DNA of 37,926 bases from positions 1 through 37,926 of the forward strand of contig CAMCHO010000023.1 in assembly GCA_945874455.1 (NCBI GenBank), read 5' to 3'. This document shows positions 1 through 37,926 of the stretch, one piece after another (positions within the stretch are counted from its first letter, which is position 1; each line of letters starts with the position of its first letter). Position numbers and translations under genes: made by a program. Source of the stretch: Opitutus sp. GAS368 (lineage in GTDB: Bacteria; Verrucomicrobiota; Verrucomicrobiia; Opitutales; Opitutaceae). A model generated the notes under the pieces. That model was not told the origin of the DNA, searched no databases, and was given only the letters and a program-made list of their open reading frames with translations.

Positions 1-543
1 GCCGTGAACGGAACTCCCATCACCAGCGCCACCCCCAAGCCCGCCACGCAGGGCGAGATCTCTACGCTCAACTCCACCACCCTCATCTACAGCGCCCTGA
101 GCAACATCGCCCAAGCCGCTCTGCGTTCGCCCACCGTCTTCAATTTCTATCACTCCGACTACGTCTTGCCGGGCCCGCTCGCCGCCGCCGGATTGGTCGC
201 TCCCGAGTTCGAAATCACCGATGACAACTTCGCGATCAGCACCGCGAACTTCTTACGCACGTACGTGAACGCCGTCATTCCCACGTCCGGCGGCGTGCCC
301 ACCGCCGCCGCGCCCTACGTGCTCACCCTCAACACAACCTACGAGCAATCCCTCGCGAATAACCCGCCCGCCCTCCTCGATCACCTCAGCGCGGTCCTCG
401 CCGCCGGCTCCCTCTCCGCCGCCACCCGCACCCGCATTACCACCGCCCTAGCCGCGCTCCCCCCGACCACGAGCACCCTCGACCGCGTCAACACAGCGAT
501 CCTCCTCGTCATCACCGCCCCATCCGCCGCGATCCAAAAGTAA
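1..543 (+). CDS. DUF1800 family protein, C-terminal fragment (cut by window start)
   Basis: The frame is open from base 1, so this is the 3' end of a larger gene; the GTG at 4 is probably not a true start. The about 180 visible residues match, segment by segment, the C-terminus of the DUF1800 protein at 2445-5639: the shared blocks PTVFNF, DYVLPG, AGLVAPE, NFLRT, YEQSL, LLDHL and AATRTR occur in the same order and both proteins end in QK. DUF1800 proteins are secreted proteins of unknown biochemical role, abundant in Planctomycetota and Verrucomicrobiota and usually encoded directly before a DUF1501 gene, as here (DUF1501 starts at 706). It is therefore the first member of a tandemly duplicated DUF1800-DUF1501 pair. 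The upstream domains are outside the window. Family assignment is firm through the paralog; function is unknown. Confidence 0.85.
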   Translation, partial: AVNGTPITSATPKPATQGEISTLNSTTLIYSALSNIAQAALRSPTVFNFYHSDYVLPGPLAAAGLVAPEFEITDDNFAISTANFLRTYVNAVIPTSGGVPTAAAPYVLTLNTTYEQSLANNPPALLDHLSAVLAAGSLSAATRTRITTALAALPPTTSTLDRVNTAILLVITAPSAAIQK

Positions 544-544
544 T

Positions 545-628
545 CGTTCTCGTTCCTCGTTCTCCCCCTGCTTTTCCTCCCTCAACCAAGACCCGAGAGA
601 ACGAGAAAGATTACGATAACGAGGAACG
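545..628. repeat. Inverted repeat between DUF1800 and DUF1501 genes
   Basis: An 11-bp perfect inverted repeat (CGTTCCTCGTT at 551-561, AACGAGGAACG at 618-628) with further nested complementarity (CGTTCTC at 545-551 with GAGAACG at 597-603) lies in the gap between the two genes. No T-run follows, so it is not a simple terminator. It may be a dispersed repeat element or an mRNA structure between the two cistrons. Confidence 0.5.
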
Positions 629-690
629 CCCCCCCGTCTCCCCCTCTCCCCGTCTCTCCTTCCCCCTCTCCCCCTCTCCTCATCCCGCCC
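629..690 (+). repeat. Pyrimidine-only low-complexity tract
   Basis: About 60 bases made nearly only of C and T, with loose repeats of CTCCC and TCTCC, lie directly before the DUF1501 start at 706. No ribosome binding site is visible in it. Tracts of similar composition also precede the last gene of the window (37331-37357), which suggests a recurring intergenic element rather than a gene-specific signal. Confidence 0.5.
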
Positions 691-705
691 GCACTCCCTT
701 CGCCC

Positions 706-2145
706 ATGAGCAAAAAGTCCGCCCCCGAAGTCACCCGCCGCGAATTCCTCGGCAACGCCTGCTGCGCCGCCGTCGGTGCCACCGGCCTGCTCTCCGCCCT
801 CGGCAGCCTCCGCCTGATGGGTGCCGCCGCCAGCCCCGCCAACGGCCCGCAACTCCCGTCGGTCGCCGGCGCCCCGATCGCCTCCGATTACAAAGCCCTG
901 GTCTGCCTTTTCCTCAACGGCGGCAACGACGCCAATAATCTCATTATCCCACTCGGCTCCGGCTACTCCGCCTACGCCTCCGCCCGCTCCAACCTCGCGA
1001 TTCCCCAAGCCAGCGTCCTCCCCTTCACCCCGCGCACCACCGACGGCCGTTCTTGGGGTCTCCATCCTTCTGTTACAGAGCTCCACACCCTCTTCAACTC
1101 CGGTAAAATGGCGCTCCTCGCCAACGCCGGCACCCTCGTCTACCCCACCACCAAGAGCCACTACAACGCCCGCAGCGTCCCCCTCCCTCCTCAGCTTTTT
1201 TCGCACAGCGACCAACAGGTTCAGTGGCAGCACAGCGTCCCCGACAAACCCACCACCACCGGTTGGGGCGGCCGCACCGCCGATCTCCTCAACGCCTTCA
1301 ACACGAGCGACCAAATCTCGATGTCGATCAGCCTCGCCGGCAAAAACACTTTCCAGGTCGGCGCCAAGGTCAGCCAATACGCCATCGGCACCGGCGGCGC
1401 CGTCAGCCTCTCCGGTAGCACCTCCAGCGCCACCAGCTTGGATGGCATCCGCTTCAGGGCCCAGAAGGACATTTTCGCCCAGAGCCAGTCCACCCTCTTC
1501 GAAACCGCCTTCGCCAGCGCCACCGGCGACGCCATCGTCAGCGCCGACCTCCTCAACACCGTCCTCGCCGCCTCGCCGGCCATCACCACCGTTTTCCCCA
1601 ACACCTCCGCCGGCAACCAGCTCAAAATGGCCGCGCGCCTCATCGGTGCCTCGCCCACCCTCGGCCTCAAGCGCCAGGTTTTCTTCGTCCAACTCGGCGG
1701 CTGGGACACCCACGCCGCCCAACTCGTCAACACCGATCCCGTCAACGGCACCCACGCCGGGCTCCTCGCGCAAATCAGCCAAGCCGTTAACGCCTTCCAC
1801 AACGCCACCATCGAGCTCGGTGTCGCCAATCAGGTCACCACCTTCACCGCCTCCGACTTCGGCCGCACGTATCGCTCCAATGGTGACGGCTCCGACCACG
1901 GCTGGGGCAGCCACCACTTCATCGTCGGCGGTGCCGTCAACGGCACCGAACTCTACGGCAAAATGCCCACCCTCACCGTCAACGGTCCCGACGACACCAC
2001 CCAGGGTCGCTGGATTCCCACGACCAGCGTCGACGAATACGCCGCCACCCTCGCAACGTGGTTCGGCGTCAGCGCCACCGATCTTCCGACCGTCCTCCCC
2101 AACATCGGCCGCTTCGCGAAACCCAACCTCGGTTTCCTCAGCTGA
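706..2145 (+). CDS. DUF1501 family secreted protein, Tat-exported (copy 1)
   Basis: 479 residues. The N-terminus carries a twin-arginine signal (TRREFLG near residues 10-16) followed by a small-residue hydrophobic stretch ending near AAASP, so export by the Tat pathway in a folded state is expected. The body shows DUF1501 features: a NGGNDANN segment near residue 73, GGWDTH in the second half, and FGRTYRSNGDGSDHGWG followed by HH, rich in Asp and His that could bind metal. From memory DUF1501 is placed near the alkaline phosphatase/sulfatase fold, but its reaction is unknown. It sits 162 bp after a DUF1800 gene, the usual partner, and a hairpin terminator follows at 2191-2225. It is a close paralog of the protein at 5704-7143 (same length, near-identical last 100 residues). 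No Shine-Dalgarno site precedes the ATG. Family call firm, function unknown. Confidence 0.92.
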   Translation: MSKKSAPEVTRREFLGNACCAAVGATGLLSALGSLRLMGAAASPANGPQLPSVAGAPIASDYKALVCLFLNGGNDANNLIIPLGSGYSAYASARSNLAIPQASVLPFTPRTTDGRSWGLHPSVTELHTLFNSGKMALLANAGTLVYPTTKSHYNARSVPLPPQLFSHSDQQVQWQHSVPDKPTTTGWGGRTADLLNAFNTSDQISMSISLAGKNTFQVGAKVSQYAIGTGGAVSLSGSTSSATSLDGIRFRAQKDIFAQSQSTLFETAFASATGDAIVSADLLNTVLAASPAITTVFPNTSAGNQLKMAARLIGASPTLGLKRQVFFVQLGGWDTHAAQLVNTDPVNGTHAGLLAQISQAVNAFHNATIELGVANQVTTFTASDFGRTYRSNGDGSDHGWGSHHFIVGGAVNGTELYGKMPTLTVNGPDDTTQGRWIPTTSVDEYAATLATWFGVSATDLPTVLPNIGRFAKPNLGFLS

Positions 2146-2190
2146 CGCCCCCATCCAAAACGGCGCGGCGGTTTCCCAACCACCGTAATT

Positions 2191-2225
2191 CAAAAAGCAC
2201 GGGCCCACGCGCCCGTGATTTTTTG
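2191..2225 (+). terminator. Rho-independent terminator after first DUF1501 gene
   Basis: A 7-bp perfect stem CACGGGC (2198-2204) / GCCCGTG (2211-2217) with a 6-base loop is followed by A and six T. An A-run precedes the stem, so it could also work in the other direction. It lies 50 bases after the DUF1501 stop and separates the first pair from the next DUF1800 gene. The same stem sequence recurs at 7207-7225 after the second DUF1501 gene. Confidence 0.8.
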
Positions 2226-2258
2226 CGCCCGTCGCCCCACCACCACACCAGCGCCCCC

Positions 2259-2286
2259 GTAGCCGCGAGCGCCAGCGAGTGGTCCG
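2259..2286 (+). repeat. Dispersed repeat, single copy of the GTAGCCGCGAGCG family
   Basis: This copy begins GTAGCCGCGAGCGCCAGCGA and continues to GTGGTCCG. The same 24-28 base core occurs at 11306, at 12016 (with an inverted partner ending at 12071) and four times in tandem from 35849. All copies are intergenic. It lies between a terminator and the start of the second DUF1800 gene. Confidence 0.85.
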
Positions 2287-2444
2287 ATCCGCCCCTCCGC
2301 CCCGCCTCTCCAGCCCCCATCAGGTAAATCGTCACATCGAAAATCAATTTCCGTCTAGCCTCTTTGGCTGATCATCACCATTCCGTCCTAAGTCTTGGCG
2401 AGCCGTTTTGTTCGCCCACGTTCTGCCCGCTTTATCTTTATCCC

Positions 2445-5400
2445 ATGAATTCGAAGTCCCTCCGTTCGTTCGTGCTGTGGTCCCTCGCTCTCGCTTGCGC
2501 CGCCACCCTCCCGGCCCAAGAAGCCCGCCTCGCCAATCTCGCGACTCGCGGCCAGACCGGCACCGGTGCCCAAGTGCTCACCGCCGGTTTCGTCATCGGG
2601 CCCGGCCCGGACAAACAGGTCGTCATCCGCGCCATTGGACCGACCCTCTCGGCCTTCGGTCTCTCGGGCCTCCTCGCGGATCCTCTCCTGACGCTGATCA
2701 ACGCCTCCACCCAGACCACGGTTGCCACCAATGACAACTGGCGCGCAGCCGATGCTGCCACGATGGCCGCAGCCGGAGCGTTCGCTCTCCCCGCTAACAG
2801 CAAAGACGCCGTCATCGTCGCCACGCTCCCCCCCGGCGCCTACACCGCGCAAATCAGCGGCGTCGGCGGCACCACCGGCCTCACCATCGCCGAGGTGTAC
2901 GAAGTCGGTGGCACGGGCGCGAAGCTGATCAACATTTCAAGCCGAGGTCCCGTCGGCACCGGGGCCAATGTCATGATCCCCGGCATCGTCGTCGCACGCG
3001 GCACCGGCAACCGCAAGTTCCTCGTCCGCGCCGCCGGCCCCGCCCTCGCCGCCTTCGGTCTTACCGGAACCTTGCCCGATCCTCAAATCGTTGTCACCAA
3101 CGCTGAGGGCACCCTGACCTACGCCAGCAATAATGATTGGGGCACCCCCGTCGGCCTCGGCGCCTCCACCGCCGCCCAACTGACTTCGTCCTTCACCGCC
3201 AATGGCGCCTTCGCCTTTGCGCCCGGCAGCAAAGACGCCGCCCTCACCGTCGATCTCGCCGCCGGTAATTACACCATCGCCGTCAGCGGCGTCGGCGGCA
3301 CCAGCGGCCTCGCGATCGTCGAAATCTACGACATCACCCCCGTCGGCCCTCCGTCCATCACGGTCTCGGCCAGCATCGCTTCCGCCGATAAATCCGGCAG
3401 CAAACCCGGCGAATTCACCTTCACCCGCGGCGGCGACACGACCACCGCTGTCAACGTCGCCTATTCCCTCGGCGGTTCCGCCGTCAACGGCTTCACCTAC
3501 GCCCCGCTGCTCGGCACGATCACCCTCCCCGCCGGCGCGACGTCCGCCAAGCTCGCCGTCACCCCGAATCCGGCCCTCCTCGCGACCGGCGTGCAAACCG
3601 CCGTCCTCACCGTCCTGACCGCCGGCACCGCTTACACGATCGGCGACGCCAACACCGCCACCGTCTCCATCGCCGACAGTCCCGCGACGCTCTACATTTC
3701 CAACTTGCGGCCCGCACCGTCAGTCTCCGGCTCGTCCGCCACCGGCACCGCCACCATTTTGGTTAACCCCGCCGGCACCCTCGCGAGCGTGAGCGTCTCG
3801 TTCTCCGGCCTCACCTCTGCACTCACCGGCTCGCACCTTCAGATCGGACCGAGCGGCGACTTCGTCCTCGACCTCCCCACCGGCCAGGCCACCAACGTGA
3901 CGTGGGCCTTCCAGCCTCGCGGCACCTACACCAGCGCCGCCCTCCTCGAAGCCCTCAAGTCCGGCAATATCTACGTCGGCCTCGACACCGCCAACAATCC
4001 TTCCGGCGAAGTTCGCGGCACTTTTATCGTCGGCAGCGGCTCGCAAAACTTCGTCGCCCCCGCCGCAGCTCCCGCCCTGCCCGCCGGTTTACCCACCTCC
4101 ACCGAGGCCGCGCGATTCCTGACCCAATCCACCTTTGGCCCCCTGCGCAGTGAAATCGCCGCCGTCCAAGCCCAAGGCTACAACGCTTGGATCGACGCCC
4201 AGCTGGCCCTCCCTTACACCGCTCATCGCGCAGCCACGGTAAGTGATTACCGAATCTTCGGCGGCCAAAGCAATGGACTCTATGGCCCCGGCAACCGCCA
4301 AGCCGCGTGGTGGAAGAACGCCGTCACCGCTCCGGACCAACTGCGCCAACGTGTCGCCTTCGCGCTCAGTGAAATCCTCGTCATTTCCGATAACGGCGGC
4401 GACTTCGCCGTCGAGGCAGTCGCCAACTACTACGACATTTTGGGCAATGGCGCCTTCGGTAATTTCCGCACACTGCTGGAGAACGTCTCCCTCAATCCGA
4501 TGATGGCGATTTACCTCAGCTCGCTCCGGAATTCGAAGGCCACCTTTGACTCCTCCGGCGGCACGCTCACCACGCCCGACGAAAACTACGCCCGCGAGGT
4601 CATGCAGCTCTTCTCCGTCGGTCTGTATCTCCTTTTGCCCGACGGCACCCTCAAGTTCGACCCGACCGGCCTGCCCATCCCCACCTACAATCAAAATATC
4701 GTCACCGAGATGGCCAAGGTCTTCACCGGTTGGGCCTACCCCTCGACCAATCTCACCCAATTCCGCACCGCGCCGACGGATTACTTTACTCGGCTGCAAC
4801 TGTTCCCCGCCTTCCACGACGACACGCAGAAGAGCATCCTCAACGGCGTGGTTCTCCCCGCCGGCCAAGGCGGCACCAAGGATCTCGAACAAACGCTCGA
4901 CGCCTTGTTCTCCCATCCCAACACCGCCCCCTTCATTTCAAAACAACTCATCCAGCGCTTGGTCACGAGCAATCCCACGCCTGCCTACGTCTATCGCGTT
5001 GCGCAGAAGTTTGAAAACAATGGCTCCGGCACCCGCGGCGATCTCAGTGCCGTGGTGCGCGCGATCCTCACCGACTACGAGGCGCGGTCCTCGACGACCC
5101 TCACCGCCCCGACCTTCGGCAAGCTCCGCGAGCCCCTCATTCGCGCGACCGCCCTCCTGCGCTCCTTCGGCGCCAACCCAGCCAGCGGCCGCTATATCTC
5201 CGGTCTTGCGAATACCGAAACCGCACTCGCCCAATCCGCCCTGCGCGCCCCCACCGTATTCAACTTCTTCCGACCCGATTACGTCTTGCCCGGTGCCTTG
5301 GCCTCCGCCGGCTTGGTCGCCCCCGAGTATGAAATCACCGACGCCACCTACGCGATCAGCGTCCCCAATTTCCTCCGCACCTTTATCTTTAATGCCGCCG

Positions 5401-5639
5401 GCACCAACCCCGATACCGTCGTGCTCAACTTGGCTTACGAACAGTCGCTCGTCGCGACTCCCTCCGCGCTCCTCGACCACTTGAACCAAGTAATGTGCGG
5501 AGGAAATCTCACCGCCGCCACCCGCACTCGCGTGACCACCATGCTGGCCGCGCTGCCGAGTAACACGTCGACGCTCGAACGCGCCCAGCGCGCCATTTTG
5601 GTCCTCGCGACCTCCCCCGACGGCTCTGTCCAAAAGTAA
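2445..5639 (+). CDS. DUF1800 secreted protein with surface repeats, Calx-beta and CHRD domains
   Basis: 1064 residues from the ATG at 2445; this start, not the in-frame ATG at 2364, begins a clean Sec signal peptide (residues 1-24, ending LPAQ). Visible modules in order: two repeats of about 130 residues (about 25-165 and 166-300), each with an LATRG or ISSRG opening, a central RAxGPxLxAFGLxG motif and a closing YEV/YDI; a Calx-beta-like domain (about 303-412); a CHRD-like domain (about 416-530, ending NPSGEVRG); and DUF1800 (about 554-1064). The first module recurs at the C-terminus of the protein at 7258-11277, so it is probably a shared cell-surface or matrix module. The gene is followed after 64 bases by its DUF1501 partner. 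The pair repeats the arrangement at 1-2145, so this is a tandem duplication. The protein should act outside the cytoplasmic membrane; its biochemical role is unknown. Confidence 0.9.
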   Translation: MNSKSLRSFVLWSLALACAATLPAQEARLANLATRGQTGTGAQVLTAGFVIGPGPDKQVVIRAIGPTLSAFGLSGLLADPLLTLINASTQTTVATNDNWRAADAATMAAAGAFALPANSKDAVIVATLPPGAYTAQISGVGGTTGLTIAEVYEVGGTGAKLINISSRGPVGTGANVMIPGIVVARGTGNRKFLVRAAGPALAAFGLTGTLPDPQIVVTNAEGTLTYASNNDWGTPVGLGASTAAQLTSSFTANGAFAFAPGSKDAALTVDLAAGNYTIAVSGVGGTSGLAIVEIYDITPVGPPSITVSASIASADKSGSKPGEFTFTRGGDTTTAVNVAYSLGGSAVNGFTYAPLLGTITLPAGATSAKLAVTPNPALLATGVQTAVLTVLTAGTAYTIGDANTATVSIADSPATLYISNLRPAPSVSGSSATGTATILVNPAGTLASVSVSFSGLTSALTGSHLQIGPSGDFVLDLPTGQATNVTWAFQPRGTYTSAALLEALKSGNIYVGLDTANNPSGEVRGTFIVGSGSQNFVAPAAAPALPAGLPTSTEAARFLTQSTFGPLRSEIAAVQAQGYNAWIDAQLALPYTAHRAATVSDYRIFGGQSNGLYGPGNRQAAWWKNAVTAPDQLRQRVAFALSEILVISDNGGDFAVEAVANYYDILGNGAFGNFRTLLENVSLNPMMAIYLSSLRNSKATFDSSGGTLTTPDENYAREVMQLFSVGLYLLLPDGTLKFDPTGLPIPTYNQNIVTEMAKVFTGWAYPSTNLTQFRTAPTDYFTRLQLFPAFHDDTQKSILNGVVLPAGQGGTKDLEQTLDALFSHPNTAPFISKQLIQRLVTSNPTPAYVYRVAQKFENNGSGTRGDLSAVVRAILTDYEARSSTTLTAPTFGKLREPLIRATALLRSFGANPASGRYISGLANTETALAQSALRAPTVFNFFRPDYVLPGALASAGLVAPEYEITDATYAISVPNFLRTFIFNAAGTNPDTVVLNLAYEQSLVATPSALLDHLNQVMCGGNLTAATRTRVTTMLAALPSNTSTLERAQRAILVLATSPDGSVQK

Positions 5640-5703
5640 CCACTCATCGACCGGCCGCATCCTTCCCTCCCTCGACTCTCAGCTCTCAACCATTTCGATC
5701 CCC

Positions 5704-7143
5704 ATGAGCAAAAAATCCTCCCACTCTGCCGCGGCCGCCTTCGATTCCTCACGCCGCACGTTTCTCAGCAATTGCTGCGCCGGCGTCGGCATGACTGGAA
5801 TGCTCTCGGCCCTATCGAGCCTTCGCCTGATGGGCGGCGCCGCCAGTCCCAACAATGGCCCCGTCACTCCCAAGACCGCCGGCGCCGTCGCCTCCGATTA
5901 CAAGGCCTTGGTCTGCGTGTTTCTCGGCGGCGGCAATGACGCCAATAACCTTATCATCCCCACGGGCTCCGGCTACGCCGGCTACGCTTCAGCCCGCTCC
6001 AACCTCGCCATCCCGAGCGCGGCCGTCCTCTCCCTCTCTCCGAAAACCCCCGACGGTCGCACCTTCGGACTCCATCCTTCGATGGCCGAATTCAACACCC
6101 TCTTCGGTTCCGGCAAGGCCGCCCTCCTCGCCAACGTCGGCACCCTCGTCTACCCCACCACGCGCGCACAATACACGACCAACTCGGTCCCGCTGCCCCC
6201 GCAGCTCTTCTCGCACAGCGACCAGACCGTCCAATGGCACCACAGTGTGCCCGACCGCCCGGCCGTCACCGGCTGGGGCGGCCGCGTCGCCGACCTCTTG
6301 AATGCGTTTAACACGAATAACAAAATCTCGATGTCGGTCAGCCTCGCCGGCACCAATTTCTTTCAAGTCGGCAGCAAGGTCTCGCAATACGCCGTCACCA
6401 ATAACGGCGCCGTCACGTTCGCCGGTACCACCGGCGGCAATAACGCCCTCAGCTACCAGGCTCAAAAAGATGTGTTCAACGCCACGCAGCCCGGCCTCTT
6501 CGATACCGCGTTTGCCGGTATCTCGAGCAGCTCGATCACCAACAGCGATTTCCTCAACACGACGCTCGCGACCGCCCCCGCCCTCGCCACGGTTTTCCCC
6601 ACGACCACCCTCGGCAATCAACTGAAGATGGCCGCGCGCCTCATCGCAGCATCCTCATCGCTCAGCCTCAAACGGCAGGTCTTCTTTGTGCAAATCGGCG
6701 GCTGGGATACTCACGCCTCGCAACTCGACAACACCGCGCCCGTTACGGGCAGCCACGCCGGCCTCCTCCAACAGGTCAGCCAAGGCCTGAACGCCTTCTA
6801 CAACGCCACCGTCGAACTCGGCGCCGCCAACCAAGTCACGACCTTTACCGCCTCCGACTTCGGCCGCACGTATCGGTCAAACGGCGACGGCTCCGACCAT
6901 GGTTGGGGCAATCACCACATGATCGTCGGTGGCGCCGTCAAAGGCGGAGACATCTACGGTAAAATGCCCAACCTCACAATCGGCGGCCCCGACGATACCG
7001 CCCAAGGTCGCTGGATTCCCACCACCAGTGTCGACGAATACGCCGCCACTCTCGCCTCCTGGTTTGGCGTCAGCGCCACCGACCTTCCGACCGTGCTCCC
7101 GAACATCGGTCGCTTCGCCAAACCAAACCTCGGCTTCGTCTGA
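5704..7143 (+). CDS. DUF1501 family secreted protein, Tat-exported (copy 2)
   Basis: 479 residues, the same length as its paralog at 706-2145. A twin-arginine motif (SSRRTFLSN near residues 14-22) and a following apolar stretch up to GGAASP mark it for Tat export. GGGNDANN, GGWDTHA and the FGRTYRSNGDGSDHGWG block with HH match copy 1. The C-terminal third is almost identical to copy 1, whereas the middle (roughly residues 195-300) has diverged, as expected for an old tandem duplication under constraint. It lies 64 bases after the DUF1800 gene, consistent with co-transcription, and a CACGGGC hairpin follows at 7207. No Shine-Dalgarno site is visible. DUF1501 is a family of unknown reaction. 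Confidence 0.92.
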   Translation: MSKKSSHSAAAAFDSSRRTFLSNCCAGVGMTGMLSALSSLRLMGGAASPNNGPVTPKTAGAVASDYKALVCVFLGGGNDANNLIIPTGSGYAGYASARSNLAIPSAAVLSLSPKTPDGRTFGLHPSMAEFNTLFGSGKAALLANVGTLVYPTTRAQYTTNSVPLPPQLFSHSDQTVQWHHSVPDRPAVTGWGGRVADLLNAFNTNNKISMSVSLAGTNFFQVGSKVSQYAVTNNGAVTFAGTTGGNNALSYQAQKDVFNATQPGLFDTAFAGISSSSITNSDFLNTTLATAPALATVFPTTTLGNQLKMAARLIAASSSLSLKRQVFFVQIGGWDTHASQLDNTAPVTGSHAGLLQQVSQGLNAFYNATVELGAANQVTTFTASDFGRTYRSNGDGSDHGWGNHHMIVGGAVKGGDIYGKMPNLTIGGPDDTAQGRWIPTTSVDEYAATLASWFGVSATDLPTVLPNIGRFAKPNLGFV

Positions 7144-7160
7144 CCGCAGCCTGGGTCGTC

Positions 7161-7204
7161 GTAGGCCCGGCCAGAATCATTGTAGGCCCGACCGCTGGCC
7201 GGGT
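7161..7204. repeat. Inverted repeat with GTAGGCCCG direct repeats
   Basis: A 9-bp perfect inverted repeat CCCGGCCAG (7166-7174) / CTGGCCGGG (7195-7203) is overlaid by two direct copies of GTAGGCCCG (7161-7169, 7182-7190). It lies just after the second DUF1501 stop. It resembles a REP-like intergenic palindrome; its sequence differs from the GTAGCCGCGAGCG family found elsewhere in the window. Confidence 0.6.
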
Positions 7205-7206
7205 TA

Positions 7207-7240
7207 CACGGGCATACCGCCCGTGAGTGTCCAGTTTTTT
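7207..7240 (+). terminator. Possible terminator after second DUF1501 gene
   Basis: Perfect 7-bp stem CACGGGC (7207-7213) / GCCCGTG (7219-7225) with a 5-base loop, identical in stem sequence to the terminator at 2198-2217. The T-run (7235-7240) starts nine bases after the stem, so termination would be weaker than at the first site. Confidence 0.5.
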
Positions 7241-7257
7241 GATTCATCGAATTTAGT

Positions 7258-10200
7258 ATGAAATTCCTGCTCCGCCTCGTGCCGCACCACGCCCTCGCGC
7301 TTCTGCTCCTCCTCGCGTTGGCCTCACCCCTCTGCGCCGCGGACTACTTCGTCGCGACGAACGGCAACGATAACAACAACGGCCTCACCGCGGCTCGACC
7401 GTTCCGAAATGTCGCGCGCGCGGCGCTTCTGGCCACCGCTCCGGGCGACACCGTGACGGTCGCGGCCGGGACCTACACCGAGACCGTGTCGCTGCTCCGT
7501 TCCGGTTCGCCCACCGCCCCCATCACGTTTACTTCGCCCACCCGCGGTGCCGCCAAAATCGTCGGCCAAGTCCGCATCTTGGGCTCCAATATCACGCTCT
7601 CCGGCTTCGACATTACGAATCGCAACGGCAGCGGGGTCATTATTTCCAGCGATCGCGTGCGTATCCTGAAAAACGATATCCATGACTGCTCGGGCCACGG
7701 CATCAGCGCCTTTTCTTTCGATTACCTCACCATCGAAGGCAACCGACTCTTCCGCAACGGCCAGCAGAACTTCTCGCAAGCGAGCGGCATCTCCCTCTAC
7801 CAACCGATCGCCCTCGATCAGGCCCCCGGCTTCCATATCATCGTTCGCGGCAACGAATCCTTCGAAAATGACAGCGTCGTCAGCACCCAGGCGGGCGGCA
7901 CCAATTTCCGTGTCGGTATCGGCATCCAACTCGATGACTTCCGCAACACCCTCGAGGGCTCCACCGCCGGAGTCTATCGCCCCGCCACCCTCATCGAAAA
8001 CAACCTGGTCTATGGTAATGTCGGCCGCGCCATCGTCATCAGCCTCAGCGACAACATCACCGTCCGCCACAACACCGCCTACCACAACCTGCCGCTCCGC
8101 AATACGAACAACACTCTCGGCGACTTCAGCTGCCAAGACACCGACAGTGTCCGCTGGGTCAACAACATCCTCGTGACCCGCGCCGCGTCGTTGAATGCGA
8201 TCTTCGACGCCCGCAACACCAACTCCACGTGGGACTACAATGTCATTGGGGGTGGCTCCCTCTCCATCGCCGCCGATTCCACGACCGTCCTCGGCTCGCA
8301 CAATTACCTCCTCGACCCCCGTCTCATCGCCCCGGATACATATAATTTCCGTCCCGGACCCGGCAGTATTGCGATCGACAACGGCAGCTCCGCGTTCGCC
8401 GCTCCGAGCGATTTTGAAGGCACCGCCCGCCCGATCGCTTCCGGCTTCGATATCGGTGCCTTCGAAACCAAACCGGACCTCACCGCACCCTCGGGCATCG
8501 CACCCACCCTCGCCACCCAGCCCATCAGCCAGACGCTCCTCCCTGGTGGCATCATCACCCTTTCCGTTGCACCCAGCGGCTCCCCGCCGCTCACCTACCA
8601 ATGGTCGCGGAACGGTGCCGCCATCAGTGGTGCCACCGCCGCCGCCTTTACCCTCTCACCGCTCCAGTCTGCCGATGCCGGGGTTTACGACGTCAAGGTA
8701 ACCAATCCCGCCGGTACCATCACCAGCAATCCCGCCACGATCGCGGTCGCCGTCACGCCGACATTCACCTTTCGCAACCCCACCCCCGCCCTCGGCACGC
8801 TCTTCTCCGTCGGCTTCGGTGCCGGCAAGTTCCTCGCCGTCGGCATCGGTGGCCGCATCGTCACCTCGCCCGATGCCGTGAATTGGTCCCTCGCCGCGAC
8901 GTTGCCCACCGCGGCTGCGCCCACCACGGCTCTGCGCGGCATTGCGCACAACGGCAGTCTCTGGGTCGCCGTCGGTGACAGCGGTGTGATTTTCACCTCA
9001 CCCGACACCGTCGTCTGGACCCCGCGCACCTCGCCAACGACGCAAACCCTCCTTGCGGCCACCTACGCCAACAACCAATTCCTCGCCTGCGGCAACTCCG
9101 GCACCATCCTCGTTTCCCCTGATGGGATTAACTGGAGCCTCCGCCCGCCACTCACGCCCGTCGTTACTCAGCAGCTCACCAGCATCACCGGCCGCCTCGG
9201 CGCCTACGTCGCCGTCGGCCAGACGGGCACGATCCTCACCTCGCCCGACAGCATTGCCTGGACCCGCATCACTCTCCCCGGAGTTACTCAAAGTTTCTAC
9301 AACGTATCCTTGCTCACGGGCCAGTTCATCGCCGTCGGCGACACCGGCCGCATTTATTCCTCGGCCGATGGCATCGAATGGACGAGTCGCACGACCTCCA
9401 CGATCACCAACAATCTCCGCAGCGTCACCCACAACGGCTCGCAGTTCATCATCACCACCGACGGCGAGCGCATCGTCGTCACCGCCGATTTCGCCACCTT
9501 CATCAGCCGCACCCTCTCCTTTAACCTGAACACCGCCCGTCTTGGCAGCACGTCGGCCAACGGCCTCACCGTCGCGGTCGGCCAAGGCGGGGAAATCGCC
9601 ACCACGCCCGACGGCCTCGCCTGGACCCAACGCGGCGGCAACGGGACCATGGTGCAGCTCAACGGTGTGACCTTCCTGAATACGCAGTGGTTCGCCGTCG
9701 GCAACAGCACCGGCATCCTGACTTCTCCCGACGCCGTCACGTGGATGCGCCTCCCGATCCCTGCCGCCAACGGGCTCAACGCGATCGGCTACGGTGCCGG
9801 GCGCTACGTCGCGATTGGTGATCAAGGTTACATCACCACGTCGCTCGACGCTGCCACTTGGGTTGGCAATACGACCGCTTCCGGCACGACCCAGTCCCTT
9901 CGCGGTATCGCCTACGCCAACGGTCGTTGGGTCGTCGTCGGCTTTGGTGGCGTCATTCGCACTTCCACCAACGGCACCACGTGGACCACCGTCGCATCCC
10001 CCGTCACCACAAATTTCAACGCCCTCACCACGTTCGGCAGCACCTTCATCGCCATCGGCGATAGCGGCGTCATCCGGACCTCCACCGATGGCACCACGTG
10101 GACAGCTGCCACTTCCGGCACCACCCAAGCCCTACGCGGCATCTGCGTCGATCGCGGCACGGCCTACATCGTCGGCAGCAACCGGACGATCCTCGCATCC

Positions 10201-11277
10201 ACCGACGCCCAGACGTGGACCACGCGCACCGCCCCCGCTGCCAACAACAGCACCTATCGCGGCATCACTGCGGCGAACGGTGGCCTCTTCATCGTCGGCG
10301 AGCAGGGCGTCGCGCTCTTCTCCCCAGACAGTGTCACGTGGAGCTACCTGCCGAGCCTCGCCTACCGCGAAACCCTCTACGCCGTCGCGTCCAACGGCCT
10401 TTCCACCGTCATCGTCGCATCCGGCGGCACGATCCTCCAGGCCGGCAATCCCACCGTCCTGCCTTCGCGCCTCGTCAACGTCGCCACCCGCGGCCTCGTG
10501 CAGCCCGGCGGAAACCTCATTCCCGGCTTCGTCCTCCGTGGCACCGGCAGCAAACGAGTCGTGGTCCGCGCCGTCGGCCCCACCCTCTCCGCCTTCGGTC
10601 TCTCCGGCCTCAGCGATCTCAAACTCGATGTCGTCAACCAACAGACCCAGGCCACTGCCGCTAGCAACGACGACTGGGGCGGGTCCTCGCCGCTCTCCAC
10701 CGCCTTCGCGTCCCTCGGTGCCTTCCCGTTGACCGCCTCCTCGAAAGACGCCGCCGTCCAGACGACGCTTCCTGTCAACCAGGGCGGCTACAGCGTTAAG
10801 GTTGCCGCCAGCGGCACCGGCACCACCGGCGTTGCCCTCGCCGAAGTCTATGATGCCGACAGCGATGACTCTCCCGTCCGCGTCATTAACGTCTCCACCC
10901 TCGGCTTCGTCGGCACCGGCGCCAACGTCCTTACCCCCGGCTTCGTCATCCGCGGCACCGTGCCGAAAATCGTGCTCATCCGCGCCATCGGCCCCGGTCT
11001 CGCCCAACTCGGCGTCGGCGGTCTGCTCGCCGACCCTCAATTCTCCGTCTTCCTAGCCGACTCCGACGTCGCCATCGCCACGAGCAACGACTGGGGCGGC
11101 ACCGCCGCCCTCAAGGCCGCCTTCACTACCGCCGGCGCTTTCAACCTCGCCGCCGACAACAGCAAAGATGCCGCCATCGTCCTCACCCTGCCCCCCGGCG
11201 GCTACACCGTCGTGACCTCCGGCGTCGCGAATACCACGGGCACCGCCCTCGTGGAAGTTTACGACCTCGACCCGTGA
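7258..11277 (+). CDS. Large secreted multidomain protein: beta-helix, Ig-like, 14 propeller repeats, surface repeats
   Basis: 1339 residues. A Sec signal peptide spans about 1-27 (apolar LLLLLALA core, cleavage near LCA). Residues about 28-400 look like a right-handed parallel beta-helix (opening YFVATNGNDNNNG, then NTI/NNL-type repeats with many Asn). About 414-500 is an Ig-like domain (TYQWSRNGAAISG, DAGVYDVKV). About 501-1061 holds roughly 14 repeats of the form AVGxxGxIxTSxDGxxW, about 40 residues each, of the BNR/Ycf48-like propeller kind; 14 would fit two seven-bladed propellers. About 1062-1339 are two surface repeats (LVNVATRG, INVSTLG) with RAVGPTLSAFGLSGL, the same module as in the DUF1800 protein at 2445. 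No enzymatic residues can be assigned; the beta-helix suggests carbohydrate binding or cleavage. No transmembrane anchor is seen beyond the signal, so the protein is secreted or surface-bound. Confidence 0.85.
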   Translation: MKFLLRLVPHHALALLLLLALASPLCAADYFVATNGNDNNNGLTAARPFRNVARAALLATAPGDTVTVAAGTYTETVSLLRSGSPTAPITFTSPTRGAAKIVGQVRILGSNITLSGFDITNRNGSGVIISSDRVRILKNDIHDCSGHGISAFSFDYLTIEGNRLFRNGQQNFSQASGISLYQPIALDQAPGFHIIVRGNESFENDSVVSTQAGGTNFRVGIGIQLDDFRNTLEGSTAGVYRPATLIENNLVYGNVGRAIVISLSDNITVRHNTAYHNLPLRNTNNTLGDFSCQDTDSVRWVNNILVTRAASLNAIFDARNTNSTWDYNVIGGGSLSIAADSTTVLGSHNYLLDPRLIAPDTYNFRPGPGSIAIDNGSSAFAAPSDFEGTARPIASGFDIGAFETKPDLTAPSGIAPTLATQPISQTLLPGGIITLSVAPSGSPPLTYQWSRNGAAISGATAAAFTLSPLQSADAGVYDVKVTNPAGTITSNPATIAVAVTPTFTFRNPTPALGTLFSVGFGAGKFLAVGIGGRIVTSPDAVNWSLAATLPTAAAPTTALRGIAHNGSLWVAVGDSGVIFTSPDTVVWTPRTSPTTQTLLAATYANNQFLACGNSGTILVSPDGINWSLRPPLTPVVTQQLTSITGRLGAYVAVGQTGTILTSPDSIAWTRITLPGVTQSFYNVSLLTGQFIAVGDTGRIYSSADGIEWTSRTTSTITNNLRSVTHNGSQFIITTDGERIVVTADFATFISRTLSFNLNTARLGSTSANGLTVAVGQGGEIATTPDGLAWTQRGGNGTMVQLNGVTFLNTQWFAVGNSTGILTSPDAVTWMRLPIPAANGLNAIGYGAGRYVAIGDQGYITTSLDAATWVGNTTASGTTQSLRGIAYANGRWVVVGFGGVIRTSTNGTTWTTVASPVTTNFNALTTFGSTFIAIGDSGVIRTSTDGTTWTAATSGTTQALRGICVDRGTAYIVGSNRTILASTDAQTWTTRTAPAANNSTYRGITAANGGLFIVGEQGVALFSPDSVTWSYLPSLAYRETLYAVASNGLSTVIVASGGTILQAGNPTVLPSRLVNVATRGLVQPGGNLIPGFVLRGTGSKRVVVRAVGPTLSAFGLSGLSDLKLDVVNQQTQATAASNDDWGGSSPLSTAFASLGAFPLTASSKDAAVQTTLPVNQGGYSVKVAASGTGTTGVALAEVYDADSDDSPVRVINVSTLGFVGTGANVLTPGFVIRGTVPKIVLIRAIGPGLAQLGVGGLLADPQFSVFLADSDVAIATSNDWGGTAALKAAFTTAGAFNLAADNSKDAAIVLTLPPGGYTVVTSGVANTTGTALVEVYDLDP

Positions 11278-11305
11278 CCCGCGGCCGCTCCGCGCGCGCG
11301 ATCCG

Positions 11306-11329
11306 GTAGCCGCGAGCGCCCGCGAGTGG
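11306..11329 (+). repeat. Dispersed repeat, GTAGCCGCGAGCG family
   Basis: A 24-base copy of the repeat found at 2259, 12016 and 35849, with one change in the core (GCGCCCGCGAG instead of GCGCCAGCGAG). It lies just after the stop of the large secreted protein. Confidence 0.75.
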
Positions 11330-11412
11330 ATCAGCCGGGCTGACCGCACAACTCGCTCGCCATCCCGGGCCAGCTCGCTTCATCCGTAGTCAGCCATCAC
11401 CCGCACCTCTGT

Positions 11413-11955
11413 ATGAAAGCCCACCGCCTTACCTTCACGCTCTGCGCTCTCATCCTCGCGCTCCTCACGTGGTTTTTCTGGCCCACCTCGCCCTCCCGCG
11501 CTCCCTCGCCGTCTCAAATTTCAAATCCTCAATCTCAAATCCCTCCCCTCGCCACCCCGCCTCCCCCCTCCGCTCCCCGAACTCCGCCGCCCGCGCCCCT
11601 CCCCGCCGAACGCAGCACCCTCGCCGATCTGCTCAACGCCCCGTCCAAGAATATCCGTGACGACCTGCGCATCGTGAGCGCAATCCTCGAAACCTTTCGC
11701 ACCAACTTCCCCCGCACCGGCAATCCCGTCGGCACCAACTCCGAAATCACCGCAGTCTTGGCCGGCCATAACAAACTTCAGCTCGCCCTCATCCCCGCCG
11801 ATCACCCCGCGATCAATCGCTCCACCGGCGAACTCCTCGACCGCTGGGGCACCCCGTTTTTCTTCCACGCCGAGAGCGGCTCGCGCATGGAAATCCGCAG
11901 CGCCGGCCCCGACAAAAAACATCACACTGCCGACGACGAAGCCTTCATCCCTTAG
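11413..11955 (+). CDS. Small membrane-anchored protein with GspG-like C-terminal motif
   Basis: 180 residues. One apolar segment at about 7-24 (ending TWFFWP) should act as an uncleaved anchor or signal. A Pro/Ser-rich linker follows (about 25-65), partly encoded by an AT-rich repeat (11514-11545) unlike the GC-rich surroundings. The C-terminal half has DRWGTPFFFHA and then MEIRSAGPDKKHHTADDE, a pattern resembling the end of type II secretion pseudopilin-like (GspG) proteins, in which a WGTP segment is followed by a SxGPDxxxxTxDD loop that can bind calcium. There is no prepilin peptidase cleavage site, so it is not itself a pilin. The gene stands alone between the large secreted protein and a repeat-bearing gap. 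Function unknown. Confidence 0.65.
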   Translation: MKAHRLTFTLCALILALLTWFFWPTSPSRAPSPSQISNPQSQIPPLATPPPPSAPRTPPPAPLPAERSTLADLLNAPSKNIRDDLRIVSAILETFRTNFPRTGNPVGTNSEITAVLAGHNKLQLALIPADHPAINRSTGELLDRWGTPFFFHAESGSRMEIRSAGPDKKHHTADDEAFIP

Positions 11956-12015
11956 CGCCGCCGCTCCTCACTCCTCAGCTCAATCGCCCAAAAGATTCAG
12001 ACTGTGATCTGCCGG

Positions 12016-12071
12016 GTAGCCGCGAGCGCCAGCCAGTGGCGATCCGTCCACTCGCTGGTGTTCGCGGCTAC
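12016..12071. repeat. Inverted pair of the GTAGCCGCGAGCG repeat
   Basis: A forward copy (12016-12039) and a reverse-complement copy (12048-12071) are separated by 8 bases. The arms are 24 bases each and pair almost fully, giving a long hairpin. The gap (11956-12178) lies between the convergent ends of the small + strand gene and the - strand DEAD-box gene, a typical place for REP-like paired palindromes. No T-run follows on either strand. Confidence 0.85.
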
Positions 12072-12178
12072 CGAAAAGTCCAGCGTTCAAACGACGTTGG
12101 CATCTGGACACCTCCCCGCAGCACTCGTCACAGCTGCCGCGCACCGCGCTCGGTCAGCGGACGGCAGGAGTGACTGCG

Positions 12179-13513
12179 TCAGCGCCCCACGCGCCGCTGG
12201 GTCGGGATGCGCGGAGTCAGCGGAAAATATTCCTGCACCTCGATTCGGACCGGCGCGTCCGCCACGAGGGGCCGGGTCGCGGACCCGCCGGCGGCCTCCC
12301 GCAGGCGGTCCTTCTTGCTCTTGCGTTTTCCTTTCACGCCGCCCGTGGAAGCGACCGCCGGCATAGCCGTGTGCAACGGTTCAAATCCAGCGATCTGCTC
12401 CCGCGGGAGGTTGCAGCGATTACGTTTTTCGATGAGCCGGAAATGAGCGTCTGTCTCCACACTGATGAAACTCACGGCCACCCCGCTCTCACCGGCCCGG
12501 CCGGTGCGGCCAATCCGATGTTCGTAATCCACCGGCGAACGCGGCAGATCGTAATTCACCACGACGGGGAGCCCCGCGATGTCGAGACCGCGCGCGGCAA
12601 CATCCGTTGCCACCAAAACACGGATACGCGACGCTTTGAACTCAGCGAGCGCCGCCGTCCGCGCCCCTTGGCTGAGCTCACCATGCAGCGCCGCGGCCTC
12701 GATCCCGGCGCGGCGCAGTTTCTCAGCGACGTGCTCTGTCGCATATTTGGTGGCGACGAACACCAAAACGCGGGTCCACGCGTGCAGCTCGATCAGGTTG
12801 CGCAGGAGCTGCGTGCGCTGCGGAGCGTCGACCTCGATCGCCCGCTGCGTAATATCCGGAGCGTCAGCGGGTGCCGTCGGGATCTCAATCCGCGTTGGCT
12901 CCCGCAAAAGACTCTCGGCCAGCTGCCAGACCGCCGGGGGAAACGTAGCCGAAAAAAACAGGGTCTGCCGGCGAGTGGGCAGCAGCGCAAAGATCCGCGT
13001 GAGCTCATCCGCGAAGCCCAGCGCGAAGAGACGATCAGCCTCGTCCAACACGAGCGCCGAGACCGCAGAGAGCGAGACGGCGTGGTGCGCGATCAAATCC
13101 AGCAACCGACCAGGCGTGGCCACAATGATATCCGCACCGCCGCCGAGTGCGATCATCTGCGGGTTGATGGACACCCCACCATAGACGACGAGCGTCTTCA
13201 ACGCTGGTGCGGGCAGATAGCGACCATAGTCGCGAAACGCGTCGCCGACCTGAGCTGCGAGTTCGCGGGTCGGAACCAAAACAAGCGCACGCACGAACCG
13301 CACCCGCTCCCGCGGTGTGCCCGCGAGGAGTTGCAGGAGCGGCAAGGCAAAGGCCGCAGTCTTGCCCGAGCCGGTCTGCGCCGAGGCCCAGACATCGCCA
13401 CCTCGGAGCACGGCGGGGATCGCGGCGGCCTGAATCGGCGTGGCTTCGGTGTACGCACGCTCGGCGATCGCCCGGAGCAGCGCCGCCGAAAGGCCGAGAG
13501 AGGAAAATGACAT
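12179..13513 (-). CDS. rhlE: DEAD-box ATP-dependent RNA helicase, RhlE-like
   Basis: 444 residues. All helicase motifs are visible: Q motif (TPIQ, 25-28), Walker A (AQTGSGKT, 45-52, Lys51), PTRELAAQ (81-88), TPGR (133-136), DEAD (157-160), SAT (188-190), VATDVAARGLD (301-311) and HRIGRTGRAG (332-341). A basic tail (KGKRKSKKDR near 395-404) follows, as common in RhlE-type proteins that act in ribosome assembly or RNA turnover. It unwinds short RNA duplexes using ATP in the cytoplasm. It is the last gene of a same-strand run lpxC-fabZ, lpxA, glutathione peroxidase, helicase, with 60 bases to the upstream gene. No clear Shine-Dalgarno site. The subfamily (RhlE rather than CsdA or DbpA) is inferred from length and tail only. 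Confidence 0.9.
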   Translation of the reverse strand: MSFSSLGLSAALLRAIAERAYTEATPIQAAAIPAVLRGGDVWASAQTGSGKTAAFALPLLQLLAGTPRERVRFVRALVLVPTRELAAQVGDAFRDYGRYLPAPALKTLVVYGGVSINPQMIALGGGADIIVATPGRLLDLIAHHAVSLSAVSALVLDEADRLFALGFADELTRIFALLPTRRQTLFFSATFPPAVWQLAESLLREPTRIEIPTAPADAPDITQRAIEVDAPQRTQLLRNLIELHAWTRVLVFVATKYATEHVAEKLRRAGIEAAALHGELSQGARTAALAEFKASRIRVLVATDVAARGLDIAGLPVVVNYDLPRSPVDYEHRIGRTGRAGESGVAVSFISVETDAHFRLIEKRNRCNLPREQIAGFEPLHTAMPAVASTGGVKGKRKSKKDRLREAAGGSATRPLVADAPVRIEVQEYFPLTPRIPTQRRVGR

Positions 13514-13573
13514 GCCCGAGGGATGAAGCGCGCCGCTCCGAGAGGGAAACCTTTTATCCGCTGTGCGCAGGGG

Positions 13574-14119
13574 TTATTTCGCCCGCAGCGCGGCTGCGAT
13601 CGCCGCACTCACCTCGGGCGAATCAGGCTCGGCGCCGGCCTCGAAGCGCTGCAGCACCACGCCATCGCGACCGACGAGAAATTTAGTGAAGTTCCATCCG
13701 ATATTACCCGGAAACGGCGAGTCCTTTCCCGCGAGCGCGCTGTAGAGCGCGTGCCGCTTCGCACCATTTACCTCGATTTTTTCGAAGAGCGGAAAGGTCA
13801 CGTGAAACGTCGTGCTACAGAAATTTTTGATCTCGGCGGAGGAGCCCGGTTCTTGCGCGCCGAACTGGTTGCACGGAAACGCCAGGACGGTCAGTCCCTG
13901 CGCCTGATATTTTCGAAACGCCGCCTCGAGTCCTTGATATTGGGACGTGTAGCCACACTCCGAGGCGACATTGACGATGAGCAGCACGCGCCCCTTGTAG
14001 GCCGCGAGCGAAGTGGCCTTGCCGTCGATATCTTTGACGGCGACATCGTAGGGCACTGCAGCTCGCAGCGTCACCAGACACCCCCAGAATAGTGATAACA
14101 GGCCGAGCGATCTGCGCAT
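13574..14119 (-). CDS. Glutathione peroxidase-family thiol peroxidase, probably exported
   Basis: 181 residues. It reduces hydroperoxides. The peroxidatic residue is Cys55 in NVASECGYTSQY, with the family's Gln85 (FPCNQFG) and Trp142-Asn143 (WNFTKF) present. Cys101 (NFC, before VTFPLF) stands where the resolving Cys is found in thioredoxin-dependent members such as yeast Gpx3, so thioredoxin-like rather than glutathione reduction is likely. Residues 1-20 form a signal peptide (RRS, then an LGLLSLFWG core, ending near RAA), so the enzyme probably works in the periplasm. It lies 57 bases after lpxA on the same strand. The family is certain; the location is inferred. Confidence 0.9.
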   Translation of the reverse strand: MRRSLGLLSLFWGCLVTLRAAVPYDVAVKDIDGKATSLAAYKGRVLLIVNVASECGYTSQYQGLEAAFRKYQAQGLTVLAFPCNQFGAQEPGSSAEIKNFCSTTFHVTFPLFEKIEVNGAKRHALYSALAGKDSPFPGNIGWNFTKFLVGRDGVVLQRFEAGAEPDSPEVSAAIAAALRAK

Positions 14120-14176
14120 CCCGCACCGTGGCTTGGGCGGCCCGAGCCTGTCAATGCGCGGCGACGTCCGGAGCGG

Positions 14177-14965
14177 CTAGCGTCCACCTGGAGCCAGCCC
14201 GCGTTCGCTGGACTGCGCAAAAGCGAGCACCCGGGCGAACTCCGCGCTCGCGGCCTGCGGGTGCGCGGCGAGTTTTTCGAGAGCTTGGGAGCGATTGAGA
14301 CCGTCGCGGTAGAGCAACCGGTGGATCTGCTTTACGCGGTCGACTTGCTCGGGAGTGAACCCGTTGCGCTCGAGTCCCACGCGATTGATCGCGCGGACCT
14401 CCGCCGGCGTGCCGTCAGCAATGAAAAACGGCGGCAGGTCGTGCACCAGCTTGGCCGTCGCCGAGAGCATGGCATAGGCACCGAGGCGACAGAACTGGTG
14501 AATGCCGCCGTAGCCACCGATCACGACGTAGTTCTCGACCGTGACGTGGCCGCCCAACACGGCACCGTTGCTCATGATAATGTTATCACCCAACACGCAG
14601 TCGTGCGCGACATGACAGGTCGCGAGTAGGACGTTGTTATCACCAATCCGGGTGCAGTCGCCGTCGTTGGTGGCGCAGTGGATCGAGACGTATTCGCGGA
14701 AGACGTTGCGGTCACCAATGCGGAGGCCGGGATTGCCGCCGGAGAACTTGAGATCCTGGGTTTTTCCGCCGATACACGCGAAAGGAAACACCTCGCAGGA
14801 CTTGCCCAGCTGGGTGTTGCCTTCGACGGACGCGTGGTGGTGCAGGCGCGTGCCGTCGCCCAGAGTGACACCTGCGCCGACGTAAGCGTAAGCACCGACT
14901 TCGACGTCGGCGCCGAGGTGCGCACCGGATTCAATAATGGACGTGGGGTGGATCTTTGCGGTCAT
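14177..14965 (-). CDS. lpxA: LpxA, UDP-GlcNAc 3-O-acyltransferase
   Basis: 262 residues from the ATG at 14965, exactly the E. coli LpxA length; the longer frame to 15001 would overlap the upstream stop and adds no family sequence. LpxA moves a 3-hydroxyacyl chain from acyl carrier protein to UDP-GlcNAc, the first step of lipid A synthesis, as a cytoplasmic trimer. Hexapeptide repeats of the left-handed beta-helix fill residues 2-180; the catalytic base is His121 (VAHDCVLGDN), followed by NGAVLGGH and GGIHQF. The C-terminal helical domain begins near 190. At the hydrocarbon-ruler position (Gly173 in E. coli) this protein has Lys172, suggesting a shorter acyl chain. The start lies four bases after the stop of lpxC-fabZ, so the two are co-translated parts of one operon. 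Confidence 0.95.
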   Translation of the reverse strand: MTAKIHPTSIIESGAHLGADVEVGAYAYVGAGVTLGDGTRLHHHASVEGNTQLGKSCEVFPFACIGGKTQDLKFSGGNPGLRIGDRNVFREYVSIHCATNDGDCTRIGDNNVLLATCHVAHDCVLGDNIIMSNGAVLGGHVTVENYVVIGGYGGIHQFCRLGAYAMLSATAKLVHDLPPFFIADGTPAEVRAINRVGLERNGFTPEQVDRVKQIHRLLYRDGLNRSQALEKLAAHPQAASAEFARVLAFAQSSERGLAPGGR

Positions 14966-14969
14966 GAGC

Positions 14970-16298
14970 TCAGTCCATTTCGGAGCTGTTGATAATCGCA
15001 AACATCAGATCAGCCGACGACACGACTTGACCATCCACGGTGCAGGTGACCTCAGCAGCGGCGAGCTTGTCCCCACGGGTTTTGGTCAGCTTGGCGTTGA
15101 GGATGAGCTGATCGCCGGGACGCACGGGCTTCCGAAATTTCACCTTGTCCGCGCTCATGAACAGCGTGGCTTTGCCCTCGGCGGATCCGCGTCGAAGCAT
15201 CAAAATACCGGCGGCCTGAGCCATCGCCTCAAGCTGGAGCACGCCCGGCATGACCGGATTCCCGGGAAAGTGGCCCTGAAAATACGGCTCGTTGATGCTC
15301 ACGTTCTTGATCGCAACGAGCGCATCGCTCCCCACGAACTCCACGACGCGGTCGATCATCACAAAGGGATAACGGTGCGGCAGCGTGTCGAGAATACGCC
15401 GGATATCGAGGGCCGTCTCGTCGGGCATGACCATTGCCGGACGCGGCTTTTTCTTCGGCCCCTTTTTACGTTCCTCCAACTTGGCGGCGAGCGCTTTGGT
15501 CAGTTCGGCGTTGATCGCATGACCGGGGCGCGTGGCGATAATGTGCGCCTTCAACGGCATGCCCAGCAGCGTGATGTCCCCGATGATATCCAGAATCTTG
15601 TGGCGCACGAACTCATCCTTAAAGCGCAGGCCTTCCTTCGAAATGATCTTATCGCCCTTGATCACGACCGCGCAATCGAGCGAGCCGCCTTTGATCTTAC
15701 CGAGTTTCAGCAGCTCCTCGATGTCCTCGTAAATCGTGAACGTCCGCGCGGCCGCGATCTGCGTCATGTAGGAATCCGGATCGATGAGCAGCGACAGATG
15801 CTGCGTGTGAATGCCCCGATCATCGGCCGAGGTGCAGGAGATCCGGAGATCATCAGACGGCAGCGCGATGATGGACGACTGACCTTTCGTCACCGAGACG
15901 GCGGCATCCAGCGTGAAGTATTCGCGATCCGTGGCCTGCTCCATGGGCTCCCCTTGCATGATCAAATCGACAAAGGGTTTGGCCGAACCATCGAGGATGG
16001 GCGGCTCCGAGGCGTCCATTTCAATGATGGCATTATCGATGCCGCAGCCGCTCAACGCACTCAGGACGTGTTCGACCGTCTGAACTTTCGCGTGGCCCAC
16101 CTGAATGGTGGTGGCGCGGACGAGATCGGTCACGAAATCTACGCGCGGGCGCAGCTCCGGTGCCCCACTGAGATCCACCCGCCGAAAGACGAAACCATGG
16201 TCCACGGGCGCAGGTTTCAGCGTCATCGTCACCGCGTCGCCGGTGTGCAGTGAATTGCCCTTGATGGAGACTTCCCGCGCGAGAGTGCGTTGTTTCAT
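14970..16298 (-). CDS. lpxC/fabZ: Bifunctional LpxC-FabZ fusion (deacetylase / hydroxyacyl-ACP dehydratase)
   Basis: 442 residues. The N-terminal part (1-273) is LpxC, the zinc-dependent UDP-3-O-acyl-GlcNAc deacetylase that commits carbon to lipid A: zinc ligands His77 (TVEHVLSAL), His233 and Asp237 (RHKILD), catalytic Glu76 and the His260 of GHAIN. A Lys/Pro-rich linker (about 274-297) leads to FabZ (298-442), which dehydrates 3-hydroxyacyl-ACP in fatty acid elongation: HRYPFVMID at 308-316, His343 in [11 protein letters not shown], and Glu357. Both compete for the 3-hydroxyacyl-ACP pool that LpxA also uses, and LpxA is encoded four bases downstream. The fusion is known from Bacteroidota, Chlorobi and Verrucomicrobiota relatives. 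It is transcribed divergently from efp. No Shine-Dalgarno site precedes the ATG. Confidence 0.95.
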
Positions 16299-16438
16299 AA
16301 CTGTTAGCGGTCAGTCTCGGAAACACGTTGGGCGGAGCGCAAGCGTGGAGTCAGCCGCGGCCTTGACAGCCGATGACGCGACTCATCACTGTGGACCTTT
16401 TCACCACTCAAAACCCTCCGTTCGAACCGAATCCCGTC

Positions 16439-16996
16439 ATGCCAGCAGCCAACGATATCCGCCGAGGCCAAGTCATTAAATTCAACGGCGAGCCGCACCT
16501 CGTCATGGAAACCCAACACCGCACGCCAGGAAATCTTCGGGCGTTTGTGCAGGTCAAGATGCGCAATCTTCGCTACGGCAAGGCACTGGACCAACGTTTC
16601 GCTTCGACGGACACCATCGAGGTGCTCGCGACCGAAAAGCGCACCCTCGAGTTCAGCTACGCAGACCGTGACGCGTTCGCATTCATCGATCCGGACACTT
16701 TCGACCAGATCGAACTGAGCGCCGAATTGCTCGGCGATTCGAAGCACTACCTCACCGCTGGCGGCAAATGCGATGTGCTCTTCGTGGACGACAAGCCTTT
16801 GACACTCGAACTGCCTTCGACCGTTGAACTCAAGGTCGTTGAAAGCTCTGACGGCATCAAGGGCGACACCGCCAGCAACGTCCAGAAACCCGCCAAGCTT
16901 GAAACCGGTCTCGTGGTGCAGGTCCCGCTCTTCATCAAAGAAGGCGAGATCATCAAGGTCAGCACCGAAGATGGCAGTTACCTCGGTCGCGCCTAA
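16439..16996 (+). CDS. efp: Elongation factor P with Asn at the tip loop
   Basis: 185 residues from the ATG at 16439; the in-frame ATG at 16373 only adds residues unlike EF-P. EF-P binds between the P and E sites and rescues ribosomes stalled at polyproline. Three domains are visible: KOW-like N-domain (1-65), middle OB domain (about 66-127, FSYADRDAF..IDPDTFDQI) and C-domain (about 128-185, GIKGDTASNVQKPAKLETGL..VPLFI). The tip loop reads TPGNLRAF (29-36): where E. coli has the beta-lysylated Lys34 (PGKGQAF) this protein has Asn32, with Arg34 two residues on. So the EpmA route cannot apply at the usual position. Many secreted proteins here are Pro-rich, so EF-P should matter. Divergent from lpxC-fabZ and followed by a strong terminator at 17038. 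Confidence 0.93.
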   Translation: MPAANDIRRGQVIKFNGEPHLVMETQHRTPGNLRAFVQVKMRNLRYGKALDQRFASTDTIEVLATEKRTLEFSYADRDAFAFIDPDTFDQIELSAELLGDSKHYLTAGGKCDVLFVDDKPLTLELPSTVELKVVESSDGIKGDTASNVQKPAKLETGLVVQVPLFIKEGEIIKVSTEDGSYLGRA

Positions 16997-17037
16997 CTCA
17001 ATTGGCTCCGGGGTGTCCCGGACTGCCGCGAACTCCC

Positions 17038-17065
17038 AGCCTGCAGGAAATCTGCAGGCTTTTTT
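17038..17065 (+). terminator. Rho-independent terminator of efp
   Basis: Perfect 9-bp stem AGCCTGCAG (17038-17046) / CTGCAGGCT (17052-17060), loop of five, then five more T. It lies 42 bases after the efp stop, in the gap to the convergent carbonic anhydrase gene. The T-run is only on the + strand, so it serves efp. Confidence 0.9.
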
Positions 17066-17083
17066 ATTGTCCCAACCGTGGCC

Positions 17084-17731
17084 CTACGAGGCCAGTGCCG
17101 CGATCGCCGATTTGTAACGCACCGCCGCCTCGGCTTGCGTGCTCGCGGTGCATTCAAGATCGCGGAGGAGGCCGTCGCGCAAACCGTAAATCCAGCCATG
17201 CACCGTCAGTTCCTGCCCGCGTAGCCACGCATCGCGCACGATGGAGGTCTGCGTCACGTTAGCGACCTGCTCGACGACGTTGAGTTCGCAGAGGCGCGCG
17301 CTCTGAGCATTTTCATTGGGTAACCGACACAGACAGGCGTCGTGTTTGTCCCGCACGTCCTGCACGTGACGCAGCCAGTTGTCGGCGAGGCCGACCCGCT
17401 CACAGCGAATCGTCGCACGCACACCACCACACCCATAGTGCCCCACCACCATCACGTGCTTCACCTTCAGCACATCCACCGCGAACTGAATGACCGAAAG
17501 GCAATTCAGGTCGGTGTGCACGACCACGTTGGCAATATTGCGATGCACAAAGACCTCCCCGGGGAGCAGGCCGATGATTTCGTTGGCCGGCACGCGGCTG
17601 TCAGAGCAACCGATCCAGAGATACTCGGGATTCTGCTGGCGCGAAAGCTTCTCAAAGAAATCCGGATCGCGGGCGCGAATGTGGTCCGCCCACGCCTTGT
17701 TCTGCTCAAACAGGTGATTGAGGTTGTCCAT
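17084..17731 (-). CDS. can: Beta-class carbonic anhydrase
   Basis: 215 residues, the usual length. It interconverts carbon dioxide and bicarbonate in the cytoplasm. Zinc ligands are all in place and have the same numbers as in E. coli Can: Cys42, Asp44 (with Arg46 in CSDSRV), His98 and Cys101 (GHYGCGG). The segment HRNIANVV (63-70) is typical. No signal peptide, so it supplies bicarbonate for carboxylation reactions inside the cell. It is convergent with efp and stands alone. A 20-base imperfect palindrome directly abuts the start codon (17732-17751). Confidence 0.95.
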   Translation of the reverse strand: MDNLNHLFEQNKAWADHIRARDPDFFEKLSRQQNPEYLWIGCSDSRVPANEIIGLLPGEVFVHRNIANVVVHTDLNCLSVIQFAVDVLKVKHVMVVGHYGCGGVRATIRCERVGLADNWLRHVQDVRDKHDACLCRLPNENAQSARLCELNVVEQVANVTQTSIVRDAWLRGQELTVHGWIYGLRDGLLRDLECTASTQAEAAVRYKSAIAALAS

Positions 17732-17751
17732 GCGAACGCGATCGTTTTCGC
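17732..17751 (-). promoter_or_regulatory. Imperfect palindrome at the carbonic anhydrase start
   Basis: The 20 bases GCGAACGCGATCGTTTTCGC form an imperfect palindrome (8 of 10 positions pair) that touches the ATG of the carbonic anhydrase gene. It could be an operator or a translation-control hairpin. Chance cannot be excluded in DNA this rich in CG. Confidence 0.25.
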
Positions 17752-18059
17752 GTCGGGAAAAATGTCCACCTTCAATCCTGCGGGCCGCTAGACGTCGGGC
17801 CTCGGGCCACCCCTATCGACGACTACGCAAGCGCCGCTGGAGTCGTCGCCTCACATTTCAGGCGATTAGGGCCACGCCCACCGCCGCCGTCCGCCGGCAC
17901 CAGCCGCACGCCACATGGAGGACAGGTCGGGGAGCGTTCGCTAGCGCCGCCGTCTGCATTAACTCGCGGCGGGCGGCGGGCGTCAGCGCGTTGGTTTCTC
18001 CCGAGAAATTAGCGAGCAACGCGAGCCGAGGGAGTGACTCGATGCCGATGAATCCAGAC
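17752..18059. other. Intergenic region with no recognised gene
   Basis: About 310 bases between the start of the carbonic anhydrase gene and the end of the methyltransferase gene, both on the - strand. Short frames here have no recognisable protein features and partly shadow the methyltransferase end. The region should hold the carbonic anhydrase promoter; I could not pick out a convincing -35/-10 pair, tRNA or terminator. Confidence 0.5.
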
Positions 18060-19316
18060 CTAAACGACCCGCGCCCAAAGGACTTTGAGGTACCGGCTTT
18101 CCAAGCAGTTGGAGTAAACCGGGTGGTCAACCCCGGGCCCCGTGCGATCAAAAAACTGCAGTCGCCGGCTCTGCCGATGCGCCGCCTTGATGACGTGCGC
18201 CTCAAAATCTTCCAGCGAGAGCAGTCCCGAGCAAGAGCACGTCACGAAAATCCCGCCCGGTTTCACGAGGGAAATCGCGAGTAAATTGAGGTCCTCGTAT
18301 TTTTGACGCCCCTCCCAATTTCCCGCCGCATCGCGGGTGAAGATGAATTTCGGCGGATCGAGCACCACGACGTCCCATTTTTCTCCGTTTTGCTGCATCT
18401 GGCGCGCGTAGGCAAACGCGTCGGCGTGCACAAACTTTAGCCGAACTTGGTTGAGGTTCGCGTTCCGTTTCGCCTGCTCGAGCGCGACCTCGTCGAGGTC
18501 GACACTCGTCACCTCGGCGGCGCCACCCATGACCTTGGCGTTAAGCGAAAAACCACCGGTGTAGCAACAGAGATCGAGCACCCGCGCGTCTTTGGCGAAT
18601 CGAACCACGGCCCGGCGATTGTCGCGTTGATCGCAGAAAAAACCGGTCTTGTGCCCTTCCGCAAAGTCCACCTCGTAGCGCACGCCGTGCTCCCGGATTT
18701 TCACTTTGGTGGGCGCCGCCGCGTTGGTTTCTTTAAACAACGAAGGCTTGATGCCCTCGAGACTGCCGAGGTCGTGATCCACGTGAACACGCGCAAACTT
18801 CGTTCCGGCCAGCTCGTGCAAGAGCGGCAGCCATGTGGGCAACCGTTGCGCGATGCCGAGGGAGTAAATCTCGCACAGCAGCGTATCTCCGTAGCGGTCG
18901 ATCGTCAGTCCGCTCAGCCCATCACCATCGGAGCTGATCAGGCGATAGGCGTCGGTGGTCTCATCGAGCTTGAAGAGGTCCCGTCGCAATGCGACTGCAC
19001 GACGAATCGCTCCTTCAAAGTAGCTCTCATTGACGGGCTCAGTCGAGTGACACACCACGCGGAGCGGAATCTTCGCGCGCGGATTGAAGAGGCCGCCGCC
19101 CGTAAGGTTGCCGTTCTTGTCGTAAACGTTGACGAAGTCTCCCGGACGCGCGTCCGGGGAACACTGGCCGAGGAGACGTGGAAAAATCGCCGGCTGAAAC
19201 GTAAAATATTTCAACTGCGCCCATGGCTTCGGCCACGCTGAGCGGTCGATCACCGGGGGCGGTGCTTTCGTGGGCTTCTCGGGCGTGAACTCAACATCCT
19301 CGGATTCGTCGGCCAT
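18060..19316 (-). CDS. rlmI: Class I rRNA cytosine-5 methyltransferase, RlmI-like
   Basis: 418 residues from the ATG at 19316; the longer frame needs a TTG at 19364 and adds 16 residues unlike the family. Enzymes of this family methylate a cytosine of 23S rRNA (C1962 in E. coli). An acidic N-terminal extension is followed by a PUA-like RNA-binding domain (about 40-100: PGDFVNVYD, LFNPRAKIPLRV), a linking domain (ISSDGDGLSGLTIDRYGD), the FFCDQRDNR segment, then the Rossmann fold with the SAM-binding DLCCYTGGFSLNA, an acidic VDLDE at the end of the next strand, the DPPKF catalytic motif and CSCSGLL. The match with RlmI/YccW is good along the length. It lies 282 bases after the deoA-family gene and is separated from it by a terminator. 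Confidence 0.88.
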   Translation of the reverse strand: MADESEDVEFTPEKPTKAPPPVIDRSAWPKPWAQLKYFTFQPAIFPRLLGQCSPDARPGDFVNVYDKNGNLTGGGLFNPRAKIPLRVVCHSTEPVNESYFEGAIRRAVALRRDLFKLDETTDAYRLISSDGDGLSGLTIDRYGDTLLCEIYSLGIAQRLPTWLPLLHELAGTKFARVHVDHDLGSLEGIKPSLFKETNAAAPTKVKIREHGVRYEVDFAEGHKTGFFCDQRDNRRAVVRFAKDARVLDLCCYTGGFSLNAKVMGGAAEVTSVDLDEVALEQAKRNANLNQVRLKFVHADAFAYARQMQQNGEKWDVVVLDPPKFIFTRDAAGNWEGRQKYEDLNLLAISLVKPGGIFVTCSCSGLLSLEDFEAHVIKAAHRQSRRLQFFDRTGPGVDHPVYSNCLESRYLKVLWARVV

Positions 19317-19517
19317 TTCGAGTGATTGGGAAGGTCGAAGCTGCACTCGGCAAATTTTATCCAAAAATTCTGAAACGAGCCTTGGCCTCCGGTGCTCGGG
19401 CGCCTGTCTCCCCGCGGAAATTTATTTCTCCGCTCCCGCGGTGTCGGCGGCACGGGTAGTCGCAGTCGCCCGATGCCACCTCCGCCCTCGTCCCTTCGTT
19501 CGGCCACCGGACGGCAT

Positions 19518-19546
19518 AAAAAAACCGACCGAAAATTCCGGTCGGC
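19518..19546 (-). terminator. Rho-independent terminator of the thymidine phosphorylase-family gene
   Basis: On the - strand a 7-bp perfect stem CCGACCG/CGGTCGG (arms at 19539-19545 and 19525-19531) with a 7-base loop is followed by seven T (seen as A at 19518-19524). It lies about 55 bases after the stop of the gene at 19599-20945. Confidence 0.85.
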
Positions 19547-19598
19547 TTTGAAGCATCGGTCAAACGCGGCGAGTGCGCCGCGTCTCCAGCACACACCC

Positions 19599-20945
19599 TT
19601 ACGCCACCCGCTCGACGATGAGCGGCGGAGGCGTCGGCCGCTTCGGAGCGAGCCGGTAGGCGTTCTTGAAGTGATCGAGCGCCTGCTCGAGCTTCGCTTC
19701 GTCGTTGTAGTGAATCATCATGAGCGGCTCACCTTGTTTCACCTGCGTGCCGACCTTCTTAATTTCAGAAACACCGACGGAGTAGTCGATCTTGTCGCCT
19801 GCGGCGTTCTTACCCGCACCGAGGATATGCACGCCGTGCGCAATCATGGCGGCGTTAATGGTATGAACATAGCCGCGCTTGGGCGCGGGCAATTTGCGGA
19901 TATGTTTCGCCACCGGGAATTTTTCAGGATGATCGATGAACGTCGTATCGCCACCTTGGGCTTTGATCAGATCTTTGAACTTTTCGAGCGCCGAACCATC
20001 GGTCAGATGCCGCTGAACCGTCTGCTTCGCGGAGAGCGTGGATCCTGCGACGCCGGCCAGGCGGACGATCTCCATGCCGAGCTTCAGGACGAGTTCCTTC
20101 ATGTCTTCCGGACCTCCGCCCGTTAGGAGTTGAATCGCTTCCTTCACTTCAAGCGACGTACCGACGCTATCACCGAGCGGCTGGTTCATATCTGTCACCA
20201 AGGCGACGCAACGGCGCTTCATGGAGCGACCGACGCGCGTCATCGAGCGAGCGAGCTGCTTCGCCTGCTCGAGATCCTTGATGAACGAGCCGTTGCCCCA
20301 CTTCACATCAATCACGAGGCCCTCGGAGCCTTCGGCGAGTTTCTTCGAAAGCACACTGCCGGTAATGAGCGGGAGGCTCGGAATCGTGCCAGTCTCTTTT
20401 CGCAGGGCGTAGAACTTGGCCTCGACCGGAGCGAGGTCCTCGGTCTGGGCGATGATCGCGCCGCCGATTTTGGCCAACTGAGAGACGAACTGCTCGTTCG
20501 TTAGGTGGCACTTGAAACCGGGCACAGAGGAGAGTTTTTCCAAGGTATTGATGACGTAATCGTGCTCGACGCCACACATCATCGGAACCACGACGCCCGC
20601 CGCCATCGCCAAGGGGACCAACACGAGCGAGGTTTTGTCGCCGACGCCACCCGTAGAGTATTTATCGATCTTCGGCTTCGCGATGAGTGAGAGGTCAACG
20701 ACCTCTCCGGACAGCATCATTTCTTCCGTGAGATCGGCCGTTTCCTGAGCGGACATACCCGAGAAATAGATCGCCATCGCCAACGCAGCCAATTGATGCC
20801 GCGGCATTTCACCATCCAGCGTGCTGTCGATGATAAAGCGGATTTCTTCCTGATTGAACTCACCACCGTCACGCTTTTTTTCGATCAAGAACTCGAAAGT
20901 AGGCTTAATAAACCGACGGGTTGGAATGTTTCGTTTGCTTGTCAT
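19599..20945 (-). CDS. deoA: Thymidine/pyrimidine-nucleoside phosphorylase family protein with altered signature loop
   Basis: 448 residues, the family's usual length. True thymidine phosphorylases split thymidine with phosphate to thymine and deoxyribose 1-phosphate in the cytoplasm. The phosphate loop KYSTGGVGDKTS (95-106), the YALR segment and ITGSVLSKK, which hold the E. coli Tyr168, Arg171, Ser186 and Lys190 equivalents, are conserved, and so is the glycosyltransferase 3 fold layout. But the family signature, SGRGLGHTGGT in E. coli with catalytic His85, reads CGVEHDYVINT here (124-134), in a gap-free alignment flanked by PMM and LEKLSSVPGF. The key His is replaced by Tyr130, with a His two residues earlier. 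DVKWGNGSF is also unusual for DVKxGSGAF. So substrate or activity may differ. Transcribed alone, divergent from argS, with its own terminator. Family sure, activity open. Confidence 0.8.
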   Translation of the reverse strand: MTSKRNIPTRRFIKPTFEFLIEKKRDGGEFNQEEIRFIIDSTLDGEMPRHQLAALAMAIYFSGMSAQETADLTEEMMLSGEVVDLSLIAKPKIDKYSTGGVGDKTSLVLVPLAMAAGVVVPMMCGVEHDYVINTLEKLSSVPGFKCHLTNEQFVSQLAKIGGAIIAQTEDLAPVEAKFYALRKETGTIPSLPLITGSVLSKKLAEGSEGLVIDVKWGNGSFIKDLEQAKQLARSMTRVGRSMKRRCVALVTDMNQPLGDSVGTSLEVKEAIQLLTGGGPEDMKELVLKLGMEIVRLAGVAGSTLSAKQTVQRHLTDGSALEKFKDLIKAQGGDTTFIDHPEKFPVAKHIRKLPAPKRGYVHTINAAMIAHGVHILGAGKNAAGDKIDYSVGVSEIKKVGTQVKQGEPLMMIHYNDEAKLEQALDHFKNAYRLAPKRPTPPPLIVERVA

Positions 20946-21300
20946 GAGTAATGTATAAGGATCGACGGACGTGGCCCCCAGCGCGGAGAAATTTGCGATC
21001 CAATGGAGTTCATGTCGGAAGTCGAGCCAAAATTCCCTCCGAAATTCCTCCCCGCGCAGCGCTCACCAGGTGCTGTCCGCCGGATAAAACCGCCTCAGTC
21101 ATCACGTGCAAAACCCAGTATTGGACCGAGGGTCCGTTCGCCCGCGACCGCCCCTCTCTGCGGATGGTAGCACCCGCTGGGAAACTCCCCGAGGTGAGCG
21201 TCCAGCGTTCGTCGGCATCGTCCCTCACGAGCTTTCGCGGCCAAGCCAATCGCCAACTCCACGCTTGCGCGCCCGCCGCGCGATTTCGTTTCCTCACCAA
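20946..21300. other. Divergent intergenic region before argS
   Basis: About 355 bases between the divergent deoA-family gene and argS. The argS frame stays open upstream to 21106, but the added residues do not resemble an arginyl-tRNA synthetase. The region must hold both promoters; I see no clear hairpin, riboswitch or T-box-like element. Confidence 0.5.
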
Positions 21301-23085
21301 ATGCACGTCGCTTTCCATCTTGCCGTCGACCTCGACACGTCCCTGCGGACCGCCGCTACTACGGCCGGACTGGCGGACGCCGCCGCCTTCACCCCCGAGG
21401 TGCGCACCGCCGACCCCAAGCATGGCGACTTTCAAGCCAACGGCACGCTCGGCTACGCCAAGGCGCGCAAACTCAACCCCCGCGCCACCGCCGAACAACT
21501 CGTCGCCGCCCTCCCCGCCTCCGTTCGCGATGCCTACGAGGTCAGCATCGCGGGGCCCGGTTTCATCAATTTCACTCTCAAACCCGCCGCACTCCTCGCC
21601 TGGCTGCAGTCTTTTTCCACGCCTGAGGCGCTGGCCACAGGTGCCGCCGCCGCCCACGCTGGCCAAACTTGGGTGGTCGATTACTCCTCACCGAACACCG
21701 CAAAGCAAATGCACGTCGGCCACCTCCGCTCGGCCGTGATCGGCGAGGCGATTTGCCGTCTGCTGGCTTTCACGGGCGCGCGCGTCATCCGCGACAACCA
21801 CCTCGGCGATTGGGGCACCCAATTCGGCAAACTCATCTACGGTTACAAACGCTGGGTAAACGCGGAGGCACTCGCCGCCGACGCGATCGAAGAACTCGAG
21901 CGCGTTTACAAACTCGGCCATGCCGCCACCCCCGATGACTCTCCGGAACTCGACGAAGCGCGCCGCGAGCTCGTCGCTCTCCAAAACGGCGACCCCACCA
22001 ACGTCGCGCTCTGGAAATCGTTCTCCGAGGTCAGCCTCGCCGCTTTTCAAAAAATCTACGACCGCCTCGGTATCCAGTTCGACTACCATCTCGGCGAATC
22101 GTTCTACAACGACCAGGTCGAACGGATCTACCGCGAACTGACCGCAACCACCCCGCCGCTCGCCGAAATCAGCGAGGGCGCCCTCGTCGTTTTCCACCCC
22201 GAGCACCCGCGTTTCAAAACCCAGCCGTTCTTGGTGCGCAAGGCCGACGGTGCTTCCAACTACGCCTCCACCGATCTCGCGACCGCGCTCTACCGCACCG
22301 AGCACTTCCGGGCCGATGGCATCGTCGTCGTCACGGATTTCCGCCAAGGGGACCACTTCGAGCAACTCTTCCTCACCGTAAAAAAGTGGTTCGTGGCGAA
22401 AAACTACCGTCTGCCGGAGTTGCATCACGTCACCTTTGGCGCCGTCACCGGCGAAGACGGCAAGGCCCTCAAAACCCGTGACGGCGGCGTCATCAAACTC
22501 AAGGCCCTCCTCGACGAAGCCGAGGAACGCGCCCACGCCATCGTCACCGCAAAAAATACCGAGCGCCCCGAGGCCGATCAGTTCTCCGCGGAAGCCTGCC
22601 GCACCATCGCGCAGACCGTGGGCATCGCTTCCGTCCAATACGCCGACCTCTCGCAAAACCGCAGCAGCAACTACGTCTTCTCCTGGGACAAGATGCTCGC
22701 CCTCGACGGCAACACCGCACCCTACCTGCTCTACGCCGTCGCGCGCATCCACTCGATCTTCCGCAAGGCCGGCGTCACTCCCGCCGAGCTCGCGCTCAAC
22801 GCCACCGCCACCGCACCGGAGACGCCCGCCGAAATCATGCTCGCGCGCAAACTGGCAAAATTCCCCGACGCGCTTCGGATCGCCGGCGAGAGTCTGCGTC
22901 CGCACTTTCTCTGCCTCTACCTCTTCGAACTCGCCGGTGACTACAGCTCGTTCAACAGTGCGGATAAAGTGCTCGTCGATGATCCGGTCCTCCGCGCTCG
23001 CCGCCTGATGCTCTGCGCCCGGACGCTGCTGACACTCGAAACCGGTCTTCACCTGCTCGGCCTCCGCACCCTCACGCGCATGTAG
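21301..23085 (+). CDS. argS: Arginyl-tRNA synthetase
   Basis: 594 residues from the ATG at 21301, chosen because MHVAFHLAVDLD begins the family's N-terminal domain and the 65 in-frame residues upstream have no family character. It charges tRNA-Arg with arginine using ATP. The N-terminal additional domain (about 1-115) recognises the tRNA D-loop; the class I Rossmann domain carries the HIGH motif as HVGH in SPNTAKQMHVGHLRS (about 130-144). The KMSK equivalent is degenerate (KALKTRDGGVIKL), as in many arginyl enzymes. The helical anticodon-binding domain ends in the typical TLLTLETGLHLLGL..TRM. Single-gene unit, convergent with the PII gene at 23204. No Shine-Dalgarno site. Confidence 0.96.
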   Translation: MHVAFHLAVDLDTSLRTAATTAGLADAAAFTPEVRTADPKHGDFQANGTLGYAKARKLNPRATAEQLVAALPASVRDAYEVSIAGPGFINFTLKPAALLAWLQSFSTPEALATGAAAAHAGQTWVVDYSSPNTAKQMHVGHLRSAVIGEAICRLLAFTGARVIRDNHLGDWGTQFGKLIYGYKRWVNAEALAADAIEELERVYKLGHAATPDDSPELDEARRELVALQNGDPTNVALWKSFSEVSLAAFQKIYDRLGIQFDYHLGESFYNDQVERIYRELTATTPPLAEISEGALVVFHPEHPRFKTQPFLVRKADGASNYASTDLATALYRTEHFRADGIVVVTDFRQGDHFEQLFLTVKKWFVAKNYRLPELHHVTFGAVTGEDGKALKTRDGGVIKLKALLDEAEERAHAIVTAKNTERPEADQFSAEACRTIAQTVGIASVQYADLSQNRSSNYVFSWDKMLALDGNTAPYLLYAVARIHSIFRKAGVTPAELALNATATAPETPAEIMLARKLAKFPDALRIAGESLRPHFLCLYLFELAGDYSSFNSADKVLVDDPVLRARRLMLCARTLLTLETGLHLLGLRTLTRM

Positions 23086-23139
23086 TCGACGGTGGTCGGA
23101 ACCCGCGCGGCACCCTGTAAACGGCAGGCGTCAGCCGAC

Positions 23140-23173
23140 AAAAAAGCCGGCATCGCATGCGCGACGCCGGCTT
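23140..23173 (-). terminator. Terminator at the end of the ammonium/PII cluster
   Basis: Read on the - strand, an 8-bp stem AAGCCGGC / GCCGGCTT (arms 23166-23173 and 23144-23151) continues inward with four more pairs after one mismatch, and is followed by a T-run (A at 23140-23145). It lies about 30 bases after the stop of the last PII gene. On the + strand no T-run follows, so it serves argS poorly. Confidence 0.8.
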
Positions 23174-23203
23174 GAGAATCAGGGCACCGTGGTTCGGGCG
23201 ACT

Positions 23204-23554
<351 letters not shown>

Positions 23555-23574
23555 TTAATGATGGGTCCGTGCAC

Positions 23575-25107
23575 TCAGGACTTCGACTCGTAGATATAAC
23601 CTTCTTCACCATGATCACTGAGGTCGAGACCTTCTTGTTCGGCCTCCACCGAAGGACGAAGTCCTACGACGGCCTTCACGATGAGGGCGATGATCACGGT
23701 CGCGACGGACGCCACGACCAACGTGATGCCGATCGCCTTGATTTGCTCAATCCAGAGCGTCTTGCCGACGACGTCCTTGAGATTCGTACTCAGGTTGGCA
23801 TTGACGGCAGGCGTGGCAAAAACACCGGCCAACAACGCACCCAACGTGCCGCCCACTGCATGGACGCCGAAGGTATCAAGGGCGTCATCGTAGCCAAACA
23901 TCGCTTTGAGCTTCGTCACCGCGAAGAACGGAATCGCCCCAGCAAGGATGCCGACCCACATGGCCGAGGTGCTGTCGATAAATCCGCAAGCGGGCGTCAC
24001 CACGACGAGACCGGAGACGGCACCCGAGCAGAGCCCGAGGACGCTGGCCTTCTTGCGGGTGAGGTATTCGAGGAGGGCCCAGACTGAGGCCGCGACACCG
24101 GTCGCGAGCGTGGTGGTGGTAAAGGCGTTGGCGGCGACACCATCGGCGGCGGCGGCAGAGCCAGCATTAAACCCATACCAGCCGACCCAGAGCATTCCGG
24201 TACCGACCATGCAGAGGACGAGGCTGTGCGGAAGCATCGGAGTTTTTCCGAAGCCAAGGCGCTTACCCACGAGCATGCAGAGAATCAGCGCTGACCACCC
24301 AGAGGACATGTGCACCACGGTGCCGCCAGCGAAGTCGATGGCTTTGATGGCCGCGCCGGCGTTCCACACGCCGTTCATGAAGCCATTGACGCCCCACACC
24401 ATGTGCGCGAGCGGGAAGTAGACCAAAAACATCCAGCCGGTCATGAAGAGAATCATGGCGGAGAATTTCATGCGCTCGGCGATCGCACCCACGATCAGGG
24501 CGGGCGTGATAATCGCGAACATCATCTGATACATCGCGAATACATTCTGCGAAACCCAGAAGGCGTAGTCCGTGTTCGGCGCGCTATCGACGCCTTTCAA
24601 AAAGAAGAATTCCGAGCCACCGAGGAACGGGCTGTTGAAGCTCTTCCCGAAAACCAAGCTGTAACCAAAAGCCCACCACAAGATAGTGACGAGGCCGGCC
24701 AAGCTCAGACACTGCGCCATGACCGACAGGACGTTCTTCGTGCGGACCAAGCCGCCGTAAAAGAGGGCCAGACCGGGCAGCGTCATGAAAAGCACGAGCG
24801 CCGCGCTCGTCATCATCCATGCGTTGTGACCGGGACCAGCGACACCCACGGAAGGAGTCGTCAGTCCAGCCGGGATGGTCAGGTTGCCGTCCTTATCTTT
24901 CGGTCCGACTTTTAACGCCGCCGAAGGGTCGCCGTTGCCGATATAGGCTTCGAGACCGGCGATGCGCTGCTCCAGCGTCGGAGCCGGAGGCGGCGGAGGC
25001 GTAGCGGCTGCGGGAGCAGCAGCTTGGGCAAAAGCAGACACGGTGGCCGCGAGCGCCAGACATGCCGCGAAGAGCGATCTGAAGGGTTTGATTCGAAGTG
25101 TATTCAT
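23575..25107 (-). CDS. amtB: Ammonium transporter Amt, copy 1
   Basis: 510 residues. Trimeric inner-membrane channel for ammonium/ammonia. A long N-terminal signal peptide and Ala/Pro linker (1-40) are followed by a predicted periplasmic coiled segment (LEQRIAGLEAYI) before the 11 transmembrane helices, which start near GHNAWMMTSAALVLF. The twin pore histidines are seen in FPLAHMVWG and DTFGVHAVGG; the family signature DFAGGTVVHMSSG is intact. The cytoplasmic tail ends EAEQEGLDLSDHGEEGYIY, where PII regulation would act. A sigma-54-like -24/-12 element lies just upstream and a small hairpin (25108-25125) touches the ATG. Followed after 32 bases by a PII gene. The extra N-terminal region of about 90 residues before helix 1 is longer than in E. 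coli AmtB. Confidence 0.95.
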   Translation of the reverse strand: MNTLRIKPFRSLFAACLALAATVSAFAQAAAPAAATPPPPPAPTLEQRIAGLEAYIGNGDPSAALKVGPKDKDGNLTIPAGLTTPSVGVAGPGHNAWMMTSAALVLFMTLPGLALFYGGLVRTKNVLSVMAQCLSLAGLVTILWWAFGYSLVFGKSFNSPFLGGSEFFFLKGVDSAPNTDYAFWVSQNVFAMYQMMFAIITPALIVGAIAERMKFSAMILFMTGWMFLVYFPLAHMVWGVNGFMNGVWNAGAAIKAIDFAGGTVVHMSSGWSALILCMLVGKRLGFGKTPMLPHSLVLCMVGTGMLWVGWYGFNAGSAAAADGVAANAFTTTTLATGVAASVWALLEYLTRKKASVLGLCSGAVSGLVVVTPACGFIDSTSAMWVGILAGAIPFFAVTKLKAMFGYDDALDTFGVHAVGGTLGALLAGVFATPAVNANLSTNLKDVVGKTLWIEQIKAIGITLVVASVATVIIALIVKAVVGLRPSVEAEQEGLDLSDHGEEGYIYESKS

Positions 25108-25125
25108 AGGGTTGGACGCAACCCT
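25108..25125 (-). promoter_or_regulatory. Small hairpin at the amt copy 1 start
   Basis: A 6-bp inverted repeat (AGGGTT 25108-25113, AACCCT 25120-25125, loop of six) abuts the start codon of the first Amt gene. It would lie in the very short leader predicted from the sigma-54-like element and leaves no room for a Shine-Dalgarno site. It may influence translation, or be chance. Confidence 0.3.
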
Positions 25126-25129
25126 TGAT

Positions 25130-25148
25130 TAGCAAAATCGATGCCGCA
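25130..25148 (-). promoter_or_regulatory. Candidate sigma-54 (-24/-12) promoter of amt copy 1
   Basis: Read on the - strand the site is TGCGGCATCGATTTTGCTA: GG, ten bases, then GC, the fixed spacing of sigma-54 promoters, with GGCA at -24 and TTGCT at -12. It differs from the consensus at two positions of the -24 box. Transcription would start near 25120, about 13 bases before the ATG. Nitrogen control of amt genes through sigma-54 is established in proteobacteria, and the position fits. No activator site was identified. Confidence 0.45.
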
Positions 25149-25314
25149 CATGAATCCCCCGCGTGATTTTCCTTAAAAAATATCACCTCACATCGCTTCG
25201 TCATAGCGTGGAGTGAGTTACCGACGCTACAATTCCAGTAATTCCCCCAAAACCCGCACCCGAACGGGCGCACACATCACCGAAAACCTTCTACGCTGCT
25301 CGCTGATCCCTCAG

Positions 25315-25662
<348 letters not shown>

Positions 25663-27177
25663 TCAGATGTTGCTGGCATCATAGATATACCCGTGCTCCC
25701 CGTGGTCGGTCAGATCGAGACCTTCCTGCTCCGCCTCGATCGTGGGTCTCAGACCGATGGTCGCGCGCAGCACGAGGGCAATGATCAACGTTCCGCCGAC
25801 CGCCAGACCCAAGGCGACGCCCATCCCCTTGAGTTGCTCCATCCACAACGTGCGCCCGACTGAAGCGCTCAGGTGAGTGGCGAGATTTCCGTTAATCGCG
25901 ACATCGGCAAACACGCCGGTGAGGAGCATCCCGATCGTGCCGCCCACGCCATGGACGCCAAAGACATCCAACGCGTCGTCGTAGCGCAGCCACCCCTTCA
26001 GCTTCGTGCAGGCAAAGAAAGGCAAGGTGCCGCCTGCCAATCCCACCCAAACCGACGCCGTGGCGTCGATAAAACCGCACGCCGGCGTGATCGCCACCAA
26101 CCCCGCCACCGCACCCGAACAGAATCCGAGCACACTGGCCTTGCCGCGCACATAATACTCCAACCCCGCCCACGTGCCCGCGGCCACCGCCGCGGCAATC
26201 GTCGTCGCCATGAAAGCATTACCGGCGATTCCATCCGCCGCGACCGCCGACCCCGCGTTGAATCCATACCAGCCCACCCACAGCAGGCCCGTCCCCACCA
26301 TACAGAGCACCAGACTATGTGGCGGCATGGGTGTCTTGCCGAAACCAAGCCGTGGACCCAGCACGATACACAAGACCAACGCCGACCAACCGGACGCCAT
26401 CTCCACGACCATGCCACCCGCGAAATCGATCGCCTTGATCGAGGCGGCGGGATTGGCGAGGCCGTTCATCAATCCGTTTGCGCCCCACACCATGTGCGCG
26501 AGGGGACAATACACCAACAGCACCCAGAGCACCGTGAACGCGAGCACGGCGGAGAACTTCATGCGCTCCACCACCGCTCCGACAATCACTGCCGGCGTGA
26601 TGATCGCAAACATCAGCTGAAACATCGCGAAAACATTGTGCGAAACCCAAAACGAATAATTCGGATTGGGGGCGCCCCCCACGCCCTTGAGAAAGAAGTG
26701 CTCCGAGCCTCCGAGGTAGGGGCTGTCGAAGCTTTTGCCAAAGACCAAACTGTAGCCCACGGCCCACCACAGCACCGTCACCACACTCGTGATACCCAGG
26801 CACCAGCCCATGATCGACAGCACATTTTTCGCCCGCACCAGTCCGCCGTAAAAAAGCGCCAGCCCCGGGAGCGTCATGAACAGCACGAGCGCCGCACTCA
26901 CCATCATCCACGCGTTGTGGCCCGGTCCGGCGACGCTCGCACTGGGTGTGGTCAGCCCCGGCGGAATTTCGCCTCGGGCATTTTTCAGAGCCGCGGTCGG
27001 ATCGGTATTAGCCAGATAAGCCTCCACACTCGCTAGCCTTTGCTCGACCGTCGGAGCCAGTGCGACGGGCACCACCGGCGCAGCCGCCGCGGACTCGCCG
27101 CGCACCCATGGGGAGCACAGCAGCCCGAGAAAAAGCGCGATGAGCATAGGACGAAGGTCAGCACTGGTTATTCGCAT
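25663..27177 (-). CDS. amtB: Ammonium transporter Amt, copy 2, with His-to-Glu change in signature
   Basis: 504 residues. An N-terminal signal peptide and a coiled segment (VEQRLASVEAYLANTDP) like that of copy 1 precede 11 predicted transmembrane helices. The pore histidines (CPLAHMVWG and DVFGVHGVGG) and the tail EAEQEGLDLTDHGEHGYIY are conserved. In the family signature this copy reads DFAGGMVVEMASGW where copy 1 and most Amt proteins have VVH: the codon is GAG, a His-to-Glu change. So this channel may differ in selectivity, or act as a sensor rather than a carrier. It has one of the few good Shine-Dalgarno sites in the window (27183-27189). PII follows after 9 bases. It is clearly a duplicate of copy 1. 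Confidence 0.94.
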   Translation of the reverse strand: MRITSADLRPMLIALFLGLLCSPWVRGESAAAAPVVPVALAPTVEQRLASVEAYLANTDPTAALKNARGEIPPGLTTPSASVAGPGHNAWMMVSAALVLFMTLPGLALFYGGLVRAKNVLSIMGWCLGITSVVTVLWWAVGYSLVFGKSFDSPYLGGSEHFFLKGVGGAPNPNYSFWVSHNVFAMFQLMFAIITPAVIVGAVVERMKFSAVLAFTVLWVLLVYCPLAHMVWGANGLMNGLANPAASIKAIDFAGGMVVEMASGWSALVLCIVLGPRLGFGKTPMPPHSLVLCMVGTGLLWVGWYGFNAGSAVAADGIAGNAFMATTIAAAVAAGTWAGLEYYVRGKASVLGFCSGAVAGLVAITPACGFIDATASVWVGLAGGTLPFFACTKLKGWLRYDDALDVFGVHGVGGTIGMLLTGVFADVAINGNLATHLSASVGRTLWMEQLKGMGVALGLAVGGTLIIALVLRATIGLRPTIEAEQEGLDLTDHGEHGYIYDASNI

Positions 27178-27182
27178 AAGGG

Positions 27183-27189
27183 TCCTCCC
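27183..27189 (-). promoter_or_regulatory. Strong Shine-Dalgarno site of amt copy 2
   Basis: GGGAGGA lies five bases before the ATG at 27177. It supports this start, and it stands out because most genes in the window have no such site. Confidence 0.8.
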
Positions 27190-27221
27190 ACTGAGTATTA
27201 TTATTCATGCTAGTCACGTCT

Positions 27222-27241
27222 TTGATGAATCGATCAATCAA
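27222..27241. promoter_or_regulatory. Possible operator palindrome upstream of amt copy 2
   Basis: The 20 bases TTGATGAATCGATCAATCAA are an imperfect palindrome (8 of 10 positions pair) centred on ATCGAT, about 45 bases before the second Amt gene. The local AT-richness (27190-27250) contrasts with the rest of the window and fits a promoter with a regulator site. No sigma-54 spacing was found here. Confidence 0.35.
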
Positions 27242-27314
27242 AGTTTATGACAGAGCCCATGCGGAGTCACCGCTAGACGCCAATCAACGCCGTCCCCACC
27301 GCCCCGATTCAGGC

Positions 27315-27662
<348 letters not shown>

Positions 27663-27729
27663 CTAGGTTGAAATCCGTAACCAGATCGTAGATTCGCAAA
27701 GGTCAGGCGTTGACTCGCGACCACCGCGC

Positions 27730-29517
27730 TCACTCGGGCATCGCGATAGCAATGTGCAGATCCTTGAGCTGCTTCGCCGTGACCGGTGTCGGGCTCTGCG
27801 CCATGAGATCCTGGCCTTTTTGAGTTTTCGGAAACGCGATCACATCACGAATGCTCGTCGTGCCACAGAGCAAAGCACACATCCGGTCCAAACCGAACGC
27901 GATGCCGCCGTGCGGCGGCGCACCATAAGTAAACGCCTTCAACATGTAACCAAATCGACTTTCCACCACGTCGGCCGGGATCTTGAGCACATCTTCAAAT
28001 ATCTTTTTCTGCATCGCCGGGTTGTGAATGCGGATCGAGCCTCCCCCGAGTTCCATGCCGTTGAGGACGACGTCATAATGCTGACCGCGAACTTTCTTCG
28101 GGTCGCTGTCGAGGTACGCCGCATCCTCCGCGACCGGTGCGGTGAATGGATGATGCGTCGCGACGTAGCGGTTCTCCGCCTCATCGTGGCTCATCAACGG
28201 AAAATCGACGACCCACAGAAACTTCCAGTCATCGTGCCGGATCGTCATTTTACCCCGCTTCACGAGGAGTTGCGCCGCCTCGAGGCGGATCCGGCCCAAG
28301 ATCGCGCACGCCTTTTCCCAAGGCGCCGCCGCGAAGAAAATCATGTCGCCTTCGGTCACACCGAGCTGGGCGGTCAACGCCGCCTTTTCCGTCTCCGAGA
28401 AGAATTTCACGATCGGCGATTTCCACTCGCCGCCTTCGACTTTGATGAAGGCGAGTCCCTTCGCACCGAGCGATTTGGCGATTTCCTCGAGCGTCTTGAG
28501 CTCACCTTGCGTAAGATCGGCGAGCCCCTTGGCATTGATCGCTTTGATCGCGCCACCGCCGGTCGCCGTCGAGGCAAACACCTTGAACCCAGAGGTCTTG
28601 AACAACTCGGTGAAGTCCACGAGCTCCATGGCGAAGCGCACATCGGGTTTATCCACCCCGAAGCGGTTCATCGCATCGTGGAACGGCATGCGCACGAATG
28701 GCGTCGCGATGTCCTGACCCAGCACGTCCTGCCAGAGTTTCTTCAGCATGCCCTCGAACAGCGCGTAGATGTCTTCGCGCGTGACGAACGAGGCCTCGAC
28801 GTCCACCTGCGTGAACTCCATCTGCCGATCCGAACGCAAATCTTCGTCGCGGAAGCAGCGCGCGATTTGGAAATATTTCTCCACTCCCGCCACCATGAGA
28901 ATCTGCTTAAACTGCTGCGGCGACTGCGACAGCGCGTAGAACTGTCCCGGGTGAATCCGCGACGGCACGAGATACTCGCGCGCACCTTCCGGCGTGCTCT
29001 TGAACAGGGCCGGCGTCTCCACTTCGATGAACTCTTGGGAGTCAAAATAATCACGGATCGACTTCGCCGCCTTGTGCCGCACGTGCAGATTCTTCCGCAT
29101 CTTCGGACGGCGCAGATCGAGGTAACGATAGGTCAGCCGCATGTCCTCGTTCACCTTGTCACCACCCACGTCGTCGAGCGGAAACGGCGGCGTGTCGGAA
29201 ATATTATGGATCGTTAGCTCAGTCGCATCGACCTCGACTCCACCCGTGGGCAGCGCCGCGTTCACCGTGCCCTCGGGGCGCGCGACGACCTTACCCTTGA
29301 TCCCGATCACCGACTCCGGCTTCAGGTGCGCGGCTTGCTCGCCGATCGCCGGATTCGCCTTCGGGTCAAACATCACCTGCGTGATGCCTTTGCGGTCGCG
29401 CAAATCGATAAAGAGAATCCCGCCGTGGTCGCGGATGGAATCCACCCAGCCTAGGAGCGAAACGGTCGCGCCGAGATCGTTGGGAGTGAGCTGGGCACAG
29501 TGATGGGAGCGGTGCAT
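27730..29517 (-). CDS. aspS: Aspartyl-tRNA synthetase, probably non-discriminating
   Basis: 595 residues from the ATG at 29517; the 16 extra residues of the longer frame are not family-like. A class II synthetase that loads Asp on tRNA. OB-fold anticodon-binding domain (1-105), motif 2 FRDEDLR (222-228), a bacterial GAD insertion (about 290-400: RFGVDKPDVRF, GGGAIKAINAKG) and motif 3 GIAFGLDRM near the C-terminus. In the anticodon domain His31 (SIRDHGG) and Gly83 (RPEGTVN) occupy the positions which, as I recall, mark enzymes that also charge tRNA-Asn, whereas discriminating ones have Leu and Lys. If so, this organism makes Asn-tRNA through the GatCAB amidotransferase. Lies 78 bases after gpmI on the same strand and upstream of the PII cluster. 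Confidence 0.95.
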   Translation of the reverse strand: MHRSHHCAQLTPNDLGATVSLLGWVDSIRDHGGILFIDLRDRKGITQVMFDPKANPAIGEQAAHLKPESVIGIKGKVVARPEGTVNAALPTGGVEVDATELTIHNISDTPPFPLDDVGGDKVNEDMRLTYRYLDLRRPKMRKNLHVRHKAAKSIRDYFDSQEFIEVETPALFKSTPEGAREYLVPSRIHPGQFYALSQSPQQFKQILMVAGVEKYFQIARCFRDEDLRSDRQMEFTQVDVEASFVTREDIYALFEGMLKKLWQDVLGQDIATPFVRMPFHDAMNRFGVDKPDVRFAMELVDFTELFKTSGFKVFASTATGGGAIKAINAKGLADLTQGELKTLEEIAKSLGAKGLAFIKVEGGEWKSPIVKFFSETEKAALTAQLGVTEGDMIFFAAAPWEKACAILGRIRLEAAQLLVKRGKMTIRHDDWKFLWVVDFPLMSHDEAENRYVATHHPFTAPVAEDAAYLDSDPKKVRGQHYDVVLNGMELGGGSIRIHNPAMQKKIFEDVLKIPADVVESRFGYMLKAFTYGAPPHGGIAFGLDRMCALLCGTTSIRDVIAFPKTQKGQDLMAQSPTPVTAKQLKDLHIAIAMPE

Positions 29518-29595
29518 GGTCAAAATGAGTCGGAGAGGAGAACGCACCCGGCGAAGGGTGCGCAAACAGATTCTCGGTGCTAAGCACCAGCCGAC

Positions 29596-31188
29596 TTAGC
29601 CCACCACGAGGCTCTCGCCCGTCATCTCCACCGGCTTCGGCAGCCCCATTAAATGCAGCACCGTCGGCGCGATGTCGCCGAGCCGACCGCCGCTGCGCAT
29701 CTTGGTTTTCCCCGCGACCAAACCTTCCCCCACGGCAAAGACCTCGACAAGATTCAGCGTGTGCGCGGTGTGCGGGCCGCGCGTGATCGGGTCCCACATC
29801 TGCTCGGCGTTGCCGTGGTCCGCACAGACGACGGCCTTGCCGCCCACCTGCGCGATCGCGGCGAGCAACTCGCCCACGCCCGCATCCGTCGCCTCGACAG
29901 CCTTGATGGTCGCGGGCAACGAGCCCGTGTGCCCCACCATGTCGGGATTTGCGAAGTTCACTGCGATGAATCCATATTTCCCTGACAGAATCGCCGCCTT
30001 GGCTGCCGCCGTCACCTCCGCCGCCGACATCTCCGGCTGCAGATCGTAGGTCGCCACCGACGGGCTCGCAGGACACGCGCGGTCTTCACCGGGAAACGGC
30101 TCCCCGCGGTAGTTGTTAAAGAAAAACGTCACGTGCGGATTCTTCTCCGTTTCGGCACAGCGAAACTGCCCGATACCGGCCACGCTCACGACTTCGCCGA
30201 GGATGTTTTTCAACTTCGCCGGTTTGCCCGAGATGATGTGCACCGGCAGGCCGTGCTCATACTCCGTCATCGTCGCGTAGTAGAGATCGAGCTTCGCCCC
30301 GCGGTCGAACGCCTTGAAACCATCCAGCACAAACGCCTTGGTGATCTCGCGCGGACGGTCGCCGCGATAATTATAAAACAGCACCGCGTCACCATCCCCA
30401 AACGTCGCGAGCGGTTTCCCTGCCTCGCCCACGATCCACGTTGCCGGCACAAACTCGTCGCCATTCTGCGTCGGGCTGAGCGGATTCCGGTAGTAATGCT
30501 CGATCGCTTCGGCCGCGCTCGTCGCCGTCGCCACCGCGTGGCGGCCACTCAACATGTCGTAGGCCTTCTGCACGCGCTCCCAACGGTTGTCGCGATCCAT
30601 CGCCCAGAAACGCCCGCAGATCGTGGCGATCGTACCGACGCCGATCTCACGACACTTGGCTTCGACTTGCTCGACAAACGCCAGCCCGCTCTGCGGCGCC
30701 GTATCGCGGCCATCCGTGAACCCGTGGATGAACACTTGCGCCTTCGTCAAACCATCGTCCTTCGCTTGCTGCAAAATCCCGTAGAGATGCTCGAGCATCC
30801 CGTGCACCCCGCCGTCGGACATGATGCCCATGACGTGCAGCTTGGCCGTCGGCGACGCCTTTACGCGGGCCACCACCGCGTGCCAGACGGGATTAGTCGC
30901 GAGTTGTTTTTCGGAGAATAGTTTATTCAGCCGCACCAGCTCCTGATCGACGATCCGGCCCGCGCCGATGTTTTCATGACCGACTTCGGAATTACCCATC
31001 TGCCCGTCGGGCAGCCCCACATCGAGACCGCTCGCGGAGACGAGCGTGTGCGGATACTTCGCCTGCAACGCATCGTCGCACGCCTTCTTGGCGAGGAACA
31101 CGGCGTTCGTCGCGTTTTGCTCAGCGTGAGGATTCTTACCCCAGCCATCACGGATGACGAGGAGGACAGGTTTGCGGGTGGAGCTCAT
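29596..31188 (-). CDS. gpmI: Cofactor-independent phosphoglycerate mutase
   Basis: 530 residues, slightly above the usual 510. It interconverts 3- and 2-phosphoglycerate in glycolysis in the cytoplasm, using two manganese ions and a phosphoserine. Asp14 (VIRDGWG) and the nucleophile Ser67 (GQMGNSEVGHENIGAGR) are in place, the latter 5 residues later than in Bacillus. The substrate loop GFTDGRDTAP and the second metal site NPDMVGHTGS with ADHGN near the C-terminus are intact. It belongs to the alkaline phosphatase fold. Start codon ATG at 31188 without a Shine-Dalgarno site; transcribed divergently from the Sua5-type gene and 78 bases before aspS. Confidence 0.95.
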   Translation of the reverse strand: MSSTRKPVLLVIRDGWGKNPHAEQNATNAVFLAKKACDDALQAKYPHTLVSASGLDVGLPDGQMGNSEVGHENIGAGRIVDQELVRLNKLFSEKQLATNPVWHAVVARVKASPTAKLHVMGIMSDGGVHGMLEHLYGILQQAKDDGLTKAQVFIHGFTDGRDTAPQSGLAFVEQVEAKCREIGVGTIATICGRFWAMDRDNRWERVQKAYDMLSGRHAVATATSAAEAIEHYYRNPLSPTQNGDEFVPATWIVGEAGKPLATFGDGDAVLFYNYRGDRPREITKAFVLDGFKAFDRGAKLDLYYATMTEYEHGLPVHIISGKPAKLKNILGEVVSVAGIGQFRCAETEKNPHVTFFFNNYRGEPFPGEDRACPASPSVATYDLQPEMSAAEVTAAAKAAILSGKYGFIAVNFANPDMVGHTGSLPATIKAVEATDAGVGELLAAIAQVGGKAVVCADHGNAEQMWDPITRGPHTAHTLNLVEVFAVGEGLVAGKTKMRSGGRLGDIAPTVLHLMGLPKPVEMTGESLVVG

Positions 31189-31361
31189 GGAAAAAGAGAG
31201 ACGCTACGGATGACCACGGATGGACCGAGGTAAAACGTAAATTCTCACCAACGTCATTGTTTCAGCTCAACCGACCGCAGCAGGTCGCCGCGAAGCCTCC
31301 CCGCCGAATGCGCCGAGCTGGGCTTGCCGCCGCGCGTTCCCGCTGCCACCACAGGCCCCCG

Positions 31362-32399
31362 ATGCCCGTACGTTCCAAGGCTCTTCCCTCCGTTCGCCCA
31401 CGCCCACTCCGCGCGCGCACCTACGCGGGCACGCCACGCAATCTCGCGACACTCGCCCGCGTGTTGCGCTCGGGCGGACTCGTCGCCGCTCCGACCGAAA
31501 CCGTCTACGGTCTCGCCGCCAACGCCCTCGATCCCGCAGCCTGCGAGCAAATTTTCCTCGCAAAGGCGCGTCCCCAAACCGACCCGCTAATCGTGCACAT
31601 CGAAGCGATCGCGGACCTCGCCCAACTCGCAGTCGTCAACCCCGCCGCCCTCGTGCTCGCGCAGACATTCTGGCCCGGCCCGCTCACCCTCGTGCTGCCG
31701 AAGACCGCGCTCGTGCCCGCGATCGTGTCCGCCGGTCTCCCGAGTGTCGCCGTCCGCATGCCCGCTCATCCCCTCTTCCGTCGCCTCCTCCGACTCGCGG
31801 GCGTGCCGCTGGCCGCCCCGAGTGCGAACCCGTTCGGCTACGTGAGCCCCACCACCGCCCAACACGTGCGCGACGGCCTCGGCGATAAAATCAGCCACAT
31901 CCTCGACGGCGGCCCCTGCTCGGTCGGTCTCGAATCTACCATCGTTGACCTCCGCCAGCCCGCGCGCCCCCGCGTCCTTCGCCCCGGCGCAATCACCCGC
32001 GCACAACTCGAACAAGCCCTCGGCGTCCCCGTGCTCGCTCCAGCCCGTCGTCGCACCCCAGCCACTGCAGTCGCCCAAATCGCGCCCGGGTTGCTCACGC
32101 GCCACTACAGCCCGCGCACACCCGTGCAACTGCACACGCACCTCACCACGCGCGCGGTCTCCTCGGGCGATCCGCGCGAGGCTTGGGTGTTCATCGCGAA
32201 GCCCCCCGTCCTCCGCGGAAAAAATATCTATTGGTTTGATCACCGCGGCGACCTGCCCCGGGTGGCTCAGCGACTCTTCGCCCTTCTCCGCGAGCTCGAC
32301 CAAGCCGGCTTCACCCGCCTGCACATCGAACTCGCCCCGGGCCGCGCTGGCCTCGCCGATGCCATCAACGATCGCCTGCGGCGCGCCGCCGCCATTTGA
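31362..32399 (+). CDS. Threonylcarbamoyl-AMP synthase, Sua5 type
   Basis: 345 residues from the ATG at 31362; the frame opens at 31257 but the extra 35 residues are Arg/Pro-rich and unlike the family. It makes threonylcarbamoyl-AMP from threonine, bicarbonate and ATP for the t6A37 modification of ANN-reading tRNAs. YrdC domain (about 15-215): GGLVAAPTETVYGLAANA, KARPQTDPL, WPGPLTLVL, VAVRMPAHP, PLAAPSANPFG, ESTIVDL and LRPGAI. After a linker with PGLLTRHYSPRTP comes the smaller Sua5 C-terminal domain (about 240-345), so this is the two-domain Sua5 form rather than the single-domain YrdC/TsaC. Bicarbonate could be supplied by the carbonic anhydrase at 17084. Followed after 21 bases by hemH. 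Confidence 0.93.
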   Translation: MPVRSKALPSVRPRPLRARTYAGTPRNLATLARVLRSGGLVAAPTETVYGLAANALDPAACEQIFLAKARPQTDPLIVHIEAIADLAQLAVVNPAALVLAQTFWPGPLTLVLPKTALVPAIVSAGLPSVAVRMPAHPLFRRLLRLAGVPLAAPSANPFGYVSPTTAQHVRDGLGDKISHILDGGPCSVGLESTIVDLRQPARPRVLRPGAITRAQLEQALGVPVLAPARRRTPATAVAQIAPGLLTRHYSPRTPVQLHTHLTTRAVSSGDPREAWVFIAKPPVLRGKNIYWFDHRGDLPRVAQRLFALLRELDQAGFTRLHIELAPGRAGLADAINDRLRRAAAI

Positions 32400-32420
32400 C
32401 ATCGCCGATTTCCTGCGGAC

Positions 32421-33464
32421 ATGTCTCACCCCTGTATGGCTCAACGCGCTATCCTCCTCCTCAACCTCGGTTCGCCCGATTCCACTTCCGTCCCAGACGT
32501 CAAACGCTACCTGCGCGAATTCCTCGGCGATGAGCGCGTCATCGACCGACCTGGCTCGGCCTTCATCCGGAGTGTGTTGGTCAACGGCGTTATTATACCG
32601 TTTCGCGCCAAAAATTCCGCGCACGCCTACTCCACCATTTGGACCGACGCTGGCTCCCCGCTAATCGTCACGAGCAAGCTCACCCAGGCCGCCCTCCAAA
32701 AACGCCTGAGCTCCCCGGTCGACCTCGCCATGAACTATGGCAATCCCTCGATCCCCGACGCGGTCCGCCGCCTCATCGCGGCGGGCGTCAACGAAGTCCT
32801 GCTCTTCCCGCAATACCCGCACTACGCGATGTCGAGCTGGGAAACTGTCGTGGTCAAAGTCCGCCGGGTCGCCGCCGAGCTCGCGCCCACCATGAAGGTC
32901 GCCTGCGCCCAGCCGTTCTACGCGGAACCCGACTACATCGACGCCCTCGTCGCCAGCGCCCGCCCGTATCTGGCGCAGCCCCACGATCACCTGATGTTCA
33001 GTTACCACAGCATTCCGAAACGCCATCTCACCAAAGGCGACTCCTCGAAGGCCCATTGCCTTGTCACCCCCGATTGTTGCAACACCTGTTCGCCCGCCCA
33101 CGCGACCTGCTACAAGGCCCAGGTCACCCGCACCACCCAGCTCTTCGCCCAACGCGCCGGACTCGACCCCGCCCGCTGGTCCATCGCGTTTCAATCACGC
33201 ATCGTCGGTGAGCCGTGGCTCACTCCATATACCGACTTCGAATTAAAACGCCTCGCGGGCGAGGGTCGCAAACGCATGCTCGTCATGACCCCGGCCTTCG
33301 TAACCGACTGCCTCGAGACCCTCGAAGAAATCCGCGTCCGCGGCGCCGAAGAATTTGAAGAAGCCGGCGGCGAATCGTTCACCGCGATTCCGTGCCTCAA
33401 CGATCATCCGGCCTACATCGATTTCCTCGCCAAGCGCTGCGGTGCATGGCTGGATGCCAGCTAA
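32421..33464 (+). CDS. hemH: Ferrochelatase with internal cysteine cluster
   Basis: 347 residues (ATG at 32421; ATG at 32436 is also possible). Inserts iron into porphyrin in the last step of heme synthesis. AILLLNLGSPD opens the protein, the catalytic His196 lies in SYHSIP and the partner Glu299 in DCLETLEE. Just after the catalytic His is a cysteine-rich stretch, Cys213, 219, 220, 223 and 230 (C-x5-CC-x2-C-x6-C), which could bind a [2Fe-2S] cluster; such internal clusters are known from some bacterial ferrochelatases, for example in Myxococcus. It lies 21 bases after the Sua5-type gene, and its last 11 bases overlap the likely start of the histidine kinase gene, so the three form one operon. 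Confidence 0.94.
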   Translation: MSHPCMAQRAILLLNLGSPDSTSVPDVKRYLREFLGDERVIDRPGSAFIRSVLVNGVIIPFRAKNSAHAYSTIWTDAGSPLIVTSKLTQAALQKRLSSPVDLAMNYGNPSIPDAVRRLIAAGVNEVLLFPQYPHYAMSSWETVVVKVRRVAAELAPTMKVACAQPFYAEPDYIDALVASARPYLAQPHDHLMFSYHSIPKRHLTKGDSSKAHCLVTPDCCNTCSPAHATCYKAQVTRTTQLFAQRAGLDPARWSIAFQSRIVGEPWLTPYTDFELKRLAGEGRKRMLVMTPAFVTDCLETLEEIRVRGAEEFEEAGGESFTAIPCLNDHPAYIDFLAKRCGAWLDAS

Positions 33465-35826
33465 CTTGAGTGAGGCCTCCACTAGTCGTAACACCCAGAC
33501 TCTCGCGACGCCACCCGTCACCGCCTCTGGTGCCGACGACACCACCTCGGGCTTCGCACTGCTCGCCGACCAAGGCACCACGGGCTTTTTCGACCTTCAC
33601 CTCTCGATCGACCGGGTGCTCTTTTCCCCTGCGTGGAAAAAAATCGTGGGCTACGCCGACGCCGAATTGCCCGACACGCTCGCGACCTGGCATCAACTCA
33701 TCCACCCCGAAGACTCCTCCGCCGCACCCGACAAAATCGGCAAGAAGTCCACCGTCGGCACCCGCCCCTTCAACGTCGAGTTTCGCATGCAGCATCGGCG
33801 TGGCCATTGGGTTTGGGTCCAATGCAGCGGTCTTCAGGTCATAACCGCAGCCGGCGAACTCGCCCGCGTCGTGGGTATCCATCTCGACATCACCGATCGT
33901 AAACAGCTCGAGGAGGAAGCCCTCGCTAACGAGGCCCGGCTCCAAGCCCTCAGCAACGGCGGACCGCTCGCCGCCTTCGAACTCGATTTCGCCGGCAAGA
34001 TTTTCTGGTTCTCCCCAGCCTGGGAAAAACTCCTCGGCTACGAGGAGGGCGAGCTCGCCCCCGAGGCCGTATCCTTCACCGCCGCACTCCCGCCCGCAGC
34101 GGCGACCAGTGGACTCGAAGCTTGGCTGCTCGCCCGCGCTCCCGGCCACAGCTCCTTCACAGAAGCCGTCTGCCTCCGCAGTAAGCACGGCCACCCCGTG
34201 CCCGTGCTCTTCGGCGCGCACCGCAGCCTCACCCGCAAACGCGACCTCGCGCGGGTCGTCGGCTTCGCCGTCGCCCTGCCCTCCGACCTCTCGGCCGCCA
34301 CCTCGCCCGACGATCACACGCTCCCCGCCGCCCTCGCCACCGCCGCGTTGGGCGCCCTCGCCGAAGCCGTCCTGATCACCGACGCCCGCGGAAAAATCAT
34401 TTTTGCCAACGCCGCCTCCACCCCGCTGCTCCGCCTCGCCCCCGACGCCGTGCGCGGCCAGTCCCTCGGCGCCATCTTTCAACTCGTCAACCGCCAGAGC
34501 AACCGTCCCGGCGACGATCCCGTCGAGCGCGCGTTGTCGGCCGATCAGCCGCTTCCCCTCATCAGCGCCGACGCCCTGATGTCACCGAACGAAGGCGAAC
34601 CGCCGACCCCCATCGTCTGGACGGCGCGCGCGGCCTTCGGCTCCGACGGTAAACCTCACGGCGTCGTCCTTATTTTCCGCGACCCCGAGCAGATGACCCT
34701 CACGCCCGAAGAACTCGTCAAAGCCAACCGCTGGGAATCCCTCAGTCTCCTCGCCGGCGGCATCGCCCACGATTTCAACAATCTCCTCACTACTGTCCTC
34801 GGCGCGGTTTCCCTCGGCAAAGACCACCGCGACACCACCGCTCTCGGCGACGCCGAGCACGCGTGCCTCAAGGCAAAGGACCTCGCGAAACAGCTCCTCT
34901 CGTTCGCCCAAGGCGGCGTGGGCACGCACAACATCGTCGCGTCCCACGAAATTCTCGCCGACTCGCTCAAGATCGCCGCCGCCGCGTCGAATGCCGAGGT
35001 TGCGATTGATGTGCCCGAGGGCGTCGCGCCGGTCCTGGTCGACAAGCCGCAAATTCTCCAAGTCTTCCAAAACCTCATCGTCAACGCCCTGGAGGCCATG
35101 CCACCGGAACCCCATCGGCCCCGCCTGCAAATCCGCGCCGCCAACATTACCCTCACCGACGGCCAAGTCGCCTCGCTCGCCGCCGGCGATTACGTCGAGT
35201 TCGCGGTGCGCGACAACGGCAGCGGCATCAAACCCGAGCACGTCGAAAAAATCTTCGATCCGTTTTTCACGACAAAAAAACACGGCACGGGCCTCGGTCT
35301 CGCCACGGTCCTGTCCATCGTTCGCAAACACGGTGGCCAACTCGAACTCGCCACCGAGGTCGGCGTCGGCACCGCCTTCACCGTCTACCTGCCAAAAGCC
35401 GAACAATTCCTCGCAGTGCCCGCCCGTCGCGCCTCGTCGCCGCGCTTCGGCACGGGTCGCGTCCTCTTCATGGACGACGATCCGAAAATCTCCGCGCTCA
35501 CCGCCACGATGCTCACGCGCCTCGACTATAACTTCGATCTGGCGAAAAACGGCGAAGACGCTCTCGCCCTCTACAAGCGGTATCTGAACGTCGGACGCCC
35601 CTACGACGCCGTCATCATGGACCTTACGGTAATCGGAGGCATGAGCGGCGAAGCGTGCTTCCAAGCGCTCAAGGAAATAGACCCCGAAGTCCGCGCGATT
35701 CTCTCCAGCGGCTACGACCACGACGAGACGGCGCGCAAGTACCTCGACCTAGGCTTCTGCGGCTACCTGACGAAACCCTACCGCGCGACCGATCTCGGCA
35801 AAGTCCTCAAAGCCGTCCTCGGCTAA
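33454..35826 (+). CDS. Soluble hybrid histidine kinase: three PAS domains, kinase core, receiver
   Basis: 790 residues from the ATG at 33454, which overlaps the hemH stop by 11 bases; a TTG at 33466 is an alternative. No transmembrane segment is visible, so it senses in the cytoplasm. PAS 1 at about 40-150 (FFDLHL, HPEDS, HLDITDRK), PAS 2 at about 165-275 (AAFELDFAGKIFWFSPAWEKL) and PAS 3 at about 295-415 (AVLITDARGKIIFANA). The phosphoacceptor His439 lies in GGIAHDFNNLL; ATP-binding N-box Asn544 (NALEAM), G1 DNGSG (587-591), FDPFFTT (601-607) and G2 GTGLGL (611-616). C-terminal receiver (about 668-790) with acidic Asp674-676, phosphoacceptor Asp723, Ser751 and Lys774. No DNA-binding output domain, so a separate partner is needed. 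Co-transcription with ferrochelatase hints at heme or redox sensing, an inference from position only. Confidence 0.92.
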   Translation: MPANLSEASTSRNTQTLATPPVTASGADDTTSGFALLADQGTTGFFDLHLSIDRVLFSPAWKKIVGYADAELPDTLATWHQLIHPEDSSAAPDKIGKKSTVGTRPFNVEFRMQHRRGHWVWVQCSGLQVITAAGELARVVGIHLDITDRKQLEEEALANEARLQALSNGGPLAAFELDFAGKIFWFSPAWEKLLGYEEGELAPEAVSFTAALPPAAATSGLEAWLLARAPGHSSFTEAVCLRSKHGHPVPVLFGAHRSLTRKRDLARVVGFAVALPSDLSAATSPDDHTLPAALATAALGALAEAVLITDARGKIIFANAASTPLLRLAPDAVRGQSLGAIFQLVNRQSNRPGDDPVERALSADQPLPLISADALMSPNEGEPPTPIVWTARAAFGSDGKPHGVVLIFRDPEQMTLTPEELVKANRWESLSLLAGGIAHDFNNLLTTVLGAVSLGKDHRDTTALGDAEHACLKAKDLAKQLLSFAQGGVGTHNIVASHEILADSLKIAAAASNAEVAIDVPEGVAPVLVDKPQILQVFQNLIVNALEAMPPEPHRPRLQIRAANITLTDGQVASLAAGDYVEFAVRDNGSGIKPEHVEKIFDPFFTTKKHGTGLGLATVLSIVRKHGGQLELATEVGVGTAFTVYLPKAEQFLAVPARRASSPRFGTGRVLFMDDDPKISALTATMLTRLDYNFDLAKNGEDALALYKRYLNVGRPYDAVIMDLTVIGGMSGEACFQALKEIDPEVRAILSSGYDHDETARKYLDLGFCGYLTKPYRATDLGKVLKAVLG

Positions 35827-35848
35827 ATTTCCCTCGGGCCAACGCCCC

Positions 35849-35988
35849 GTAGCCGCGAGCGCCAGCGAGTGGTCCGCATCCGCCGGTAGCCGCGAGCGCC
35901 AGCGAGTGATCCGCATCCGCACGTAGCCGCGAGCGCCAGCGAGTGGTCCGCATCCCCACGTAGCCGCGAGCGCCAGCGAGTGGTCCGC
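35849..35988 (+). repeat. Tandem array, four copies of a 37-base repeat of the GTAGCCGCGAGCG family
   Basis: Copies start at 35849, 35886, 35923 and 35960, an exact 37-base period. Each begins GTAGCCGCGAGCGCCAGCGA, then GTG(G/A)TCCGC, then a short variable joint. The core is the same as the single copies at 2259 and 11306 and the inverted pair at 12016-12071. No spacers of unique sequence exist, so it is not a CRISPR array. It fills most of the gap between the histidine kinase and the SulP remnant. Confidence 0.92.
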
Positions 35989-36048
35989 GCTCAGCATTGT
36001 ATGCGTACGACTCCACGCTAACATCCCCTCACCACCTCTCGCGCTGCG

Positions 36049-36414
36049 ATGAAGACTCCCGCCCTTTCCATTACCTCCTCAGTCATTTCGATCTTAAGAA
36101 TAAAACCGCGGATCTTCTATTGCCTGAGTTTGGGTTACTCTCGACCCCAGGCGATCGCCGACGCGCTCTCCGGCATCACCGTCGGCTTGATCGCTCTCCC
36201 CGTCGCACTTGCCCTCGGAGTCGCGAGTATACCGATTTACCTCGCCACCCCCTTCCTCGCTCCGGCCATCGGTATTTTCACAGCGATCATCGGCGGGCTC
36301 ATTGTTTCTCTCCTTGGAGGCAGCCGTGTGCAAGAACGCCGAGGCCAGCGCCACAGCCGTGCCCACTTCGACGAAGCCCTCGTCCGCGCCCGCGAAATCC
36401 TCGCGACGCCCTGA
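36049..36414 (+). pseudogene. SulP anion transporter remnant with internal deletion
   Basis: An intact frame of 121 residues. Residues about 25-95 match the start of SulP sulfate/anion permeases: the DALSGITVGLIALPVALALGVAS segment is helix 1, and IGIFTAIIGGLIVSLLGGSRVQ is the next conserved block. A full SulP would go on with IGGPTGAF and 400-500 more residues. Here GGSRVQ is joined at once to ERRGQRHSRAHFDEALVRAREIL, which looks like the very end of a SulP STAS domain. So the middle of the gene, about four fifths of it, seems to have been lost with the frame kept. It can hardly work as a transporter. Next to a tandem repeat array, which may have helped the deletion. The C-terminal match is weaker than the N-terminal one. 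Confidence 0.65.
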
Positions 36415-36442
36415 GCGCGTCAGTTAATCGCGCCCCCTCCCC

Positions 36443-37135
36443 ATGCTCCGCCACACCGCCACACCGAGCTGGGTTTATTTCGGCGGGATGGCCCTCGCCG
36501 TCACCGCCGGCTCGATCAACGCTGTGGGTTTCCTCGGCCAACACCATCAGGCCCTAAGCCACATGACCGGCACCGTCACGGTGCTCAGCATGGAACTCGC
36601 CCGCGCCAACTACGGTGTCGCCCTTCACGCCCTCTCTATCTTGGTCGCGTTCTTTCTCGGCTGTGTGCTCAGCGGTGCAATCATCCGGCAAGGCTCCCTC
36701 CGCCTCGGCCGTCGCTACGGCGTCGCGCTCTCTCTCGAATCCGCGGCCCTATTGCTCTCAGTTTATTTTCTTCGTCAAGGAGCCAACATCGGCGACTACC
36801 TCGCCGCCCTCGCCTGCGGCCTGCAAAACGCCATGGTCACCACCTACAGCGGTTCGGCCATGCGCACGACGCACATCACCGGCATGGTCACGGATCTCGG
36901 CATCGCCTGCGGCCACCTCTTGCGCGGCACCGAGGTCGATTGGTTTCGGTTCCGAATCTACGGAGTGCTCTTCCTCGGTTTTTTCGCGGGTGGCCTGATT
37001 GGCGCCCTCGGCTACAACCGATTTGGCTACGATACCCTCTTATTGCCCGCGATTCTCAGTGGCGTAATTGGCGTCGGCTACACCATTACAGAACATCTCG
37101 AACGTCGCCCTCACCACGAGCCGCCCCCCGCCTGA
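36443..37135 (+). CDS. YoaK family membrane protein (DUF1275)
   Basis: 230 residues, the usual length. Six or so apolar helices are seen: about 10-35, 50-75, 80-95, 100-115, 125-145, 170-190 and 195-215. Family hallmarks are GSINAVGFLG near the N-terminus, SHMTGTVT (about 39-46), the central CGLQNAMVTTYSG and the repeat of the motif as RTTHITGMVTDLG. The two THxTG-type blocks point to an internal two-fold repeat. DUF1275 proteins are inner-membrane proteins without an established substrate. The gene starts 28 bases after the SulP remnant and stands before the heptamer repeat. No Shine-Dalgarno site. Confidence 0.88.
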   Translation: MLRHTATPSWVYFGGMALAVTAGSINAVGFLGQHHQALSHMTGTVTVLSMELARANYGVALHALSILVAFFLGCVLSGAIIRQGSLRLGRRYGVALSLESAALLLSVYFLRQGANIGDYLAALACGLQNAMVTTYSGSAMRTTHITGMVTDLGIACGHLLRGTEVDWFRFRIYGVLFLGFFAGGLIGALGYNRFGYDTLLLPAILSGVIGVGYTITEHLERRPHHEPPPA

Positions 37136-37232
37136 CCGCCCACGTCGGCGATCAGCCGCCGCCGCACTCCAAAATATTTCCCCTTGGCGAAATCTCTTCG
37201 CGGTTAAAAAAATCAGCTCCCCTCCTCCGTCC

Positions 37233-37330
37233 TTGGCACTTGGCACTTGGCCCTTGGCCCTTGGCCCTTGGTCCTTGGTCCTTGGTCCTTGGTCCTTGGT
37301 CCTTGGTCCTTGGTCATTAGTCATTAGTCA
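37233..37330 (+). repeat. Heptanucleotide tandem repeat, 14 units
   Basis: Fourteen units of 7 bases without interruption: TTGGCAC twice, TTGGCCC three times, TTGGTCC six times, TTGGTCA once, TTAGTCA twice. The units change stepwise along the array. It lies between the DUF1275 gene and the last gene of the window and looks like the short tandemly repeated heptamers known from filamentous cyanobacteria. It contains no gene. Confidence 0.95.
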
Positions 37331-37357
37331 TTCCCCTCTCTCCCGCTCCTCCCTCCC

Positions 37358-37926
37358 TTGACCCTCCAAGAAACCGCCCCGGTCGATCTCCCCACGCCCT
37401 CCGGTCCCATGCGGACCTACCTTTTCCGTCCCCAAGCACCCGGCCGCTATCCCGGCCTCGTGCTCTACTCGGAAATATTTCAGGTCACCGCACCCATCCG
37501 CCGCACCGCCGCCCTGCTCGCCGGCCATGGCTTCGTCGTCGCCGTCCCGGAAATTTACCACGAATTCGAGCCCGCCGGCACCGTGCTCGCCTACGACCAA
37601 GCCGGCGCCGATCGCGGCAACGCCCTCAAGACCACCAAGGAACTCACCGCCTACGACGCCGACACCCGCGCGGTCCTAGCCTTCCTAAAAACGTCCGAGC
37701 ACTGCACCGGCAAACTCGGCGTCCTCGGTATCTGCCTCGGCGGCCACCTCGCCTTCCGCGCTGCCATGAATGCTGAGGTGCTCGCCGCCACCTGTTTCTA
37801 CGCGACCGACATCCACAAACGCGGCCTCGGCGCAGGCCTGAACGACGATAGCCTCGACCGCATCCCCGAGATCATAGGCGAACTGCTCATGATCTTCGGT
37901 CGCCAAGACCCGCACGTCCCGCTCGC
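37358..37926 (+). CDS. Dienelactone hydrolase family protein, N-terminal part (cut by window end)
   Basis: About 189 residues are visible and the frame is open at the window end. An alpha/beta hydrolase of the dienelactone hydrolase kind: ETAPVDLPTPSGPMRTYLFRP is the family opening, EIFQVTAPIRRTA follows, and the nucleophile is Cys126 in GVLGICLGGH, the G-x-C-x-G-G pattern of this family. The acidic residue of the triad is Asp184 (GRQDPHVP); the His lies beyond the window. Members hydrolyse lactone or ester bonds in the cytoplasm; the natural substrate cannot be told. Start: TTG at 37358 keeps the conserved opening strand, whereas the ATG at 37409 would remove it. The heptamer repeat and a CT-rich tract precede it and no Shine-Dalgarno site is seen. 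Confidence 0.85.
   Translation, partial: MTLQETAPVDLPTPSGPMRTYLFRPQAPGRYPGLVLYSEIFQVTAPIRRTAALLAGHGFVVAVPEIYHEFEPAGTVLAYDQAGADRGNALKTTKELTAYDADTRAVLAFLKTSEHCTGKLGVLGICLGGHLAFRAAMNAEVLAATCFYATDIHKRGLGAGLNDDSLDRIPEIIGELLMIFGRQDPHVPL

Follow-up and report, generated by a model that had tools for sequence, protein, structure and literature searches.

A GTAG-tagged REP hairpin family in Opitutus that probably takes two forms, oriented repeats behind genes and the core of a 125-bp MITE-like element

The window, by which we mean the whole analysed stretch of 37,926 nucleotides, is part of the genome of Opitutus sp. GAS368, whose draft assembly (5.07 Mb in 333 contigs) is 95.5% complete. Judged from one protein, the nearest public relatives are MAGs assigned to Opitutaceae/Opitutae. 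A preliminary description of the window had drawn attention to a GC-rich core in seven forward copies and one reverse copy, all intergenic and mostly after gene ends, and our core search located all eight. The 20-base core is exact at 2259, 35849, 35886, 35923 and 35960, has one mismatch at each of 11306 and 12016, and lies inverted at 12052-12071, on the minus strand, with two mismatches; 100 shuffles of the window gave on average 0 matches. A further match at 25043, with three mismatches and inside a called gene, was not counted as a member. Genes were called with a home-made codon-score model, the first version of which missed the helicase gene described below. The members are indeed intergenic, and the tail-less ones at 2259, 11306 and 35849 are located behind genes of the plus strand, after their 3' ends. 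The features are as follows.

2259..2282, plus strand: tail-less REP with the exact core, 113 bp past the stop of gene 706-2145 (DUF1501); orthologue in public contig L066.
11306..11329, plus strand: tail-less REP with one mismatch, 28 bp past the stop of the large gene 7258-11277; orthologue in L066.
11975..11977, no strand: left flanking triplet TCA (TNA target position), which differs from the right triplet.
11978..12102, plus strand: REP-cored MITE-like element of 125 bp, consisting of left tail, REP, spacer, inverted REP and right tail.
12016..12039, plus strand: left REP of this element, one mismatch.
12048..12071, minus strand: right, inverted REP of this element, two mismatches.
12103..12105, no strand: right flanking triplet TCT (degenerate TNA position), TCT in orthologues too.
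35849..35988, plus strand: head-to-tail array of four REPs with period 37, the last unit partial, 22 bp past the stop of the PAS/histidine-kinase/receiver gene 33442-35826.

Two parts of the preliminary description required adjustment. It had reported an exact 37-base tandem array, and the period is exactly 37, but the units are identical in the 20-base core only; outside it they vary, and the fourth is incomplete. The inverted copy at 12071 is likewise present; however, together with the copy at 12016 it forms the centre of one 125-bp element and the two are not loose copies. This element lies between convergent genes, 11413-11955 on the plus strand and a DEAD-box helicase gene (12179-13513) on the minus strand, and the same insertion is found in two genomes of the genus (G273 and G279) and in public contig L067. 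In the labels used here G000 is the own genome, G188 and G273-G279 are of the genus, and G114 and G196 are of other genera.

A genome-wide, REP-like family had been proposed, with the remark that chance-level counts or copies confined to the window would tell against it. The host genome was found to hold 254 core copies (117 + 137) at up to three mismatches, against 5 for a reversed-pattern control, and the core is present in all nine genus genomes (14 to 282 copies each at up to two mismatches, with 0 control matches). Among 273 genomes sampled from the order, five have the core at up to one mismatch, the host genome counted. The family is mostly intergenic, with four of 54 core clusters inside called genes. 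With the GTAG hairpin and the stop-proximal polarity described below, these counts bear the proposal out.

In structure the core is a hairpin of the REP type, marked by GTAG and by a bulge in the stem. Its consensus, GTAG CCGC GA GC GCCA GC GA GTGG, folds into a 4-bp stem, a tandem GA/GA bulge, 2 bp and a 4-nt loop. The sample used to examine the hairpin required GT at positions 1-2 and no more than six mismatches; 21 of 343 contexts were dropped (no GT at those positions, or seven mismatches), leaving 322 instances with 99 distinct sequences. Position 3 was A in 274 of the 322 and position 4 was G in 320. Over the 99 distinct variants a standard pair occupied 88% of stem cells, compared with 21-45% when the partner was slid, and in most variants the second stem pair was C-G or G-C and the third G-T or G-C. 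The E. coli TnpA-REP requires GTAG and a bulge within the stem, according to the sections of PMC8266576 drawn on here. Rfam returned 0 matches in the window at gathering scores.

When folds were compared with those of shuffled sequences, a single REP was weak as RNA (z -1.3) and as DNA folded no better than shuffles (z +0.85). The REP pair of the window was far better as RNA (z -7.7), the whole window MITE reached z -5.2 as DNA, and the 37-base array as RNA was no better than shuffles (z -0.2). The RNA folding energy was -8.2 kcal/mol for the GTAG strand and -4.5 kcal/mol for its complement.

Our principal interpretation is that this is probably one GTAG-tagged REP hairpin family in two forms, namely oriented tail-less REPs and the inverted-pair core of the 125-bp MITE. 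The examined loci, which were among the matches listed for the core or the simple-REP pattern, contained 135 distinct clusters, 56 tail-less and 79 with tails, after clusters less than 420 bp from a locus end had been dropped and with orthologous loci of different genomes counted separately. A single orientation was found in 54 of the 56 tail-less clusters (mixed in 2), and a mixed orientation in 67 of the 79 with tails, a count which degenerate inverted partners escape. One such partner was observed in G196, where at one of three places read (L332) a REP appears to be accompanied by a degenerate inverted partner without MITE tails; inverted pairs are thus not confined to MITEs.

The position of the 54 one-orientation tail-less clusters relative to genes was strongly polar. 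A same-strand gene end lay no more than 150 bp upstream of 39 of them, an opposite-strand gene end lay downstream of 1, both applied to 1 and neither to 13 (39 vs 1: binomial p 7e-11, which is optimistic because orthologues were counted separately, the gene model was a simple codon-score one and the loci came only from matches listed). In these copies, whether single or head-to-tail, GTAG is on the coding strand after stop codons. The same polarity test applied to full MITEs gave 20 vs 13, with 2 both and 53 neither (p 0.30). By genome, tail-less polarity was 11 vs 0 in G114 (1 undecided) and 7 vs 0 in G000 (7 undecided), a small sample. A looser first count, which used a less strict gene model and counted array units singly, gave for G000 8 vs 1 (9 neither) among solitary copies and 23 vs 9 (69 neither) among grouped copies including MITEs, for G114 11 vs 0 (2 both, 1 neither), and for simple-REP loci 28 vs 0 (1 both, 5 neither); the cluster count is preferred.

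The genome of G114 consists of one contig, and at all 14 places read there (of 16 matches) the REPs were solitary and, by eye, tail-less, some of them touching the stop codon itself. The REP is therefore not simply a decayed MITE. A view of the tail-less REPs as decayed remnants, in which the MITE alone would explain the family, could draw on the shared core sequence and on the occurrence of partial MITEs with one tail, but we regard it as highly improbable in light of the G114 copies, of a polarity that tail-less clusters have (39 vs 1) and MITEs do not (20 vs 13), and of the mixed orientation in just 2 of 56 tail-less clusters.

With replichore limits placed at 2.2 and 4.48 Mb, which are approximate and were set with the REP strands in view, 14 of 14 REPs in G114 are oriented as would be expected for the lagging-strand template. 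Of the genes called in a sample of forty 12-kb stretches, 170 of 243 are co-oriented with the fork, and if the REPs merely followed genes the chance of 14 in 14 would be 0.7^14 = 0.007. The limits were placed according to the GC skew of G114, which changes between 2.08 and 2.14 Mb and between 4.42 and 4.51 Mb; in the stretches at 2.14, 2.26, 2.74, 3.10 and 4.36 Mb it opposes the assigned side. IS608 and ISDra2 act on the lagging-strand template, as stated in the part of PMC6006769 used here, and in view of that habit the orientation of the REPs makes a Y1-type origin of the tail-less form plausible.

A different explanation of the tail-less copies is that they are immobile, each being a selected 3'-end RNA element (a hairpin that stabilises the mRNA or resembles a terminator) whose copies arose through recombination. 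Their stop-proximal position and coding-strand polarity would suit such a role, as would the G-U wobble and stem exchanges that preserve the hairpin on the coding strand and the poorer folding of the reverse strand as RNA. However, a single copy folds weakly, there is no T-run after the window array, array length and presence vary among relatives, and all 14 REPs in G114 follow the replichore when about 30% of called genes do not (0.007), which an RNA role alone does not predict. On balance we consider this explanation somewhat unlikely. Under the two-form interpretation, the tail-less REPs would be single-strand hairpin elements placed past stop codons with the GTAG strand as the coding strand; they most likely arrived via a RAYT-like single-strand mechanism and may now act as transcribed 3' hairpins. 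The hairpin, the polarity and the lineage-specific array length are the observed steps of this scheme.

The array at 35849 varies considerably among relatives. The locus has four 38-bp units in G277 and one unit in G273 and in G276, and no unit was present in the stretch seen of G188, G274, G275 and G278; G279 carries the same unit in eight full copies at one contig end and in five at another. Relatives without a REP at the locus are too diverged there for a clean breakpoint. The spacers are nearly identical within each genome, and a CRISPR array was rejected for 35849-35988 since its spacers are not unique. The array is best read as one tail-less REP that has expanded head to tail, locally and in a lineage-specific manner, with homogenisation inside each genome. 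Slippage or unequal recombination may be the route by which some tail-less REPs multiply locally into such arrays, the 37-bp array being one local expansion of this kind. Beyond the array, the small gene 36049-36414 resembles the two ends of a longer gene in relatives. Query positions 1434 and 1435 are adjacent in the window and about 1.4 kb apart in G188, G275 and G278, so that about 1.4 kb has apparently been lost inside this gene. Its letters resemble the start of a SulP-type permease; a Pfam search gave no match.

Many core copies are inverted pairs whose starts are 36 bp apart and whose tails are conserved. A search of the own genome with the window pair gave 95 listed matches, at least 27 of them full length with that of the window included, a lower bound because 40 of 144 candidates were scored. 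Among the same 95 matches, with the same 40 candidates scored, no tail without REP sequence was found. In the examined loci there were 105 A tails (0 without a REP), 105 B tails (1 without) and 19 C tails (2 without), counts that are biased in that most loci were retrieved through a REP or a MITE; the own-genome pair search is less biased.

The alignment of the MITE comprised 88 full copies (G000 26, G277 40, G276 2, G188 20); L135, which is among the 27 full copies of the own genome, had dropped out of it. The length was exactly 125 bp in 78 of the 88, the ends were TAYCAA...TTGGTA with the remainder of the outer arms diverged, and the copies were most alike in G277 (median identity 95%). The elements are short and non-coding, with terminal inverted repeats and a uniform length, as is usual for MITEs; a search for the element on plasmids gave no match. 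In G188, GTAG was present in 0 of 20 B-side REPs (18 had GTCG) and in 11 of 20 A-side REPs, and, if the requirements of the E. coli enzyme apply, the B-side REP at least would not be a normal RAYT substrate. An abutting stop codon was rejected as the target rule of the MITE, the distances to called stops being variable, and an integron attC identity was rejected as the ends do not fit the core-site consensus.

Other repeats were observed in association with these elements. A second MITE type, of 92 bp and with a single REP, has perfect TGA, TCA and TTA duplications at three places, and a related longer single-REP element at a fourth place has unequal triplets. Arrays of 65-bp head-to-tail units (left tail and REP), together with a 97-bp array built from the single-REP MITE, were seen at L039:877-1268, L040:1293-1549 and L041:715-1007, and so partial MITEs also multiply in tandem. 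A further REP variant, GTAGCTACGAGCGTGAGCGAGTGG, has its own tail and is attached to the 125-bp MITE, at its left end, at L039:836, L040:1576, L041:4776 and L044:2351. Another repeat, interspersed, some 210-220 bp long and containing an inverted CTCTGCGGTG motif, lies near or abuts MITE ends at L042:4929-5148, L044:2401-3302, L040:1629-1848 and L041:4523-4742, with four tandem copies in L044.

A TNA triplet is present on both flanks of 63 of the 88 aligned MITEs. In 40 of these 63 the left triplet equals the right one, compared with a permutation expectation of 15.5 (p 5e-5, the lowest value that 20,000 permutations allow), in a test whose MITE limits were read off the same alignment; a control triplet just outside the flanks matched in 2 of 88. 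The identical triplets were distributed as 8/16 in G000, which alone is not significant (p 0.06), 22/32 in G277, 10/14 in G188 and 0/1 in G276, and the verdict of a target duplication thus depends on the 62 copies added from G277, G276 and G188. Unequal triplets flank 23 of the 63, and the window copy has TCA/TCT.

We also searched the genus with the joined flanks of 8 of the 27 full own-genome insertions. One site was empty in G279 and G273, which read GGC-TGA-GGCC where the own genome reads GGC-TGA-element-CGA-GGCC, and this comparison is a 3-bp duplication with one later change. Four of the remaining queries were filled in G279 and three were without a clear result, so that a clean empty site was obtained for 1 of 8. 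The common ends and length, the covarying TNA flanks and the one site empty in two relatives were all observed, and the 125-bp inverted-pair elements look like MITEs with 3-bp target duplications.

Insertion by Y1 (RAYT)/HUH enzymes is not expected to duplicate the target. The 125-bp elements depart from this in their 3-bp TNA duplication, and they have the TNA target and 3-bp duplication that characterise IS5/IS1031 mobilisation. An autonomous parent with matching ends was not found at 15 DDE_Tnp_1 (PF01609) loci in the four genomes searched, and for this reason we infer the class of the MITE enzyme, which would be a DDE transposase, perhaps of IS5/IS1031 type.

The preliminary description had suggested mobilisation in trans, perhaps, by a transposase encoded outside the window and had looked to a RAYT-type gene flanked by the core. 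RAYT-like Y1 genes do exist elsewhere in the genome: four PF01797 genes all match the NCBIfam RAYT model, one of them above the cut-off, and Y1 genes are present in all nine genus genomes (39 in total). However, a scan of 31 of the 39 genus Y1 genes, which covered about 1.5 kb on each side where the contig allowed, in draft genomes that may lack contigs, revealed no gene bracketed by the core (a REPtron). The four genes of the own genome have no core copy beside them; two scanned genes have one about 0.7 and 1.4 kb away and neither is bracketed. A core-bracketed RAYT could be hidden in the missing part of the 95.5% complete draft or among the 8 G273 genes beyond the scan. RAYT mobility of the tail-less form is graded as unproven, and RAYT mobilisation of the inverted-pair form as unlikely.

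Several observations were made on the RAYT-like genes themselves. Two of those in the own genome (C166 and C29) have other palindromes around them. At L036:2102-3011 and L038:2394-3656 the frames of two RAYT-like genes extend, at the gene ends, across REP-like palindromes of unrelated sequence, so that the repeats are translated. The genus also has another recurrent palindrome of the GTAG type, GTAGGAGCCCGCTTGCGGGCGATTC, which was seen in the right flank of L121 and in many genus contigs (query 429-524). A RAYT of about 340 aa was considered as the trans-acting enzyme, as its presence at first tracked total copies in the nine genomes, and was rejected when the count of simple REPs did not conform: two such genes are present in G274, which has 0 simple copies, and none in G276, which has 10.

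Could the whole family nevertheless be an ordinary REP/REPIN system served by a RAYT in trans, the pairs being REPINs and the tails old insertion context copied along? The GTAG and bulged hairpin are as in the RAYT substrates described in PMC8266576, in the sections drawn on, and the Y1 genes of 9/9 genus genomes, the NCBIfam RAYT matches of the own four, the lagging-strand-template orientation in G114 and the tail-less inverted pair in G196 would all be at home in such a system. The unit of 125 bp with its common ends, covarying TNA triplets and empty site would not, nor would the 31 of 39 Y1 genes scanned with none core-bracketed; the B-side REPs of G188, with GTAG in 0 of 20 and GTCG in 18, also speak against it, though the A side retains GTAG in 11 of 20. 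We judge an all-RAYT origin improbable. In the two-form interpretation the inverted REP pair would, in the genus, lie at the centre of a 125-bp MITE, non-autonomous and bounded by TAYCAA...TTGGTA, which takes TNA as its target and duplicates these 3 bp, a route that would spread REPs without requiring a RAYT.

REPs behind genes, arrays of REPs and, in Opitutus, GTAG REPs are already known, and Di Nocera et al. 2013 (PMC3733652) report a high enrichment of GTAG repeats in O. terrae. In the sections of that paper used here, the GTAG REPs resemble ours in having GTAG at one end and a short hairpin, in being mostly downstream of ORFs, in forming head-to-tail clusters with flanking DNA, and in that GTAG sometimes supplies the stop codon. 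In contrast to them, most mixed-orientation clusters here have MITE tails and tail-less copies are fixed in orientation. The likeness to the O. terrae families is one of description, and the present sequence may be one of theirs. The GTAG-15 family of A. variabilis is also comparable, in that its REP dimers lie regularly within a longer palindrome that is absent without REPs; however, the palindrome is called a target in the sections of PMC3733652 consulted, which describe no target duplication or empty site, and in the present family it is apparently the entire unit that moves, with duplication of TNA.

In REPIN/RAYT systems, as presented in the parts of Bertels and Rainey 2011 (PMC3116915) drawn on, an inverted REP pair is likewise the mobile unit and singlets are common, but the pair described here has long tails, ends like those of a transposon and a 3-bp target duplication, and the Y1 genes scanned included no RAYT linked to it. 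The IS1031 subgroup of the IS5 family has a TNA target preference and 3-bp direct repeats, in the portion of PMC12016507 used, as does the MITE here, whereas the example end given there (GAACCTG...) differs from the MITE ends. REP-cored MITEs with target duplications, an orientation split between REPs and MITEs, and the present family were not found in the open-licence literature.

The spread of REPs is regarded, in the parts of the literature drawn on, as poorly understood, with RAYT as the usual candidate. A split between oriented, stop-proximal copies and transposon-borne copies would offer two routes that are separable by target duplications and orientation. In its wider form, to which we give an even chance, the idea is that genus-wide the REPs are the core of DDE-type MITEs, most REPIN-like pairs being made by cut-and-paste and not by RAYT, with solitary REPs as a separate population that is strictly on the coding strand and, in one complete genome, on the lagging-strand template. 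Inverted REP pairs that have been counted as REPINs may then be MITEs mistaken for RAYT products. If the wider idea is true, REP abundance per genome would be the sum of two unrelated mobility systems.
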